This document shows positions 1 to 64,000 of a stretch of 64,000 nt of DNA, piece after piece. Numbering within the stretch: the stretch's first letter is position 1; the number at the start of each line of letters is the position of its first letter. Below the pieces are notes generated by a model, which had not been told where the DNA came from, ran no database searches, and worked only from the letters and a program-made list of their open reading frames with translations. A program made the translations under genes and the position numbers. Source of the stretch: Flavobacterium sasangense DSM 21067 (lineage in GTDB: Bacteria; Bacteroidota; Bacteroidia; Flavobacteriales; Flavobacteriaceae); assembly GCF_000686885.1 (NCBI RefSeq), contig NZ_JMLU01000006.1, positions 62,001 to 126,000 on the forward strand, given 5' to 3'.

Positions 1-22
1 ATTTTATTGAAATTTAAAATTT

Positions 23-346
23 ATGAAAATGTATATTACAGAACAAGACGTTACTATGGTGGTACGTTCCGCTCTTATTAGAGTAGCAAAGTGTATAAAA
101 TTGAAAGATTTTGATTTAAAGTCAAACCTTGAAATTTATGATGAAATAAGAAATTCTGAAACAGATTTAATTTACCCATTAAATACTTTTATCAATTCCT
201 ATATTGAATGGTATATGTTTCATAAAATTAAAGAACATAATTCTATAATTTCTCAAGAAGATAAAAGTAAGTTATCAGGTTTGATTTCAAACAGAGATAG
301 ATCAAGAGAACAATTGATTGAAATTCTGTCCCAAAAAGGGTGTTAA
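23..346 (+). CDS. Hypothetical protein of the left accessory element
   Basis: A 107-residue protein that I do not recognise. It has no signal peptide or membrane segment, is rich in Ile, Glu, Lys and Ser, and looks mostly helical with a charged C-terminal half (around residues 70-100). It begins with ATG 22 bases from the window edge, so genes upstream on the same strand cannot be judged. It lies on the same strand as the serine recombinase that follows after a 108-base gap holding repeat sequences. It is probably element cargo or an accessory gene; no function can be assigned. Confidence 0.55.
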   Translation: MKMYITEQDVTMVVRSALIRVAKCIKLKDFDLKSNLEIYDEIRNSETDLIYPLNTFINSYIEWYMFHKIKEHNSIISQEDKSKLSGLISNRDRSREQLIEILSQKGC

Positions 347-368
347 GTTAAAAATTGTACCAAACCAC

Positions 369-452
369 AAAGTGTATCATTTTAATCAATAAAGTTATGG
401 TTTAATGATACACTTTTCGTATCTTTGTAATATAAAATATTAAAATGATACA
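369..452. repeat. Three-copy 12-13 bp repeat before the serine recombinase
   Basis: AAAGTGTATCATT at 369-381 is repeated as a perfect inverted copy AATGATACACTTT at 404-416, with a 22-base spacer. A third copy, TAAAATGATACA at 441-452, is in the same orientation as the second and ends two bases before the recombinase start codon. The block surrounds a candidate -7 element (TATCTTTG, 420-427). Small serine recombinases bind paired inverted subsites in res-like sites, so this could be a recombination site, an autorepression operator, or both. The repeat is seen directly; its function is inferred. Confidence 0.7.
420..427 (+). promoter_or_regulatory. Candidate -7 element of the recombinase promoter
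   Basis: TATCTTTG matches the Bacteroidota -7 consensus TAnnTTTG, 27 bases before the recombinase ATG. No clear TTG is seen at the expected -33 distance. It lies between the second and third repeat copies, so protein bound to those repeats would block it. Confidence 0.45.
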
Positions 453-454
453 AT

Positions 455-1078
455 ATGAAAGTGGTTATTTACTCTAGGGTTTCAACAAATAGTCAAGATT
501 ACAAAAGACAAACAGAAGAATTGTTAGAATTCTCAAAAAATATGAATTATGAGGTAGTTTCTATTTTTGAAGAAAAGATTTCCGGAGGTAAAAAAAATGA
601 GGAACGTTCAGAACTAATGAAAATGATAAACTTTATCAAAAAGAATAAAATTGATAAAGTCCTATGTTGGGAATTAAGTAGATTAGGTAGAAATACCATC
701 GAAGTTCTTAAAACAATTCAGTTGCTTAATGAAAATTGTATTTCTCTTTATATTAAAAATCACAATATCGAAACATTGAATGATAAATGTGAGATCAACC
801 CGATGTCTCAATTTTTAATACAAATTCTTACTTCTGTAAGTGAGATGGAAAAAACTCAAATCCGTCAAAGAATAAAATCGGGTTATGAGAGTTATAGAAA
901 AAATGGCGGGAAAGTTGGCAGAAAAGAAGGATTCAAAAAAGATACCGAAACTCTTTTAACAGAACACAAAGACGTTGTTAAATTGTTAAAACAAGGATAT
1001 TCGGTTAGAAAGACTATGAAACTGACGGATAAAAGTAGCGGAACGATTCAAAAAATTAAAAAACTTATTTCAGAATAA
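455..1078 (+). CDS. Small serine recombinase (resolvase/invertase family)
   Basis: A site-specific DNA recombinase of 207 residues. The N-terminal resolvase domain (about 1-140) starts with the family signature YSRVST, with the catalytic serine at residue 10, and carries the conserved block around residues 92-99 (ELSRLGRN). A long helix with the SEMEKTQIRQRI motif follows, then a short C-terminal helix-turn-helix (about 155-205), as in Tn3-type resolvases and DNA invertases. It is too short for a large serine integrase. It could resolve element dimers, invert a segment or drive excision. The ATG start follows directly on a repeat copy. The next small gene begins one base after its stop and is probably co-transcribed. 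Confidence 0.9.
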   Translation: MKVVIYSRVSTNSQDYKRQTEELLEFSKNMNYEVVSIFEEKISGGKKNEERSELMKMINFIKKNKIDKVLCWELSRLGRNTIEVLKTIQLLNENCISLYIKNHNIETLNDKCEINPMSQFLIQILTSVSEMEKTQIRQRIKSGYESYRKNGGKVGRKEGFKKDTETLLTEHKDVVKLLKQGYSVRKTMKLTDKSSGTIQKIKKLISE

Positions 1079-1079
1079 A

Positions 1080-1262
1080 ATGGATACCTCAACAAAATAC
1101 TACGAATTAAAAACCAAGATCGAAAAGGATTTAACGATATTAAATCAAAAACTAGAAAAACATCAAAATAGTTTTGAAAAGAACAAATCTAATTGGGGTT
1201 ATGTTGGAGACCTTGAATATATCAGTAAAAAAATAAGCGAGATTACAAGTTTTATATCTTAA
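1080..1262 (+). CDS. Small hypothetical protein, coiled-coil like
   Basis: A 60-residue, very polar, Lys/Glu-rich protein with a heptad-like pattern over about residues 8-45, suggesting a short coiled coil. I do not recognise it. Its ATG lies one base after the recombinase stop codon, so translational coupling is likely, and it may act with the recombinase. Its stop overlaps the stop of the convergent XRE gene by four bases. Confidence 0.5.
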   Translation: MDTSTKYYELKTKIEKDLTILNQKLEKHQNSFEKNKSNWGYVGDLEYISKKISEITSFIS

Positions 1263-1498
1263 ACAAAATTAAACAGCTCGGCAACCGAAACCCCCAAAGC
1301 TCTTGTTATTTTTAACATTGTAGAAATCTTCATTTCTTGCTTTCCTTTAATATACTTCCTTAAATTTTCCACGTCCATATCGGCATCGTGAGCGACTTCA
1401 CGGGTCTTTAGTTTTTTGGATTTAATCAACTCTTCAATTCTTTTTCCAAGGAGTATAACTTCTTGATTTACCTCCGATTTTCTTGCTCTTTTTTCCAT
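1259..1498 (-). CDS. XRE-family helix-turn-helix repressor
   Basis: A 79-residue DNA-binding protein. A Cro/C1-type helix-turn-helix occupies about residues 16-75, with the usual pattern of a charged first helix, the second helix near LKTREVAHDADM, the recognition helix near VENLRKYIKGK, and the closing ALGVSVAELF motif. The short N-terminal tail is basic. It is transcribed away from the operon starting at 1650, and the shared intergenic region holds short palindromes overlapping a candidate rightward promoter. This layout suggests a phage-like or element regulator controlling that operon. Its target is inferred only from position. Confidence 0.8.
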   Translation of the reverse strand: MEKRARKSEVNQEVILLGKRIEELIKSKKLKTREVAHDADMDVENLRKYIKGKQEMKISTMLKITRALGVSVAELFNFV

Positions 1499-1545
1499 AT
1501 CGGAAAATTACTTTCAATCCGTTTGTTTTAAGGGATTGTATTAAA

Positions 1546-1558
1546 TGTATTGCATACA
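1546..1558. promoter_or_regulatory. Candidate operator palindrome
   Basis: TGTATTGCATACA is a near-perfect palindrome (TGTAT and ATACA arms around TGC) 48 bases upstream of the XRE start codon. It covers the TTG (1550-1552) that fits the -33 position of the rightward promoter. This suits an XRE-type operator, but no binding data are available. Confidence 0.4.
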
Positions 1559-1580
1559 ACCGATTTATTTTTTAAGTTTG
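1550..1580 (+). promoter_or_regulatory. Candidate promoter for the exported-protein operon
   Basis: TTG at 1550-1552, a 20-base spacer, and TAAGTTTG at 1573-1580 match the Bacteroidota pattern TTG-N17-23-TAnnTTTG. The promoter points right, towards the genes starting at 1650. A second perfect inverted repeat, GTTAAT-GCAA-ATTAAC, covers 1580-1595 at the expected transcription start. Confidence 0.5.
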
Positions 1581-1649
1581 TTAATGCAAATTAACATAGT
1601 GCAGGGTATTCGCACCGTGTTAAACTAGTATTGCATAAATTTTACTTGA

Positions 1650-1898
1650 TTGAATATAAAAGTAATAATAAGGATACACGATTTAATTTGTATAGAACAA
1701 ACCGGAAAACCATCAGAATTCGCTAATAAAATTGGAATTTCCAAAAGAAGTCTATACGAATACTTATCCTTTATGAAGTGTGAAATGGATGCACCAATAG
1801 TTTTCAATAGAGTAAAAGAAAGTTATGAATATTATATAGAGTGCAGTTTGTGTTTTAAACAGAAATTAGAAATAGAATATCAAAATTCAATAAAATGA
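1650..1898 (+). CDS. Small helix-turn-helix protein
   Basis: An 82-residue protein whose central part (about residues 20-42) reads as a helix-turn-helix that resembles small Bacteroidota DNA-binding proteins next to exported or signalling genes. The only fitting start is TTG; no ATG is available in frame nearby. Its stop codon overlaps the start of the following signal-peptide gene (ATGA), so the two are translationally coupled. Cys residues near the C-terminus (76 on the DNA scale of 1830-1860) could be incidental. A regulatory role for the downstream operon is inferred. Confidence 0.6.
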   Translation: MNIKVIIRIHDLICIEQTGKPSEFANKIGISKRSLYEYLSFMKCEMDAPIVFNRVKESYEYYIECSLCFKQKLEIEYQNSIK

Positions 1899-2377
1899 AA
1901 AAAACATTTTTTTATACAATCATATTGCTTATAACCTTAAACACTTACGCTCAAAATAACGATACCGAATTGAGTGATGAATATAAAGAAGGAGCTTTTC
2001 AAGGAGTCGAAGAAACAAATGGACACAATCCAATGGTTGATAAATTAACCCCAAATGATGTAGGTAGAACGGTGATTATTGAACACCTTGAAATAATGAC
2101 ACGTGATATTGGAAAATTAAATTGGGAAGATGCAAAAATAGCTTGTGTGAATCTCGGAAAAGGTTGGAGATTACCTACTATGAATGACTTAAAACTTCTT
2201 TACTTGAATAGATCAAAAATAGGAAATTTTGCCGAGGGTAAATGCTATTGGTCATCGGATAATCTATATGAAAAAGCATATTTCAGATATTTCAACAATC
2301 TATATCTAAACGCTATGGATACCGAAAAAACTTGGGAATTATATGTAAGACCAGTTAGAACTTTTGTTAAAAATTAA
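1895..2377 (+). CDS. Exported DUF1566-like protein
   Basis: A 160-residue protein with a clear signal peptide (hydrophobic core at about residues 5-17, cleavage near YAQ). The mature part contains the pattern of the DUF1566/Lcl family: 'lnWedAkiaC', 'GWRLPTmndL' around residues 88-98, then 'yWSSd' and a closing 'VRPVR' near the end. This domain is found in surface and secreted proteins of many Bacteroidota, and its biochemical role is not defined. It overlaps the upstream helix-turn-helix gene by four bases and is followed by two more exported proteins, so the group looks like surface cargo of the element. Confidence 0.75.
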   Translation: MKKTFFYTIILLITLNTYAQNNDTELSDEYKEGAFQGVEETNGHNPMVDKLTPNDVGRTVIIEHLEIMTRDIGKLNWEDAKIACVNLGKGWRLPTMNDLKLLYLNRSKIGNFAEGKCYWSSDNLYEKAYFRYFNNLYLNAMDTEKTWELYVRPVRTFVKN

Positions 2378-2387
2378 ATTTATCTGT

Positions 2388-2822
2388 ATGAAAAAAATAA
2401 CATTATCATTTTTATTAGTCCTTTTAACTTCAATGAGTTTTGCTCAAGTTAAAAAAAATCCAAACCTAAAACTTTATACCAAATACGAATGTTCGGCTTT
2501 GGATGATTTTTTAAACACTAATGATTATTTGAGTTGTGATAAATCAAGCCAATACCGATTTTACTCTTTTAGCATTACAGATACCAAAATTGTTGTATCA
2601 GAACTTAATAAAATGCAACAAGTTTTATCTAAAGATGAGTGTGAGGATTTAATACTTGAAAAAAGAAAAGATTATGATGTTTACACAAGGGACAATGATA
2701 GACGAGAGGGAGAATTTGGTTTTCAACAATATTATATTTCAAAAGACAAAAAGAAAATAATTAATGTTTTCCATGGTCAATACGGAGCAGTTTATCACAC
2801 CTTTTACATATTAAACAAATAA
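2388..2822 (+). CDS. Exported hypothetical protein
   Basis: A 144-residue protein of unknown function. The start at 2388 gives a textbook signal peptide ending at about SFAQ (residue 20). A longer frame from 2364 would put eight residues in front of it and overlap the upstream gene, so I prefer 2388. Two Cys pairs (near residues 40-50 and 80) could form disulfides after export. It sits 10 bases after the DUF1566-like gene and 17 bases before a lipoprotein gene. No family is recognised. Confidence 0.65.
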   Translation: MKKITLSFLLVLLTSMSFAQVKKNPNLKLYTKYECSALDDFLNTNDYLSCDKSSQYRFYSFSITDTKIVVSELNKMQQVLSKDECEDLILEKRKDYDVYTRDNDRREGEFGFQQYYISKDKKKIINVFHGQYGAVYHTFYILNK

Positions 2823-2839
2823 ATAAAACCTAAACAATT

Positions 2840-3517
2840 ATGAAAAAACAATTAGTAGTAGCATCATTAATAATGCTAGGTATTTTTACAATCTCTTGCG
2901 GTGGTAAAAATGGAGAAACAAAATCAGAATCAGAAGCTAAAACAGAGGAAGTTGCAGATTGTCCTTGCAATAGTTTAATGGATGAATCAGGTAGTTTGAT
3001 AAATAAAAATTTTACAGGGATTTGCGCTGATAAAGATCAAAATGATACTATTATTCTTAAAAGAGAATATAAAAATGGTTATTTAATTAGTGAAATGACA
3101 AAGCAAAAAGTAAATGGTAAATACTATATCACTAAAGAAATGACTTATGATAATGGTAAAGAATTAAATGGTTTTAATATTTCAACAAATACTTACGGTG
3201 GATGCTTATGTATTAGTAAATATGATGAATATAAAAATGGTAAGGTTATCAAATCATATAAAACAGATATTTATGGAAAATCTATCAGTGCTGCATGGCA
3301 TATTAAAGACGGAGTTGTGTTAGATGAATATTCTGATGAAAATATCAATGAAGAATCCAGACCGAAATCTATGCCTGATGCTGAACCTGATTTTGGATAC
3401 AGACTTGGTAGTGCTAATATCTGGAGGTTGGAAGATTTAGACCCTTCAACGTTTGATAAAGTTATTAAAGATTTAGAAAAAGAATTTCCACATTTTTTCT
3501 ATTCAGATAATAATTAA
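2840..3517 (+). CDS. Hypothetical lipoprotein with MORN-like repeats
   Basis: A 225-residue lipoprotein: a type II signal peptide with lipobox TISC, lipidated at Cys20, followed by a Ser/Glu-rich linker. The mature part holds repeated 'yKNGylisem', 'YdNGKel', 'YKNGKviKsY' segments (about residues 75-160) reminiscent of MORN/toxin-antitoxin 'YwtI-like' repeats seen in Bacteroidota surface proteins. It is the last gene of the three exported proteins and is followed by an intrinsic terminator. Function is unknown; an outer membrane surface location is likely but not shown. Confidence 0.65.
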   Translation: MKKQLVVASLIMLGIFTISCGGKNGETKSESEAKTEEVADCPCNSLMDESGSLINKNFTGICADKDQNDTIILKREYKNGYLISEMTKQKVNGKYYITKEMTYDNGKELNGFNISTNTYGGCLCISKYDEYKNGKVIKSYKTDIYGKSISAAWHIKDGVVLDEYSDENINEESRPKSMPDAEPDFGYRLGSANIWRLEDLDPSTFDKVIKDLEKEFPHFFYSDNN

Positions 3518-3548
3518 TGAAAGGTTAATTTTGACGTTTCGCAAAATT

Positions 3549-3574
3549 GGGTTGTCTTTTGGACAACCTTTTTT
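3549..3574 (+). terminator. Intrinsic terminator after the exported-protein operon
   Basis: GGTTGTC (3550-3556) pairs with GACAACC (3562-3568) around a five-base loop, followed by six T residues. It lies 32 bases after the lipoprotein stop. Confidence 0.85.
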
Positions 3575-3585
3575 ATATATACAAA

Positions 3586-3861
3586 ATGAGGGTCAAATAT
3601 AAAATCAACAAAAGAGGCAAAACAATTAAACCTCAACAACTCCTTAAAATCTTTACAGATTGTGATACTCAAAAACTATTAATCAACTTCGAGAATGGAA
3701 CTATTGAAAATGATTTAGTCAATAATTGGGAGGTGATCTATTATTTTGATGTTTTGGACGCTGTCCTTACATTTTCTATTGATGAATATGATAGTATACA
3801 CCAATTACTAAAATCGTTTGTTAGGAACAAAAAAATTGATGAGGTTTTGAAAAAAAATTAA
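3586..3861 (+). CDS. Small hypothetical protein
   Basis: A 91-residue protein that I do not recognise. A longer frame opens with TTG at 3547, but that start would lie inside the terminator hairpin, so the ATG at 3586 is preferred. The N-terminus is very basic (KIKNKRGK type) and the rest is a mix of acidic helices without Cys or membrane segments. A strong terminator follows within seven bases, so it is a single-gene unit. Confidence 0.5.
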   Translation: MRVKYKINKRGKTIKPQQLLKIFTDCDTQKLLINFENGTIENDLVNNWEVIYYFDVLDAVLTFSIDEYDSIHQLLKSFVRNKKIDEVLKKN

Positions 3862-3867
3862 ACTGAA

Positions 3868-3895
3868 AAGTCCCGTCATTCGGGACTTGTTTTTT
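3868..3895 (+). terminator. Intrinsic terminator
   Basis: AAGTCCCG (3868-3875) pairs with CGGGACTT (3881-3888) around a five-base loop and is followed by G and a T-run. It ends the small gene at 3586-3861. Confidence 0.85.
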
Positions 3896-3990
3896 CTTAA
3901 TAAAACTTTAACATTTCAACCAAGTTTGATGAATTCTGGGATTGATTATTTCCAAATTTTTTTCGATTTTTTTTATTATAAAGTGCAATA

Positions 3991-3998
3991 TATCTTTG
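3991..3998 (+). promoter_or_regulatory. Candidate -7 element before the gene at 4153
   Basis: TATCTTTG matches TAnnTTTG and would give a leader of about 150 bases before the ATG at 4153. No -33 TTG is clear. The interval 3896-4152 otherwise holds only AT-rich sequence without a gene I can support. Confidence 0.35.
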
Positions 3999-4152
3999 CA
4001 AAAGAAATCAGAAACACACCTCTATTAATTTCTGTTAGAGGTTAAAATTCAAAGTTTTACAAATAAAAAATTAAAAAACTTGCTTTTGGCGAGGGTGGAT
4101 TTCTATGCTTTAATAAAATGTGAAACAATAAATAAATTAATAACTATAAAAA

Positions 4153-4650
4153 ATGAATGGAGCATCAATTTTCGATGGCGGTTTTACTACTTATCCAAAG
4201 ATTTTTATTTCGGGAGGAATGAAAAAACGAAAAAGAGTAATAGACGAAAGTCTAATTGTTGTTAAGTCCTTTATAATGGGACCGGACAAAACAACAAAAA
4301 ACGGGTATATCAATAATCTTAAAAACAACTTGGGGATTATTGAAGGTGGGGTAAGAACTTTTAAAACGAGATTTATCTCGGGGAACAAATCTGTTAAGTA
4401 TAACGGATATGATTTACAACTAGTGGTTAAAAATGGTCTGATAAATTTATCAGTATCATTAGACGGACAAACAATGTTGTTTGATTGCTGGAGTATTAAT
4501 TCAGTAGCAAACAAATTAAGCCAAAAAAATCACAAATGCGATTTTTTTGATGCGGTGTATGTTGAGGATTTAATAAACAAAGGAAGATTAAAAGTAAAGT
4601 TTAACGTGAGTAAATTAAAAAACCACGGAACAACTTGGAAGATAGTGTAA
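4153..4650 (+). CDS. Hypothetical protein of the element
   Basis: A 165-residue soluble protein that I do not recognise. It is rich in Gly, Lys and Asn with predicted beta structure (for example LQLVVKNGLINLSVSL near the middle), and a basic KKRKR segment near residues 24-28 suggests nucleic acid contact. There is no signal peptide. It has a long AT-rich leader with a possible promoter and ends at a bidirectional terminator shared with the convergent Rep-like gene. It may be a structural or DNA-binding protein of the element; this is a guess from position only. Confidence 0.55.
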   Translation: MNGASIFDGGFTTYPKIFISGGMKKRKRVIDESLIVVKSFIMGPDKTTKNGYINNLKNNLGIIEGGVRTFKTRFISGNKSVKYNGYDLQLVVKNGLINLSVSLDGQTMLFDCWSINSVANKLSQKNHKCDFFDAVYVEDLINKGRLKVKFNVSKLKNHGTTWKIV

Positions 4651-4702
4651 TAGATTAATTTTAATCTTTTGGTTATGTGTAATAGAAATTACAACAAGGT
4701 TT

Positions 4703-4736
4703 AAAAGGGTTTAGCAATTTTGTTAAACCCTTTTTT
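4703..4736. terminator. Bidirectional terminator
   Basis: AAAAGGGTTTA (4703-4713) pairs with TAAACCCTTTT (4724-4734), with A and T runs on the two sides so it can work in both directions. It separates the convergent genes ending at 4650 and 4735 and overlaps the stop codon of the latter. Confidence 0.85.
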
Positions 4737-5220
4737 ACATCCTTATTTTGTAGTTGTAATTGTCAATGGTAAATAAATCCTTTTGTTTGAGTAAGTAATT
4801 TACAAAATTGTTTTTGTCATTTCTCTTGGTGATGTCCTCAATATGAATGTCGGGTTTTCTAAATGTGGTTTGGATATAATATTCTAAATGTTGAGGTGTA
4901 ATGGTGGTTTCCAAAACAATATGAGTATGAACCTCACAACTATCGGGGATTTGATTTCCCATAGAAACCTTGGTTGGATATTCAATAACAAAAAGATAAT
5001 TTAATTTTTCAAATGAGTTTTTATAATCCTTGAAAATTCGGTTGAAAAATTTATTGGTTAAAATGAACCTCAACTCTTCGGTGGTTTTGCAACCTGTGTT
5101 GTTTATGGTTATGGAGTAAATAGGGTCGTTTTGGGAGGTTATTTTGGAAAAACTATATCTTATATCGTCCTCGATCATTTGGGTTGTTTTGGGAGCGTTA
5201 TTCTTTTTAAGGAGAACCAT
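4735..5220 (-). CDS. Candidate HUH-type replication initiator (Rep-like)
   Basis: A 161-residue protein with the ordered motifs of HUH endonucleases that nick DNA to start rolling-circle replication. These are a hydrophobic strand with conserved Glu (FVIEY, residues 77-81), the metal-binding His-x-His in a hydrophobic setting (VHTHIVLE, His98 and His100), and a C-terminal Tyr-x-x-Lys (YLLK, Tyr142 and Lys145). Order and spacing resemble small Reps of ssDNA phages and plasmids. No helicase domain is present. The ATG at 5220 is preferred over a TTG at 5253. It is the last gene of a leftward cluster of small proteins and ends at a terminator. Family assignment rests on motifs read by eye. Confidence 0.6.
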   Translation of the reverse strand: MVLLKKNNAPKTTQMIEDDIRYSFSKITSQNDPIYSITINNTGCKTTEELRFILTNKFFNRIFKDYKNSFEKLNYLFVIEYPTKVSMGNQIPDSCEVHTHIVLETTITPQHLEYYIQTTFRKPDIHIEDITKRNDKNNFVNYLLKQKDLFTIDNYNYKIRM

Positions 5221-5347
5221 TATCAATTTTAACTTTATATATAATTCAACCAAGAACGGATAAAAACATCCGTCCTAAACTGAATTATTGGTGTTGCTTT
5301 TTATTGCTTTCGATTCACTTTTATTCCAGAGTGTGAGAACTCATTTT

Positions 5348-5500
5348 TTAATTTAGTTTTTCAATTTTTGCTTTTAATTCCTCAATCTTAATTTTCAATT
5401 TTAACTTTTCTCGTTTCTTAAAATCTTTTTCGATATTCAATTTGTCTTTGTATATCTGTATCTTACCTTGATAATCCCGAACCTTGTTCCAGTCAATCAT
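5348..5500 (-). CDS. 50-residue coiled-coil protein
   Basis: A short frame with ATG at 5500 and stop at 5348. The product is highly charged (about half Lys, Glu, Asp or Arg) with Ile/Leu at heptad spacing from residue 12 to the end, so it is likely a single coiled coil. The start ATGATTGA overlaps the last codons and stop of the upstream helix-turn-helix gene, a typical coupling arrangement, which supports real translation. Function is unknown; it could partner with the acidic coiled-coil protein at the head of the same operon. Confidence 0.5.
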   Translation of the reverse strand: MIDWNKVRDYQGKIQIYKDKLNIEKDFKKREKLKLKIKIEELKAKIEKLN

Positions 5501-5708
5501 TTTGCTTGTTTAATTTTTCAATCAATATAACTTCCATCAACTCAAATAAAGTAGTTTCCGGATATAAAAACAGATTCTTATATTTTATGATTTCCGGTTG
5601 TTGCTTTTTTAGTTCTCTTTGAACTTTTGACTTTGAAACATTTAGGATTCTTGTAATGGTTTCAACATCATAAAGTTTTTTATCTTCGGCTATAAAGTGA
5701 ATAATCAT
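5493..5708 (-). CDS. Small helix-turn-helix protein
   Basis: A 71-residue protein with a MerR- or excisionase-like winged helix-turn-helix: 'yDVETITRILNVSKSKVQREL' covers about residues 13-33, followed by a wing-like segment (YKNLFLYPE). Such small proteins serve as transcription regulators or recombination directionality factors in mobile elements. It overlaps the upstream acidic gene by 29 bases and the next 50-residue gene by eight bases, so the three are one translational unit leading towards the Rep-like gene. Which role applies cannot be told from sequence. Confidence 0.65.
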   Translation of the reverse strand: MIIHFIAEDKKLYDVETITRILNVSKSKVQRELKKQQPEIIKYKNLFLYPETTLFELMEVILIEKLNKQND

Positions 5709-5955
5709 TTTTCAAATTCTTATATTTTTCGGAGAGTTTGTTGTATTCCTCAATCAATTCGTCAAGATCTAAATCGTCATCCTCTTTTAATTTTCTTTTA
5801 GGTTCTTCGGGAGCTTCGATATTGTCGATGTCGTCAATAAGTTCGTCATCCGAAACATTTGTTTCCTCGTCATTCAATTCGTCTTGGAGTTCTTTATTGT
5901 ATTTCTCAATAATAAACTTAAAGAAGTTCGTTTGAAGGTGTTTTCTTTTTTTCAT
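5680..5955 (-). CDS. Acidic coiled-coil protein
   Basis: A 91-residue protein with a basic N-terminus (KKRKHLQ), a long Asp/Glu-rich middle (about residues 25-70) and a C-terminal heptad segment. The acidic stretch could mimic DNA or bind a basic partner. I recognise no family. It is the first gene of the leftward cluster; its end overlaps the next gene by 29 bases. Upstream lies a 260-base gene-free stretch with inverted repeats. Confidence 0.55.
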   Translation of the reverse strand: MKKRKHLQTNFFKFIIEKYNKELQDELNDEETNVSDDELIDDIDNIEAPEEPKRKLKEDDDLDLDELIEEYNKLSEKYKNLKNDYSLYSRR

Positions 5956-5977
5956 TATATACTTTATTTTTTGAAAG

Positions 5978-6004
5978 TTGAAACAATCGAATAAATCGTT
6001 TCAA
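5978..6004. repeat. Inverted repeat upstream of the Rep-like operon
   Basis: TTGAAAC (5978-5984) and GTTTCAA (5998-6004) are perfect arms around a 13-base AT-rich loop, 23 bases before the first gene of the leftward cluster. A further GTTTCAAT lies near 6086-6093. The repeats could be an operator or part of a replication origin; nothing in the sequence decides which. Confidence 0.4.
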
Positions 6005-6133
6005 TCCATAAAATATATATTATGAATAAAGTTGAGGTTTTGAAAAAAGTGGATTTTTTACTGCTGATATGACCTGAAAGAAGGTTTCAATGTATATAAT
6101 CGTATTTACCAATTTTGAAAATAAATCGAAAAT

Positions 6134-6155
6134 TGTTTTACACAATGTTTTACAC
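6134..6155. repeat. Tandem TGTTTTACAC direct repeat near tRNA-Phe
   Basis: TGTTTTACAC occurs at 6134-6143 and again at 6146-6155, a 12-base period, just beyond the tRNA-Phe terminator on the element side. Direct repeats beside a tRNA 3' end are typical of arm-binding sites of integrases, so this may be part of an attachment site. The other element end is not in the window, so no att pair can be confirmed. Confidence 0.35.
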
Positions 6156-6164
6156 TACTAAAAA

Positions 6165-6209
6165 CAAAAACGTCTTAACACATTGATTTACAATTAGTTA
6201 AGACGTTTT
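6165..6209 (-). terminator. Terminator downstream of tRNA-Phe
   Basis: AAAACGTCTTAAC (6167-6179) and GTTAAGACGTTTT (6197-6209) form a perfect 13 bp stem with a 17-base loop. Read leftward it is followed by TTTTTGTTTTT. It lies directly after the tRNA 3' end. Confidence 0.8.
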
Positions 6210-6215
6210 ATGGTG

Positions 6216-6288
6216 TGGTACCTCCAGGGATCGAACCAGGGACACATGGATTTTCAGTCCATTGCTCTACCATCTGAGCTAAGGTACC
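6216..6288 (-). tRNA. tRNA-Phe (GAA)
   Basis: A 73-base cloverleaf with acceptor arms GGTACCT and AGGTACC, D-arm containing AGCTCAGATGGTAGAGC, anticodon loop CTGAAAA (anticodon GAA) and T-arm GGTTCGATCCC. The CCA end is not encoded directly after the discriminator A. Its 3' end faces the accessory region on the left, so it is the probable integration target of that element. Confidence 0.95.
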
Positions 6289-6327
6289 TTTACAATTTAG
6301 AGCATTACTGCTTGTTGATTGCGGGTG

Positions 6328-6358
6328 CAAATATAGAACGATTTTTATATTTTCCAAA
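6328..6358 (-). promoter_or_regulatory. Promoter of tRNA-Phe
   Basis: On the minus strand TTTG (6355-6358), a 19-base spacer and TATATTTG (6328-6335) match the Bacteroidota housekeeping promoter. The same GGTGCAAATATA string with the same spacing occurs before tRNA-Leu (54955-54985). Confidence 0.75.
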
Positions 6359-6383
6359 ACAAATAATAAAAAAAATCAATTTG

Positions 6384-6391
6384 TATATTTG
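6384..6391 (+). promoter_or_regulatory. Candidate -7 element of the coaX operon
   Basis: TATATTTG, followed by GCACC, lies 19 bases before the coaX start. No good TTTG is found 19 bases upstream, so the -33 part is weak. Confidence 0.5.
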
Positions 6392-6410
6392 CACCTCATA
6401 AAACAAAACC

Positions 6411-7145
6411 ATGCTTTTAACAATCGATGTTGGAAATTCAAGAATTAAAGTTGCTGTATTTGAACACAATAAGCAAGTTGACTTTTTTATTTTTGAAACA
6501 AATGAAGCGCTAAAAAATTTTAAAAATATTTTTAAAAAATATTCTAATCTTCAAAAAATCATACTTTCTTCGGTCGGAAAACTAGATGAAGACATGGTGA
6601 ATTTTATCAAAAGCCAGTTTGAAACAGAAATAATCACACACAAATCGAAGTTTCCTTTCACTAATTTATATTCGACTCCCGAAACTTTAGGAATAGATCG
6701 AATGGTTTTAGCCGCTGGCGCTACCTTGATGCATCCTAATCAAAATAGATTAATTATTGATGCCGGAACCTGTATTACTTATGATTTTGTAAATTCTGAA
6801 GACCAATATTTAGGAGGTGCAATATCTCCAGGAATTAAAATTAGATACAAGAGTTTAAACAATTACACTTCAAAATTGCCGTTATTATCTTTAAGTGAAG
6901 ATTTTGATATCATTGGAAATAGTACAAAAAGTGCCATTCATAGCGGTGTAATTAACGGAGTTCTCTTTGAAATTGAAGGGTTTATTTCACAATATTCTCT
7001 TAAAAATCAAGATTTAACAATAATTTTAACAGGAGGAGACGCAGAATTTTTGGCTAAAAGATTAAAAAGCACCATATTTGCCAATTCAAATTTCTTACTA
7101 GAGAGTTTGAACTTATTATCACTATACACAGAAAAAAATGATTAA
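6411..7145 (+). CDS. coaX: Type III pantothenate kinase
   Basis: Phosphorylates pantothenate with ATP, the first step of coenzyme A synthesis, in the cytosol. The 244-residue length fits CoaX. Family motifs are present: TIDVGNSRIK with Asp5 at the N-terminus (phosphate-binding loop of the ASKHA fold), GIDRM with Asp97, and IIDAGTC with Asp117, followed by GGAISPGI. It heads a rightward run of envelope genes; its end overlaps the next gene by eight bases, so the two are probably co-translated. This order (coaX, outer membrane protein, TPR protein, lptC) is typical of Flavobacterium relatives. Confidence 0.95.
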   Translation: MLLTIDVGNSRIKVAVFEHNKQVDFFIFETNEALKNFKNIFKKYSNLQKIILSSVGKLDEDMVNFIKSQFETEIITHKSKFPFTNLYSTPETLGIDRMVLAAGATLMHPNQNRLIIDAGTCITYDFVNSEDQYLGGAISPGIKIRYKSLNNYTSKLPLLSLSEDFDIIGNSTKSAIHSGVINGVLFEIEGFISQYSLKNQDLTIILTGGDAEFLAKRLKSTIFANSNFLLESLNLLSLYTEKND

Positions 7146-8403
7146 AAAACTTATAGTATTTGCTAGTATATTATTTTCGATAGTTTCATGGAGTCAGGAA
7201 AATACTGCTTCACCTTATTCTTATTATGGTCTTGGCGAAATTAAATTTAAAGGTACAGAAGACGCTAGATCAATGGGAGGCATTGGAATTGTTGCAGATA
7301 GTATTCATTTCAATTTGTTAAATCCAGCTTCTTACTCAAAAATAAAGTTTAGTACTTTCGCAATTGGATCTACTTCAACTTTTTCTACTTTTGAAACAAA
7401 CGGAAATAGTGAAAAAGCTAAGCGTACTAATCTAAATTATTTAGCTGTTGGCTTACCAATTAAGAAATTTGGCGTTTCTTTTGGACTAATGCCTTATTCA
7501 GCCGTGGGTTACAAAATCGAAAGCAACTCTCACAATGATGTAGATAACACAGATAGAACGAAAATTTCTACAGGAAATGGAAACATCAATCGCTTATTTA
7601 TAGGCTCATCTTATGCAATAAATAAAAAACTAAGTTTCGGTTTCAATATTAATTATAATTTTGGAGTAGTAGAAACACAATTTATTGAAACTATTTATGC
7701 ACCTGTCGAACTACAACTTAGAACACGAGAAAAGAATAATTCCAACATAAATGGCTTTTCATTTAACACAGGGGTTTATTATTCAAGAAATTTATCTCAA
7801 AAATTAAAACTTAATTCTTCTTTTGTTTACAGTCCTGAAGCTACTTTAGTTTCAGAAAACTCAAGAAATATTGCTACAATATTTTATAATATTTATGGAG
7901 GTGAAATAATTAGTTTACCAACCCAAGATATACCTGTAGAAGATCAAAAAATGAAAATACCAGCAAAATACACTTTTGGTAGTGGAATTGGTATGGATAA
8001 AAAGTGGTTTTTAGGAGCAGAAATATCATTTCAAGAAAACAGCAAGTTAAGAAATCGATTTAAAGACATTAACAATGCAACCTTTGAAAATTCAACAAGA
8101 ATCTCTTTAGGTGGATATTTTGTACCTAAACACGATTCCTTCTCTAATTATTTCAGTAGAGTAATTTATAGAGCAGGTTTTAGATATGAAAACACGGGTC
8201 TTGTTATAAGAAATGAAAGCATAAACGATTATGGCATGACTTTTGGAATAGGATTACCAGTTGGATTATCAAAAATTAATTTAGGCTTTGAATTTGGAAA
8301 AAAAGGAACCACATCACAAGGCTTAGTTCAAGAGAATTATTTTAACCTTAACATTGGATTATCGTTAAATGATTTATGGTTTAGAAAAAGAGAAATAAAT
8401 TAA
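7138..8403 (+). CDS. Outer membrane beta-barrel protein
   Basis: A 421-residue exported protein. The signal peptide ends near WSQ (residue 20), and the mature N-terminus (SPYSYYGLGE, RSMGGIG, LLNPASYS) is the pattern of Bacteroidota FadL/PorV-like barrels. Alternating hydrophobic strands continue to a C-terminal strand ending near LNDLWFRK. It starts inside coaX and is followed by a TPR protein and lptC, suggesting an envelope role. The substrate or partner is unknown. Family membership is read from signature segments only. Confidence 0.75.
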   Translation: MIKKLIVFASILFSIVSWSQENTASPYSYYGLGEIKFKGTEDARSMGGIGIVADSIHFNLLNPASYSKIKFSTFAIGSTSTFSTFETNGNSEKAKRTNLNYLAVGLPIKKFGVSFGLMPYSAVGYKIESNSHNDVDNTDRTKISTGNGNINRLFIGSSYAINKKLSFGFNINYNFGVVETQFIETIYAPVELQLRTREKNNSNINGFSFNTGVYYSRNLSQKLKLNSSFVYSPEATLVSENSRNIATIFYNIYGGEIISLPTQDIPVEDQKMKIPAKYTFGSGIGMDKKWFLGAEISFQENSKLRNRFKDINNATFENSTRISLGGYFVPKHDSFSNYFSRVIYRAGFRYENTGLVIRNESINDYGMTFGIGLPVGLSKINLGFEFGKKGTTSQGLVQENYFNLNIGLSLNDLWFRKREIN

Positions 8404-8422
8404 CAATTATAGCACCCAAAAA

Positions 8423-9784
8423 ATGAAAACGAAATTAACTTTACTATTTATAGCAGCAGCTAGTTTTTTTGTTCAAGCACAAAACACTGAAGCTTGTACT
8501 GAAACTTTAAGCTTAATGGCTACTTCAGTAAAAGCGAAAGATGTAGCAAGTTATGATTATTTAACAACTTTAAGAAAAGACTGCCCGTCTTTCCATAAAA
8601 GCATTTACTCTTATGGTGAATTAGCTATTAAAATGAAAATTGAAAAAGCAACAACACCACAAGATAAAGAAAAATACGTTCGTGATTTATTAAAATTATA
8701 TGATGAGCACGATCAATATTTTCCTGGAAATGGCGCTGGAAATAAAATGAAAAAAGGTTTAGTTTTGTTTGAAAACAAAGTCGGAACAACTGATGAAGTA
8801 TTTCAATTATTAGATGTTGCATTCAAAACTGACTATGCAAACTTTAAGTATGCAAAAGCGATGTATGTTTATTTCGAAATTTTAGTAAACAACCACAAAG
8901 CCAACAAAGGTGTAGAATTACAACAAGTATTTGATAAATATGACGATATTTCAAAAAAACTTGATGAGGAAGAAAAAGAATTATCTGAAGAAAATGATAG
9001 CTTTTTAACAAAAGAAGAAGCTGGGCAAGCTTTAACAGACAAAGAGAAAGCTAGAAAAACCAGAATTGAAAACAGTTTAGAAATTTTTGGAAATGTTAGA
9101 AATGACATGGACAATATTGTTCTAGAATTATCTACTTGTGAAAAACTTATTCCATTTTACCAAAAAGGATTTGAGTTAAACAAAACGAATGAAGAGTGGT
9201 TAAAAAGAGCCGCAAATCGTTTAGATGTAAAAGGATGTGATTCTGACCCAATATTCTCAAAAATATCTGAAGCGCTTTATAAATTAAATCCGAGTGCTGA
9301 CGCTGCGTATCAGTTAGGTGTAGTGGAAATTCAAAGAAAAAACACTACTAAAGCTTTAGATTATTTTAATCAAGCTGCTAACTTATTTACTGACAATACT
9401 AAAAAAGCAAATGTATATTACAGAATTGCAGTAATGTATAGCAAATCAAACAAAGTGCAAGCTCGTACTTATGCAAGAAAAGCATTATCTGTAAAACCAT
9501 CTTTCGGTAAAGCCTATTTATTGATTGCTCAACTTTATGGAAGCAGCATCAATGATTGCGGAAATGACCAATTTGAAAAAAGAGCTATGTACTGGTTAGC
9601 TGCTCAATACTGTGATAAAGCAGGAGCAGTTGATTCATCAATCAAAGCAACTGCAAGTAAAACAGCTGCAAGTTATAGAGCCGCTGCTCCATCTAAAACA
9701 GAAATTTTCCAATCTGGAAAAGCTGGACAAAGAGTTGCCTTTAACTGTTGGGTTGGAGAAAGTATTGTAGTTCCAAATTTGTAA
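8423..9784 (+). CDS. Exported tetratricopeptide-repeat protein
   Basis: A 453-residue periplasmic or outer-membrane-associated protein with a signal peptide ending at about VQAQ (residue 19). Helical TPR-like repeats fill the C-terminal half (about residues 290-390: 'AAYQLGVVEIQRKNTTKALDYFNQAANLF', 'KANVYYRIAVMYSKSNKVQARTYARKAL'), and a charged coiled-coil segment lies near residues 175-215. Paired Cys residues are scattered through the protein. It sits between the barrel gene and lptC, 20 bases and 1 base apart. TPRs mediate protein contacts; a specific partner is not known. Confidence 0.85.
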   Translation: MKTKLTLLFIAAASFFVQAQNTEACTETLSLMATSVKAKDVASYDYLTTLRKDCPSFHKSIYSYGELAIKMKIEKATTPQDKEKYVRDLLKLYDEHDQYFPGNGAGNKMKKGLVLFENKVGTTDEVFQLLDVAFKTDYANFKYAKAMYVYFEILVNNHKANKGVELQQVFDKYDDISKKLDEEEKELSEENDSFLTKEEAGQALTDKEKARKTRIENSLEIFGNVRNDMDNIVLELSTCEKLIPFYQKGFELNKTNEEWLKRAANRLDVKGCDSDPIFSKISEALYKLNPSADAAYQLGVVEIQRKNTTKALDYFNQAANLFTDNTKKANVYYRIAVMYSKSNKVQARTYARKALSVKPSFGKAYLLIAQLYGSSINDCGNDQFEKRAMYWLAAQYCDKAGAVDSSIKATASKTAASYRAAAPSKTEIFQSGKAGQRVAFNCWVGESIVVPNL

Positions 9785-9785
9785 A

Positions 9786-10346
9786 ATGAAGTTATTCATT
9801 AAAAATAATATTCTAAACATGGTCACGATTTTTATCGTGACTATGTTTTTTTCATGTGAAAGCGACATCAAAAAAGTACAACAACTTAGTGAAACAAGTT
9901 TTATACCTACTGGAGAAGCCGACACCATCAATTTAAAGTATACCGATTCTGGACAAATTAAATCTATTTTAAAAAGTCCAAAAATGTTAGATTACAGTAA
10001 CATCACAAATCCATTTACAGAGTTCCCAAAAGGCATCCATGTTACATTAATTGATAATAAAGGAAATACTACCACCGTTGTTGCAAACTACGCCATTTCC
10101 TACAAAAAAACGAATATCATTGATCTTCAAGGCAATGTAATTATTAGCTCTCAAAATGGTAAAAAACTAGAAACTTCTCAATTGTATTTTGATCAAAAAA
10201 ACGAATGGTTTTTTACAGAAAAACACTTTAAATACACAGACGAAGCAGGAGGTTATTTAGAAGGACCTGGTGTTGATTTCAGCAAAGACTTTAAAATTTT
10301 TAACATGCAACAAAGTAGTGGCGAAGTAAACACTACTGACAAATAA
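9786..10346 (+). CDS. lptC: LPS export lipoprotein LptC
   Basis: A periplasmic bridge component of the Lpt machine that moves lipopolysaccharide from the inner to the outer membrane. It has 186 residues with a lipobox (FFSC, Cys24), which is usual for Bacteroidota LptC, and the OstA-like beta-jellyroll signature (GKKLETSQLYFDQKNEWFFTE at about 117-137). It begins one base after the TPR gene. Oddly, a strong terminator-like hairpin with a T-run lies inside the signal-peptide coding region (9815-9852), which may reduce its expression relative to upstream genes. Confidence 0.85.
   Translation: MKLFIKNNILNMVTIFIVTMFFSCESDIKKVQQLSETSFIPTGEADTINLKYTDSGQIKSILKSPKMLDYSNITNPFTEFPKGIHVTLIDNKGNTTTVVANYAISYKKTNIIDLQGNVIISSQNGKKLETSQLYFDQKNEWFFTEKHFKYTDEAGGYLEGPGVDFSKDFKIFNMQQSSGEVNTTDK
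9815..9852 (+). terminator. Terminator-like hairpin inside the lptC start
   Basis: AAACATGGTCACGAT (9815-9829) pairs with ATCGTGACTATGTTT (9834-9848) around a TTTT loop; the only non-Watson-Crick pair is G-T. A T-run follows at once. It encodes residues 11-22 of LptC. It would end transcripts from the TPR gene or attenuate lptC. Confidence 0.65.
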
Positions 10347-10393
10347 TTGTTTTTCAATCTCCTTTTTATTACATTTGATAAAATTAATTTACC

Positions 10394-10582
10394 ATGACAT
10401 ACTTAAAATTTATCCAATATATCTATTTAATTTTTGCAGTTTTCTTTCTATACGATGCTTTTAGAAAATATCAAGAAGGAAAAGAATTAAGTGACATAGG
10501 TTTAAGTTTAATTATTGCTGGTGTTTCAGTAGGAATGTTTTTCTTTAGAAGACATTTTCACAACAAATACCAAAAAAAATAA
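10394..10582 (+). CDS. Small inner membrane protein
   Basis: A 62-residue protein with two hydrophobic helices (about residues 3-20 and 34-52) joined by a short charged loop, ending in a basic tail. It lies between lptC and the CNNM/CBS gene, seven bases before the latter, and belongs to the same run. No function is known to me; similar small proteins occupy this position in related genomes. Confidence 0.7.
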   Translation: MTYLKFIQYIYLIFAVFFLYDAFRKYQEGKELSDIGLSLIIAGVSVGMFFFRRHFHNKYQKK

Positions 10583-10589
10583 ACATTAA

Positions 10590-11855
10590 ATGGAGATAGC
10601 CATTATTGTAATTTGCTTACTACTTTCGGCTTTCTTTTCTGGAATGGAAATCGCTTATGTTTCTTCAAACAAAGTATATTTATCTATTGAGAAAAGACAA
10701 CAAAACTTTAATGCCTCTATCCTCAATAAACTTACAGAAAAACCTTCACAGTTTATAACTTCAATGCTCCTTGGAAACAATGTAGTATTAGTAGTATATG
10801 GTATTTATTCTGGAGATTTAATCATCAATTGGTTAGAAGGCTTTTTTGAATTTACAGCATTTATTGGATTACTGCTTCAAACGTTAATTTCTACTGCAAT
10901 CATTTTATTAACAGCAGAATTTCTACCAAAAGTTTTCTTTCAAATTTATGCCAATTCTTTTATTAAGTTTTTTGCCGTTCCAAGTTATTTCTTTTATCAA
11001 TTATTCTTTTGGCCAACAAAATTTATCATTTGGATTTCAGACATTATCTTAAGAACCTTTTTTAAAACACCAGGCGATCAAGTAAAAGAATATTTCAGCA
11101 AAGTAGAATTAGAAAACTATATTACGGAACAAATGAACAATGTTTCGCAAGACAATGAAATCGATTCCGAAATTCAAATATTCCAAAATGCACTTGAGTT
11201 TTCCGATTTGAAAGCAAGAGATATTATGACGCCGAGAACCGAGATTAGCGGTGTTGATATATTAGATTCGGTTGCTGAACTTAAAGAAAATTTTATTAAA
11301 ACAGGCTACTCAAAATTACTTATTTACCAAAATTCTATTGATGATATTTTAGGCTATGTGCATTCATTTGAACTGTTTAAAAAACCAAAAACCATCAAAA
11401 GTATAATGATTCCCGTTGAATATATTCCAGAAACAATTTACATTAAAGATGCTTTAGATTTACTAACCAAAAAGAGAAAAAGTATTGCAGTAGTTTTAGA
11501 TGAATACGGCGGAACATCTGGAATCATAACCGTGGAAGATATTATCGAGCAACTTTTTGGAGAAATTGAAGACGAACATGATTTAGACGAAGAATTAATA
11601 GACGAAATCATAGAAGAAAACACATATTTGTTCTCTGCCCGACTAGAAGTTGAATTCTTAAATGAAAAGTACAACTTACAAATTCCAGAATCGGATTCGT
11701 ACACAACTTTAGGCGGTTACATTGTAAATCACACAAAGGAAATTCCAACAAATGAAGAAAAAATCATAATCGAGAATTTTGAAATTATCATCCATTCGGC
11801 AAGTAATAAAAAAATAGAATTGGTTCGTTTTTCGGTAAAAGAAGAAAAAAGATAA
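10590..11855 (+). CDS. CNNM/CBS-domain membrane protein (hemolysin-C family)
   Basis: A 421-residue integral membrane protein: an N-terminal CNNM (DUF21) domain with about four membrane segments (1-165), a pair of CBS domains (about 205-325, with the MTPRTEI signature near 213 and VLDEYGGTSGI near 302) and a C-terminal CorC/HlyC domain. Family members are linked to Mg2+ or Co2+ efflux. It is a paralogue of the GldE gene at 61334-62626 but does not adjoin gldD, so it is not called GldE. The older name 'hemolysin' should not be taken as a function. Confidence 0.85.
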   Translation: MEIAIIVICLLLSAFFSGMEIAYVSSNKVYLSIEKRQQNFNASILNKLTEKPSQFITSMLLGNNVVLVVYGIYSGDLIINWLEGFFEFTAFIGLLLQTLISTAIILLTAEFLPKVFFQIYANSFIKFFAVPSYFFYQLFFWPTKFIIWISDIILRTFFKTPGDQVKEYFSKVELENYITEQMNNVSQDNEIDSEIQIFQNALEFSDLKARDIMTPRTEISGVDILDSVAELKENFIKTGYSKLLIYQNSIDDILGYVHSFELFKKPKTIKSIMIPVEYIPETIYIKDALDLLTKKRKSIAVVLDEYGGTSGIITVEDIIEQLFGEIEDEHDLDEELIDEIIEENTYLFSARLEVEFLNEKYNLQIPESDSYTTLGGYIVNHTKEIPTNEEKIIIENFEIIIHSASNKKIELVRFSVKEEKR

Positions 11856-11954
11856 AAATCTTTAAAAATTTGAAGTAAAATATGACTTTACTATTTTATT
11901 ATTAAATAGATAATTGTATTTTCGCCCTCTGAAAAAAATTAAACACAAATAAAA

Positions 11955-14012
11955 ATGGCAGTTTTATCTAAAATTAGACAACGTTCATTCTTCCTAATTA
12001 TTATCATTGCTTTAGCATTGTTTTCATTTGTATTAGCAGATGTAATTCAAAGTGGCACATTTAGCGCAGGAGCTAACAATGTAGGTTCGGTTAACGGAAC
12101 AGACATTGAAGCACAAGAATTTATGCAAAATGTTTCAAACATTGAAAAACAAGGTCAAGGCACTAGCACTACTCAAGCAATGAATAGCGCTTGGGAACAA
12201 GAAGTTAGAAGAATTATCCTTACAGAAGAATTCGATAAATTAGGTTTAAAAATTGGTAGCGAACAATTAATTAACGTTATCAAACAAAATCCTAACTTAG
12301 CTCAAAATCCTCAATTTTTGAATGCTGCTGGTCAATTTGACGAAAATAAATTCAAAGAATTTTTGAAGGGAATCAAAAATGCTCCAGACCAATCTCAATG
12401 GATAGAATGGAAAGCGTTTGAAAAAAATGTTGAAAGATATGCTGTAGAGCAAATGTACAACACTATGATAAAATCTGGTGTTTACACTACCAAAGCAGAA
12501 GGTAAATTCCAATACAAATTAGAAAACGACAAAGTAGATTTCGAATATGTAACTGTTGCTTTTTCAACTGTAAATGATGATCAAGTTAAAGTTACTGATG
12601 CTGAGATTATCGACTTTATGAAAAAATCTCCTAAAAAATACAAATCTGAAAATACAACAAGTATTGATTTCGTTTTAGTAGAAAACAAACCATCAAAAGA
12701 AGACGAACAAGCAATGTTATCTTCAATTGGTGATGTTAAAGTAAAATTTGACTCAGTTGCAAATGTTGGAGAATTTGTAAATGCCAATTCAGATATTAAA
12801 TTTGATTCTACTTATTTAGCGAAAAAAGATTTACCTCTTGATTACCAAGAAGCATTATTCAATTTACCTGTTGGAGGTGTTTATGGACCATACGTTTTCA
12901 ACGGACACCAATGTATTTCTAGAATGATTGCTAAAAAAGGAAATGCTAGCGCTAAAGCTAGTCATATTTTATTAGCTTACAAAGGAGCTCCTCAATCTAC
13001 TGCAACCAGAACAAAAGAAGAAGCTCAAGCTTTAGCAAATGACTTATTAGCTCAAGCAAAAGCAAATCCAGGAAACTTTGCTATGTTAGCAATGACAAAC
13101 TCAGACGATCCAGGATCTAAAAATAATGGTGGTGAATATGACAATATCACTCCAGGACAAATGGTACCTAAATTTAATGACTTCGTATTCAATAATCCTG
13201 TAGGCTCTATCGGTGTTGTTGAAACTGATTTTGGTTTCCACGTAATCAAAGTTACCGATAAATATGATGCCGTTCTAATGGGGACTGTAGCTCAAAAAAT
13301 TCAACCATCTGAGACAACTATTGACGCTATTTACACAAAAGCAAGTCAATTAGAAGCTGATGCTAATGAAAATACAGATTTTGCAGCTTTAGCTAAAAAA
13401 GCAGGATTAGAAGTAATACCAGCTACCAACTTAAAAGGATTCGACGAGTACGTTCAAGGAGTGGGTTCTCAAAGAGAAATCATCAGATGGTCATTCAATA
13501 AAGATACAGAAATTGGTGATGTTAGACGTTTTGAAGTTCCTCAAGGTTTTGTTATTGCAAAATTAAAAGACAAAAACGAAAGTGGTTTATTACCAATTGA
13601 CATAGCAAAACAACAAGTTGAACCAATCATTAAAAATCAGAAAAAAGCTGAAATTATTAAGAAAAAAATGAGTGGTGCTTCTTTAGAAGCAGTTGCAAAA
13701 GCTTCTGGAGCTTCTGTTCAACCTGCTATGGGAGTTTCATTAAAAATGCCAGTTATTCCTAACATCGGCAATGAACCTAAAGTTGTAGGTAAAGCTTTTG
13801 GATTAGCTGCAGGTAAAACTTCTGAAGTTATTGAAGGAAACTCAGGTATGTTTATGGTAAGAGCTAAAGCTGTAACTAAAGCACCTGAAGTACCAAGTTA
13901 CACAACTTACATTACTCAAGATAGAACTCAAAATCAATCATACGCTATCTCTAAAGCATACACAGCTTTAAAAGATAAAGCAGAGATCAAAGATAACAGA
14001 GCTAACTTCTAA
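11955..14012 (+). CDS. Membrane-anchored peptidyl-prolyl isomerase (PpiD/SurA-like)
   Basis: A 685-residue periplasmic folding factor. An N-terminal anchor (about residues 11-30) is followed by a SurA-like N-domain, then a parvulin domain at about 331-440 (KASHILL, FAMLAMTNSDDPGSKNNGGEY, GFHVIKV), then a further helical domain to the end. The architecture is that of PpiD, which assists outer membrane and exported proteins near the Sec exit. It has a 99-base leader of its own and ends at a bidirectional terminator. It closes the envelope run started by coaX. Confidence 0.9.
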   Translation: MAVLSKIRQRSFFLIIIIALALFSFVLADVIQSGTFSAGANNVGSVNGTDIEAQEFMQNVSNIEKQGQGTSTTQAMNSAWEQEVRRIILTEEFDKLGLKIGSEQLINVIKQNPNLAQNPQFLNAAGQFDENKFKEFLKGIKNAPDQSQWIEWKAFEKNVERYAVEQMYNTMIKSGVYTTKAEGKFQYKLENDKVDFEYVTVAFSTVNDDQVKVTDAEIIDFMKKSPKKYKSENTTSIDFVLVENKPSKEDEQAMLSSIGDVKVKFDSVANVGEFVNANSDIKFDSTYLAKKDLPLDYQEALFNLPVGGVYGPYVFNGHQCISRMIAKKGNASAKASHILLAYKGAPQSTATRTKEEAQALANDLLAQAKANPGNFAMLAMTNSDDPGSKNNGGEYDNITPGQMVPKFNDFVFNNPVGSIGVVETDFGFHVIKVTDKYDAVLMGTVAQKIQPSETTIDAIYTKASQLEADANENTDFAALAKKAGLEVIPATNLKGFDEYVQGVGSQREIIRWSFNKDTEIGDVRRFEVPQGFVIAKLKDKNESGLLPIDIAKQQVEPIIKNQKKAEIIKKKMSGASLEAVAKASGASVQPAMGVSLKMPVIPNIGNEPKVVGKAFGLAAGKTSEVIEGNSGMFMVRAKAVTKAPEVPSYTTYITQDRTQNQSYAISKAYTALKDKAEIKDNRANF

Positions 14013-14029
14013 GAAGAGTTTCATATAAT

Positions 14030-14067
14030 AAAAAAGGCTATCCGAAAATCGTGATAGCCTTTTTTTA
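14030..14067. terminator. Bidirectional terminator between ppiD-like gene and umuD
   Basis: AGGCTATC (14035-14042) pairs with GATAGCCT (14053-14060) with A and T runs on both sides. It serves the convergent genes ending at 14012 and 14065. Confidence 0.85.
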
Positions 14068-14502
14068 TTTAATTTGTTTTATAACGTAAGTCACAATGCC
14101 CCAAATTATAAATTCGTTATGCGGCTTAATTTGAATGGGAGCATAACTTGGATTTTCGGGCATTAAGAAAACAGCTTCATCAGTTTTCTTGATTCGTTTT
14201 ACTGTAAACTCACCGTCAATAAAACAAACCGCTACAGCATTATTTCTTGGCTCAAGACTTCTATCAATTACTAAAATATCGCCATCATCAATTCCTGCCC
14301 CTGTCATGGAGTTTCCACTTGCTTTGGCATAAAAGGTTGCTTCTTTATTCTTAATCAACAAATGATCTAAACTTACTTTTGATTCTTCAAAATCAGCTGC
14401 AGGCGAAGGAAATCCCGCTTTAATTTCACTCGAAATAAATGAGGTTTCGATCGGATTTTCAAAATCAGGAACGAAGAAAGTTATTTTGGAATTTACTTGC
14501 AT
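14065..14502 (-). CDS. umuD: UmuD-like translesion polymerase regulator
   Basis: A 145-residue S24/LexA-type self-cleaving protein that, once processed, pairs with UmuC for error-prone synthesis past DNA damage. The cleavage site is AG-FPSPAAD (Ala29-Gly30) instead of the Cys-Gly of E. coli. The catalytic dyad is present: Ser65 in SGNSM and Lys102 in FTVKR. Its start overlaps the end of umuC by ten bases; the order umuC then umuD on the transcript is reversed relative to E. coli. Expression is presumably damage-inducible, but I see no recognisable SOS box. Confidence 0.9.
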   Translation of the reverse strand: MQVNSKITFFVPDFENPIETSFISSEIKAGFPSPAADFEESKVSLDHLLIKNKEATFYAKASGNSMTGAGIDDGDILVIDRSLEPRNNAVAVCFIDGEFTVKRIKKTDEAVFLMPENPSYAPIQIKPHNEFIIWGIVTYVIKQIK

Positions 14503-15758
14503 TTTACTTCTAGTAATTCGTTAAAATTCGTAGTATATCGATTGGATAAATGATTCTGTTTCATTTTCCAAGTGCGTTTTAAATCTTGTGAAGCTAATCG
14601 AAGTTTACGTTCGCCAGTTTTCGCCTGAACCGCATCCATAACTTCCATAAGTTTTTGGTACTTTGGATTCTCTTCGTCAAAAAGTTTAAATTGGCGTTGT
14701 GAAGAAGGCACAATCTCTGAAACTATAACACCTGCTTTTTTATAAGCCGTTCCTTCTTGATACAGATCTTTCAACATCATAATAGCGGTTTGACTAATTG
14801 AAAAAGAAGTATTGGAAGGGAAAGATAAAGTTTGCATGCGATAAAAACTATACTTTTCACCATTAGCGTTAAATGGATCTTTTCGCAAATACAAAGTAAC
14901 CGCATTGCAACAGGAATTTTGTTTACGCAATTTCTCAGAACAAACACTGGCAAAAGTTACTACTCGCTCTTTGAGTTCATTAAAATCAGTAATATCTTTT
15001 TCGAAACTTCTCGTTACAGCGATATTTTTTTTTGCTTTAGGTTCTTCCATTTCTAAAACTGACTTCCCTTCCAATTCATACTTCAAACGCATTCCTACAA
15101 CACCCATTTCTTTGCGAATAAAGGCTTCGTTATGCGGAAGTGTAAAATCATATGCCGTTTTAATATTTTTCGCTTGCATTTTTTTGGTCAAACGAAAACC
15201 AATACCCCAAACATCTTCAATTTTAGTCCATTTTAAGGCTTTGATTCGTTTTTCCTCGGTATCGATAACATAAATTCCATTTGTGCGTTCTGGAAACTTC
15301 TTAGCAATTTTATTAGCTACTTTTGAAAGTGCTTTTGTAGGCGCAAAACCAATTCCGATTGGAATACTTAACCATTTCAAAATTCTGTGTTGGATTTCGG
15401 CACCATAAGCATTGAAATCAGGAATTGTCATTCCTGAAAAATTCAAAAAAGCCTCGTCGATGCTATACACCTCAACATTTGGCGTATAATTTTCTAAGAT
15501 TTTCATCACTCTATGACTTAAATCGCCATACAACGCATAATTGGAAGAGAAAACGTGAATATCATGTTGCTTTAACAAATCGCGAAATTGAAATTCAGGT
15601 GCGCCCATAGGAATTCCTAATGCTTTAGCTTCATTACTACGCGAAATAATACAACCATCATTATTAGACAAAACCACAACAGGTTTGCCATTTAACTGAG
15701 GCTGAAAAACACGTTCGCAAGAAACGTAAAAGTTATTACAATCAACTAAAGCATACAT
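14493..15758 (-). CDS. umuC: Y-family DNA polymerase V catalytic subunit
   Basis: A 421-residue translesion DNA polymerase. Metal-binding residues are Asp6 (YALVDCNNF) and Asp101-Glu102 (YSIDEAF), and the Y-family palm, thumb (helix-hairpin-helix near VWGIGFRLTKKM, about 185-200) and little-finger regions (about 245-350) are in order. The length matches UmuC, including the extended C-terminus. It is transcribed first in a two-gene operon with umuD. A short inverted repeat, AAAGTT-acttc-AACTTT, lies just upstream (about 15762-15778) and could be a regulatory site; this is unproven. Confidence 0.93.
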   Translation of the reverse strand: MYALVDCNNFYVSCERVFQPQLNGKPVVVLSNNDGCIISRSNEAKALGIPMGAPEFQFRDLLKQHDIHVFSSNYALYGDLSHRVMKILENYTPNVEVYSIDEAFLNFSGMTIPDFNAYGAEIQHRILKWLSIPIGIGFAPTKALSKVANKIAKKFPERTNGIYVIDTEEKRIKALKWTKIEDVWGIGFRLTKKMQAKNIKTAYDFTLPHNEAFIRKEMGVVGMRLKYELEGKSVLEMEEPKAKKNIAVTRSFEKDITDFNELKERVVTFASVCSEKLRKQNSCCNAVTLYLRKDPFNANGEKYSFYRMQTLSFPSNTSFSISQTAIMMLKDLYQEGTAYKKAGVIVSEIVPSSQRQFKLFDEENPKYQKLMEVMDAVQAKTGERKLRLASQDLKRTWKMKQNHLSNRYTTNFNELLEVKCK

Positions 15759-15818
15759 TTTGTAAAGTTACTTCAACTTTCACAAAAAGGAAATGAGTCA
15801 ATTGTTAATGTTAATAAA

Positions 15819-18800
15819 TTATCGTTTTAAAGAAAAGTGAGCTTTAAAAATTTGTTTAGTCGTTCCATTCTGAGGCAAATATTCCACCGTAAACCAATAA
15901 TCCGTAGAAGGTAGCTTTTCACCATTGTAAATTCCATCCCAACCTGAACTAGCAGGCGACATTTGTTTCAAGAATTTACCATAACGATCAAAAATATTAA
16001 TCACTGCATCAGGTTGATGGCTTAAATCCCAAATATTCCAATTATCGTTGACTCCATCTGCATTTGGTGTAAAATAATTAGGATAATTAATAATATAAAT
16101 TGGACCTACAATTGTTGGATTACATCCCCCTAAAATATCATAAATATTCACATAATATTCGCCTGTTGGCAAATTAGCAAACACATTACTCGATTGATAT
16201 TCGGTCACACTTCCATCTGGATAAACCAATTGATACAAATAATCTCCGAATCCACCTGTTAAATTCACTGTAATGAAAGTATTGTTTTCAAACGGAGTAC
16301 TTACCGTAAAATCAGCTACAGCCGGACTCGATTGTACAATAGTTACCGTAGTTGTGTTGTAATTACAATTAGCTCCTACATCAGGTGTTAGTTTAATAAA
16401 TTCAACCGTATAAACTCCCGCTTGCGAAGCGGTATAACTTGGACCGGTTCCCATTAAAGTTCCATTCAAATACCAATTCACGGTAAAAAATGCAGGATTT
16501 AAACCTGAATTCATGGTAAAGGTTCGTAACACATCACCTGTCTGAGAATCCACACAGATAATTCCACCTTGAATTGTTATGTTCAAAAGAGGATGAACTG
16601 TGAATGTGAACGAAATTTCGTCGTTACAATTTGGGTTCCCAATTGCTGAAGCATAAACATAATAGGTATACGTTCCAGGAGTTGTTATATTTAAATTCGT
16701 AATTAAATCTGCTGGATTACCTCCCGATTGTGAATAATAACCAATGTTATAAGTTGTTATTGGCAACGTTGGCAACACATAAGTTCCACATTCTTCGTTA
16801 TCGAAAACCAATCCTAAAGTAGCTAAATTTGGTGTTTCAGAAATAACAACATTAAAACTATCTTCTTGTGTACAGATAATTCTATCTCCGTTTACTGCGT
16901 AAACATAAATTGTTGTAGTCGTATTTGGTGTATTAAAAATGGTCCCTGGCGGCACAGGATTTACTCCATTTGGATCATAAAAATAACCAATGGTATAATT
17001 AAACGGTGTCGGCGCCACATGTGTTAATGCTGGCAATTGAAAATTTTCAAATTCACAATGTAGTTCATCTCGATAATCTGGTAAATTAATACCGTTGTAA
17101 GTGATTGTAAAAGGACGATTGATTTCGCAACCTGTTGTGGTATCAATGTTATACAAATAGAAGGTCTGCGTGGTATCAAACGTTTGAGAAGAAGACACAA
17201 CTGTTCCTCCTCCGCTTGGACCTCCTGGTGCTGTATAAATTGTTCCGTTTACAGGTGCTGGAATCGTGTAAGGATTACATTCTGTTCTACCAATAATATT
17301 ATCTGCAGCAGGAAATGGATTAATACTTATGGTAAAAGAATCTTCATTAGAACATAATGTAACTGAACCATCTGGATTATTAAATGTTTGTTCATTATAA
17401 ACATAATAAGTTCCAGGATTTAAATGAGTTCCAGATAAATCAATAATATCACCAGCAAATAATTGTTGCTGTCCAAATGCTGTCGGACCACCTGACAATG
17501 TGTAATAAGTTCCATTTAACAAAACAGGTAGAACAAATTCTCCACATCGAGGTCCATCTGGAATATTGTCAACTAATGGCGTGGGATGAATAACAATATT
17601 GTAATTTAAATTGCTAGTACAATTAGGCAAAACAGAGGTGTTTGTAAAATAATAAACCACTTGGTTTGATGTTATTGGAATATTAGGATCTACCGAAACA
17701 CCTGACCCATTAGGACCCGTAAAATAACCTCCAAATGTAACTGGAGGCAGAACATACCCTTGTTGAGAACACGCATAAACCGTAGAAAATAATGTAGTAT
17801 CTACTAAATTAATCACAATATCATTCGACTCAATACAAGTTCCTGGCAAACCTTGACTTGTTGTGTGCGCTAAAGAATTAACTACATAGTAGGTTCCTGG
17901 GAAGTTGGGCCCAGCAACACTAATAACATCTCCTGCATTCAAAGCCGTTCCTCCTCCATTTGGATCTGTGTTATAATTTCCATTAGTTAATGGTGGCAAA
18001 ACATAAGAATCACATGTTGTAACATCTGCAGGATCATCTACCAATGGCACTGGATGTATAAAGAAAATAAATTGCTCATCTCTACAAAACACCCCATTAA
18101 CCTCTGCATAATAATACAAGGTCTCGGTAATCGTCGCAGCTGTTGTATTCAAATATTCAGTTCCTGTTGGAACAATAACACCAGTACCTGTTGGACCTCC
18201 TGGTTGTGTATAATAATTACCGATATTTTCAGGAGGAGTTGGCACCACGAATCTTCCACAATGATCTAATTGCGGAACATACTCGTCAATCAACGTTAAA
18301 TTAAAACTAGATTCATTAGTACAGCCATTTGCATCTGGTCCAGCAAAAATGTAATACGTTCCACCATCAACTAAAATATCTCCGATATTAAATTGCACTT
18401 GACCTGGCGTTGTTGGACCACCTGGTAAAAGATAATAGGTCCCATTCACAATCGTTGGCAAAGTAAATTGACTACATTCAATTGGATCTGGAATATCATC
18501 TACTAATGGTAACGGATTAACCGTTATCGTAACCGATGTAACATCAAAACAAATTGGATTAGAATTGTCTTGAATTCGGATTCCAACAGTAACCGTAGTG
18601 GTTCCGTTTGGAATTGTAATAGAAGTTATTGGATTTGTTCCCGAAGAAGCTTCTCCAACTGAATTATAATAAGTAACTGTATAATTAGCTGGCGATTGTC
18701 CATTTAAAACCTCATTTGTAGTTGTAGCAGTAAAAGTGTAATTAGTACTTCCCTGCCCTTCACAAACTGAAATTGGGCTAGGTGCAGTTGCAACCGCTGC

Positions 18801-20108
18801 ATTGTTAACAATCAAATCAAAAGAATATTCCGCATCACAGAAATTACCTGAAACCGTATTAAATATTTTAATGTAAATTGTTTGAGCACCTGCACTTGGG
18901 TAAGAAGTCAAATTCGCACTAGGAATTGGATTATTAGCAACAATATCGGCAGGAGTTTCAAAGTAAAAAACATCATAAATAGTGGTATCAATTCCTAAAG
19001 CAGCTTCATTATTTGAAGTAAGATTAAAATTATATGTTGCCGCTCCCGTATTACATGTAAGCAAGTCAGACGGATTTGTTACAGCCAAATCGGTAAAGAC
19101 GATTGTATCTGTAATTACACAAGTACCTCTAATTGCCTCAACAGTGTAAGTTCCGGCATGAGTTACTGTATAATTAGAATTTGTTTCCCCTGGAATGGGA
19201 TTTCCATTTTCGTACCAAGTGTAAGTAAACGTATTATCTAAATTGGTATTCAAAAGAACCTCATCACCCGAACAAATAATCTGATCTGGACCCAAATCTA
19301 AAGTAGTGGTAAAACTTCCCGCCGCTATAAAAACTGCTGAGTCAAAACCAGTATTGGCATAATCCCCGATTACCAATCGAATTTTGTAAGGTGTATTAGG
19401 AATAACCGCCGAAGAAGCATTCATAACCACAGTTTGACCTCTCATATTTAAAGCAGAAGTTGGATTTCCAACATTATATGTTCCAAAAAAAGTCGGATTT
19501 ACAGAAGCGCAACTATTATTTGGACTCGAAGGATCGTTGTAAGTACTATTTCTGATTGTAGTTACCGAAACTGGTGTACTTGTACCCGGAATCACAGCGA
19601 GGTTTGTTGAAACTCCAGAAGACAAATCGGTTAAAACAAAAGCAAAAACATCACTGAATTCACATTGATAAAAACCATACTCATTAGAAGCAAACAAGAA
19701 ATTAAAACTAAAACTATTCGAAAGCGGAATAAAATCAAATTCTAAAAATTCGGCATTTACAATTGAACTTGTTCCGCCATTAGTATTACTTAAAGTTTGT
19801 AAAAAAGCATCCCCTGAATTTGTGACAGAACTACTCAAATTAGCACCAGAATATTGACCCTGTGTAAAAGTCGCCACACCATTTCTAATAATTATTCCTT
19901 CCGAAATAGGAAAACTAGAACCATTTTGATTAAAATAGGCAACCGCTTGGGTGGAAGAAACCGAAATATTTGAAACTTGAACACAAGAATTTCCTAACAA
20001 CAAATCAACTAATTGTGCGGGTGAATTTGTAGTATTATCAACTGTTATCCCTTGTGAAAACAAACAAGTTGAATATAAAAAGGCGAATATAAAAAATAAG
20101 TTTCTCAA
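15819..20108 (-). CDS. Large repeat protein with T9SS type B sorting domain
   Basis: A 1,429-residue surface or secreted protein. A signal peptide ends at about residue 19 and is followed by a choice-of-anchor L domain (about 45-265), a PKD/Ig-like stretch (about 270-540), and eight tandem units of 72-89 residues starting at Cys545, 617, 699, 780, 855, 944, 1018 and 1107. Each unit has the pattern C..[FY].LP...G.Y..PGGP and a second Cys. The C-terminus (about 1342-1429: YFTPNADGVNDNW, FDRYGKFL, GWDGIYNG, LPSTDYWF) is the gliding-motility-associated type B T9SS signal. It is probably a large adhesin or matrix protein. It is monocistronic, and no partner gene is next to it. Confidence 0.9.
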   Translation of the reverse strand: MRNLFFIFAFLYSTCLFSQGITVDNTTNSPAQLVDLLLGNSCVQVSNISVSSTQAVAYFNQNGSSFPISEGIIIRNGVATFTQGQYSGANLSSSVTNSGDAFLQTLSNTNGGTSSIVNAEFLEFDFIPLSNSFSFNFLFASNEYGFYQCEFSDVFAFVLTDLSSGVSTNLAVIPGTSTPVSVTTIRNSTYNDPSSPNNSCASVNPTFFGTYNVGNPTSALNMRGQTVVMNASSAVIPNTPYKIRLVIGDYANTGFDSAVFIAAGSFTTTLDLGPDQIICSGDEVLLNTNLDNTFTYTWYENGNPIPGETNSNYTVTHAGTYTVEAIRGTCVITDTIVFTDLAVTNPSDLLTCNTGAATYNFNLTSNNEAALGIDTTIYDVFYFETPADIVANNPIPSANLTSYPSAGAQTIYIKIFNTVSGNFCDAEYSFDLIVNNAAVATAPSPISVCEGQGSTNYTFTATTTNEVLNGQSPANYTVTYYNSVGEASSGTNPITSITIPNGTTTVTVGIRIQDNSNPICFDVTSVTITVNPLPLVDDIPDPIECSQFTLPTIVNGTYYLLPGGPTTPGQVQFNIGDILVDGGTYYIFAGPDANGCTNESSFNLTLIDEYVPQLDHCGRFVVPTPPENIGNYYTQPGGPTGTGVIVPTGTEYLNTTAATITETLYYYAEVNGVFCRDEQFIFFIHPVPLVDDPADVTTCDSYVLPPLTNGNYNTDPNGGGTALNAGDVISVAGPNFPGTYYVVNSLAHTTSQGLPGTCIESNDIVINLVDTTLFSTVYACSQQGYVLPPVTFGGYFTGPNGSGVSVDPNIPITSNQVVYYFTNTSVLPNCTSNLNYNIVIHPTPLVDNIPDGPRCGEFVLPVLLNGTYYTLSGGPTAFGQQQLFAGDIIDLSGTHLNPGTYYVYNEQTFNNPDGSVTLCSNEDSFTISINPFPAADNIIGRTECNPYTIPAPVNGTIYTAPGGPSGGGTVVSSSQTFDTTQTFYLYNIDTTTGCEINRPFTITYNGINLPDYRDELHCEFENFQLPALTHVAPTPFNYTIGYFYDPNGVNPVPPGTIFNTPNTTTTIYVYAVNGDRIICTQEDSFNVVISETPNLATLGLVFDNEECGTYVLPTLPITTYNIGYYSQSGGNPADLITNLNITTPGTYTYYVYASAIGNPNCNDEISFTFTVHPLLNITIQGGIICVDSQTGDVLRTFTMNSGLNPAFFTVNWYLNGTLMGTGPSYTASQAGVYTVEFIKLTPDVGANCNYNTTTVTIVQSSPAVADFTVSTPFENNTFITVNLTGGFGDYLYQLVYPDGSVTEYQSSNVFANLPTGEYYVNIYDILGGCNPTIVGPIYIINYPNYFTPNADGVNDNWNIWDLSHQPDAVINIFDRYGKFLKQMSPASSGWDGIYNGEKLPSTDYWFTVEYLPQNGTTKQIFKAHFSLKR

Positions 20109-20176
20109 GATTTATGGGGGTTTAAATCATTGACATAAATATAACTAAAAAAGAAAAACCAACTATTATTAAATGC

Positions 20177-20213
20177 AAAAAAGTTTGAATATTATTAAAT
20201 ATTCAAACTTTTA
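20177..20213 (-). terminator. Terminator after lepA
   Basis: AAAAGTTTGAATAT (20179-20192) and ATATTCAAACTTTT (20199-20212) form a perfect 14 bp stem with a six-base loop. It lies between lepA and the T9SS gene, which are on the same strand, so it separates their transcription. Confidence 0.8.
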
Positions 20214-20233
20214 GTTAATTATTTAGTTTTTAT

Positions 20234-22030
20234 CTAATCGTTAAGCTTCAAAACAGCCATAAACGCTTCTTGAGGAATTTCTACGTTTCCTACCTGACGC
20301 ATACGTTTTTTACCTTTTTTCTGTTTTTCTAAAAGTTTACGTTTACGTGAGATATCTCCACCATAACATTTTGCTGTTACGTCTTTTCTCAAAGCTTTAA
20401 TAGTTTCACGAGCGATAACTTTTGCACCAATGGCAGCCTGAATTGGAATATCAAACTGTTGTCTTGGGATTAATTCTTTTAGCTTCTCACACATTTTTTT
20501 ACCAATATTGTACGCATTACTTTCGTGAATTAAAGCCGAAAGTGCATCTACTGGTTGTGCGTTTAATAATACATCTAAACGTACTAATTTTGATTCGCGC
20601 ATTCCTATTGGATGGTAATCAAAAGAAGCATATCCTTTAGAAACTGTTTTTAATCTATCATAAAAATCAAATACGATTTCCGCTAACGGCATATCGAAAT
20701 TTAATTCCACACGTTCGGTAGTTAAATAAGTTTGATTTGTAATTAAACCACGTTTTTCGATACACAAACTCATTACGTTTCCTACGAAATCTGATTTTGT
20801 GATAATCGTAGCTTTGATATATGGCTCTTCTACTCTATCTAATTTTGAAGGTTCTGGTAAATCGGATGGATTGTTTACAATTAAGATCGTATCCGGTTCT
20901 TTTTTAGTGTACGCATGATACGAAACGTTAGGAACCGTTGTAATAACCGTCATATCAAACTCACGCTCTAAACGTTCTTGGATAATTTCCATGTGTAACA
21001 TTCCTAAGAATCCACAACGAAAACCAAATCCTAAAGCAGCCGAACTTTCCGCAGCAAATACCAACGAAGCATCATTCAACTGTAATTTTTCCATCGAAGC
21101 ACGTAAGTCTTCGTAATCTTCTGTATCTACAGGATAAATTCCAGCGAAAACCATTGGTTTTACATCTTCAAATCCTTGAATAGCATTTGTAGTAGGCTCT
21201 TTTGCATCGGTAATTGTATCTCCTACTTTTACTTCTTTAGCTTCTTTAATTCCAGAAACTAAGTAACCAACATCTCCCGTCGAAATTACATTTTTTGGAA
21301 CTTGATTTAATTTCAATGTCCCAACTTCATCCGCGTAATATTCGTTTCCAGTCGCCATGAATTTAATCTTCTGACCTTTTTTGATTTCTCCGTTAAGAAC
21401 ACGGAAAATAACCTCAATTCCTCTAAAAGGATTGTAATGTGAATCGAAAATCAACGCTTGAAGCGGTTCATCTTTATCTCCTTTTGGAGCTGGAATTTTC
21501 TCAATAATAGCTGCCAAAATATTTTCAACACCAAAACCTGTTTTTCCAGAAGCGTGAATAATATCTTCTAAATCACAACCAAGTAAATCAATGATATCAT
21601 CACTAACTTCTTCAGGATTAGCACTTGGTAAATCTACTTTATTTAAAACTGGAATAATTTCCAAGTCGTTTTCTAACGCCAAATATAAGTTCGAAATCGT
21701 TTGTGCCTGAATACTTTGAGCTGCATCTACAATCAACAAAGCTCCTTCACAAGCCGCAATAGAACGAGAAACCTCATACGAGAAATCCACGTGACCCGGA
21801 GTGTCGATTAAGTTCAAAATATAATCTTCTCCTTTGTATTTGTACTCCATTTGAATGGCGTGACTTTTTATGGTAATACCACGTTCGCGCTCTAAGTCCA
21901 TGTTATCAAGTAACTGAGCTTTTTCTTCGCGAGCCGAAACGGTTTGTGTAGCACTCAACAATCTGTCAGCTAACGTACTTTTTCCGTGGTCAATGTGTGC
22001 AATAATGCAGAAATTTCTAATGTGTTTCAT
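20234..22030 (-). CDS. lepA: Elongation factor 4 (LepA)
   Basis: A 598-residue translational GTPase that acts on stalled or mistranslocated ribosomes. The G motifs are present: AHIDHGKS (11-18), RERGITI in switch I, DTPGHVDF, and NKVD. The elongation factor domains II, III and V follow, and the LepA-specific C-terminal domain ends with [17 protein letters not shown], typical of the family. The length is standard. A -7-like TATATTTG lies on the minus strand at 22090-22097. It is divergent from dusB and transcribed alone. Confidence 0.98.
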
Positions 22031-22141
22031 TCTTCAAGTTCAATGTCAAGTTCAAATTTCAATAGCAATTCTTTCGAACAATTAATCTGCAAATATAAAG
22101 CAAAGTTTTGATTTATAAGGCTGAAACTTGAAACCTTAAAC

Positions 22142-22169
22142 TTGAAACCAACAAAAATTTGTATTTTTG
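22142..22169 (+). promoter_or_regulatory. Candidate promoter of dusB
   Basis: TTG (22142-22144), a 17-base spacer and TATTTTTG (22162-22169) fit the Bacteroidota pattern, 19 bases before the dusB ATG. The neighbouring AAACTTGAAACC strings are a local direct repeat. Confidence 0.55.
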
Positions 22170-22187
22170 CAAAAAAATTGAAGCACC

Positions 22188-23183
22188 ATGCCTAAAATTG
22201 GTAACATCATACTACCCGATTTCCCTTTATTATTAGCCCCAATGGAAGATGTGAGCGACCCACCATTTCGTCGTTTATGCAAATTACATGGTGCTGATTT
22301 GATGTATTCTGAATTTATTTCTTCGGAAGGATTGATTCGTGATGCGATGAAAAGCAAACAAAAATTGGATATTTTTGATTACGAACGCCCAGTTGGAATT
22401 CAAATTTTTGGTGGTGATGAAGAGGCAATGGAAATGAGTGCTAAAATCGTAGATACCGTTCAACCTGATTTGGTGGATATTAATTTTGGTTGCCCTGTAA
22501 AAAAAGTCGTTTGTAAAGGTGCTGGAGCAGGCGTTTTGAAAGATGTTGATTTGATGGTGCGTTTAACCAAAGCCGTTATCAAAGGAACGAGTTTACCTGT
22601 TACGGTAAAAACACGTTTGGGTTGGGACGAAAGTTCTATTAATATTGATGAAGTTGCGGAACGTTTGCAAGATATTGGCGTGCAAGCTTTAACCATTCAT
22701 GCCAGAACGCGCGCTCAAATGTATAAAGGACATTCTGATTGGAGTCATATCGAACGTGTAAAAAATAATCCGAGAATTACAATGCCAATTTTTGGAAATG
22801 GTGATATTGATTCACCTGAAAAAGCATTGGAATACAAAAACAAATATGGTTTAGATGGCATGATGATTGGTCGTGCTGCGATTGGTTATCCTTGGATTTT
22901 TAATGAAATTAAACATTATTTCGCCACAGGAAAAAAACTAGCACCACCAAGCATGAACGACCGAATTGAAGCCGCAAGAAACCACTTGATTTGGAGTATC
23001 GAATGGAAAGGCGAACGTTTAGGTATTAACGAAATGCGTCGTCATTATACCAATTATTTCAAAGGCATTCACGGTTTTAAAGAATACAAACAAAAATTGG
23101 TTACCACAGATGGCATCAATCAATTATTGGATGTATTTACTGAGATTGAGCAGGTGTATGCGGATTATACATTTTCAGAATAA
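22188..23183 (+). CDS. dusB: tRNA-dihydrouridine synthase
   Basis: Reduces specific uridines in tRNA to dihydrouridine using FMN and NAD(P)H. The 331-residue TIM-barrel protein shows the family order: LAPMEDVSD at 16-24, INFGCPVKKV with catalytic Cys102, VTVKTRLGWD, HARTRAQMYKG and a flavin phosphate loop GNGDI/MIGRAAIG. A C-terminal helical domain follows. It has its own promoter and terminator. Among Dus subfamilies the length and the GCP..KVV..GAGAGVL block fit DusB best. Confidence 0.93.
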   Translation: MPKIGNIILPDFPLLLAPMEDVSDPPFRRLCKLHGADLMYSEFISSEGLIRDAMKSKQKLDIFDYERPVGIQIFGGDEEAMEMSAKIVDTVQPDLVDINFGCPVKKVVCKGAGAGVLKDVDLMVRLTKAVIKGTSLPVTVKTRLGWDESSINIDEVAERLQDIGVQALTIHARTRAQMYKGHSDWSHIERVKNNPRITMPIFGNGDIDSPEKALEYKNKYGLDGMMIGRAAIGYPWIFNEIKHYFATGKKLAPPSMNDRIEAARNHLIWSIEWKGERLGINEMRRHYTNYFKGIHGFKEYKQKLVTTDGINQLLDVFTEIEQVYADYTFSE

Positions 23184-23214
23184 AAAAAAGCGACTTAAAT
23201 AAGTCGCTTTTTTT
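23182..23214 (+). terminator. Terminator after dusB
   Basis: GCGACTT (23190-23196) pairs with AAGTCGC (23201-23207), flanked by A and T runs. It can act in both directions, and its T-run reaches the stop codon of the convergent gene at 23213. Confidence 0.85.
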
Positions 23215-23572
23215 ATCCATGATAAACCCTAGAAAACACAATTTTTCCCTCTTTAATTTCTAAAACTTCAGCTACTAACATATCGGCTTCACCTGCTACT
23301 TGACGTGTGTATTCCATAAAAACACGATCAGTGTTCGCGGTTAATGAGGTTACTTTGTAGTGTAATGTTGGTAATCTATCAAAAGCGTCTTGCCACCAAA
23401 CGCGCATAGCTTCTTTTCCAATGATTAAACCATTAGTTTCGGGTTGACGAATTTTCAATTTCGGACTGAAATGTTGGGCTTCGTCGTCGTATAATTCTAA
23501 TAATTTCTCTAAGTTTTTGGTATTGAAAGCATCGAACCATTTAATGGCGATTTGTTGTAGTTGATTTGGCAT
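23213..23572 (-). CDS. NTF2/SnoaL-like small protein
   Basis: A 119-residue protein with the cone-shaped NTF2-like fold pattern: 'WFDAFNTKNLEKLLELYDDEAQHFSP', 'GKEAMRVWWQDAFDRLPTLHYKVTSL', then beta strands ending 'EIKEGKIVFSRVYHG'. Such proteins may be isomerases or ligand-binding proteins; no substrate can be inferred. A longer frame to 23659 exists, but its extra 29 residues come from an intergenic repeat and a terminator, so the ATG at 23572 is chosen. Confidence 0.75.
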   Translation of the reverse strand: MPNQLQQIAIKWFDAFNTKNLEKLLELYDDEAQHFSPKLKIRQPETNGLIIGKEAMRVWWQDAFDRLPTLHYKVTSLTANTDRVFMEYTRQVAGEADMLVAEVLEIKEGKIVFSRVYHG

Positions 23573-23590
23573 AAAGTTTAAGATTAAAAC

Positions 23591-23607
23591 GCAAAGTTCG
23601 CAAAGAT
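23591..23607. repeat. GCAAAG intergenic repeat
   Basis: GCAAAGTTCGCAAAGATT has the unit GCAAAG(N)3 repeated with a nine-base period. Strings of this kind recur in intergenic regions of Flavobacterium genomes. It lies just upstream of the NTF2-like gene. Confidence 0.45.
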
Positions 23608-23614
23608 TACTAAA

Positions 23615-23648
23615 TAAAAAAGGCACAAAGAAAAAATCCAATGTGCCT
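23615..23648 (-). terminator. Terminator after the pseudouridine synthase gene
   Basis: AGGCACA (23621-23627) pairs with TGTGCCT (23642-23648); read leftward it ends in a T-run. It lies 20 bases after the stop of the gene at 23669. Confidence 0.75.
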
Positions 23649-23668
23649 ATGTGTTTCAAAAAATACGT

Positions 23669-24562
23669 TTAAGCATTTTTAAGGTTGATTATTTCTTGTT
23701 CCGTTAAGAATCTCCAATCGCCTCTTGGTAAATTTTTCTTAGTTAAACCAGCAAATGTTACGCGGTCCACTTTTAAAACATCGTATTTTAAATGTTCGAA
23801 AATTCTACGAACGATTTTTACGTTTGAAGTTTTCATTTTTAAACCAATTTCACTTTTTGGCTGATCTTCGATATAAGTGATTTCTTCCACATAAACTCTG
23901 TGGTCATCAATCGTTAATCCTTTTTGAATACGTTCTAAATCTTCAAATTTTAAGTTTTTATCCAAAGTAACTTGATATACTTTCGATGAACGCTGGTTAG
24001 GAGCAGTAAATTTTTGGATAATTTCAGTATCATTGGTAAACAACAACAAACCGGTTGTGGTTTTATCCATTCTTCCTACAGGTTGCAATTTGGCTTTAGT
24101 TGCATTTCGAACTAAATCTAAAACATTTGCAGAACCTTGCGAATCATCTCCTGCTGTAGAAAAGTTTTTTGGCTTATTTAATAAGATATATTCTTTCTTT
24201 TCTGGCGTAATGTTCACACCATCAAACTGTACTGAATCGGTTAATTTTACTTTGTAACCCATTTCGGTAATTACTTCACCGTTTACCTTTACATTTCCAC
24301 TTTGAATGTAAATATCCGCATCTCTTCGGCTACACATTCCCGAATTAGAAATATAACGATTTAGACGAATTTCATCTGGATTAGATGGTTTTTTTGGAGA
24401 TTTTGGAGCTTTAGGCGCTTCTTTAGCAGCTTCTGGTTTCGTTTTAAACTTTGAAGGCGCTTTACGAATTGGCGCATTTCCTCTTGAATTACTATCTTTT
24501 TTGTAACCTCCTTGTCTTCCTGAACCTGGACGACTTTTATCATTATCTTGATGACGTGACAT
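23669..24562 (-). CDS. Ribosomal large-subunit pseudouridine synthase (RsuA/RluB family)
   Basis: Converts a uridine of rRNA to pseudouridine. Residues 1-62 are a Lys/Pro/Ser-rich disordered extension common in Bacteroidota members. An S4 RNA-binding domain (about 64-110: IRLNRYISNSGMCSRRDAD) and the catalytic domain with GRMDKTTTGLLLF (catalytic Asp166) follow. Most relatives have RLD where this has RMD. The end, 'LPRGDWRFLTEQEI', is typical of RluB/RluF-like enzymes. The exact target site is not assignable. The gene starts 28 bases after the UbiA-family gene on the same strand. Confidence 0.88.
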   Translation of the reverse strand: MSRHQDNDKSRPGSGRQGGYKKDSNSRGNAPIRKAPSKFKTKPEAAKEAPKAPKSPKKPSNPDEIRLNRYISNSGMCSRRDADIYIQSGNVKVNGEVITEMGYKVKLTDSVQFDGVNITPEKKEYILLNKPKNFSTAGDDSQGSANVLDLVRNATKAKLQPVGRMDKTTTGLLLFTNDTEIIQKFTAPNQRSSKVYQVTLDKNLKFEDLERIQKGLTIDDHRVYVEEITYIEDQPKSEIGLKMKTSNVKIVRRIFEHLKYDVLKVDRVTFAGLTKKNLPRGDWRFLTEQEIINLKNA

Positions 24563-24590
24563 ATTATAAACAATTTGTGCAAAGATATAA

Positions 24591-25511
24591 CTAATATATG
24601 GAAATCAATTTTTTGCCGTGAATTAAAACTGATGGTTCGATTAAAACAATACAAAAAACACCTGAAACAATAATAAATTTCAATAAAAAATGAAGTTTTA
24701 GATATTCCGTCTTAGAAGTTGCTTTCCATAAAAGTAAAGCAAAAAACAACAACCCAATCAAACTTAAATAGAAGTAAATATCCATGTAACCTACATCATA
24801 AACTTCAATTAAAAAATAAACTGGAATTAAAGTAGAAATCGTTAAAACCGAAATAATAGATTTAGCCATTTTCTCTCCAAAGACAACAGGAATGGTTTTA
24901 TAATCAGCTATTAAATCGCCTTCAATATTTTCTAAATCTTTGATTAATTCGCGAATTAAAATCAGCAACAACAAGAAAGTCGCATGAGCAAAAATGACGT
25001 GATAAAAGTTTTTGTAATACATCAAAATCCCAAAAAAAGGCAAAACCGCTAAAACAGCAGCCGTGATGTTACCAATCAAGAACATTTTTTTTAATTTATG
25101 CGAATAAAACCAAATTAGAAAAATGTAAGTCGAAAAAAACAAAACCGCGCGCCAAGAAATGAAAAACATCAATAAAGCAACAATGAAATTAATTCCGAAA
25201 TATACTTTCAACTTGGTTTCCTGACTCACCAAACGGTCAATCATGGCTTTTTTAGGACGATTGATTAAATCCTTTTTGGCATCGTAAAAATTATTGATGA
25301 TATAACCTGAAGCAATGGTTAAAGTAGAAGCAACAACGATTAAAAACAAACGCCAATCGAGAATAATATCCAACGCTCGTTTCTCGGGAGCAAGAATAAA
25401 TATTGCTGAAAGATATTGCGCTAACGCCACGACCCAGATATTATATCCTCTAATCACAGAAAAGAAGCTGAAGATTTTAGTAAGGACTAATTTGGATTTA
25501 CGGGTGAGCAT
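24591..25511 (-). CDS. UbiA-family prenyltransferase
   Basis: A 306-residue membrane enzyme with eight to nine membrane helices that transfers a prenyl group to an acceptor. The first Asp-rich motif is NNFYDAKKD (Asp77, Asp81) and the second is DLENIEGD near residue 190. The form without a quinone-specific signature resembles geranylgeranylglycerol-phosphate geranylgeranyltransferase-type proteins annotated in Flavobacteria. It overlaps the upstream membrane protein gene by 14 bases and follows the mevalonate genes, which make its isoprenoid substrate. The acceptor is not certain. Confidence 0.85.
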   Translation of the reverse strand: MLTRKSKLVLTKIFSFFSVIRGYNIWVVALAQYLSAIFILAPEKRALDIILDWRLFLIVVASTLTIASGYIINNFYDAKKDLINRPKKAMIDRLVSQETKLKVYFGINFIVALLMFFISWRAVLFFSTYIFLIWFYSHKLKKMFLIGNITAAVLAVLPFFGILMYYKNFYHVIFAHATFLLLLILIRELIKDLENIEGDLIADYKTIPVVFGEKMAKSIISVLTISTLIPVYFLIEVYDVGYMDIYFYLSLIGLLFFALLLWKATSKTEYLKLHFLLKFIIVSGVFCIVLIEPSVLIHGKKLISIY

Positions 25512-26124
25512 TTTTGCTTATTTTTTCTTTTATGAATTTAACAACTGCGACCAAAATCATCATACAAATTAAATAAGGAATCAAATAATCGAATGGATCT
25601 GTAAAATAATTCCAAAAATTAATTTGTAATTCCTTCGGAATGGTATCGTATATCAAGTAATTGTATCTTAATTTATAAACTTCGATAAGCAATAACTCGT
25701 TTAAAGGAATTAAAAATACTAATGAAAGAATTGTAACCCAAATAAAACTATTTGAAATTCTTTTAATAAAAAACAACAACCCCACTAAAGGCAAAATGAA
25801 CGGTAAAAAAAACTCTAAATAGCTTGAAAAATAAAAAGAATTATCATCTTGGTTTTTATCAATCGTATGATATAAAAATAGCTGTAATAGGTATTCATAA
25901 TTCAGTAAAACAAACAAAAGAATCAACGAAAGCAAACTCCAATATTTAATTATTATTTTAGAATACTTAAAACCATTATCCACAAAAGAAAAATAGGAAC
26001 TTTCTAAAGGATTTAAAAATTCATTGTTGAAAATTTCTTTTTTAAAAAAGGCTTTACTCCAACTGTTGTAAAAAAACAAATAAGCTAAAGAAAAACACTT
26101 TAAAAAAACAATGTAATATTCCAT
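25498..26124 (-). CDS. Hypothetical multi-pass membrane protein
   Basis: A 208-residue protein with about five hydrophobic helices (near 5-20, 60-80, 105-122, 128-150 and 178-198). I recognise no family or catalytic motif. Its ATG shares a base with the stop codon of the mevalonate kinase gene (TAATG), and its end overlaps the prenyltransferase gene, so it is translated as part of the isoprenoid operon. It is rich in Phe, Leu, Ile and Tyr. It might assist the prenyltransferase or handle its lipid product; this is inferred from position only. Confidence 0.6.
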   Translation of the reverse strand: MEYYIVFLKCFSLAYLFFYNSWSKAFFKKEIFNNEFLNPLESSYFSFVDNGFKYSKIIIKYWSLLSLILLFVLLNYEYLLQLFLYHTIDKNQDDNSFYFSSYLEFFLPFILPLVGLLFFIKRISNSFIWVTILSLVFLIPLNELLLIEVYKLRYNYLIYDTIPKELQINFWNYFTDPFDYLIPYLICMMILVAVVKFIKEKISKNAHP

Positions 26125-27062
26125 TAAAAATTATAAACCACTTCTAATTTATAGTCTTTCAACGATTCTTTTGCTTTATCTAAGTCTTGTGTAAATCCTA
26201 AAATATAACCGCCACCGCCAGAACCACATAATTTCAAATAGTAATCGTTGGTGTCGATTCCTTTTTGCCACACTTGGTGAAATTGCTCTGGAATCATCGG
26301 TTTGAAGTTGTTCAACACTACTTTTGATAATTGCTTGGTGTTTTCTAATAACGATTTTACGTCGCCGTGCAAGAAATTTTCCACACAAGCATCGGTATAT
26401 TTTATGAATTGTGATTTTAACATCGTACGGAAACCATTATCCTTTAAGTTTTCCATGAAAATCGAAACCATCGGAGCTGTTTCGCCCACAATTCCTGAAT
26501 CAATTAAGAAAACCGCACCTTTTCCTTGTGTGCTTTGTGTTGGAATTCCAGTTGCTTCAATATTATCTTTTGAGTTGATTAAAATTGGAATACTCAAATA
26601 ACTGTTCAAAGGATCTAAACCTGAACTTTTTCCGTGGAAAAACGATTCCATTTGAGAAAAAATCGTTTTTAATTGCAATAATTTTTCACGCGTTAAATTC
26701 TCTAAAACCGTGATTTTATCATTCGCATATTTATCGTAAATAGCTGCTACTAAAGCACCACTACTTCCTACTCCATATCCTTGTGGAATGCTCGAATCGA
26801 AATACATTCCGTTGTTTACATCTTGTTTTAAAACTTCTAAATTGAAAGTTACTAACTTAGGTTGTTCAACTTGTAATTGCTCCAAGTAAACAACGAATTT
26901 TTTTAAACTTTCGTTAGATTTAATAGCGCTTTCAGACGAATTTCCATCGTTCTTTAAAGCACCATTGTAAAAATTATAAGGAATTGAAAGTCCTTTCGAA
27001 TCTTGGATAATTCCGTATTCTCCGAAAAGTAATATTTTTGAGTAAAAAAGTGGTCCTTTCAT
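26124..27062 (-). CDS. GHMP kinase, probable mevalonate kinase
   Basis: Phosphorylates mevalonate (or phosphomevalonate) in isoprenoid precursor synthesis. The 312-residue GHMP fold shows the start KILLFGEYGI, the phosphate-binding loop PQGYGVGSSGAL at 93-104, the catalytic-type Asp150 in GKSSGLDPL and the C-terminal glycine loop CGSGGGGYILGF. It lies directly after mvaD and before the prenyltransferase pair. The first kinase of the pathway is most likely, but phosphomevalonate kinase cannot be excluded without comparison. Confidence 0.85.
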   Translation of the reverse strand: MKGPLFYSKILLFGEYGIIQDSKGLSIPYNFYNGALKNDGNSSESAIKSNESLKKFVVYLEQLQVEQPKLVTFNLEVLKQDVNNGMYFDSSIPQGYGVGSSGALVAAIYDKYANDKITVLENLTREKLLQLKTIFSQMESFFHGKSSGLDPLNSYLSIPILINSKDNIEATGIPTQSTQGKGAVFLIDSGIVGETAPMVSIFMENLKDNGFRTMLKSQFIKYTDACVENFLHGDVKSLLENTKQLSKVVLNNFKPMIPEQFHQVWQKGIDTNDYYLKLCGSGGGGYILGFTQDLDKAKESLKDYKLEVVYNF

Positions 27063-27108
27063 AAATTTCAGTTTTCTTTTTCAGTAAACAATGAGTAAAT
27101 GTACAAAA

Positions 27109-28185
27109 TTATTTTGATTTGGCACCATTCCCAATTTGGTCACAAATATACTGCCCATTTTGACAATAGCCAACTAATTCATCTTGAATAAATTGCAACA
27201 CGTTTTCTTTCACATTCTCAGGATACAAAACATGAACATTCGCTCCTGCATCTAACGTAAAACAAACAGGAATTTGCGTTTCATTTCTGAATTTCCAAAT
27301 TTTATTAATAATCTCCAATGTATTGGGCTTCATTAATATAAAATACGGCATCGAAGTCATCATCATCGCGTGTAACGTCAAAGCTTCACTTTCTACAATT
27401 TTGACAAATTCTTCAACATTTCCGGAAGTTAAAATTGCTTTTATTTGGGATAAATTTTCGTGTGCTTGAGCAAAACGTCTTTCGGCATATGGATGATCGT
27501 GCATTAAATCGTGCCCAACGGTACTCGAAACTTGCTTCTCACCTTTATCCACTAATAAAATAGTGTCTTGATAGTTTTTGAAGTTGGAATGAATTTCTGA
27601 AAATTCCACTCCAAACAAATCAGAACTTCCGTTAATTTCTGCATGATTACCCCAAACTACTACTTCGCCTTTGATGCTCCTACACGCACTTCCACTTCCT
27701 AATCTCGCTAAAAAAGAAGCTTTTGAGTAAAAATAATCATCAGAAATTGAAGGATTAATTGCTTTTTCCAAACTCATGATATTCATTGCCAAAGCTGCCA
27801 TTCCTGAGGCTGAAGAAGCAATTCCCGAACTGTGAGGAAATGTATTTTGGGTATCGATTTTAAAATGATATTCTTTTAAAAACGGACAATATTTTTCGAT
27901 TCTTTCGAAGAATTTTTGAATTTTTGGTTTAAAATCTTCTTTTGGTTTTCCTTCAAAAAGTAAATCGAATGAAAAACTATTATTTTCTAATTTTTTAACT
28001 ACTTCCAACTTCGTAATTGTTTTACAATTGTTTAACGTAAAACTTATCGATGGGTTCGCTGGAATTTGGTTTTCTTTCTTGCCCCAATATTTCACTAAGG
28101 CAATATTACTAGGCGCGCTCCATTCGAAACTAGCGGATTCAATAGAATTATATGAGTTGGCGATAAAATCTTTTTCGGTAAGCAT
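27109..28185 (-). CDS. mvaD: Diphosphomevalonate decarboxylase
   Basis: ATP-dependent decarboxylation of mevalonate diphosphate to isopentenyl diphosphate, the last step of the mevalonate pathway. The 358-residue protein has the family start SAPSNIALVKYWGKK, the phosphate loop FPHSSGIASSASGMAALA, GSACRSIKGE and a late motif around FTLDAGANVHVLYPE. It heads a leftward operon with the mevalonate kinase, a membrane protein and a UbiA-family enzyme. CAAAAATA at 28201-28208 is a minus-strand TATTTTTG -7 candidate. Confidence 0.95.
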   Translation of the reverse strand: MLTEKDFIANSYNSIESASFEWSAPSNIALVKYWGKKENQIPANPSISFTLNNCKTITKLEVVKKLENNSFSFDLLFEGKPKEDFKPKIQKFFERIEKYCPFLKEYHFKIDTQNTFPHSSGIASSASGMAALAMNIMSLEKAINPSISDDYFYSKASFLARLGSGSACRSIKGEVVVWGNHAEINGSSDLFGVEFSEIHSNFKNYQDTILLVDKGEKQVSSTVGHDLMHDHPYAERRFAQAHENLSQIKAILTSGNVEEFVKIVESEALTLHAMMMTSMPYFILMKPNTLEIINKIWKFRNETQIPVCFTLDAGANVHVLYPENVKENVLQFIQDELVGYCQNGQYICDQIGNGAKSK

Positions 28186-28267
28186 AGCTTAAAATTTTGA
28201 CAAAAATACCGATTTTGATTGATTTGTTCCCTTGATATTTCGTTAATTTGCCTATAAAATTGAAAAC

Positions 28268-28744
28268 ATGAGTAAATATCTTAAAATCATATACTGTGTT
28301 GCCATTTGTTTGGCTGTTGGTTACTTATCTAGTAATGTAACACAATCTAGTATAAAAACCTGGTACCCAACAATTGAAAAACCAATTTTCAATCCCCCAA
28401 ATTGGGTTTTTGCACCGGTTTGGACCATGCTTTTCATCCTAATGGGAATTGCTGCAGGAATGGTTTGGAATAAGTTAGAATCGAACAAAGAATTGGTAAA
28501 AAAAGGATTGTTGTTTTTTACGGCACAACTTCTTTTAAATGCTTTATGGTCGTATTTGTTCTTTGGACTGAATAATATTTTATTAGCATTTATCGAGATC
28601 ATTTTACTTTGGTTAATCATTTATGAAACATATCTTGTTTTCAAACAAATAGACAAGAGAGCTTCTTATTTATTGATTCCTTATTTGTCTTGGGTTGGGT
28701 TTGCAACAATTTTAACTGGAACGATATATTGGTTAAATCGATAA
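28268..28744 (+). CDS. tspO: TspO/MBR-family membrane protein
   Basis: A five-helix membrane protein of 158 residues that binds tetrapyrroles and other small ligands in the inner membrane. Family signatures are WYPTIEKPIFNPPNWVFAPVWT in loop 1 and helix 2, and the Trp/Asn-rich helix ALWSYLFFGLNN. It stands alone between divergent mvaD and its own terminator. The physiological ligand in this organism is unknown. Confidence 0.95.
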   Translation: MSKYLKIIYCVAICLAVGYLSSNVTQSSIKTWYPTIEKPIFNPPNWVFAPVWTMLFILMGIAAGMVWNKLESNKELVKKGLLFFTAQLLLNALWSYLFFGLNNILLAFIEIILLWLIIYETYLVFKQIDKRASYLLIPYLSWVGFATILTGTIYWLNR

Positions 28745-28760
28745 TCAACATTTATAAAAT

Positions 28761-28795
28761 AAAAAGGCGACTTCAAACTGAAATCGCCTTTTTTT
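28761..28795. terminator. Terminator between tspO and the LPP20-like gene
   Basis: AAAAAGGCGA (28761-28770) pairs with TCGCCTTTTT (28784-28793). A/T runs on both sides allow action for both convergent genes. Confidence 0.8.
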
Positions 28796-28810
28796 ATATT
28801 TTGAAAAGGA

Positions 28811-29395
28811 TTATTTATTTCCCATTTCTTCCATTTCTTTATAGAAAGTTTCTTTGAATTTTTCGTAGTTATAATCTACTTTCAAACGATCATCAGCAGA
28901 AATTCTATTGTTTAAAGTATTCAATAAAGCAGCGTTATTTAACTCAATTGCAATATATGTTTTGTATTTACCTGCAGCTGTTTTAGTTAATTCCTCACAA
29001 ATTGTTTTAGTTCCAGAAATTGACTGATTGATTACCTCACGGCTTAACCCTTCATATTTAGCAATATATTCTTGTTTTCCACCAGAATTTACATCGTTAA
29101 AGTAGTTATCAATAACTGCTTTTAATGTTACTTCTATTTGACCTGCTAATTCTAAACGCGCATTACTTAATGCCATTCTTTTAGAGTTTGCTTGATCTGG
29201 ACTTTCGCCAACACTATTAGCTCTAAAAAAATCTTTATCAGTAAAGTATTTTGGTCCACTACATAAAACTTCTACTTTAACTTCTCCTTTTGGAGCATCT
29301 ACTGGTTTTTCTTCTTTTTTACTTCTACAAGAAGCTGCACCAAGGACTAATAAACCTACTAAAATTGTATTTCTCATGTTTGTAATTTTTCTCAT
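28811..29395 (-). CDS. LPP20-like lipoprotein
   Basis: A lipoprotein of about 194 residues with lipobox AASC. The mature part resembles the LPP20 family: 'ANSKRMALSNARLELAGQIEVTLKAVIDNYF' followed by an 'isgTkticEeltk' and 'YKTYIAIELN' pattern. The starts at 29395 and 29377 are both plausible; a longer frame to 29419 adds residues without a signal character. It is divergent from two genes that share this theme (29554 and 31188), with 130-160 bases between. An outer membrane role is probable, but the exact one is unknown. Confidence 0.75.
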   Translation of the reverse strand: MRKITNMRNTILVGLLVLGAASCRSKKEEKPVDAPKGEVKVEVLCSGPKYFTDKDFFRANSVGESPDQANSKRMALSNARLELAGQIEVTLKAVIDNYFNDVNSGGKQEYIAKYEGLSREVINQSISGTKTICEELTKTAAGKYKTYIAIELNNAALLNTLNNRISADDRLKVDYNYEKFKETFYKEMEEMGNK

Positions 29396-29553
29396 TTTTG
29401 TATAATTATTGTTAAACACTCATTTTTGGTATTAAATTTGAAAGATTTGTCAATATTAACAAAAAAAACAACTCGAAAAAACGTTTGTTTGTTATTTTTG
29501 TTTTAAAATTGTCAACTGAACTTTAACACATTTTACAAAATACGTGCCAATTT

Positions 29554-31188
29554 ATGAAAATAAACATTACTCCAAAATATTTAATCGTATTCTTATTCTT
29601 ATTTATAATTTCTTGTAGTGTAAAAAACTCTACCTTAAAAAAAGGTGCTGAAATGGAAAAATTAGGCAACTTCAAACAAGCCTCAGAATTGTATTTGGGT
29701 GTTTTATACCGAAAACCAAATCTTCCAGAAATTGAAAACGCATTGAGAAGAAGTGCTCAATTGCATATTTCTGAAACAGCTTTCACAATTGCCACAAAAA
29801 ACGAAAAAGGAGATAAAGAAGGTGTTGTAAATGAATATTACAATCTGAATGGTTTTGTAAATCAAGTAAATGCTTTCACAAAAAATCTTGATATTGATCA
29901 ACAAACGAAAGCGATTTACAACAAAAACTTAGATCAATATTTAATGGGGCAATATGATTTAGGAATCAAATATCTTTCTGAGAAAAAATTCGCAGAAGCT
30001 GAAAGTGTTTTTAATGATATTTCTCGTTTTAACCCTAATTACAAAGACACTCCAAAACAACTAAGTATTGCCATAAATGAGCCTGTCTATTTGAGCGGAA
30101 TTCAACTTTTTGGAGAAAAAAAATACATGCCTGCTTATGATAAATGGAATGAAATTTACACTCGTGAGGCTAATTATAAAGACGTAAAAAACAAATTGCA
30201 ACAAGCATTAAACGAGCGTTACAAAGAAGGAAGTTATTATTTAATGCAAGAAAACTTCAAAGAAGCAGAATTGGCTTTTGAGCAAGTTAAAAATATCAAC
30301 AACAACTATTTAGATGTAAAAAATCTTCATCGTGAAGCTGCTAGTGAACCTATTTATCGTAAAGCGATTAAAGATTTGAAGAAGGGAAAATGCAGAACCG
30401 CTTATTTAGGATTGGATGACATTATTCAAAGATTCGATAGTTATAAAAATGCAGATGAGTTAAAATCGGATGCTTTAGTATGTGCAGAATATCCAATTAT
30501 TGTAGAATCATATAGAGGAAGAAACTCAAGTGGTTTTGAAAGTAACATTCAAAATGCGGTTATTGAAGATATTTTAGCAAGTAAAAATCCGTTTGTAAAA
30601 ATCATTAAAGGGAGCAATGACATTTCTTCTCCGTATTATAATATTTCGGAGACAAGCAAAAACAACACACAATTGAAGCGATATATAGAAAATTTTTATG
30701 TAAGAACAAATGCAAAAGCGGTTTTAACAATACATATTAATCAATATCAGTTACAAGACGAACCTGTTAGAAGTTATGATGTTAATGGATTAGAAGTAAA
30801 AAAATTAAAGGCTCGTAATGGTTCCGATTCGCTTGTTGAAAAATCAGTAGTGTATAAAGAATATGAAAAAAGAAGTACGTTACAATCCAACATTACGTAT
30901 CGATTAGTTGAAATTACAACAGGCAAAATTTTGATGCAAAAAACCATCCAAAAAAATGATGAAAAACAAATTCGATACGCTCGAAATAATAATTCAAACT
31001 ATAAACTGATTTATCCTACGCGCACCATTGCTGACCGAATAATGAGAGACGAATCGAACTATAAAAACTTGCAAGCGCTTTTCCAAACTAGCGATCAAAT
31101 TAACAGTCAATCTCTAGCTGAGAACATTTTAACCGATTTTAGAAAACGAATTGTTTCCGAAATTTTGCTTTTTAACCCTGAAGAATAA
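29554..31188 (+). CDS. Lipoprotein with TPR-like repeats and LpoB/CsgG-like C-terminus
   Basis: A 544-residue lipoprotein (lipobox IISC, Cys21). Residues about 30-300 are a helical, TPR-like region with a repeated 'F.eAe..F..i...n.nyKd' pattern at roughly 60-residue spacing. The C-terminal part (about 310-540) has the alternating pattern of CsgG/LpoB-type secretion or activator proteins (AKAVLTIHINQYQL, YRLVEITTGKILMQKTI). Its stop overlaps the next gene's start by one base. I infer an outer membrane lipoprotein complex with its neighbours; its cargo or partner is not visible. Confidence 0.65.
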   Translation: MKINITPKYLIVFLFLFIISCSVKNSTLKKGAEMEKLGNFKQASELYLGVLYRKPNLPEIENALRRSAQLHISETAFTIATKNEKGDKEGVVNEYYNLNGFVNQVNAFTKNLDIDQQTKAIYNKNLDQYLMGQYDLGIKYLSEKKFAEAESVFNDISRFNPNYKDTPKQLSIAINEPVYLSGIQLFGEKKYMPAYDKWNEIYTREANYKDVKNKLQQALNERYKEGSYYLMQENFKEAELAFEQVKNINNNYLDVKNLHREAASEPIYRKAIKDLKKGKCRTAYLGLDDIIQRFDSYKNADELKSDALVCAEYPIIVESYRGRNSSGFESNIQNAVIEDILASKNPFVKIIKGSNDISSPYYNISETSKNNTQLKRYIENFYVRTNAKAVLTIHINQYQLQDEPVRSYDVNGLEVKKLKARNGSDSLVEKSVVYKEYEKRSTLQSNITYRLVEITTGKILMQKTIQKNDEKQIRYARNNNSNYKLIYPTRTIADRIMRDESNYKNLQALFQTSDQINSQSLAENILTDFRKRIVSEILLFNPEE

Positions 31189-32546
31189 TGCTTAAATATA
31201 TCGTTTTACTTACTAGTTTTTTTGTTTTTTTCTCATGTGGAAGTTCTAAAAACAATTCCACAATTCCTGAAAATGCTCCAGAATGGGTTTCCAAAACTCC
31301 TTTGAGTAATTTCAATTATATCGGAATTGGTATGGCTCCAAAATCATCATCTGATTATAGAGAAAAAGCACAAAAAATGGCGCTGACTGAAATTTCAAAT
31401 AGCATTTCGGTTACCGTTTCTAGTAACAATTCGCTAAACGTTTTTCAATATGATGATACTTTTAATGAGTTTTATCGCATGAACAGCATGGTTTCTAGTG
31501 CTGCTTTTTTAGAAGGTTATGATATCGTGGATATTTTTGAAACTGAAAATTATTATTACACCTATTTAAGTTTATCAAAACAAAAACACCAACAATTAAG
31601 AAAAGCCCGAATTAATAAAGCATTAGAAGCTTCGATTTTCAAATTTGATTACGCAAAAAAACTGACTGCTGAAAAAGATTTTTCTGAAGCGATCAAACAA
31701 CAAATTTTAGCCTTAGAAGATATTAGTGAGTTTTTAAACGAAGATTTACGCTACACTGAAAATCAGATAGAAAAGCCCTATGTTAGTCTTTTGATGAACA
31801 CCATTTTCACTAATTTAAATCAAATTGAAATATTGTTTCCAGTAAAACAACTGAACATTAAACATGCTGCTGACCCAAAAGACATCAACATCGAATCTAT
31901 AACCATTAAATCGCAAAACAAGACACTTAGCAACATTCCTGTTTCTATTTCTTATTCTTGGCAACCAGGACAAAGTTTGGATTTGGTTTCAGAAAGCAAT
32001 GGTACAATTTCATTAGTAATTCCGAGAAATTGTAGTAAAAACAATTCGGAAAAAATCACAGCAATTTTAGATACGTACTCTTTAGTTAAAAATTTAAGTC
32101 AAAACCGAGTGGTTCAAAAGATATTTGAAAATTATCAATCTAAAAAGTTTGAACTATCCATTGCAAAACAATTACCTGTTATTGAATTAGATATATTTTT
32201 AATTGATAAATCTAAGAAAAATTTAAATGCCTTAGAAGACGAATTGTTTCAGATTTTTTCTGCTGATTATTTCACCTTAGCTTCAAGAAAAGCAAAAAAA
32301 GATTTTACCATTACTATCGAAAGTAAAAAAATTGAAAACTTACAAGTAAACGGTAAAATTTCCACGAAACTAGAAAGCCGAATTAAAATTACAAATTCTA
32401 GCAACCACATTGTATATCAAGAAATCTTGTACAACATCATCGGAATAGGTTCTAGCACTGAACTAGCCGAACAAGATGCTTTGCAATCGTTGATGGATAA
32501 AATTAAAATGGTAAATTATACTGTTATGGTTCAATCGATGTTATAG
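31188..32546 (+). CDS. LPP20-domain lipoprotein
   Basis: A 452-residue lipoprotein (lipobox FFSC) with an N-terminal LPP20-like domain (about residues 25-140: 'APEWVSKTPLSNFNYIGIGMAPK', 'YREKAQKMALTEISNSISVTVSS'), then a long region with beta-sandwich character and a C-terminal segment that again resembles the LPP20/LpoB theme (GIGSSTELAEQDALQSLMDKI). It is coupled to the upstream TPR lipoprotein. Its last 23 bases overlap the end of the convergent flavoprotein gene. Confidence 0.7.
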   Translation: MLKYIVLLTSFFVFFSCGSSKNNSTIPENAPEWVSKTPLSNFNYIGIGMAPKSSSDYREKAQKMALTEISNSISVTVSSNNSLNVFQYDDTFNEFYRMNSMVSSAAFLEGYDIVDIFETENYYYTYLSLSKQKHQQLRKARINKALEASIFKFDYAKKLTAEKDFSEAIKQQILALEDISEFLNEDLRYTENQIEKPYVSLLMNTIFTNLNQIEILFPVKQLNIKHAADPKDINIESITIKSQNKTLSNIPVSISYSWQPGQSLDLVSESNGTISLVIPRNCSKNNSEKITAILDTYSLVKNLSQNRVVQKIFENYQSKKFELSIAKQLPVIELDIFLIDKSKKNLNALEDELFQIFSADYFTLASRKAKKDFTITIESKKIENLQVNGKISTKLESRIKITNSSNHIVYQEILYNIIGIGSSTELAEQDALQSLMDKIKMVNYTVMVQSML

Positions 32547-33780
32547 CATTAGCCACAATAAATCCGCCTGTCCAAGCATTTTGAAAGTTAAAACCTCCAG
32601 TAATCGCATCGATATTTAGAATTTCGCCAGCAAAAAACATATTGGGTAAAATTTTGCTTTCCATGGTTTTGAAATTCACTTCTTTTAAGTCGATTCCGCC
32701 AGCAGTAACGAATTCTTCTTTAAACGTACTTTTTCCGTTAACTTGAAATTCGCCATTGGTTAATTGTTCAGCTAACGTATTCAATTGTTTCTTATTCACA
32801 TCTGCCCATTTGGTTTCTTCTGTAATTCCTGCTGCTTTTACAAGATTTTCCCAAAGACGTTTTGGCAATTCGAAATGCGCGTATTTTGAAACTAATTTTT
32901 TAGAATTTTCTTCTTTGATATTTTTCAACAAATCGATGGCTTCTTCAAAATCAATTTCGTTTAACCAATTGACTTGAATAGCAAATTGATATTTTTTATC
33001 TGCTAATTCTCGAGCTCCCCATGCCGAAAGACGCAAAATTCCAGGGCCGCTCATGCCCCAATGCGTAATTAATAAAGGTCCAGATGCTTGTAATTTTGAT
33101 TTTTTTACTTTTACGGAAGCCAAAGTGGAAAGTCCCATCAAATCTTTGATTCGAACATCTTTGACATTGAAAGTAAATAATGACGGAACAGGTTCAATAA
33201 TGGAATGCCCCAAATTTTGTAGTAATTCCCACATCTTAGGATTACTTCCTGTTGTCATTACCACTTTTTGGGAACTAAAAACCTCTTGATTCGTAGAAAT
33301 TTTCCAATAATTTTCACCTTGATATAATTCCTGAACACTTTGCCCAGTTAAAACATCAATTTTTAATTTTTGAGTGGCTTTTAAAAAACAATCGATTATG
33401 GTTTGAGACGAATTAGAAACGGGAAACATTCTTCCATCGTCTTCGATTTTGAGTTCTACTTCGTGTTTTTCGAACCATTCAATAGTATCTCCAGAGCAAA
33501 ATTGATGAAATGGTCCTTTTAATTCTTTTTCACCTCTTGGATAAAATTTAACCAATTCATTTGGCACAAAACACGCATGGGTAACATTACAACGACCCCC
33601 ACCAGAAATACGCACTTTTTCTAAAACGCTTTTTCCACGTTCTAAAATAGCTACTTTCAATTTTGAATTTTTCTCTACAATATTAATTGCAGTGAAAAAT
33701 CCGGCAGCACCTCCGCCGATTATAATGATGTCGTAATTTGAGTTCAATGAATTTGTTTTTGCAAATATCGGTAATTTCAA
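32524..33780 (-). CDS. BaiN/HI0933-like FAD-dependent oxidoreductase
   Basis: A 418-residue flavoprotein. The FAD-binding start DIIIIGGGAAGFFTAIN (about 17-33), the RISGGGRCNVTH motif near 60, and the C-terminal TGGFNFQNAWTGGFIVA motif place it in the HI0933/BaiN family, whose natural substrates are mostly unknown. The start is uncertain: a TATTTG-type -7 motif lies inside the first codons, and a TTG at codon 12 would give a more typical N-terminus (start at 33747). Its 3' end overlaps the convergent lipoprotein gene by 23 bases. Confidence 0.88.
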   Translation of the reverse strand: MKLPIFAKTNSLNSNYDIIIIGGGAAGFFTAINIVEKNSKLKVAILERGKSVLEKVRISGGGRCNVTHACFVPNELVKFYPRGEKELKGPFHQFCSGDTIEWFEKHEVELKIEDDGRMFPVSNSSQTIIDCFLKATQKLKIDVLTGQSVQELYQGENYWKISTNQEVFSSQKVVMTTGSNPKMWELLQNLGHSIIEPVPSLFTFNVKDVRIKDLMGLSTLASVKVKKSKLQASGPLLITHWGMSGPGILRLSAWGARELADKKYQFAIQVNWLNEIDFEEAIDLLKNIKEENSKKLVSKYAHFELPKRLWENLVKAAGITEETKWADVNKKQLNTLAEQLTNGEFQVNGKSTFKEEFVTAGGIDLKEVNFKTMESKILPNMFFAGEILNIDAITGGFNFQNAWTGGFIVANAITSIEP

Positions 33781-33781
33781 A

Positions 33782-33812
33782 ATAAAAAATCCTATCGACT
33801 TGCAATAGGACT
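33782..33812 (-). terminator. Terminator of the left starch operon
   Basis: TCCTAT (33790-33795) pairs with ATAGGA (33805-33810); read leftward it is followed by TTTTTTATTTT. It ends the leftward run from 44611. Confidence 0.7.
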
Positions 33813-33836
33813 TTAAGTATTGTTTTATAAGGATTC

Positions 33837-35273
33837 TTAATTGTTTAATATGAAATATTGAAAAGGTTGTAGCGTGATGACTTCGTTATCTTTTAAACTC
33901 ATTGGCTTTCCCGTCATGTAATTAGTAAAATCTCCTTTTATCGCTACTTTTGAATTAATTGGTTTGCTTGAAAAATTCGCAATATAAACTACTTTTTTAC
34001 CGTTTTTCTCACGAGTGAAAGCTAAAACATTCGTATCATCATCTGTCTTGATTCGGCTATAATTCGCTTTATTTTTCCCTCCGTTTAACGCAGGATTTTC
34101 AGCTTTAAGCTTTCCTAATTTTGCTCTTAATTCCCAATCTTTTCCTTTTGTTTTTGGAATTGAATCTTTTTCAAAAAATTTCAAACTGTGATTCAAACCA
34201 TATTCATTTCCGCTGTAAATTAATGGCATTCCTGGCATCACATAAGACAAAGCTGTCATCGCTTCTTCTCCTTTACCTAATCTTCCTTTAATCGTTCCGT
34301 TCCAAGAATTCTCATCATGGTTGTCAACAAAATTCATCAAAATATCATCCGCTTCATAATCTTTATTTACCTTTTTAATATATGCATCCCATTCTTTCAC
34401 GGTATTTTTGCCTTGTGCGATTCTATTCATGGTATGATGCGCTTCCCAACCATATGCCATATCAAACAAACCATCTTTTAATAATTCTGGCTCCCAAGCT
34501 TCTGCCAACATGAAAATATTTTTCTCTCTTCTTAATTGAGGAATAGCTTGTTGCCAAAAATCTAAAGGTACATTTCCTGCCACATCACAACGGAAACCAT
34601 CGATATTTTCGTTCTTTATCCAATGCAACATATCAGAAGTCATCTCCTTGCGAAGTTCTTTATTATCATAATTTAAATCAGCAACATCAGACCAACCCCA
34701 AGATTTACCCGTTTCTGGATTGATTGGATCAATGATTTCTCCTTTGGCATTTTTTGTGTAATATTCTGGATGTTCTTTGATCCAAACGTGGTCCCAACCT
34801 GTGTGATTTGGTACCCAATCCAAAATCACATACATGCCATTATCATGCGCTGTTTTTACTAAATTTCTGAAATCTTCAATTGTTCCAAATTCCGGATTTA
34901 CTTTTTTGAAATCGGAAACCGCGTAGTAACTTCCTAAGTATTTGTGTTGTTCTTCTTTTGGCATTTCTGAAGCAAACTTACTATCATCACCACCTGTTGC
35001 TTTTCTTTTCGTTTGTGAAATAGGGAAAATTGGCATCACCCAAATGATTTTTACTCCCAATTCTTTTAACTGTGGAATGTCTTTAGTAAAGGCATTAAAA
35101 GTTCCTTCTGGCGAATACTGACGGATATTTACTTCATAAATAACAGCACTTTCTTCTACTTCAGGAGAAAATTTTGCGATTTCAGTTTTTGAATTTTCTG
35201 CCGTTTTTTCTGTTTCGTTTTTACAACTAAACAAAGTTAAAACAGCTAATGCAGTAACGATTGTTTTTTTCAT
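33837..35273 (-). CDS. GH13 alpha-amylase lipoprotein
   Basis: A 478-residue alpha-glucan hydrolase anchored by lipid at Cys17 (LFSC). The GH13 catalytic set is complete: nucleophile Asp230 in DGFRCD, acid/base Glu258 in MLAEAWE and transition-state Asp320 in FVDNHD; region I is DWVPNHTG near 152-159. A small beta domain closes the protein. It is the last gene of the leftward starch operon, 11 bases after the esterase gene. A periplasmic or outer membrane location is likely; cell-surface display is possible. Confidence 0.93.
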   Translation of the reverse strand: MKKTIVTALAVLTLFSCKNETEKTAENSKTEIAKFSPEVEESAVIYEVNIRQYSPEGTFNAFTKDIPQLKELGVKIIWVMPIFPISQTKRKATGGDDSKFASEMPKEEQHKYLGSYYAVSDFKKVNPEFGTIEDFRNLVKTAHDNGMYVILDWVPNHTGWDHVWIKEHPEYYTKNAKGEIIDPINPETGKSWGWSDVADLNYDNKELRKEMTSDMLHWIKNENIDGFRCDVAGNVPLDFWQQAIPQLRREKNIFMLAEAWEPELLKDGLFDMAYGWEAHHTMNRIAQGKNTVKEWDAYIKKVNKDYEADDILMNFVDNHDENSWNGTIKGRLGKGEEAMTALSYVMPGMPLIYSGNEYGLNHSLKFFEKDSIPKTKGKDWELRAKLGKLKAENPALNGGKNKANYSRIKTDDDTNVLAFTREKNGKKVVYIANFSSKPINSKVAIKGDFTNYMTGKPMSLKDNEVITLQPFQYFILNN

Positions 35274-35284
35274 TTTTTATAGTT

Positions 35285-36223
35285 TTATTTTCCAAACATA
35301 AATTCTAACGGAATATGAATCCTTTTTTGCCAAGAAGCTTCGGAATGGTTTTCACCTTCAAACTTTAAATTTTGAGAATCTACTTCTGTATATCCTTTTA
35401 CTTTTAAAATTTCATCAACTCGATATTCGTATTTTAAGTAGAAAGCATCCAAAGTTTCCGTACCATAATCAAAATATATTTTGTGATTTTTAGCTTCGGG
35501 TAATTTCTTTTCCATATACGCGAAAAAAGATTCCGGAATGGGATTGTTTTCAAATTCTCTAAATCCAATCCAATGCGTTGACAAACAAGTTGCTTTTCCA
35601 AATACATTTGGATATTCACACAAAGCATACATCGAAATCAAGCCTCCCATACTCGAACCCATAATGGCTGTGTGATTAGCAGTAATAAAAACCGAATACT
35701 TTTTATCAATGTAAGGCTTCAATTCTTCCACAATAAATTTCAAATAGTGATCCGAATTTATTTTGCTGTCATCAAATGGAAATTGCGATTTTTTAGCTTC
35801 AATTTGAATTTTCTCTTTTAACTCATTTGAAAGCGATTCGTAAGGTTTTTTTGGATACAAATCCATGTGACGTAAATTTGGAATGTTCCAAATAGCCACA
35901 ACAATAAAATCATTTACTTTATTTTCTTGCATCAGTTGGGATGCCACTTCATCAACCTTCCATTCTTGTTTGTTCCAAGTTTTAGTTGAATCAAAAAGCA
36001 TTTGCCCATCATGCATATACAAAACATTGTACTTTTTTGTTTTAGAATAGGTTTTTGGTAACCAAACATCAACCGTTCTTGGCACAATATATTTTGATGG
36101 AAAACTTTTTACTCTTTCTATATTTCCTTCAAATTTTCCTGAATTTTCAAGAGCATAAGATGTTATCTTACTTTGAGAAAAAGCAAAACAAGAGCATAAT
36201 ATAAAGAGTAATAGTTGTTTCAT
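35285..36223 (-). CDS. Alpha/beta-hydrolase, putative esterase
   Basis: A 312-residue exported hydrolase of the esterase D/enterochelin-esterase-like family, with a signal peptide of about 16 residues. The nucleophile motif is GSSMG (Ser191), the catalytic His is probably His293 (GENHSEASW), and YMHDGQMLFD near 69-78 is the usual family block. It sits between two GH13 genes and shares a base with the start of the upstream one, so it is co-translated with starch enzymes. It may remove acyl groups from modified glucans; this is inferred. Confidence 0.8.
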   Translation of the reverse strand: MKQLLLFILCSCFAFSQSKITSYALENSGKFEGNIERVKSFPSKYIVPRTVDVWLPKTYSKTKKYNVLYMHDGQMLFDSTKTWNKQEWKVDEVASQLMQENKVNDFIVVAIWNIPNLRHMDLYPKKPYESLSNELKEKIQIEAKKSQFPFDDSKINSDHYLKFIVEELKPYIDKKYSVFITANHTAIMGSSMGGLISMYALCEYPNVFGKATCLSTHWIGFREFENNPIPESFFAYMEKKLPEAKNHKIYFDYGTETLDAFYLKYEYRVDEILKVKGYTEVDSQNLKFEGENHSEASWQKRIHIPLEFMFGK

Positions 36224-38058
36224 TATTTCAATTCTAAAATCATTGCCGATTTTCCATCTATCGCTAATTCAGTTTTTAAATCGATGGTTTTTCCTGAAAG
36301 AATATCATTTCCAGAAGTAAACAATTTGATATTTTCCTGAAAACGAGTAAGATTCAATTTCTGAGAATCTGGAGCATTATTGATAACCACCATAACCGTT
36401 TCTTTGTCATTGTGACGGAAATATACATATACATTATTTTCAGGAATGTAATGCGTTAGTTTTCCAGTATGAATGACTTCTTTGTTTTTTCTCCAATTCA
36501 GAACTTTCTTTGAAAAATTGAAATATTTTGATTGCTCTGCTGTTCTTCCACTAGCAGAAAATGCATTGTTAGTATCGCCTTTCCAACCACCAGGGAAATC
36601 TTGACGAATATCGGCATCTCCTTTTCCTTTGTCTCCTGCCATTCCAATTTCAGATCCATAATACAATTGCGGAATTCCTCTCATGGTTGCCATAAGGGTC
36701 ATTCCTAATTGGTATTTTTTGAAATCGTTTTGATAAATTTGATTAAAACGCCCAGTATCGTGATTCTCTAAGAAAATCAATAGATTATTTGGGTCGGCAT
36801 ATAAGAAATCGTTTACGAAATTCTCGTAAAATTTAATCATTCCGTTGCTCCAATCCGCTCTATCCTCATTGAAAACATTTCCAAAAACATCATGCAATGT
36901 AAAATCCATTACACTTGGTAAGTAGGAATTATAACTTTGAATTTTAGCAATTGGACTGTCTTTTTGCCAATACGAAATTTGGGCTTGATCGTGCATCCAA
37001 ACTTCCCCTACAATATTGAAATAAGGATATTCATCGGTTATGGCTTTGGTCCATTTTGCGATTCCTTCTTTATCGTTGTAGGAATACGTATCTACTCTAA
37101 ATCCATCTAAATCGGCATATTCTATCCACCAAATCGCATTTTGAATTAAATAATTCAACACCAAAGGATTCGACTGATTTAAATCGGGCATGCTTGGCAC
37201 AAACCATCCATCCATACATAATTTAGCGTCTATTTTTGAACCGTTTGTGTCGTATTGTGTGGTCATGCGATAGTTACTTTGTTTGTAACCTGGAAATTGA
37301 TGAAACCAATCGTAAGTTGGCATATCTTTGAACATCCAATGTTCGGCACCCCAATGATTCGTCACATAATCTTTGATTAATTTCATGCCGCGTTTGTGCA
37401 TTTCATCGGCAAGCTTTTTATATTCTTCATTGGTTCCGTAACGCGGATCGATTCTATACACATCCGATTGACCATAAGTATGGTAGGAATAGCCTTTGTC
37501 GTTATCTTCACACATTGGTGTGCTCCAAATTGCTGTTGCTCCTAATTCTTTGATGTAATCTAAGTTATTGATAATGCCTTGAATATCGCCACCATGTCTT
37601 CCTCCTGGTAAACTTCTATTGGCTTTTTCTTGTAATTCAGGCGAAGAATCGTTATTTGGATTTCCATTTGCAAAACGATCCGGCATCAATAAATACATCA
37701 CATCAGAAGCATCAAAACTTTTACGAAGCGCTGAATTTGGTTTTCTTTTTTTGATTTCGAAATTCCTTTTGAAAGATTTTTTACCATTGGTAAACGTAAA
37801 TTGCAATTCTTGTGCTTTTACATTTTTAGTATCAATTGTCACGAAAAGGTAATTAGGATTTTCGGTTTTAGTTACATTCGTAATTATTACATTATTAGAA
37901 ACTTGTACCGAATTTTGTGCGATATTCTTTCCGTAAAATAATACTTGAATTTCGCTTTTATTCATTCCTTCGTACCAAAACGGTGGTTCCATTCGATCAA
38001 TTTGTGCCGAAAGCGAAAGTGTGAATAAGGTAATTAGAGAGAAAATTATTTTTTTCAT
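36223..38058 (-). CDS. GH13 neopullulanase/cyclomaltodextrinase-like (SusA-type)
   Basis: A 611-residue periplasmic alpha-glucan hydrolase that shortens imported maltodextrins. After the signal peptide (about 1-19) it has an N-terminal immunoglobulin-like domain typical of cyclomaltodextrinases (about 25-105). The barrel follows with catalytic Asp323 (DGFRVD), Glu352 (VGEVW) and Asp434 (LENHD), and a C-terminal beta domain. It lies eight bases after the GH97 gene in the leftward operon. SusA is the best-known counterpart; I do not assign the symbol because substrate range is not shown. Confidence 0.9.
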   Translation of the reverse strand: MKKIIFSLITLFTLSLSAQIDRMEPPFWYEGMNKSEIQVLFYGKNIAQNSVQVSNNVIITNVTKTENPNYLFVTIDTKNVKAQELQFTFTNGKKSFKRNFEIKKRKPNSALRKSFDASDVMYLLMPDRFANGNPNNDSSPELQEKANRSLPGGRHGGDIQGIINNLDYIKELGATAIWSTPMCEDNDKGYSYHTYGQSDVYRIDPRYGTNEEYKKLADEMHKRGMKLIKDYVTNHWGAEHWMFKDMPTYDWFHQFPGYKQSNYRMTTQYDTNGSKIDAKLCMDGWFVPSMPDLNQSNPLVLNYLIQNAIWWIEYADLDGFRVDTYSYNDKEGIAKWTKAITDEYPYFNIVGEVWMHDQAQISYWQKDSPIAKIQSYNSYLPSVMDFTLHDVFGNVFNEDRADWSNGMIKFYENFVNDFLYADPNNLLIFLENHDTGRFNQIYQNDFKKYQLGMTLMATMRGIPQLYYGSEIGMAGDKGKGDADIRQDFPGGWKGDTNNAFSASGRTAEQSKYFNFSKKVLNWRKNKEVIHTGKLTHYIPENNVYVYFRHNDKETVMVVINNAPDSQKLNLTRFQENIKLFTSGNDILSGKTIDLKTELAIDGKSAMILELK

Positions 38059-38066
38059 AGCTTATA

Positions 38067-40199
<2,133 letters not shown>

Positions 40200-40277
40200 T
40201 TAGCGGTAACATATGGTATCGCCTTTTTTAATCATAGGTGTTTGCTTATGCAAACTTTTTGTTAATGGCGATTTCAT
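40200..40277 (-). other. 25-codon frame with hairpin between GH65 and GH97 genes
   Basis: A 25-residue frame (ATG at 40277, stop at 40200) fills most of the 102-base gap. It contains a perfect GTTTGC-ataa-GCAAAC hairpin (40250-40265 region) and, outside it, ATCGCC/GGCGAT arms. It could be a leader peptide, a transcript-stability structure or chance. Nothing shows that it is translated. Confidence 0.3.
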
Positions 40278-40283
40278 GTCTTA

Positions 40284-42566
40284 CTATTTTATTAATTGCG
40301 ATTCTCCGTTTACAAAAACATCCACATCTGAATTTCCTTCAATAGAAACGTATGTTCCTTCTTGTTTTACTTCTACTTTTACAATAGCGTTTCTGAAATT
40401 CACTTTGAAAGAATAGCCTTTCCATTGTGCTGGAATTTTTGGTTCAAAATGCAATTGGTTATTTTTAACACGCATTCCACCAAAACCTTCAACGATACTC
40501 ATCCAAGTTCCCGCCATTGAAGTAATGTGCAAACCTTCTTCGACTTCTTTGTTGTAATCGTCTAAGTCCAAACGCGAAGTTCTTAAATAAAACGTATACG
40601 CTTGTTCCATTCTACCTAAAACAGCCGCTTGAATGGAATGTACACAAGGCGAAAGCGAACTTTCATGAACGGTAAACGGTTCGTAAAAATCGAAATGTTT
40701 TTCTAATTGTTCTTTAGTAAAATGATCTTCGAAGAAATAGAATCCTTGTAACGTATCGGCTTGTTTGATATATGGTGAACGTAAAATTCTATCCCAAGAC
40801 CATTTTTGATTAATTGGTCGTTGCGATTTATCTAAATCCGCTACGGTAATCAATTCTTTATCTAAGAAACCATCTTGCTGTAAATATACACCGTGTTCTT
40901 CGGAATAAGGAAAATACATATTATCTGCCACCTTTTTCATTGCAGAAATTTCGGCTTGTGATAATTTCACTTTATTCATGATTCGGGTATAATCCGATGG
41001 ATATTCGTTTTCAATTTTATTGATTTGTTCAACAGTGTAATCAATACACCATTTTGCTATATAATTTGTGTACCAATTGTTGTTTACGTTGTTTTCGTAT
41101 TCATTTGGCCCCGTAACACCAAGAATCACATACTGATTTCTATATGTTGAAAAAGTAGCTCTTTGATGCCAAAAACGCGCAATTCCGATTAAAACTTCTA
41201 AGCCTTTTTCTGGAATATAGGAATAATCACCTGTAAATCGGTAATAGTTGAAAATAGCGAAAGCGATGGCACCATTTCTATGAATTTCCTCGAAAGTAAT
41301 TTCCCATTCATTATGACATTCTTCTCCGTTCATCGTTACCATTGGATACAAGGCAGCTCCATTTTTGAAACCTAATTTTTCTGCATTTTCGATGGCTTTG
41401 TCCAATTGGTTGTATCGATAAGCTAATAGATTTCTAGCAACTTGTTGGTCTTTGGTTGCCATATAAAAAGGAATACAATAGGCTTCGGTGTCCCAATATG
41501 TAGAACCTCCGTATTTTTCACCTGTAAATCCTTTTGGACCAATATTTAATCTGGAATCTTTTCCTAAATAAGTTTGATTCAATTGGAAAATATTGAAACG
41601 AATTCCTTGTTGGGCTTTTACATCGCCATCAATAGTAATATCGCTCATTTCCCAAATTTTACCCCAAGCTTCTTTTTGGTTTTCAGTTAATTGAGCAACG
41701 CCAATTTCTAATGCTTTTGCAATGCTTTTTTTAGCAGCTAAAATCGTGTCCTCATGATTCATTGAAACGGTGTAACCCCCAATTTTTTGAATAGTAGTCG
41801 ACTGCCCTTTTGTAACCGCAACTTGATAGCAAAATTGAATCTTTTCTTTCGTTTCTTCAACACTCACTGGAGCAACACTCAAATTAGAACCTTCTAACAA
41901 AATACTATTTTGCATAAACGTTGTAGCTGTAAAATGTGTTTTGAAAGTTCTAGCCGTTACGAAAGCTTCGTTTCCTGAATGTTTTACGCTTATTGGTTCC
42001 CAAAATTTTTCTTCCCAATTGGCATCTTCGTTATGAACTCCAGCGTCAACATAAGGTTTGAAAACAATTTTTGCATCCGAATTTAAAGCCGTTATTTCAT
42101 AATTGATAACGCCGACTTCGTCCAAATCTAATGATAAGAAACGTTGTACTTTTACAGCGATTTCGATTCCATTTGCTAGAGTGGCATTAAAAGAACGATA
42201 ATAAATTCCTTCTTTCATGTTCAATTCACGACGGAAATTAGAAACCGACTGACATTTGGCTAAATCTAAATTTTCGCCATTGATTTCAATGTCAATTCCA
42301 ATCCAATTTGGCGCGTTTAATACTTTAGCGAAATATTCAGGATAACCGTTTTTCCACCAACCTACTTTTGTTTTATCGGGATAATAAATTCCGGCAATGT
42401 AGCTTCCTTGAAACGTTTTGCCCGAATAGTGTTCTTCAAAATTAGCGCGTTGCCCCATAGCACCGTTTCCGATACTAAATAAACTTTCAGAAGATTTAAC
42501 TCGCTCTGCATCAAATCCTTCTTCAATAATCGACCAATTGTCGGGTTGTATATAATCTTGATTCAT
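40284..42566 (-). CDS. GH65 maltose phosphorylase
   Basis: A cytosolic enzyme of 760 residues that splits maltose with phosphate to glucose and beta-glucose 1-phosphate. It has the GH65 layout: N-terminal beta-sandwich (about 1-270), linker helices, and an (alpha/alpha)6 barrel with YWDTE (357-361) and the catalytic acid Glu489 in GPNEYENNV. A C-terminal jelly roll follows. There is no signal peptide. The adjacent beta-phosphoglucomutase gene supports beta-glucose 1-phosphate as product. Trehalose or kojibiose phosphorylase are alternatives within the family, but the starch context favours maltose. Confidence 0.9.
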   Translation of the reverse strand: MNQDYIQPDNWSIIEEGFDAERVKSSESLFSIGNGAMGQRANFEEHYSGKTFQGSYIAGIYYPDKTKVGWWKNGYPEYFAKVLNAPNWIGIDIEINGENLDLAKCQSVSNFRRELNMKEGIYYRSFNATLANGIEIAVKVQRFLSLDLDEVGVINYEITALNSDAKIVFKPYVDAGVHNEDANWEEKFWEPISVKHSGNEAFVTARTFKTHFTATTFMQNSILLEGSNLSVAPVSVEETKEKIQFCYQVAVTKGQSTTIQKIGGYTVSMNHEDTILAAKKSIAKALEIGVAQLTENQKEAWGKIWEMSDITIDGDVKAQQGIRFNIFQLNQTYLGKDSRLNIGPKGFTGEKYGGSTYWDTEAYCIPFYMATKDQQVARNLLAYRYNQLDKAIENAEKLGFKNGAALYPMVTMNGEECHNEWEITFEEIHRNGAIAFAIFNYYRFTGDYSYIPEKGLEVLIGIARFWHQRATFSTYRNQYVILGVTGPNEYENNVNNNWYTNYIAKWCIDYTVEQINKIENEYPSDYTRIMNKVKLSQAEISAMKKVADNMYFPYSEEHGVYLQQDGFLDKELITVADLDKSQRPINQKWSWDRILRSPYIKQADTLQGFYFFEDHFTKEQLEKHFDFYEPFTVHESSLSPCVHSIQAAVLGRMEQAYTFYLRTSRLDLDDYNKEVEEGLHITSMAGTWMSIVEGFGGMRVKNNQLHFEPKIPAQWKGYSFKVNFRNAIVKVEVKQEGTYVSIEGNSDVDVFVNGESQLIK

Positions 42567-42577
42567 TTTTGTAATAT

Positions 42578-42608
42578 GTCAATTTGTTAATGTGTCAATT
42601 AGTCAATT
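42578..42608. repeat. GTCAATT triple repeat
   Basis: GTCAATT occurs at 42578-42584, 42594-42600 and 42602-42608 in the 44-base gap between pgmB and the GH65 gene. It is a short local repeat of unknown meaning. Confidence 0.35.
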
Positions 42609-42610
42609 TC

Positions 42611-43261
42611 TTAACCAATTAATTGCGATAAAAAGGCTTCATCAATAAAAGTGAAATCTTTAAAATTGTACTTTGCTTCATGTAAGACGGTGGCATCGCC
42701 AATTCCTACACTTATCATGTTGGCAATATTAGCCGCTTGAATTCCCGCTACTGAATCTTCAAAAACGATAGCGTTTTCATTTAAAACTACTACCAATTGT
42801 GCTGCTCTTAAAAATACTTCTGGATCAGGTTTTGCGTTTGAAACGTCATTCCCGTCAACAATAGCATCAAAAAAGTGCATGATATTGGTTTTTTCTAAAA
42901 TAGGACGCGCGTTTTTACTTGCCGAACCTAAAGCAATGAATTGGTTTTTACTTTTCAGATATTCCAATACTTTTAGTACACCTGGAAGAATTTCGCTTTC
43001 GTCCATGTCTACTAAATAGGAAAGGTATTCTTCATTTTTTTGAACCAACCATTTGTTTTTATCTTCTTGGGAAGCTTGAACATTTCCCAATTCTAAAATA
43101 ATGTCTAATGAACGGACACGGCTTACACCTTTTAAACTTTCGTTATGTTCGTGCGTAAATTCGATTCCTAATTGGTTGGCCAACTTTTGCCAAGCTAAAA
43201 AATGATATTTAGCCGTGTCAACAATTACGCCGTCAAGGTCGAATATGAATGCTTTTTTCAT
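42611..43261 (-). CDS. pgmB: Beta-phosphoglucomutase
   Basis: Converts beta-glucose 1-phosphate from maltose phosphorolysis into glucose 6-phosphate. A 216-residue HAD-superfamily protein: nucleophile Asp8 and acid/base Asp10 in FDLDG, a helical cap (about 15-90), motif II Ser in LGSAS, and the motif IV region VFEDSVAGI, which is typical of the PgmB subgroup. It lies three bases after the MFS transporter gene and 44 bases before the GH65 gene, consistent with a cytosolic maltose-to-glucose-6-phosphate route. Confidence 0.93.
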   Translation of the reverse strand: MKKAFIFDLDGVIVDTAKYHFLAWQKLANQLGIEFTHEHNESLKGVSRVRSLDIILELGNVQASQEDKNKWLVQKNEEYLSYLVDMDESEILPGVLKVLEYLKSKNQFIALGSASKNARPILEKTNIMHFFDAIVDGNDVSNAKPDPEVFLRAAQLVVVLNENAIVFEDSVAGIQAANIANMISVGIGDATVLHEAKYNFKDFTFIDEAFLSQLIG

Positions 43262-43264
43262 GGT

Positions 43265-44611
43265 CTAAATATCTTTTTGATCTTTAACTTTTAATACCAA
43301 AAGGGCAGCCAATAGGAAACTCACACCGCTCATAACAATAGCATAAATAGCATGATCGTTATAAACGTATTTCACTAAAGGACCACCAATTAAAGCATTA
43401 ATAATTTGTGGAATTACAATAAAGAAGTTGAAAATTCCCATGTAAACACCCATTTTTTTAGGTTGAATAGAACCCGCCAAAATAGCATAAGGCATAGCCA
43501 AAATACTTGCCCAAGCGAATCCGACTAAAATCATTGAGAAGATTAAAGCTTCTTTATTTGGCATAAAGTAAACAGAAATCAATCCGATTCCACCTAAAAC
43601 TAAAGAAAGTGCGTGTGTTTTTCTTCGTCCAATTTGTTTTGCGATGTAAGGCAACGCAAATGCTACTACAGCAGAAACTGCATTATAAACTCCGAAAATA
43701 ATTCCTACCCAATCTCCAGCAGATTGAAATTCTGGACTTTTAGTATCACCTACTGATAACCCATAAATGTGTTGGGCAATTGCCGGAGTTGTAAAAACCC
43801 ACATTCCAAACAATCCAAACCAAGAAAAGAATTGTACCCAACTTAGTTGACGCATCGTTTCTGGCATTTTTGCAAAATCTGAAAAAACATCTGAAAGTTT
43901 GGCTTCATTGGTTTCACCAATAGCTTCTTTGTGTTCTTTCTCGTCTCTAAATTGTTCTAATTCTTCAGGAGAATATTCTTTAGTTGTGAAAATGGTAATT
44001 AATATTGAAGCAACTAAAATAATAGCTCCAATAATAAAAGAATAAATTAAGTTTAGTGGAACTGCAGAAGCTTCTGAAGGTTGATTACTAATTCCAAACC
44101 AATTAGTTAAAACATAAGGCAACCATGATCCTACCACGGCACCTATTCCAATTAAAGCAGTTTGAACACTGAAACCTAATGTGTGTTGGTCTGCTCTTAA
44201 ATTATCTCCTACCAAAGCACGGAACGGTTCCATTGCAATGTTAAAAGAAGCATCCATAATCATCAACATTCCAGCACCCACCCAAAGAGCAGGCATGAAA
44301 GCAATGAAAATTTCGGCTTGCGGCATTAAAATTAAACCAACTGATGCTAAGATTGCTCCTGCTAAGAAATAAGGTTTTCTTCTACCAAATTTAGACCAAG
44401 TGTTATCGCTATAATGTCCGATTATAGGTTGTACAATTAATCCCATTAAAGGAGCAATTATCCAAAACCATGACAACTCATGAACATCGGCACCAAAGAG
44501 CTGAAGAATTCTACTTGCGTTAGCATTTTGTAGGGCAAAACCCATTTGGATTCCCAAAAAACCGAAACTCATGTTCCAAATTTCCCAGAAACCTAATTTA
44601 CGCTTTTCCAT
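43265..44611 (-). CDS. MFS sugar transporter (SLC45/GPH-like), probable maltose importer
   Basis: A 448-residue inner membrane transporter with twelve predicted helices. The signature blocks 'PLMGLIVQPIIGHYSDNTWSKFGRRKPYFLAGA' near residues 55-85 and 'LRADQHTLGFSVQ' are those of the SLC45/sucrose-maltose branch. It is the first gene of the leftward starch operon, followed by pgmB and GH65, so it most likely imports maltose for intracellular phosphorolysis. An imperfect palindrome of 30 bases lies directly before its start. Confidence 0.88.
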   Translation of the reverse strand: MEKRKLGFWEIWNMSFGFLGIQMGFALQNANASRILQLFGADVHELSWFWIIAPLMGLIVQPIIGHYSDNTWSKFGRRKPYFLAGAILASVGLILMPQAEIFIAFMPALWVGAGMLMIMDASFNIAMEPFRALVGDNLRADQHTLGFSVQTALIGIGAVVGSWLPYVLTNWFGISNQPSEASAVPLNLIYSFIIGAIILVASILITIFTTKEYSPEELEQFRDEKEHKEAIGETNEAKLSDVFSDFAKMPETMRQLSWVQFFSWFGLFGMWVFTTPAIAQHIYGLSVGDTKSPEFQSAGDWVGIIFGVYNAVSAVVAFALPYIAKQIGRRKTHALSLVLGGIGLISVYFMPNKEALIFSMILVGFAWASILAMPYAILAGSIQPKKMGVYMGIFNFFIVIPQIINALIGGPLVKYVYNDHAIYAIVMSGVSFLLAALLVLKVKDQKDI

Positions 44612-44641
44612 TATCGTAATTTATTGATTAATAAATCGATA
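44612..44641. promoter_or_regulatory. Palindrome at the MFS gene start
   Basis: TATCG-TA-ATTTATT-GATT-AATAAAT-CGATA covers 44612-44641, touching the MFS start codon at 44611. It could be an operator or an mRNA hairpin that controls ribosome access. Confidence 0.4.
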
Positions 44642-44673
44642 AGCGTTCTATGTACTTATCAAAACTTATGTTT

Positions 44674-44693
44674 TTAGAAGTGAACTTACAAGC
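44674..44693. promoter_or_regulatory. Repeated 20-base element, copy 1
   Basis: TTAGAAGTGAACTTACAAGC recurs with one difference at 46012-46031 before susC. Relative to their genes the two copies point in opposite directions (MFS operon minus, susC plus), which fits a protein-binding site better than an RNA element. Confidence 0.55.
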
Positions 44694-44816
44694 TTTGATT
44701 TCACAAATATAAAAGGTTATTTTTAATAAATAATCGCTTTTTGTCAAATATTTTTTATTCGAATAGTGTAAATTAAAATTTTAACTAATTGATTTTCAAT
44801 AAATTAAACTCAACTA

Positions 44817-45839
44817 TCACGATTTCGTAGATTCTCGAATTATTAGATTCGTTTCGATGATTTCGGTTTTGTAATGTTCGTCTTCTTCATCTTCTAATTC
44901 CAACCTTTTGATTAGCATTTCGGCAGCTTTTCTTCCCATTTTAATACCATTTTGACTGATGGTGGTAATGGTTGGAGTGGAATATTTAGAGATAATTCCA
45001 TCCGTAAAAGCAACAACTGATAAATCTTCTGGAATTTTGATCCCTTTAGCCATCGCTAATTTTATTGCGGTTACAGCAAATAACTCATTAACCGCCAAAA
45101 TAGCATCTACCGACTTGTTTTCTAATAATTCATTAATTTTTTCATCGCAATGCTCAGTATCTTCAATTCGAATTATTAAGCTTTCGTCTACCTCAATTCC
45201 GTGATCGTGTAAAACATTTAGATAACCATCTGTTCTTAATTTCCCAACACTAACGTAATCTACTGTAGTTAGTAAGGCGATTTTCTTCAATCCTTTTGAA
45301 ATTAAGAAATTAGTTGCTTCATAAGCTGCCAATTGGTCATCTATAATTACTTTATCACACAAAATATCATTAGAAATTCTATCAAAAAGCACCACAGGCA
45401 TTCCTTGATTAATCACTTCTTGAAGATGGTGAAAATCTTTCTTTTGTTGGGTTTCTTTTGATAACGACATGATAAATCCATCAGTACTGCCATTAGCTAA
45501 CATTTCCATATTGATGACTTCTTTGTCGAAAGACTCGTCAGATAAACACACAATAACGTTATAACCACATTCGTTTGCCACTTGTTCAATTCCGCTAATT
45601 ACTGTAGCAAAAAAGTGATGTACAATCTCAGGAATGATAATACCAATTGTCTTAGTTTTCTTATTCTTTAAACTTAACGCAATATTATTAGGCTTATAGT
45701 TGTATAATTTAGCAAAAGCTTGTACTTTTAAGCGAGTATCTTCGCTGATTTCTGGGCTGTCACGAAGGGATTTTGAAACAGTTGAAATAGATACATCTAA
45801 TTCTTTTGCGATTTGCTTTAAAGTAACTTTTCTTCTCAT
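44817..45839 (-). CDS. LacI-family transcription regulator
   Basis: A 340-residue repressor. The N-terminal helix-turn-helix and hinge helix (VTLKQIAKELDVSISTVSKSLRD, about 4-26, then YNYKPNNIALSLKNKK near 50-65) precede a periplasmic-binding-protein-like sugar sensor domain. It lies between the two starch arms. A perfect palindrome of LacI type lies 103 bases upstream of its start, so it probably regulates susC and itself in response to maltose or a maltodextrin. It replaces the SusR-type regulator of Bacteroides thetaiotaomicron at this position. Confidence 0.93.
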   Translation of the reverse strand: MRRKVTLKQIAKELDVSISTVSKSLRDSPEISEDTRLKVQAFAKLYNYKPNNIALSLKNKKTKTIGIIIPEIVHHFFATVISGIEQVANECGYNVIVCLSDESFDKEVINMEMLANGSTDGFIMSLSKETQQKKDFHHLQEVINQGMPVVLFDRISNDILCDKVIIDDQLAAYEATNFLISKGLKKIALLTTVDYVSVGKLRTDGYLNVLHDHGIEVDESLIIRIEDTEHCDEKINELLENKSVDAILAVNELFAVTAIKLAMAKGIKIPEDLSVVAFTDGIISKYSTPTITTISQNGIKMGRKAAEMLIKRLELEDEEDEHYKTEIIETNLIIRESTKS

Positions 45840-45941
45840 AAGAATTTTAGTCGGTTATAATTTTTTAATAAATGTAACTTATTTTTTTGGGTCTTGCAAT
45901 ATTATGCTAAAAAATAGCTCAAATCCATAAAGTTTTCAACA

Positions 45942-45955
45942 CGAAAACGTTTTCG
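45942..45955. promoter_or_regulatory. LacI-type operator
   Basis: CGAAAACGTTTTCG is a perfect 14-base palindrome with the central CG step of LacI-family operators. It lies between lacI (start 45839) and susC (start 46064). Confidence 0.7.
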
Positions 45956-46011
45956 AAAGGTTTTTCGCAAAACTCAATTTTTTTTGTATAGATTTTTACA
46001 TAAATTTAACA

Positions 46012-46031
46012 TTAGAAGTGAATTTACAAGC
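46012..46031. promoter_or_regulatory. Repeated 20-base element, copy 2
   Basis: TTAGAAGTGAATTTACAAGC lies 32 bases before the susC start and matches 44674-44693 at 19 of 20 positions. It may be bound by a regulator common to both arms. Confidence 0.55.
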
Positions 46032-46063
46032 GATTAAAAAACAATTTAACCTAAACAATTTGT

Positions 46064-49000
46064 ATGAAAACACTGCAAAAAAAGTTATTGCTTTTGCTAC
46101 TGATGTTACCCTTTGGCTTATTGGCACAAAACACTCTCAAAGGAGTTGTTTTAGATGGCACTAACAACCAGCCATTACCAGGGGTTAACGTATTAGTCAC
46201 AGGCACAACTAATGGAACTACTACCGACTTTGATGGAAATTTCACTTTAACAAACATCAAAAAAGGAGAAAAGATCTCATTTTCTTATATTGGTTTCACA
46301 GATGAAACACTAATTTATGAAAATCAGAAAACTATCACAATTACTTTAAAAGAAGATCAAAAAGAATTAAAAGATGTTGTGGTAATTGGGTATGGGACAA
46401 CAACAAAAAAAGATGCCACCGGATCTTTGCAATCAATTACAACTAAAGATTTCAATAAAGGTGCTATTATTTCTGCAGACCAATTACTTGTAGGAAAGTC
46501 ACCAGGTGTTAGAATTACAAATAATGGGGGTCAACCAGACTCTTCACCTAACATCCGAATTAGAGGTGGTGCATCATTAAACGCAAATAGTAGTCCTTTA
46601 ATAGTAATAGATGGGATACCTGTAGACAATACAACTCCAGCTGGTGTTAGTAACCCATTAAACTTAATCAATCCAAACGACATTGAAAGTTTTACAATTT
46701 TAAAAGATGCTTCTGCAACAGCAATTTATGGATCAAGAGCTTCTAATGGTGTAATTATAATTACAACTAAAAAAGGGACTAATGGAACACCAGAATTTAA
46801 CTATTCATCTAATGTTACGATTGGGAAAGTAGGTAAAAAAATTGATGTAATGAATGGAGAACAATTTAAAAACTTCATTCAAACTTATCACCCATCGTAC
46901 ACAAATTTCCTTGGAATTGACGATCCTACAACTACAGCTACTGATGACCCTAGTACTCCTGAAATTGAAGGAAGAATACTTTACAACACGGATTGGCAAG
47001 ATGCTATCTACAGAACTGCTATTTCGACTGATCACAACTTCAGTGCAAAAGCTAATTTATATGGCAAAATTCCATTCAGAGCTTCAATTGGATATACTAA
47101 AAATGAAGGTTTAGTTAAAACCAATGATTATGAAAGATTGAGTTATTCATTAAAAATGACTCCTAAAGTTTTTAGTGATCATTTAAAGATTGATGCAAAT
47201 GCAAAAGGAATTTTTACTAATAAAAATGCAATTGATGAAGGTGGTGCTTTAGGTGGTGCGATTAACATGGACCCTACTAAACCAATCCGAGATAACTCAT
47301 CTACAAACAGATTTGGAGGCTATTATCAAGATTTTGTTCTTGACGGCAGTGGAAACCCAACAAACACAATCAGTGGACAATATAATCCAGTAGCATTATT
47401 AATGCAAAGAACTAGACCAGAAAGAGCGGTTCGTTTCCTTGGAAATATTGAATTTGACTATAAAATGCATTTCTTACCAGAATTAAGAGCGGTAGTAAAC
47501 TTAGGTCTTGATGCTTCAGAAGCACAAATCAAAGAAAGATTCAGTAATAATGCTATGGCAACATATCGTGTAATAAACTCTGGAGCTGATTATGTTTTCA
47601 ATCCTGGTAAAAACTACGAGGAAAATCAAACCATGACCAACACTACACTTGATTCTTATTTAGTATATACTAAAAGTTTAAATGGCTTTTTAACAAAATT
47701 TGATGTTCAAGGAGGTTATTCTTACCAAAATTTTAAAAACGATGGTAATAAAGAAATTTATCGTTATAATGAAACAACTGGTGTAAGAGAAATTCTACCT
47801 AATGATAACAATCCAAATAACAGATATTACAACGTATTAAATTTACAATCTTTCTTTGGAAGAGCAAATTTTGATTTGGCAAACAAATATCTTGTAACAC
47901 TTTCTTTGAGAGCAGATGGTTCTTCATTATTTAGAGAAGACAAAAGATGGGGATATTTTCCAGCTGCAGCTCTAGCGTGGAAATTAAAAGAAGAAGAATT
48001 TATCAAAAACATTAATTTCATTAACGATGTTAAAGTTAGATTAGGAGTTGGTAAAACTGGTCAACAAGACATTACAGGAAATGTAGGATTTTACCCATCA
48101 ACTCCATTGTTTACAATCGGTAGCAATAATAGTCAATATTTAGATAATTCAAATCTTTACTCTGCTTTAGTATTTAATGAAGATTTAACTTGGGAAAAAA
48201 CTACTACTTATAACTTAGGTATTGATTTTGATTTATTCAAAAACAACTTCTTATCAGGTAGTTTTGATATTTACAGAAGAGAAACAACTGATTTATTAGC
48301 AAGAGTTCCTTTACCTCCTGGACAAGGTTTATCTGATACTTTTATAAAAAATGTTGGTAGTACCGAAAGTAAAGGTTTTGAATTAAGCTTAAATTTCAAA
48401 CCTGTAAAAACAGATAATTTCAACTTAGAAATCGCTACAAACGTAGCTTACAGTTATGTAGAAATTACAGATCTTAAAGATGTAACTACTTTATCAGCTG
48501 GAGGAAGTTTACCTACAGGAACAAATGTAAACATTGCGCAAAATGCCGTTGGCTTCCAACCATATTCTTTCTGGGTTTTCCAACAACTATATGATGGAAA
48601 TGGCGCTGCTATTCCTGGTGCGTTTGTTGATAGAAATGCTGATGGCGTAATTACTAATGACGACAGATATTATAAAGCTGTAACTCCAAACTGGACTTTT
48701 GGCTTTGGAATTAACTTCAACTACAAACAATGGGATTTCAGCTCTAGTTTTAGAGGACAATTAGGCGGACAAGTGTATAACGCAAGAAAATTAACATCTG
48801 GTTGGGTTGACAGATCTATTCCTACAAACTCAAATAGCTTATCGAACGTGTTAGATTTTTATAATGGAGCTGCTGATATACAATTTCAAAACTACAACGG
48901 AAATGCAACATTTTCAGATTACTTCTTAGAAGACGCTACATTCTTACGTTGTGAAAACATTGTTCTCGGTTACCGTTTTAACAAATTCTATAAAAACTCT

Positions 49001-49144
49001 TCAATGAGAGTTTATGGAGCAATAAACAATCCTTTTATTTTAACTAAATATACAGGACAAGATCCTGAAAACTTCGGTGCAATTGATAATAATTTTTATC
49101 CAAGACCTACTAGTTTCACATTTGGTTTAAACTTTGACTTTTAA
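46064..49144 (+). CDS. susC: SusC-type TonB-dependent starch oligosaccharide transporter
   Basis: A 1,026-residue outer membrane channel for maltodextrin uptake driven by TonB. The signal peptide (about 1-22) is followed by the carboxypeptidase-like N-terminal extension of SusC proteins (LKGVVLDGTNNQPLPGVNVLV), the plug domain (about 115-230, with the GYGTTTKKDATGSLQSI start) and a 22-strand barrel ending in Phe (FTFGLNFDF). SusD and SusE genes follow at 11 and 17 bases. It is expected to form a lidded complex with SusD at the cell surface. Confidence 0.97.
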   Translation: MKTLQKKLLLLLLMLPFGLLAQNTLKGVVLDGTNNQPLPGVNVLVTGTTNGTTTDFDGNFTLTNIKKGEKISFSYIGFTDETLIYENQKTITITLKEDQKELKDVVVIGYGTTTKKDATGSLQSITTKDFNKGAIISADQLLVGKSPGVRITNNGGQPDSSPNIRIRGGASLNANSSPLIVIDGIPVDNTTPAGVSNPLNLINPNDIESFTILKDASATAIYGSRASNGVIIITTKKGTNGTPEFNYSSNVTIGKVGKKIDVMNGEQFKNFIQTYHPSYTNFLGIDDPTTTATDDPSTPEIEGRILYNTDWQDAIYRTAISTDHNFSAKANLYGKIPFRASIGYTKNEGLVKTNDYERLSYSLKMTPKVFSDHLKIDANAKGIFTNKNAIDEGGALGGAINMDPTKPIRDNSSTNRFGGYYQDFVLDGSGNPTNTISGQYNPVALLMQRTRPERAVRFLGNIEFDYKMHFLPELRAVVNLGLDASEAQIKERFSNNAMATYRVINSGADYVFNPGKNYEENQTMTNTTLDSYLVYTKSLNGFLTKFDVQGGYSYQNFKNDGNKEIYRYNETTGVREILPNDNNPNNRYYNVLNLQSFFGRANFDLANKYLVTLSLRADGSSLFREDKRWGYFPAAALAWKLKEEEFIKNINFINDVKVRLGVGKTGQQDITGNVGFYPSTPLFTIGSNNSQYLDNSNLYSALVFNEDLTWEKTTTYNLGIDFDLFKNNFLSGSFDIYRRETTDLLARVPLPPGQGLSDTFIKNVGSTESKGFELSLNFKPVKTDNFNLEIATNVAYSYVEITDLKDVTTLSAGGSLPTGTNVNIAQNAVGFQPYSFWVFQQLYDGNGAAIPGAFVDRNADGVITNDDRYYKAVTPNWTFGFGINFNYKQWDFSSSFRGQLGGQVYNARKLTSGWVDRSIPTNSNSLSNVLDFYNGAADIQFQNYNGNATFSDYFLEDATFLRCENIVLGYRFNKFYKNSSMRVYGAINNPFILTKYTGQDPENFGAIDNNFYPRPTSFTFGLNFDF

Positions 49145-49155
49145 TAAAAAGAAAT

Positions 49156-50706
49156 ATGAAAAGAATTAAATTATTTGGTTTAAGTGTACTGCTACTTGCT
49201 TCGTTATCTGCTTGTACCGATGACTTAAATACAGAACCAAGAGTAGAATTGTCTTTAGAGCAATTGCTACAACAAGACCCTAATGCTATCACTGGAATTA
49301 TGTCAAAACTATATGGCTCATTTGCACTTTCAGGTCCTAATGGCCCAGGAAGTTCAGATATTAGTGATGACCCAGGAGAATCTCCATTCTTAAGAGGAAT
49401 TATCAATCTTCAAGAATTTACAGCTGACGGAATGAAAAACCGTTGGGGAGACAATGGTTTAGACCAATTAACAACAGCTTCAAATTGGGATGAAAACAAC
49501 AAATTTTTCAGATATTTATATAATCGCGTGTACTATACTGTTCCACAATGTAATAACTTGTTATTAGTCTTAAACAATGTAGATGTACCTAATAAACAAT
49601 CTGTAATAAGTGAAGTTCGTTTTTTACGATCTTTAGCATATTATTACATGATAGATTGTTTTGGAAAAGGAGTTTTAGTAACGGAAGCAAACGTAGGTCA
49701 ATCTGCTCCACTTCCAGAAGCTTCAAGACAACAATTATTTGATTTTGTTGAATCGGAATTATTAGCTATTGAAAATTCAATCGCTACTTCTAACGATTAC
49801 GGAAGAGCAAACAAAGCAGTCGTAAGAATGTTATTAGCTAAACTTTACTTGAACGCAGAAGTGTATACAGGAACTGCTCACTATACAGAAGCATTAACTT
49901 ATACTAAAAAGGTAATTGATGAAGGTGGATATACACTTGCTACAAATTTTGTAAGTAACTTTTCAGGAGACAATAGAACTTCTCCTGAAATCATCTACCC
50001 TCTAATTGCTGATGCTTTAGTAAGTCAAAGTTTTGGTAATACTACATACATTGTTAATGGAAGTATGAATAGTGCTACTATGAACACTATTGCATTTGGA
50101 AATCCTGGTGGGAATGATGCATGGGCTGGACACAGAGCAACAAAATCTTGGTATGGACTTTTCGGTGATTTAGGCACTTCAACTGACGATAGAGCACAAT
50201 TGTTTTGGACCTCTGGTCATCAATATGAAATGGTAGACTATAAAGAATGGACACATGGTTATCCATCTGTTAAATTTAGAAATAGTAATTATTTTTCAGC
50301 ATCAACCCCTACTGTATTCTCTGGAACAGATTTCCCTTTATTCAGATTAGCTGATGCCTACTTAATGTTTGCAGAATGCGTTGTAAGAGGAGCTTCTGGA
50401 GGAACTATTAATCAAGCAACTGATTATGTTAATGCAGTTAGAACTAGAGCAAATGCATCAACAATAACTCCTGGTCAATTAACTCTAGATTTTTTAATTG
50501 ACGAAAGAGCTAGAGAACTTAACTTAGAAGGACACAGAAGAAGTGATCTAATCCGTTTTGGTAAATTTACTGGAGGATCTTACTTATGGCCTTGGAAAGG
50601 AAATACTCAAACAGGCACTAGTATTCCAAGCACTTATAATGTTTTCCCTATTCCTTTAACAGCATTACAAGCAAATCCTAATCTAACACAAAACCCAGGT
50701 TATTAA
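49156..50706 (+). CDS. susD: SusD-type surface glycan-binding lipoprotein
   Basis: A 516-residue outer membrane lipoprotein (Cys20 of LSAC) that captures glycans and covers the SusC channel. The helical TPR-like core (about 80-250: RFLRSLAYYYMIDCFG, ANKAVVRMLLAKLYLNAEVYTG) and the C-terminal RagB/SusD segment (LRDERARELNLEGHRRSDLIRFGKF-like, near 440-465) are clear. It sits between susC and susE in one operon. Confidence 0.96.
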   Translation: MKRIKLFGLSVLLLASLSACTDDLNTEPRVELSLEQLLQQDPNAITGIMSKLYGSFALSGPNGPGSSDISDDPGESPFLRGIINLQEFTADGMKNRWGDNGLDQLTTASNWDENNKFFRYLYNRVYYTVPQCNNLLLVLNNVDVPNKQSVISEVRFLRSLAYYYMIDCFGKGVLVTEANVGQSAPLPEASRQQLFDFVESELLAIENSIATSNDYGRANKAVVRMLLAKLYLNAEVYTGTAHYTEALTYTKKVIDEGGYTLATNFVSNFSGDNRTSPEIIYPLIADALVSQSFGNTTYIVNGSMNSATMNTIAFGNPGGNDAWAGHRATKSWYGLFGDLGTSTDDRAQLFWTSGHQYEMVDYKEWTHGYPSVKFRNSNYFSASTPTVFSGTDFPLFRLADAYLMFAECVVRGASGGTINQATDYVNAVRTRANASTITPGQLTLDFLIDERARELNLEGHRRSDLIRFGKFTGGSYLWPWKGNTQTGTSIPSTYNVFPIPLTALQANPNLTQNPGY

Positions 50707-50723
50707 TATAAAAAGTATATCAA

Positions 50724-51812
50724 ATGAAAAATTTATTAAAAATAGGTGTATTAGCAATTTTATTTATAGCAAATGTGTCATGTGAAAATGATGATCAAAC
50801 AATTATTAACCCTAGTGGCGGACCAGAATTATTAACTCCATTAACTGGAAGTTCATATATTTTAAATCGTAGTACTCCATCAGCTGAAGTAACAACTTTA
50901 GTTTGGGATCACGCTGATTATGGTGTTCAAACTGAAATAAATTATGAGGTTGAATTTTCTTTAGCAGATACAGAATTTGCAGTAATTACTTCAGGTGGTT
51001 TAACAAATAGTCGTTTTTATACTTACACACATGAGTCTTTAAATACAATTGCCTTAGCAGCTGGTTTAGTACCTTATACAGCTGGAGATTTAGATGTAAG
51101 AATTAAATCGTCTTTAGGAACAAACGACGATGTTGTTGCTTATTCAAATGTTGTTACTATTACCGTAACTCCATATCCTACAGATTTACCAAAACTTGCC
51201 GTAGCTGGTAATCATCAAGGTTGGAATGCTGGAAATGCTCCTCTAATAGCAGCTTCAGATTTTGGAAGAACTGACTTTGAAGGATATGTTTGGCTAGATG
51301 GTGAGTTTAAATTTGTTGCTCAAAGTGCTGATGGAACATTTAACTTCCCTCCCGCTGGCGGACCTGATTATGGAGACAATGGTGATTTCTCAGGAATCTT
51401 AGCTGAAACAGGAGAATCAAATTGTACTGCTATAGCAGGTTATTACAGAGTAAGAGCAAATACCGGTGCTATTACAGCTCAAAATCTTGATGGAATGACT
51501 TACTCAACAACTGCTGTAAGTTGGGGTATCATAGGAGCCGCAACTCCAACAGGTTGGGATTCAGACACTGACTTCACATACAATCCAACAACTAAAAAAT
51601 TAGAAATTGCTAGTATTGCTTTAGTTCCAGGGAATTTCAAATTCAGAGGAAATAATGCTTGGAGCAATGGTTTTGACTTAGGAACTGTAAATGCTGATGG
51701 TTATTTAGTAGATGGTGGAGATTTAACATTCTCTGGCGCTGCTGGAAACTATAAAGTCATCTTAGACTTATCAAATCCAAGAAGATATACTTACGAGTTA
51801 ATCGCTCTTTAA
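50724..51812 (+). CDS. susE: SusE/SusF-like starch-binding lipoprotein
   Basis: A 362-residue lipoprotein (Cys20 in ANVSC) with an N-terminal SusE domain of immunoglobulin type (about 35-150: 'ELLTPLTGSSYILNR', 'ATTLVWDHADYG') followed by two starch-binding-like modules with the 'VAGNHQGWNAGNAPLI' and 'IGAATPTGWDSDTDFTY' signatures. Aromatic residues in these loops are the usual glucan contacts. It lies on the cell surface with SusC and SusD. A terminator follows, before the amylase gene. Confidence 0.9.
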   Translation: MKNLLKIGVLAILFIANVSCENDDQTIINPSGGPELLTPLTGSSYILNRSTPSAEVTTLVWDHADYGVQTEINYEVEFSLADTEFAVITSGGLTNSRFYTYTHESLNTIALAAGLVPYTAGDLDVRIKSSLGTNDDVVAYSNVVTITVTPYPTDLPKLAVAGNHQGWNAGNAPLIAASDFGRTDFEGYVWLDGEFKFVAQSADGTFNFPPAGGPDYGDNGDFSGILAETGESNCTAIAGYYRVRANTGAITAQNLDGMTYSTTAVSWGIIGAATPTGWDSDTDFTYNPTTKKLEIASIALVPGNFKFRGNNAWSNGFDLGTVNADGYLVDGGDLTFSGAAGNYKVILDLSNPRRYTYELIAL

Positions 51813-51825
51813 TTATTAAATACAA

Positions 51826-51853
51826 AAGGGCTGCCTTAAAGCAGCCCTTTTTC
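51826..51853 (+). terminator. Terminator between susE and the amylase gene
   Basis: AAGGGCTGC and GCAGCCCTT form a strong stem with a short loop and T-run, ending 14 bases before the amylase ATG. It probably lowers amylase transcript relative to susCDE. Confidence 0.85.
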
Positions 51854-51866
51854 CAATTTACAAGCT

Positions 51867-54755
51867 ATGAGAAAAAAAATACTTTCAATATTATTACTAT
51901 TTACAGCTTTTATTGTCAAAGCTCAGGTTACCATTACACCAAGTAGTTTTAATGTAACAGATCAAATTACAATTACTGTTTCTACAGCTGCTCAATCTTG
52001 CAATCTAATAGGAACTTCTCCTGCAAAAGTGTATATGCATGCAGGAATTGGAGATGACAGTAATGCGTTTGGATTTAGCGTTATAGGCAACTGGGGGCAA
52101 GACGATAGCGTTGGTTTAATGACTAATAACGGAAATGGCACGTGGAGTATTACATTAACTCCTAGTACTTACTTTGGTTTAAATGCTACTCAACAAGCTA
52201 ATGCCAAAAAACTTGGAATGGTTTTCAGAAATGCTAGTGGAAGTCAAACTTTAAAACTACCTCCATCTTGTGGAGATTTCATCTTTAATGTAGGTACTTT
52301 TCAAGTAAACTTAACTGCTCCTGCTAATAATAGTGCTACTATTATTAACTCAGGAGGTAACCTAAACATTACTGCAACCAATACGGGTGGAAATGCTTTT
52401 TACAACTTAAAAGCAAATGGAACTAGCATTAATACAAGTACAACATCAAGCTACACGTTTAATCATACCAATATAACAACAAATACTAGTTATGAGTTAG
52501 AAGTAACTCTAGGAGTTTCTACAATTACAAGAAGATTTTCAGCAATTATTAATCCTGGAAGTACTTTACAAGCCATTCCCGCAAATTTAGTTAATGGAAT
52601 CAACTATAACACTTCAGACAATACTAGAGCCACCTTAGTTTTAGAAGCACCTGGTAAGGATTTTGTCTATGTTGCTGGTAGTTTTAACAACTACAATCCA
52701 AATTCTAGTTATGCAATGAAAAAAGATCCTATAACTGGTAAATTTTGGTTAGAACTTACAGGTTTAACTCCTGGAGTTAATAATACCTATCAATATTGGG
52801 TTGTAGATCAAACTCCTATTGCAAATTCCCCATCATTTGTAAAAGTTGCAGATCCATGCTCTACATTAGTATTATCTCCTTATGATGATACAGGGATTTC
52901 AAATTCAACTTTTCCAAATTTACCTACATATCCATCTGGACAGGAAAGAGAAGTAACTTGGTTTAAAACTGGAGCAACTCCGTACAACTGGCAAGTAACT
53001 AACTTTATAAAACCTAACAAAGATAAGTTAGTGGTTTACGAACTATTAATTCGTGATTTTGATGCTGATAGAAATTTTCAAGATGTAATTGATAAAATTC
53101 AGTATTTTAAAGATTTAGGGATTAATGCCATTGAGCTAATGCCTATTATGGAATTTGAAGGAAATGAAAGTTGGGGTTATAATACCGCTTTTCATATGGC
53201 TTTAGATAAATTCTATGGAACACCAGAAAAACTGAAAGAATTGGTAGATTTATGTCATCAAAATGGTATCGCAGTTATTCTTGATGTTGCTTTCAATCAT
53301 GCATTTGGAAGAAATCCAATGATAAGAATGTGGATGAACGATCCTGATGGAGACGGCTGGGGTGGGCCAGCTAGTGATAATCCTTATTTTAACACTACAG
53401 CAAAACATAGTTATAGCGTGGGAGAAGATTTTAATCATTCTTCAACACTAACCAAAAACTATGTAAAACAAACTATCAAACATTGGATTACAGAATATAA
53501 AATTGATGGTTTCCGTTGGGATTTAACCAAAGGATTTACCCAAAATTGTAATTCAGGAGATGATGCATGTACTAATGCATACCAACAAGATCGTGTAGAT
53601 GTATTAAAAGAGTATGCAGATTATTCTTGGAGCTTAGATAATGACCATTATGTAATATTTGAACATTTAGGAACTGATAATGAAGAACAGCAATGGGCAA
53701 ATTACAGATTAGGAGAAGGCAAAGGAATTATGATGTGGGGAGAAATGTATACGCAATATAAAGAACTTGCTATGGGATTCTCAACACAAAATATTTCTAG
53801 AATGGGGCATACAAGTCGCGGATTTACTGGAAAAAGATTAATTGGATATCCAGAAAGTCATGACAAAGACAGAATGATGTATGAAGCCGTAACTTATGGT
53901 AATGGCGGTGGAACTTCACCAGTCAATGGTAATTTAACCAATGCATTATCTAGAATGGGGGCTTTAGGAGCTATGAGTATACTAGTTCCAGGTCCAAAAA
54001 TGATTTGGCATTTTGCTGAATTAGGCAACAATCAATCCATTTATACCTGTGCTAATGGAACTGTTAACGACGAAGGTACATTCTATCCTGGTGATTGTAA
54101 ATTAGACACTAAAGAACAAGTGCAATGGACTCAAAACTGGTTGTCGGATACCAGGAGAACAGCTATTTTGAGCGATTGGTCAAAATTAATTAGCCTAAAA
54201 ACTTCTGAACCAGTATTTAGTTCTGACTTTGCAATTAGTCCAGATGGAAGTAACATCCGTCAAAGATTGTATGTATATAACAATGCTTACCCAACTACTC
54301 AGTTGCGTAATGTAGTTGTTATTGCTAACTTTTCTGTAGCAAATCAAAGTATAAACCCTAGTTTCCCAACAGATGTATATACCTATCCAATGACCTGGTA
54401 TAATTTAATGGATAACACACCTGTAACGATTACTAGTCCAACAGCAACGATCGCTTTAACTCCGGGACAATTTAGAGTATATGGAAATAAACCTTCAACT
54501 TTATCTTCTAACGATTTAGAAATGATAAAAAGCAACATTGACATATATCCAAATCCAACACGAAACAGTTTTGCTCTTTCTGCAGACGTAACCCATGTTG
54601 AGATTTATTCAATAACTGGACAATTAATAAAAACATTCTCAGATGTAATCTCTAATCAACAACTAGATATTACTAATCTTGAAACTGGAATGTATTTAAT
54701 AAAAATAACAGATAGTAACGGTATAAGCCAATCAAAAAAATTAATAAAAGAATAA
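51867..54755 (+). CDS. Secreted GH13 alpha-amylase with T9SS type A sorting domain
   Basis: A 962-residue extracellular amylase. After a signal peptide (about 1-20) there are two N-terminal beta domains (about 20-230), a CBM48-like domain (about 255-330: FVYVAGSFNNYNP), and the GH13 barrel with Asp552 (DGFRWD), Glu599 (VIFEHLG) and Asp666 (PESHDKDR). The last 75 residues (DIYPNPTRNSF, VEIYSITGQLIKTF, TGMYLIKITDSNG, KKLIKE) are the type A T9SS signal, so it is exported through the outer membrane. It begins the breakdown of starch for SusCDE. Confidence 0.93.
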   Translation: MRKKILSILLLFTAFIVKAQVTITPSSFNVTDQITITVSTAAQSCNLIGTSPAKVYMHAGIGDDSNAFGFSVIGNWGQDDSVGLMTNNGNGTWSITLTPSTYFGLNATQQANAKKLGMVFRNASGSQTLKLPPSCGDFIFNVGTFQVNLTAPANNSATIINSGGNLNITATNTGGNAFYNLKANGTSINTSTTSSYTFNHTNITTNTSYELEVTLGVSTITRRFSAIINPGSTLQAIPANLVNGINYNTSDNTRATLVLEAPGKDFVYVAGSFNNYNPNSSYAMKKDPITGKFWLELTGLTPGVNNTYQYWVVDQTPIANSPSFVKVADPCSTLVLSPYDDTGISNSTFPNLPTYPSGQEREVTWFKTGATPYNWQVTNFIKPNKDKLVVYELLIRDFDADRNFQDVIDKIQYFKDLGINAIELMPIMEFEGNESWGYNTAFHMALDKFYGTPEKLKELVDLCHQNGIAVILDVAFNHAFGRNPMIRMWMNDPDGDGWGGPASDNPYFNTTAKHSYSVGEDFNHSSTLTKNYVKQTIKHWITEYKIDGFRWDLTKGFTQNCNSGDDACTNAYQQDRVDVLKEYADYSWSLDNDHYVIFEHLGTDNEEQQWANYRLGEGKGIMMWGEMYTQYKELAMGFSTQNISRMGHTSRGFTGKRLIGYPESHDKDRMMYEAVTYGNGGGTSPVNGNLTNALSRMGALGAMSILVPGPKMIWHFAELGNNQSIYTCANGTVNDEGTFYPGDCKLDTKEQVQWTQNWLSDTRRTAILSDWSKLISLKTSEPVFSSDFAISPDGSNIRQRLYVYNNAYPTTQLRNVVVIANFSVANQSINPSFPTDVYTYPMTWYNLMDNTPVTITSPTATIALTPGQFRVYGNKPSTLSSNDLEMIKSNIDIYPNPTRNSFALSADVTHVEIYSITGQLIKTFSDVISNQQLDITNLETGMYLIKITDSNGISQSKKLIKE

Positions 54756-54773
54756 GTTTATAGTTAGGTTAAT

Positions 54774-54808
54774 AAAAAGCCGATTGTGTATTCAATCGGC
54801 TTTTTTTT
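54774..54808 (+). terminator. Terminator after the amylase gene
   Basis: AAAAAGCCGATTG (54774-54786) pairs with CAATCGGCTTTTT (54793-54805) around a six-base loop, followed by further T. It ends the right starch arm. Confidence 0.9.
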
Positions 54809-54853
54809 GATATCATAAATTAAAAAAGCTCCAACTTTCGTTAGAGCTTTAAG

Positions 54854-54935
54854 TGCGGGTAAAAGGACTCGAACCTTCACACCTTGCGGCACCAGATCCT
54901 AAGTCTGGCGTGTCTACCAATTTCACCATACCCGC
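54854..54935 (-). tRNA. tRNA-Leu (TAG)
   Basis: An 82-base class II tRNA with acceptor arms GCGGGTA and TACCCGC, anticodon loop ACTTAGGAT (anticodon TAG), a long variable arm (GTGCCGCAAGGTGT region) and T-arm GGTTCGAGTCC. CCA is not encoded. It stands alone between the amylase terminator and the rpmA terminator. Confidence 0.95.
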
Positions 54936-54954
54936 GTATGCTTAATTGTGGGTG

Positions 54955-54985
54955 CAAATATAGGTAATTGCATTAAATATGCAAA
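54955..54985 (-). promoter_or_regulatory. Promoter of tRNA-Leu
   Basis: TTTG (54982-54985), a 19-base spacer and TATATTTG (54955-54962) on the minus strand, identical in layout to the tRNA-Phe promoter. Confidence 0.8.
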
Positions 54986-55007
54986 CACAAACCACATTTA
55001 TTTTAAT

Positions 55008-55036
55008 AAAAAAACCTCTCAAAAAGAGAGGTTTTT
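55008..55036 (-). terminator. Terminator after rpmA
   Basis: AAAACCTCTC and GAGAGGTTTT form a ten-base-pair stem with a five-base loop; read leftward a T-run follows. Confidence 0.88.
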
Positions 55037-55058
55037 AATATGTTGCTAAATAAAATTA

Positions 55059-55319
55059 TTAAGCTTCGAAAGGAATTACAGATACAAATGATTTGTTTTC
55101 TCCTTTTTTCTGGAATTTTACAACTCCATCAACTTTAGCATGTAAAGTATGATCTTTACCCATGTAAACGTTTTCACCTGGGTTGTGCTTCGAACCTCTT
55201 TGTCTAACAATGATGTTTCCAGCAATAGCAGCTTGACCACCATAAATCTTAACGCCTAAACGTTTCGATTCTGATTCTCTACCATTCTTCGAACTACCGA
55301 CACCTTTCTTGTGAGCCAT
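55059..55319 (-). CDS. rpmA: Ribosomal protein L27
   Basis: An 86-residue 50S subunit protein near the peptidyl transferase centre. The start [23 protein letters not shown] and the block [26 protein letters not shown] are diagnostic. No N-terminal extension of the Firmicute type is present. It follows rplU after 19 bases, the usual rplU-rpmA operon. Confidence 0.98.
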
Positions 55320-55338
55320 GACGTAATATTTTTAAATG

Positions 55339-55761
55339 TTATTCTTCAGTTTTTGGTTTTTTTGTTGCTTTAGCTTTTGGCTTAACTTCTTCAGCAGCTT
55401 CAGTTACTTCAACTTCAACTTCTTTTTTAGCAGCTTTTTTCTTAGCACCAGCAGCAACGATTCCTTCAATTAAAATTTGAGTGAAAGATTGTCTGTGACC
55501 ATTTTTCTTTTTGTAACCTTTTCTTCTTTTCTTTTTGAAAACGATTACTTTATCACCTTTTAAGTGTTGTAACACTTTGGCTTCTACTGAAGCACCTTCT
55601 ACAGCTGGGGCGCCTAAAGTTACTGTTCCGTTTTCATCTAATAAAAGAACTTTGTCAAAAGAAACTTTAGTTCCTTCTTCTGAAGCTAAACGGTGAACAT
55701 AAACCTTTTGGTCTTTGCTTACTTTGAATTGTTGCCCTGCTATCTCTACGATTGCGTACAT
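55339..55761 (-). CDS. rplU: Ribosomal protein L21
   Basis: A 140-residue 50S subunit protein. The core ([13 protein letters not shown] to about residue 105, with [33 protein letters not shown]) is standard. A Lys/Glu/Ala-rich tail of about 35 residues is added at the C-terminus, as often in Flavobacteria. It is the first gene of the rplU-rpmA operon, driven by a clear promoter. Confidence 0.98.
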
Positions 55762-55793
55762 AACAATGATTTTAGTTAAAAATTTTAAGGTTG

Positions 55794-55823
55794 CAAATAT
55801 ACAATAATTTATAAACCAAACAA
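55794..55823 (-). promoter_or_regulatory. Promoter of rplU-rpmA
   Basis: TTG (minus strand, 55821-55823), a 19-base spacer and TATATTTG (55794-55801) form a textbook Bacteroidota promoter 33 bases before rplU. Confidence 0.8.
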
Positions 55824-55950
55824 CTATCTCCTTAATAAAAAAATCAGAAATTGTATTTTCAATAAATTTTCTACATAAAAACTCTATTTAATTGTAACAT
55901 AATCCCGAAATTGCGTCTTATTACAATTATATCAAACAAATTAATAACGT

Positions 55951-57276
55951 ATGAAAAAATCTTTAATGGCTTTGGGTACTGCACTAATGCTTGGCGGAAC
56001 TGCTTCTGCTCAAAAAGTAACATTCGAGGAATTTGATTTAGACAATGGATTACACGTTGTACTTCATCAAGATAATTCTGCACCTGTGGTAATTACATCG
56101 GTAATGTACCATGTAGGAGCAAAAGACGAACAACCAAACCGTACTGGTTTTGCTCACTTTTTTGAACACCTTTTATTTGAAGGAACAAAAAACATCGGTA
56201 AAGGTGAATGGTTTAAATTAGTTACAGCAAACGGAGGAAACAACAACGCTAATACTACTGACGACAGAACGTATTATTACGAAGTTTTCCCTTCGAACAA
56301 TTTAGAATTAGCTATTTGGATGGAATCAGAACGATTAATGCATCCAGTAATTGACCAAAAAGGAGTTGATACACAAAACGAAGTAGTTAAAGAAGAGAAA
56401 AGATTACGTGTTGACAATCAACCTTATGGAAATTTAATCAAAGCGGTTAAAGAAAATATGTTTAAAGTACATCCATACAAATGGACAACCATTGGAGAAA
56501 TGGAGCATTTAGATGCTGCTACTTTAGAAGAATTCTTAGCGTTCAACAAAAAATTCTATGTGCCAAACAATGCAGTTTTAGTAATTGCAGGTCAATTTGA
56601 CAAAGCGCAAGCAAAAGAATGGGTGAAAAAATATTTTAGCGCTATTCCAAAAGGAGCTCCTGTAACTAGAACTAAAGTAGAAGAAGCACCTATTACAAAA
56701 GAATTTAAAGCAACTTGGCAAGATCCAAACATTCAAATTCCAATGGTGGTAGCATCTTACAGAACTCCATCTATGAAAACTCGTGATGCTAGAGTATTAG
56801 ATATGATTTCTTCTTACCTTTCTGATGGGAAAAGTTCGAAATTATACAAGAAAATTGTAGACGATAAAAAAATGGCTTTACAAATTGGAGCTTTCAACTA
56901 CAGTCAAGAAGATTACGGAATGTATTTAATCTATGGTTTACCAATGGGACAAAACACAACAGAATCTCTTGTAAAAGAAATTGATGAGGAAATCGCAAAA
57001 ATGCAAAACGAATTAATTTCTGAAAAAGATTTCCAAAAACTTCAAAATAAATTTGAAAGCAACTATGTAAGCAACAATGCTTCTGTTGAAGGAATTGCTG
57101 ACAATTTAGCTACTTACTATATGTTGTATGGTGATATCAATTTAATTAACACTGAAATCGATATTTATCGTTCTATCACAAGAGAAGAAATTAGAGATGT
57201 TGCAAAAAAATATCTAAACTCAAACCAAAGAATGATTTTAGATTATGTTCCTGCTAAAGACAAAGCTCAAAACTAA
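55951..57276 (+). CDS. M16 zinc peptidase, catalytic subunit
   Basis: A 441-residue periplasmic pitrilysin-family protease with a signal peptide to about residue 20. The inverted zinc motif HFFEH covers residues 69-73, and the third ligand lies in the NEVVKEEKR segment near 148-149. Two M16 domains are followed by a short tail. The adjacent gene encodes an M16 protein without the zinc motif, the usual active/inactive pair. It probably degrades peptides in the periplasm; the substrate is unknown. Confidence 0.93.
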   Translation: MKKSLMALGTALMLGGTASAQKVTFEEFDLDNGLHVVLHQDNSAPVVITSVMYHVGAKDEQPNRTGFAHFFEHLLFEGTKNIGKGEWFKLVTANGGNNNANTTDDRTYYYEVFPSNNLELAIWMESERLMHPVIDQKGVDTQNEVVKEEKRLRVDNQPYGNLIKAVKENMFKVHPYKWTTIGEMEHLDAATLEEFLAFNKKFYVPNNAVLVIAGQFDKAQAKEWVKKYFSAIPKGAPVTRTKVEEAPITKEFKATWQDPNIQIPMVVASYRTPSMKTRDARVLDMISSYLSDGKSSKLYKKIVDDKKMALQIGAFNYSQEDYGMYLIYGLPMGQNTTESLVKEIDEEIAKMQNELISEKDFQKLQNKFESNYVSNNASVEGIADNLATYYMLYGDINLINTEIDIYRSITREEIRDVAKKYLNSNQRMILDYVPAKDKAQN

Positions 57277-57288
57277 GATTTGAAGAAT

Positions 57289-59340
57289 ATGAAAAAATTT
57301 ATATACATAGCAGCCAGTTTATTTTTAACAATAACTATGCAAGCACAAGACAGACCACAACCAAAGGCAGGACCAGCTCCTACTATTAATATTAACAAAC
57401 CACAAAGTTTTGTACTTAAAAATGGTTTGAAAGTTTTAGTTGTGGAAAATCACAAATTACCACGTGTTTCTTTCAATCTAACATTGGATAATCCACCTTA
57501 TGCTGAAGGAAATAAAAAAGGAGTTTCTGATATTTTAAGTGGAATGCTAGGTAACGGAACAGAAACTGTTACTAAAGACGCATATAACGAAGAAATCGAT
57601 TTCTTAGGAGCAGACATCAACTTTTATGCTTCTGGAGCTTCGGCAAATGGACTTTCTAGATATTCAAAAAGAATTTTAGAATTAATGGCAGATGGTGCAT
57701 TAAACCCATTATTTGACCAAAAAGAATTCGAAAAAGAAAAAGAAAAAATCATCGAAGGTTTAAAATCAGATGAAAAAAGCGTTACTGCTATTGCTCGTAG
57801 AGTAGAAAACGTATTAACGTTTGGAAAAGAACATTACAAAGGAGAATTCACTAGTGAAGAAACTTTAAAAAATGTAACATTAGACGACGTTGTTATGAAT
57901 TATAACACGTATTTCGTTCCAGCAAATGCTTATTTAGTAATTGTAGGAGATGTTAACTTTAAAGAAGTTAAAAAAGAAGTAGAAAGACTTTTTGGAACTT
58001 GGAAAAAGGCTACTGCTCCACAGTTAACCTATTCAAATCCTAAAGACGTTCAATATAGCCAAATCAACTTTATTGACACTCCAAATGCAGTACAATCTGA
58101 AATCGCTTTAGTAAACTTGTCTAACTTAAAAATGACAGATAAAGAATATTTTTCAGTTTTATTAGCTAACCAAATTTTAGGTGGTGGCGGTGAAGGAAGA
58201 TTATTCTTAAACTTACGTGAAAAACATGGTTGGACATACGGAGCTTACTCTTCAATTGGAGCTGGAAAATACATCAACAAATTCCGTTCAAGTGCTTCAG
58301 TTAGAAATACAGTAACGGATAGTGCAGTTGTAGAATTTTTCAATGAGTTAAAAAGAATCAAAACAGAATTAGTTTCTGAAGAAGATTTAAGAAATGCAAA
58401 AGCAAAATATGTAGGTAACTTCGTAATGCAAATTGAAAAACCATCAACTATTGCAGGTTATGCTTTAAACAAGGAAACTCAAGGTTTACCTGAAGATTTC
58501 TACGAAAATTACATCAAAAACATCAACGCAGTTACTGCAGAAGATATCAAAAATGCTGCTAACAAATATTTCTTATCTGATAAAACAAGAGTGGTTATCG
58601 TAGGAAAAGCAGCAGATGTTTTACCTGGTTTAGAAACAATGAGTAAAAGAGAAAAATTACCAATTTTCTACTTTGACAAATATGGTAATCCAACAGAAAA
58701 ACCAGAAGTTAAAAAGCCAATTCCTGCAGGAGTAACAACTCAAACTGTACTTAACAACTACATCAATGCTATTGGTGGCGAGAAAGCGGTTAAAAATGTA
58801 AAAACGTTAGCCGTAATGTCTGCCGGAACTGTTCAAGGAACACCTTTAGAATTAGTAGTAAAAACAGCTCCTAAAAAATTAGGCGTTGAAATGAAGGCTA
58901 TGGGAATGGTAATGATGAAACAAGTTGTTAACGAAAAAGAAGCTTACATGGTACAACAAGGTCAAAGAAAAGATTTCAAAGACCAAGATTTGAAAGACAT
59001 GCAAGATATGGCAGGTAATTTTAAAGAATTATCCTTATTGACAGACAAAGACGTTACTTTAACAGGAATCGAAAACATTAATGGAGCAGATGCTTACGCT
59101 ATTAAAAACGGAAAATCTACTTATTACTATGATGTAAAAACTGGATTTAAAGTAGCTGAGGCTAAAGACGTTGAGCAAGGCGGTCAAAAAATGACACAAA
59201 CTACTTACTATCAAGACTACAAAGATGTAAAAGGGTTGAAATTCCCATACAAAACCATCATGAATGTTGGTATCGAAATCGAATTAATTACTACTGAAGT
59301 TAAAATTAACGAAGGTGTAACTGATGCTGATTTCAAATAA
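57289..59340 (+). CDS. M16 peptidase-like partner subunit
   Basis: A 683-residue exported protein of the M16 family that lacks HxxEH: the equivalent region reads SDILSGMLGNGTETV. It therefore likely acts as the non-catalytic half of a heterodimer with the upstream protease. The C-terminal 200 residues (from about 490) form an extra domain with the 'YINAIGGEKAVKNVKTLAV' pattern of Bacteroidota outer membrane lipoprotein-sorting-like modules. The ATG at 57289 gives a proper signal peptide; a TTG three codons earlier is the other option. Confidence 0.9.
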   Translation: MKKFIYIAASLFLTITMQAQDRPQPKAGPAPTININKPQSFVLKNGLKVLVVENHKLPRVSFNLTLDNPPYAEGNKKGVSDILSGMLGNGTETVTKDAYNEEIDFLGADINFYASGASANGLSRYSKRILELMADGALNPLFDQKEFEKEKEKIIEGLKSDEKSVTAIARRVENVLTFGKEHYKGEFTSEETLKNVTLDDVVMNYNTYFVPANAYLVIVGDVNFKEVKKEVERLFGTWKKATAPQLTYSNPKDVQYSQINFIDTPNAVQSEIALVNLSNLKMTDKEYFSVLLANQILGGGGEGRLFLNLREKHGWTYGAYSSIGAGKYINKFRSSASVRNTVTDSAVVEFFNELKRIKTELVSEEDLRNAKAKYVGNFVMQIEKPSTIAGYALNKETQGLPEDFYENYIKNINAVTAEDIKNAANKYFLSDKTRVVIVGKAADVLPGLETMSKREKLPIFYFDKYGNPTEKPEVKKPIPAGVTTQTVLNNYINAIGGEKAVKNVKTLAVMSAGTVQGTPLELVVKTAPKKLGVEMKAMGMVMMKQVVNEKEAYMVQQGQRKDFKDQDLKDMQDMAGNFKELSLLTDKDVTLTGIENINGADAYAIKNGKSTYYYDVKTGFKVAEAKDVEQGGQKMTQTTYYQDYKDVKGLKFPYKTIMNVGIEIELITTEVKINEGVTDADFK

Positions 59341-59361
59341 TAAACAAAACATGAAATTCAG

Positions 59362-59391
59362 AAAGCGCTCAAGAAATTGGGCGCTTTTTTT
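59362..59391. terminator. Terminator after the M16 pair
   Basis: AAAGCGCTC and GGGCGCTTT pair with one G-T wobble around a nine-base loop, followed by a T-run. It touches the end of the convergent transporter gene. Confidence 0.8.
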
Positions 59392-60260
59392 TATTTCTTA
59401 CTGGAAAAATAAACTCCGACTAAAACAACTAAAGCACCTAATAATTGAATTACCGAAAGCGTTTCATTCATAAATAAATAACCTAAAACAAAAGCTACTA
59501 CCGGAATAATATAAGTTACCGAAGAAGCAAAAACAGGTGATGAAAGCTGAATCAATTTAAAGAATAAAATATTTGAAAATCCAGTTCCGACGATTCCTAA
59601 AATCGCAATAAAACCTAAAGAAGTTTGCACTTTAGTTTCATGAATGATATCAAAAAAACCAGTGAAATACAAAACGATTAAAGCCGGAAAAAACATAATT
59701 AAAAAGTTTCCTGTACTAATGGTTAACGGCTTTAAATCAGATAAGTATTTTTTAATTAAGTTGACATTGATACCATAAAAAATCGAAGCAATTACAATTA
59801 AAATCGCATAGTAATAATTCTCCGTTGTGTTTTCTCCATCACCAAATAACACTAACAAAGCACAACCGATAAAACCAATAATAACTCCAAAAACTTGACT
59901 ACGTTGCACACTCATTCCAAAAAAAAGCAATCCAGCTAAAAGAGTATTCAAAGGAGTTAATGAATTTAAAATCGAACTAATAGAACCATCAATTTTTGAA
60001 AGTGCAAAAGCAAATAAAAACGCTGGAATAAAGGTGCCACATAAAGCTGTTAGCGCAATAAATTTCCATTTATATAAGGGAATTTGAGGAATTTGTTTGA
60101 ATCCAACAACAATCAAAAACATAGCTGCAAAAAGGATTCGCAAACTTCCCAATTGCACCGAATTCACGCCTTTTAATCCCAATTGCATTAAGATGAAGGA
60201 ACTTCCCCAAACGCAACCTAAAAAACCTAATAAATACCATTTTGTCGAATTGTTTTCCAT
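59391..60260 (-). CDS. DMT-family (EamA) transporter
   Basis: A 289-residue inner membrane protein with ten predicted helices in two EamA repeats (about 5-135 and 150-285). The N-terminal block LLGFLGCVWGSSFILMQLGLKG is typical. Members export amino acids or other metabolites; no substrate can be assigned. It stands alone, divergent from the HMA-domain gene. Confidence 0.9.
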   Translation of the reverse strand: MENNSTKWYLLGFLGCVWGSSFILMQLGLKGVNSVQLGSLRILFAAMFLIVVGFKQIPQIPLYKWKFIALTALCGTFIPAFLFAFALSKIDGSISSILNSLTPLNTLLAGLLFFGMSVQRSQVFGVIIGFIGCALLVLFGDGENTTENYYYAILIVIASIFYGINVNLIKKYLSDLKPLTISTGNFLIMFFPALIVLYFTGFFDIIHETKVQTSLGFIAILGIVGTGFSNILFFKLIQLSSPVFASSVTYIIPVVAFVLGYLFMNETLSVIQLLGALVVLVGVYFSSKK

Positions 60261-60293
60261 AGCACTATTTTGTTCGTCAAAATTCAGGCTTTA

Positions 60294-60328
60294 TTTTGAA
60301 AATAGCACTATGAAATTTTGTAATTTTG
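60294..60328 (+). promoter_or_regulatory. Candidate promoter of the HMA-domain gene
   Basis: TTTTG (60294-60298), a 22-base spacer and TAATTTTG (60321-60328) match the Bacteroidota pattern with a longish spacer. Confidence 0.5.
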
Positions 60329-60370
60329 CATAGTCTTTATTTAGAGACTTTTAATTTAACATTTGTTAGT

Positions 60371-60739
60371 ATGAAAAATTTAAAAAATATTGGTTTAGCG
60401 CTTGTAATGACACTTTCATTAGCAAGTTGCAAACAAGAAAACAAAGAAGTTGCAGTTGAAGAAACGAAAAAAGAAACTGTTTCTGAAGCAGATTTAGCTA
60501 AAATGCAAACCGCAAGTTTTACTATCGACGGAATGACGTGCGCTATGGGTTGTGCTAAAACTATTGAAAACAAATTAGCAGAACAAGAAGGTGTTGGGCA
60601 AGCGGTAGTAGATTTTGACACTAAAATTGCAACTGTAAAATTCGATGCTGAAAAACAATCGTTAGAATCTCTAACTAAAACCATTGAAGGTGTTGCTGGT
60701 GGTGATTCTTATAAAGTTACGGAATCGAAAAAAATGTAA
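60371..60739 (+). CDS. Heavy-metal-associated domain lipoprotein
   Basis: A 122-residue lipoprotein (lipobox LASC) with one HMA domain at about residues 45-115. The metal loop reads GMTCAMGCAK, so the two Cys are separated by three residues instead of the two of the common GMTCxxC loop, a variant I associate with Bacteroidota proteins. Its periplasmic side location suggests metal scavenging or transfer rather than a cytosolic chaperone role; the metal is unknown. The ATG at 60371 is chosen because it begins the signal peptide. Confidence 0.85.
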   Translation: MKNLKNIGLALVMTLSLASCKQENKEVAVEETKKETVSEADLAKMQTASFTIDGMTCAMGCAKTIENKLAEQEGVGQAVVDFDTKIATVKFDAEKQSLESLTKTIEGVAGGDSYKVTESKKM

Positions 60740-60740
60740 T

Positions 60741-60775
60741 AAAAAACGCCCTGATTATCTCAGGGCGTTTTTTTT
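60741..60775. terminator. Terminator between HMA gene and gldD
   Basis: AACGCCCTGA (60745-60754) pairs with TCAGGGCGTT (60760-60769); A and T runs flank it, so it can serve both convergent genes. Confidence 0.88.
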
Positions 60776-61331
60776 ATTTCCATTCCAAAGTTTCCATTAT
60801 CCTGCGCATATCTTCTTTTAGATATTGAGCGGCAGGCAAAATGGAATCGAAGTTAGGTTTTGCATAAAAATAAACGCTTCCTACAATAAAGTTTTTAGTG
60901 CTATCGGTAGCATAAAATTGCGCATTAGTCGCGGCATTACCTCCTACTTCGTAAAACATTCCGTAAACCTTTTTCTTGTCGTTAATAAAAGGCTGTTCAA
61001 CAATGTCATCTGCTTTTACAACGTGATTGTAAGTAAGTGTTTGAGCATCGCGTAATAATTTATCTATGTCGTTGTTTACTGATTTGTGAGTCAAGTAAAT
61101 CGTAGCTTTCATCTTTGGATAATTGATTTCAAAAGCGCATGATTTATCTTTGATTAAAGCTAAATTATTTTTATCAAAAGTAAAGGAACAATTCGATTCT
61201 AATTTAGAATATTTCGCTTTTGGATATTCTAAACTTAATTGTCCTTTTGGTTTTGGTAAGGTTTCATCTCCACAAGAAATCAAACTTAAAAACAATCCCA
61301 AACAACTTAATTTTACTATATTTTGTATCAT
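60774..61331 (-). CDS. gldD: Gliding motility lipoprotein GldD
   Basis: A 185-residue lipoprotein (Cys20 in LISC) required for gliding in Flavobacterium and linked to the T9SS-associated motility apparatus. The segments 'KGQLSLEYPKAKYSKLESNCSFTFDKN' and 'KKVYGMFYEVGGNAATNAQFYATDSTKNFIVGSVYF' match the family as I know it. It starts two bases after gldE on the same strand, as in F. johnsoniae. Confidence 0.93.
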   Translation of the reverse strand: MIQNIVKLSCLGLFLSLISCGDETLPKPKGQLSLEYPKAKYSKLESNCSFTFDKNNLALIKDKSCAFEINYPKMKATIYLTHKSVNNDIDKLLRDAQTLTYNHVVKADDIVEQPFINDKKKVYGMFYEVGGNAATNAQFYATDSTKNFIVGSVYFYAKPNFDSILPAAQYLKEDMRRIMETLEWK

Positions 61332-61333
61332 AA

Positions 61334-62626
61334 TTACAATAACGTAACTTTTATTTGTTTTATTCTTCTCTTATCTACATTTTCGATGGTAAAAATAAGA
61401 TTATGGAATGTTATTTTCTGTCTTTTCTTTGGAAAATTTCCAGAAATCTCAAGTAAGAATCCCGCTAAAGTCTCAGCTTCACCTTTTTTACTTTCAAATT
61501 CGTTTTCATCTACTTCAATAATTCGATAAAAATCTTTCAAGCTGATTTTACCTTCGAAAAGGAAATTCTTATCATCAATTTGAGAATAAATCAAATCTTC
61601 ATCGTCAAATTCGTCGCTAATATCGCCTACAATTTCTTCCAAAACATCTTCTAATGAAATAATTCCCGATGTTCCACCATATTCGTCTACCACAACCGCC
61701 AAGTGACTTTTCATGCCTTGGAAATCTTTCAATAAATCATCTAACTTTTTGTTTTCTGGAACGAAGAATGGTTGGCGTAATAATTTGGTCCATTCAAAAT
61801 CTTCGCTATCGATATGGGGAATCAAGTCTTTAATAAACAAAATCCCTTCAATTTGATCAATATTTTCTTTGTAAACTGGAATTCGAGAATAGCCTTTCTC
61901 AACTATTTTTGGCATTACTTGAGCGAAAGTTTCTTCGATATTTAAAGCAAAAACATCAATTCGTGGACTCATTACTTGGCGTACTTCGGTATTTCCAAAA
62001 GTTACAATTCCTTCTAAAATTTTTTGTTCACCATCAGTAGTATCGTTTTGTGATGTTAATTCTAGCGCTTGCGAAAGTTGATCAACCGAAAAATTCCCTT
62101 TTTGTACATTCAATTTCTTCTCGATAAAAAGAATTCCGTTTCGCATTGGAACACTAATCGGAGATAAAATATTATTCATTATAGAAATAGGAATTGCAAC
62201 TTTTTTAGCAAACTCCATATTGTTTCGATTGGCATAAATTTTTGGTAAAACTTCTCCAAAAAGTAAAATGAAAAAAGTAACTACTACCACTTCTAAAATA
62301 AAACGCACTATAGTAGACTCAATTCCGTTGAATAAACGTCCGCTAAAAGAAGAGAAAATGATAACAATAGCTATATTTACAAAATTATTAGCCACTAGAA
62401 TGGTTGCTAATAATTTTTTAGGCTTTTCTAATAATCTTGAAATTAGCGTTCCACTATTGTAATCTTTGTTTGAAATATCGTCGATATCTTTTTGAGATAA
62501 AGAAAAAAGTGCCACTTCTGAGCCCGAAATAAAGGCAGAACAAGCGAGCAATACCACAATTGCAAGTATTCCAAAAAGGAATTCAAAGTCTATAGAATAA
62601 AGAAAACTGGCCGGATCAGGATCCAA
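61334..62626 (-). CDS. gldE: Gliding motility-associated protein GldE
   Basis: A 430-residue integral membrane protein of the CNNM/CBS/CorC architecture: a DUF21 domain with four membrane segments (about 15-165), a CBS pair (about 220-335, with VMSPRIDVFAL and AVVVDEYGGTSGII), and a CorC/HlyC domain. It is identified as GldE by its place between ssb and gldD. GldE can partly replace or support GldD function in gliding. A paralogue lies at 10590-11855. Confidence 0.9.
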   Translation of the reverse strand: MDPDPASFLYSIDFEFLFGILAIVVLLACSAFISGSEVALFSLSQKDIDDISNKDYNSGTLISRLLEKPKKLLATILVANNFVNIAIVIIFSSFSGRLFNGIESTIVRFILEVVVVTFFILLFGEVLPKIYANRNNMEFAKKVAIPISIMNNILSPISVPMRNGILFIEKKLNVQKGNFSVDQLSQALELTSQNDTTDGEQKILEGIVTFGNTEVRQVMSPRIDVFALNIEETFAQVMPKIVEKGYSRIPVYKENIDQIEGILFIKDLIPHIDSEDFEWTKLLRQPFFVPENKKLDDLLKDFQGMKSHLAVVVDEYGGTSGIISLEDVLEEIVGDISDEFDDEDLIYSQIDDKNFLFEGKISLKDFYRIIEVDENEFESKKGEAETLAGFLLEISGNFPKKRQKITFHNLIFTIENVDKRRIKQIKVTLL

Positions 62627-62641
62627 ATTAAATCAATTTAG

Positions 62642-63043
62642 TTAAACATTAAAATCATCAGGAGCACTACCTGTTGGTAAAGATGACTTACTTAAATCAG
62701 TATCTTTTTTGGTAGTTAAGAATGTAAATTCGGTTACCTGAATTTCAGTAGTGTACTTTGTAGCACCATCTTCTGCTTGCCATTGACGCGATTTGATTCT
62801 GCCTTCAATGTAAATTTTATCGCCTTTAGAAAGGTATTTTTCGCAAATTTCGGCTGCTTTATTTCGAACAACAATGTTGTGCCATTCTGTAGAAGTAATT
62901 TTTTCTCCAGTAGTTTTGTTGATGTACACTTCGTTTGTCGCTAAAGGAAAACGTCCAATACAATTACCACCTTCAAAGTAATGCATTTTAACTTCGTCAC
63001 CTAAATGACCTATCAAAATAACCTTGTTTAATGTTCCGTTCAT
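62642..63043 (-). CDS. ssb: Single-stranded DNA-binding protein
   Basis: A 133-residue SSB protecting single-stranded DNA in replication and repair. The OB-fold signature runs from LNKVILIGHLGDEVKMHYFEGG to WHNIVVRNKAAEICEKYLSKGDKIYIEGRI. The tail is short and acidic only at the end (PDDFNV) instead of the classic DDDIPF, so contact with partner proteins may differ. It lies between mutY and gldE; the association with gliding genes is conserved in the group. Confidence 0.95.
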   Translation of the reverse strand: MNGTLNKVILIGHLGDEVKMHYFEGGNCIGRFPLATNEVYINKTTGEKITSTEWHNIVVRNKAAEICEKYLSKGDKIYIEGRIKSRQWQAEDGATKYTTEIQVTEFTFLTTKKDTDLSKSSLPTGSAPDDFNV

Positions 63044-63081
63044 GGCTTATATGTTTATTAGGGTTAATCAAAAATAGTAAT

Positions 63082-64000
63082 TTAAAGTGAATTACAATAA
63101 TTTGCAACGATAAAATTGTGAATTACTATTGGAAAAGGAAGTTTTTCAATTTCCGTAATTGGTTTTGAATCAGGTAATTTTGAATCGAATTGTACTTGAA
63201 AAAAGCGAATATTCAAATGTTGGTGCGATAACTTATGCAGTTTAACATCGTTGTGAAGTGATATAACCTCAACAGGCTTCAAACTAAAGAATTCCATTTT
63301 GGAAACTTCTTCAATAATTTCATTTTCCGACAATTGCCTTTTGGTTTCAAAAACCGGAAATTCATATAAGTTTTCCCAAATTCCTTTTCCTTCACGCTTT
63401 TGAACGATAAAATTGGAATCCGAATCTTTTAAAATGAGATAATTTAGATAGCGTGGTGTGACTTTCGTTTTCTTACTTTTAACCGGAAGTTCGTTTACTT
63501 TTTTATATTGAAGTCCAGCACAACTCGAATTTAATACACAAGCCTCACAATTTGGATTTTTCGGAACACATTGCAACGCACCAAACTCCATAATTGCTTG
63601 GTTAAACATGGCTGGATTGTTTTTATCCAACACTTCTTGTGCTAATTGCTGGAATTCGGTTTTAGTTTTTGGCAATGAAATATTACTTGCTACATTATAA
63701 TAGCGACTCAAAACGCGGAACACATTACCATCTAACACCGCAACAGGCTCTTCGAATGAAAAAGAAGCAATAGCTGCAGCGGTATATCCACCTACTCCTT
63801 TTAATTTTAATAAGTCTTTATAATTAGATGGAAATTCGCCATTTAATTCAAAAGCGATGTATTTTGCAGTTGCATGAAGGTTTCTAGCTCTTGAATAGTA
63901 GCCTAAACCTTGCCATAATTTTAAGACTTGTTCTTCATCAGCATTAGCTAAGTCAAAAACGGTTGGAAAAGCTTCAGTAAAAGACAGAAAATAAGGCAAA
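63082..64000 (-). CDS. mutY: A/G-specific adenine glycosylase, 5' end outside the window
   Basis: Removes adenine mispaired with 8-oxoguanine. The visible 306 residues lack the N-terminal part (including the first helices and the catalytic Glu region), which lies beyond 64,000. Present are the helix-hairpin-helix LLKLKGVGGYTAAAIASF, the catalytic-type Asp in VLDGNVFRVLSR, and the 4Fe-4S Cys pattern C-x6-C-x2-C-x5-C in CVPKNPNCEACVLNSSC. The C-terminal NUDIX-like domain that checks 8-oxoguanine follows. It is the first gene of the mutY-ssb-gldE-gldD run. Confidence 0.96.
   Translation of the reverse strand, partial: LPYFLSFTEAFPTVFDLANADEEQVLKLWQGLGYYSRARNLHATAKYIAFELNGEFPSNYKDLLKLKGVGGYTAAAIASFSFEEPVAVLDGNVFRVLSRYYNVASNISLPKTKTEFQQLAQEVLDKNNPAMFNQAIMEFGALQCVPKNPNCEACVLNSSCAGLQYKKVNELPVKSKKTKVTPRYLNYLILKDSDSNFIVQKREGKGIWENLYEFPVFETKRQLSENEIIEEVSKMEFFSLKPVEVISLHNDVKLHKLSHQHLNIRFFQVQFDSKLPDSKPITEIEKLPFPIVIHNFIVANYCNSL

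Follow-up and report, generated by a model that had tools for sequence, protein, structure and literature searches.

What does the small minus-strand gene at positions 4735–5220 of the window (the whole 64-kb stretch of DNA analysed here) encode, and does it imply an extrachromosomal stage of the DNA that carries it? On the evidence given below, its product is very probably a small DNA-nicking enzyme with which the copying of a compact mobile element begins after the element has left the chromosome.

Reading frame, motifs and family of the Rep-like protein

4735..5220, minus strand: HUH-type Rep-like protein (Rep), 161 aa; SITI 36–39, E80, HTH 98–100, Y142xxK145

The rep ORF runs on the minus strand from an ATG at 5220 to a stop codon at 4735–4737. 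An alternative frame of 172 aa starts at TTG 5253; since it is broken in two homologous loci, L004 and L005 (see below), the ATG at 5220 is the likelier start. A preliminary description had read this protein as a rolling-circle initiator from the ordered motifs FVIEY (residues 77–81), VHTHIVLE (97–104) and YLLK (142–145), and the positions and order of these motifs as well as profile matches and conservation support an HUH Rep, with the correction that FVIEY is the strand bearing the conserved acid E80 and not the canonical first motif. Motif I is SITI (36–39), which aligns with TLT of viral Reps, and the order is thus SITI, an acid on a strand (E80), HxH and YxxK. An HUH motif placed before the tyrosine is the order of Reps, whereas in relaxases the tyrosine comes before the HUH motif. 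The protein had also been described as having only about 161 residues and no helicase: the ORF has this length and no helicase was recognised among the ORFs scanned by profile, which is not unusual; small rolling-circle Reps usually lack a helicase of their own.

A scan of genome contigs returned two loci, L004 from a Bacteroidetes MAG (the same MAG as genome G888) and L005 from Flavobacterium poyangense (G1129). Strong full-length Rep copies were present in five of 398 genomes sampled from the window's genus (G000, which is the window's own genome, G857, G883, G888 and G895), and a copy in G779 is cut off by the contig end; matches at E ≤ 0.01 numbered 14/398 and 16/398 in two scans, all but the strong copies and G779 being weak. 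No further strong match was found in the samples of the family (2/397 at E ≤ 0.001, one being the own genome and the other a weak match interrupted by a stop), the order (4/395 at E ≤ 0.01, of which three were weak) or the phylum (1/198, the own genome), these samples and that of the genus overlapping, so that the counts are not additive. The weak loci inspected either showed no HxH in their frames (L015, L017, L043 and L049) or had no long frame (L042). Identity of the homologues to the window Rep is 80% (F. poyangense), 82%, 86%, 69% and, in G895, 36%; the copy in F. poyangense suggests that the window's genus is Flavobacterium. Plasmid, phage and IMG/VR collections, queried with the window Rep, the alignments and the L012 copy, yielded no Rep relative, and in the collections searched the family has no close relative outside the genomes named.

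Two features of the HUH superfamily, an HxH in a hydrophobic strand (H98, H100) and a tyrosine C-terminal to it within YxxK (Y142, K145), were found in all six copies of our alignment (A2, from which the truncated G779 copy and duplicates were left out). At 36–86% identity to the window Rep, E80, H98, H100, Y142 and K145 are invariant in 6/6 aligned homologues, which includes the three residues (His98, His100 and Tyr142) whose conservation had been proposed as a check, and I37 and T38 are also among the invariant columns. In a MAFFT alignment, T38, E80, H98, H100, Y142 and K145 fell into columns of two viral Reps, YxxK sharing its column with their YxxK.

The best Pfam match of Rep was PF23343 (REP_ORF2-G2P; E = 0.00073, 20.2 bits), and because this is below the cut-off of 27.8 bits we did not file Rep in this family and treat it, on sequence grounds, as a distant relative and not a member. 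REP_ORF2-G2P matched five of the six family members at E ≤ 1 with no other HUH family listed, scoring 18.1 bits for the L011 copy and giving no match for L012 (36% identical). The only PHROG match was phrog_3584, 'replication initiation protein' (E = 0.0015); neither Y1_Tnp (PF01797) nor a plasmid Rep family matched Rep in Pfam at E ≤ 1, and NCBIfam gave no match. Sub-threshold matches to unrelated Pfam families were VWA_4 (E = 0.0064), seen below threshold in four of the six family members, and DUF4790 (E = 0.037).

Comparison of A2 by hhalign with a profile of nine inovirus-type Reps, of which six come from genomes of the same bacterial family, two are from IMG/VR and the ninth belongs to the phage record MW202486.1, gave a score of 25.6 (E = 0.0022, probability 13%), with ITI aligned to LTL, E80 to a conserved E and HxH to HFH. 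None of 300 column shuffles reached this score (maximum 20.3), 100 further column shuffles against the same Reps gave at most 20.8, and the reversed alignment scored 13.7. The profile comprised six of nine Rep loci plus L054, L055 and L056, with L033, L035 and L036 omitted (no frame, truncated, below cut-off); when only the six Reps were used, the match lost strength (E = 0.014, probability 3%). Nine IS200-type transposases (nine of the 15 Y1 loci obtained, including one identical pair) scored 16.4 and nine PF03432 relaxases (nine of ten loci, same bacterial family) scored 13.3, both out of register, with 3/100 and 30/100 shuffles as high, respectively.

Two AlphaFold2 models of Rep were of low confidence (mean pLDDT 46.0 and, for the second, which was seeded with two viral Reps, 53.2), and both presented a strand, a helix (47–66), a strand, a strand with HxH, a helix and a helix with Tyr142. 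From these low-confidence models, Foldseek returned no match reaching E 0.001, RepB (3dkx) being among the insignificant ones (E = 0.83), and in VIA-align (best Z 4.4, low-confidence model) AAV Rep domains with Z 3.3–3.7 stood amid ribosomal and other proteins, the top rows being mostly ribosomal proteins. A PDB sequence search with the window Rep yielded a chance-level phospholipase C only (E 0.094 and above) and no HUH protein, and one with A2 no match.

A DNA-binding regulator without nuclease activity, in which HUH motifs had arisen by chance, would agree with the low-confidence fold models and the sub-threshold family score, but is very improbable in view of the five invariant residues and the hhalign score above shuffles; the Pfam and PHROG matches, the 6/6 invariance and a score above 300/300 shuffles indicate that the motifs are more than chance. 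That Rep is a Y1 transposase of the IS200/RAYT kind, either domesticated or of transposon type, and not an initiator is hardly credible: while such proteins are of similar length with a single HUH domain, Rep has no Y1_Tnp match, the score against the IS200-type proteins was near shuffle level and rep belongs to a cassette conserved in four close relatives. As far as sequence comparison reaches, the HUH Rep identity of the window protein has good support, and the protein is most readily taken as a divergent, stand-alone HUH replication initiator.

An integrative element at tRNA-Phe and its relatives

The rep gene is located in an element of 7,873 bp between 14-bp repeats, of which the right one (attR) is at the 3' end of tRNA-Phe and the identical left one (attL, TGTGGTACCTCCAG) is outside the window, to the left (G000:C6:60341–60354; L003:18341). 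A repeat equally long was obtained in 1/500 shuffles of the two flanks. The GC content of the element is 27.8%, compared with 31.5% and 32.4% in the flanks, and a 488-aa tyrosine integrase adjoins the left repeat just left of the window, so that the integrase and the direct-repeat attachment sites that characterise tyrosine-integrase elements are both present. Besides rep, the following features were found in the window:

455..1078, plus strand: serine recombinase of the resolvase/invertase family, 207 aa (profile matches)
1259..1498, minus strand: Cro/C1-type HTH regulator, 79 aa (profile match)
1895..3517, plus strand: variable cargo of three small genes, their products judged by eye to be secreted or lipoprotein-like
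3547..3861, plus strand: 104-aa protein with homologues in three other compared elements
4153..4650, plus strand: 165-aa protein, 50% identical to the copy in the G857 element
5348..5500, minus strand: small ORF of the Rep cassette, 50 aa (MIDWNK...), by eye; similar 50-aa ORFs in relatives
5493..5708, minus strand: HTH-like protein, 71 aa (PF12728 HTH_17, E = 0.0061, below cut-off)
5680..5955, minus strand: acidic protein, 91 aa, first gene of the Rep cassette
6214..6227: attR, 14-bp repeat TGTGGTACCTCCAG at the tRNA-Phe 3' end
6215..6288, minus strand: tRNA-Phe (gaa), the integration target

The minus-strand Rep cassette consists of the acidic 91-aa protein, the 71-aa HTH-like protein, which is a possible AlpA/Xis-like factor judging from its sub-threshold match, the 50-aa protein and Rep. 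The cargo gave one sub-threshold Lcl_C match, with no match to defence families in the two of its three genes that were scanned, and neither a primase nor a capsid gene was recognised in the ORFs scanned. The extrachromosomal stage proposed in the preliminary description is plausible because the element around rep has attachment repeats as well as an integrase, although neither a circular form nor a plasmid, phage or viral-contig relative was found. Just inside attR there is an inverted repeat (6167–6209, 19-nt arms, 89% complementary), a candidate terminator or recombination site; a similar AAACGTCTTAAC...GTTAAGACGTTTT is present beside the repeat in L026.

Three related elements were delimited, all at other sites than the window element. 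In G895, 28-bp repeats enclose 4,997 bp, in which Rep is accompanied by an integrase, a serine recombinase and small proteins; neither the acidic nor the HTH protein of the cassette was recognised in this element, which has only Rep and the serine recombinase in common with the window element. In F. poyangense, 25-bp repeats enclose 13,280 bp (L053 1266–14570) with an integrase, a serine recombinase and, as cargo, a DRT type 3 pair of reverse transcriptases (Drt3a and Drt3b). The G857 element is about 13.8 kb long with a less certain boundary: its longest repeat was matched by 4/500 shuffles, its 14-bp repeat is probably an integrase arm site, and its 11-bp core, CTAAACCAAAC, is likewise less certain. 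L004 contains an integrase, a serine recombinase and Rep, with the element running off the contig. In G883 the cassette is found at tRNA-Phe beside a gene resembling, by eye, the window neighbour at 6411, and in G779 it follows another element located at tRNA-Phe, each of the two places having a 16-bp repeat of the tRNA end.

The closer relatives have the four-gene Rep cassette in common, the HTH proteins of five copies being 69–88% identical, whereas the integrases of the five compared elements are only 26–31% identical; together with the similar Reps, this indicates that the replicon cassette occurs with different integrases. The serine recombinases are 89–92% identical among three elements and 27–42% identical in the other comparisons.

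Several minor observations were made in these elements. The G857 cargo (L023 2192–4065) includes an Mrr-type restriction endonuclease and a borderline RES-domain protein (23.2 bits at a cut-off of 23.2), which suggests defence or addiction functions, with no PADLOC match in this cargo. In G779 (L026 11548–19663), a tandem of two different integrative elements apparently occupies tRNA-Phe, CTGGAGGTACCACATT being present at each place; the inner element encodes its own integrase-like protein of 430 aa (by eye) and a 303-aa protein that matched no Pfam family. Short motif repeats (TTCCCACTTTTT and AAACGACACAAAAA) that look like integrase arm sites are present at both ends of two elements (L053 1378–1401 and 14464–14499; L022 12279–12298 and L023 5904–5926). 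Between two drafts, L025 (1–2156) and L004 (3–2142), a 189-aa protein, a 97-aa protein and the Rep C-terminus are identical by eye and the N-terminal part of Rep differs, reflecting either recombination inside rep or an assembly chimera.

A candidate origin upstream of rep and the proposed cycle

An alignment of the elements revealed conserved non-coding blocks beside rep, one of them overlapped by an inverted repeat:

5239..5253, minus strand: 15-bp block TTGGTTGAATTATAT, close upstream of where Rep starts
5241..5288: inverted repeat overlapping this block, 21-nt arms, 76% complementary, 6-nt loop
5319..5342, minus strand: iteron-like block GAGTTCTCACACTCTGGAATAAAA, single copy in the window

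The 15-bp block occurs once per element on the rep strand, exact in 4/6 and with one base changed in G895 and G883, a count that describes the six elements and is not a test, the pattern having been written after the alignment was seen. An exact copy is present once in the 64-kb window, and allowing up to two mismatches gives two places, a number matched by 22/100 shuffles. The iteron-like block is located 65–79 bp further upstream; its pattern matched five of the six elements and missed G895, whose two copies were found by eye, two related copies being visible in L011 and L012. The position and conservation of the 15-bp block suggest a candidate nick or binding site and hence an origin. When the inverted repeat was folded as DNA, 2/200 shuffles folded equally well in the window, and among the relatives the numbers of shuffles as good out of 200 were 1 (L005) and 17 (L010), for both of which the shuffled stretches were without part of the 3' arm, 11 (L004), 41 (L011) and 102 (L012). 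The hairpin is therefore weak in L011 and no better than shuffles in L012, its 5' arm aligned poorly across elements, and the two blocks are better supported than the hairpin.

From an anatomy comprising an ORF with conserved motifs, attachment repeats, an integrase and conserved non-coding blocks beside rep, we infer that Rep is probably a single-domain, single-tyrosine HUH replication initiator of the 7.9-kb tRNA-Phe element, which would be copied by the rolling-circle mode after excision. The tyrosine integrase would excise the element as a circle; Rep would bind beside its own gene, at the iteron-like and 15-bp blocks (window 5239–5342), and nick one strand via Y142 with a metal presumably held by H98, H100 and E80. 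Rolling-circle copying would then proceed with helicase and polymerase of the host, and the serine recombinase may resolve multimers, keeping the circle monomeric.

Known systems and the route of spread

With the REP_ORF2-G2P Reps of inovirus-like elements (MW202486.1, L056; G000:C46, L034), the window Rep has the order TLT/SITI, E, HxH and YxxK in common, the first three motifs being in register by hhalign and all of them by MAFFT. It differs from them in length (161 aa versus 299 aa in L056 and 399–415 aa in L034) and, unlike in inovirus-like elements, no inovirus gene was recognised beside it. The single-domain rolling-circle initiator RepB of pMV158 likewise has HUH followed by the tyrosine and no helicase of its own, and its spacing is similar to the 42 residues from H100 to Y142 in the window Rep; however, no plasmid Rep family was among the Pfam matches of Rep.

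Small helicase-free HUH Reps are already known. Integrative elements whose initiator is of the rolling-circle type and could serve to maintain their excised form are known as well (PMC5704250). As in the window element, an initiator of this type is found within an integrative element in streptococcal IMEs and in Tn916 and ICEBs1 (MobT), these IMEs and ICEs using other Rep families (Rep_Trans, Rep_2, Viral_Rep and PHA00330). PICMI satellites, according to PMC10803314, are 6.1 kb long, form concatemers consistent with rolling-circle replication and in some cases carry DRT class II among their defence systems; the elements described here are like them in size, tyrosine integrase, small HTH protein, a single replication protein and defence genes in some, and unlike them in having an HUH Rep in place of the primase, a serine recombinase, several integration sites and no known helper. 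Among the features that define PICMIs, the window element has the integrase, a sub-cut-off HTH_17 match for AlpA, no primase in the ORFs scanned and tRNA-Phe instead of the fis site. The integrative elements of PMC9345347 are likewise small and have a single-strand step, but the strand bias is ascribed there to their own strand-exchange enzymes and not to an HUH nuclease.

Two further readings concern how such an element would spread. If Rep were mainly a non-canonical relaxase, it would nick the excised circle at an oriT for transfer by a resident conjugative element; this overlaps with the initiator reading, and Rep may do both. A Pfam scan of ORFs from the window element and the 5.0-kb G895 element (several of fewer than 120 aa were outside the scan) found no canonical relaxase, which a canonical IME would carry, and 118/144 streptococcal IMEs have putative relaxases related to rolling-circle initiators (PMC5704250). 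Against this, the few known Bacteroidetes IMEs counted in that review have canonical relaxases, MobP or MobV, and the Rep profile shows no resemblance to the PF03432 relaxases compared, nine proteins of the same bacterial family, which leaves a principal role as relaxase unlikely. Somewhat less doubtful is a phage satellite, in which Rep would amplify the element so that a helper phage can package it, while part of the cargo would shield the host from other phages, a reading compatible with an initiator. In its favour are a PICMI-like size, a layout in which an integrase and a small HTH-like protein go with a single replication protein and no capsid gene was recognised in the scanned ORFs, and the Drt3a and Drt3b genes of the F. 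poyangense element, given the DRT class II of some PICMIs (PMC10803314); the missing primase and fis site, the HTH_17 match below cut-off and the fact that neither a helper nor a packaging signal was identified speak against it. After copying, the element may spread by conjugation, which has been proposed for IMEs whose relaxases resemble rolling-circle initiators (PMC5704250), or inside phage particles like the PICMIs (PMC10803314).

Returning to Rep as an initiator, no description of this element family was found in the open-licence literature, and we tentatively consider, as a possibility still short of an even chance, that the elements are a so far undescribed family in the window's genus, living as satellite-like hitchhikers with an HUH-Rep replicon, an origin of their own, varied integrases and variable cargo with anti-phage defence genes among it, spread by a helper. 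If true, a very small replication module would be added to the toolkit of Bacteroidetes integrative elements, and the 5-kb G895 element would be an example on which the genes behind excision, copying and spread could be dissected. The combination of one replicon with different integrases, and in one case with DRT3, is relevant to the way in which small elements carry defences against phages.

The window's own genome also contains, on a separate contig (L034; G000:C46, 754–3071), an inovirus-like Rep in a 415-aa ORF that matches PF23343 over the cut-off, and whose only phage-record matches were three Inoviridae records, e.g. MW202486.1; by eye, this locus also bears a small peptidase and a DNA methyltransferase.
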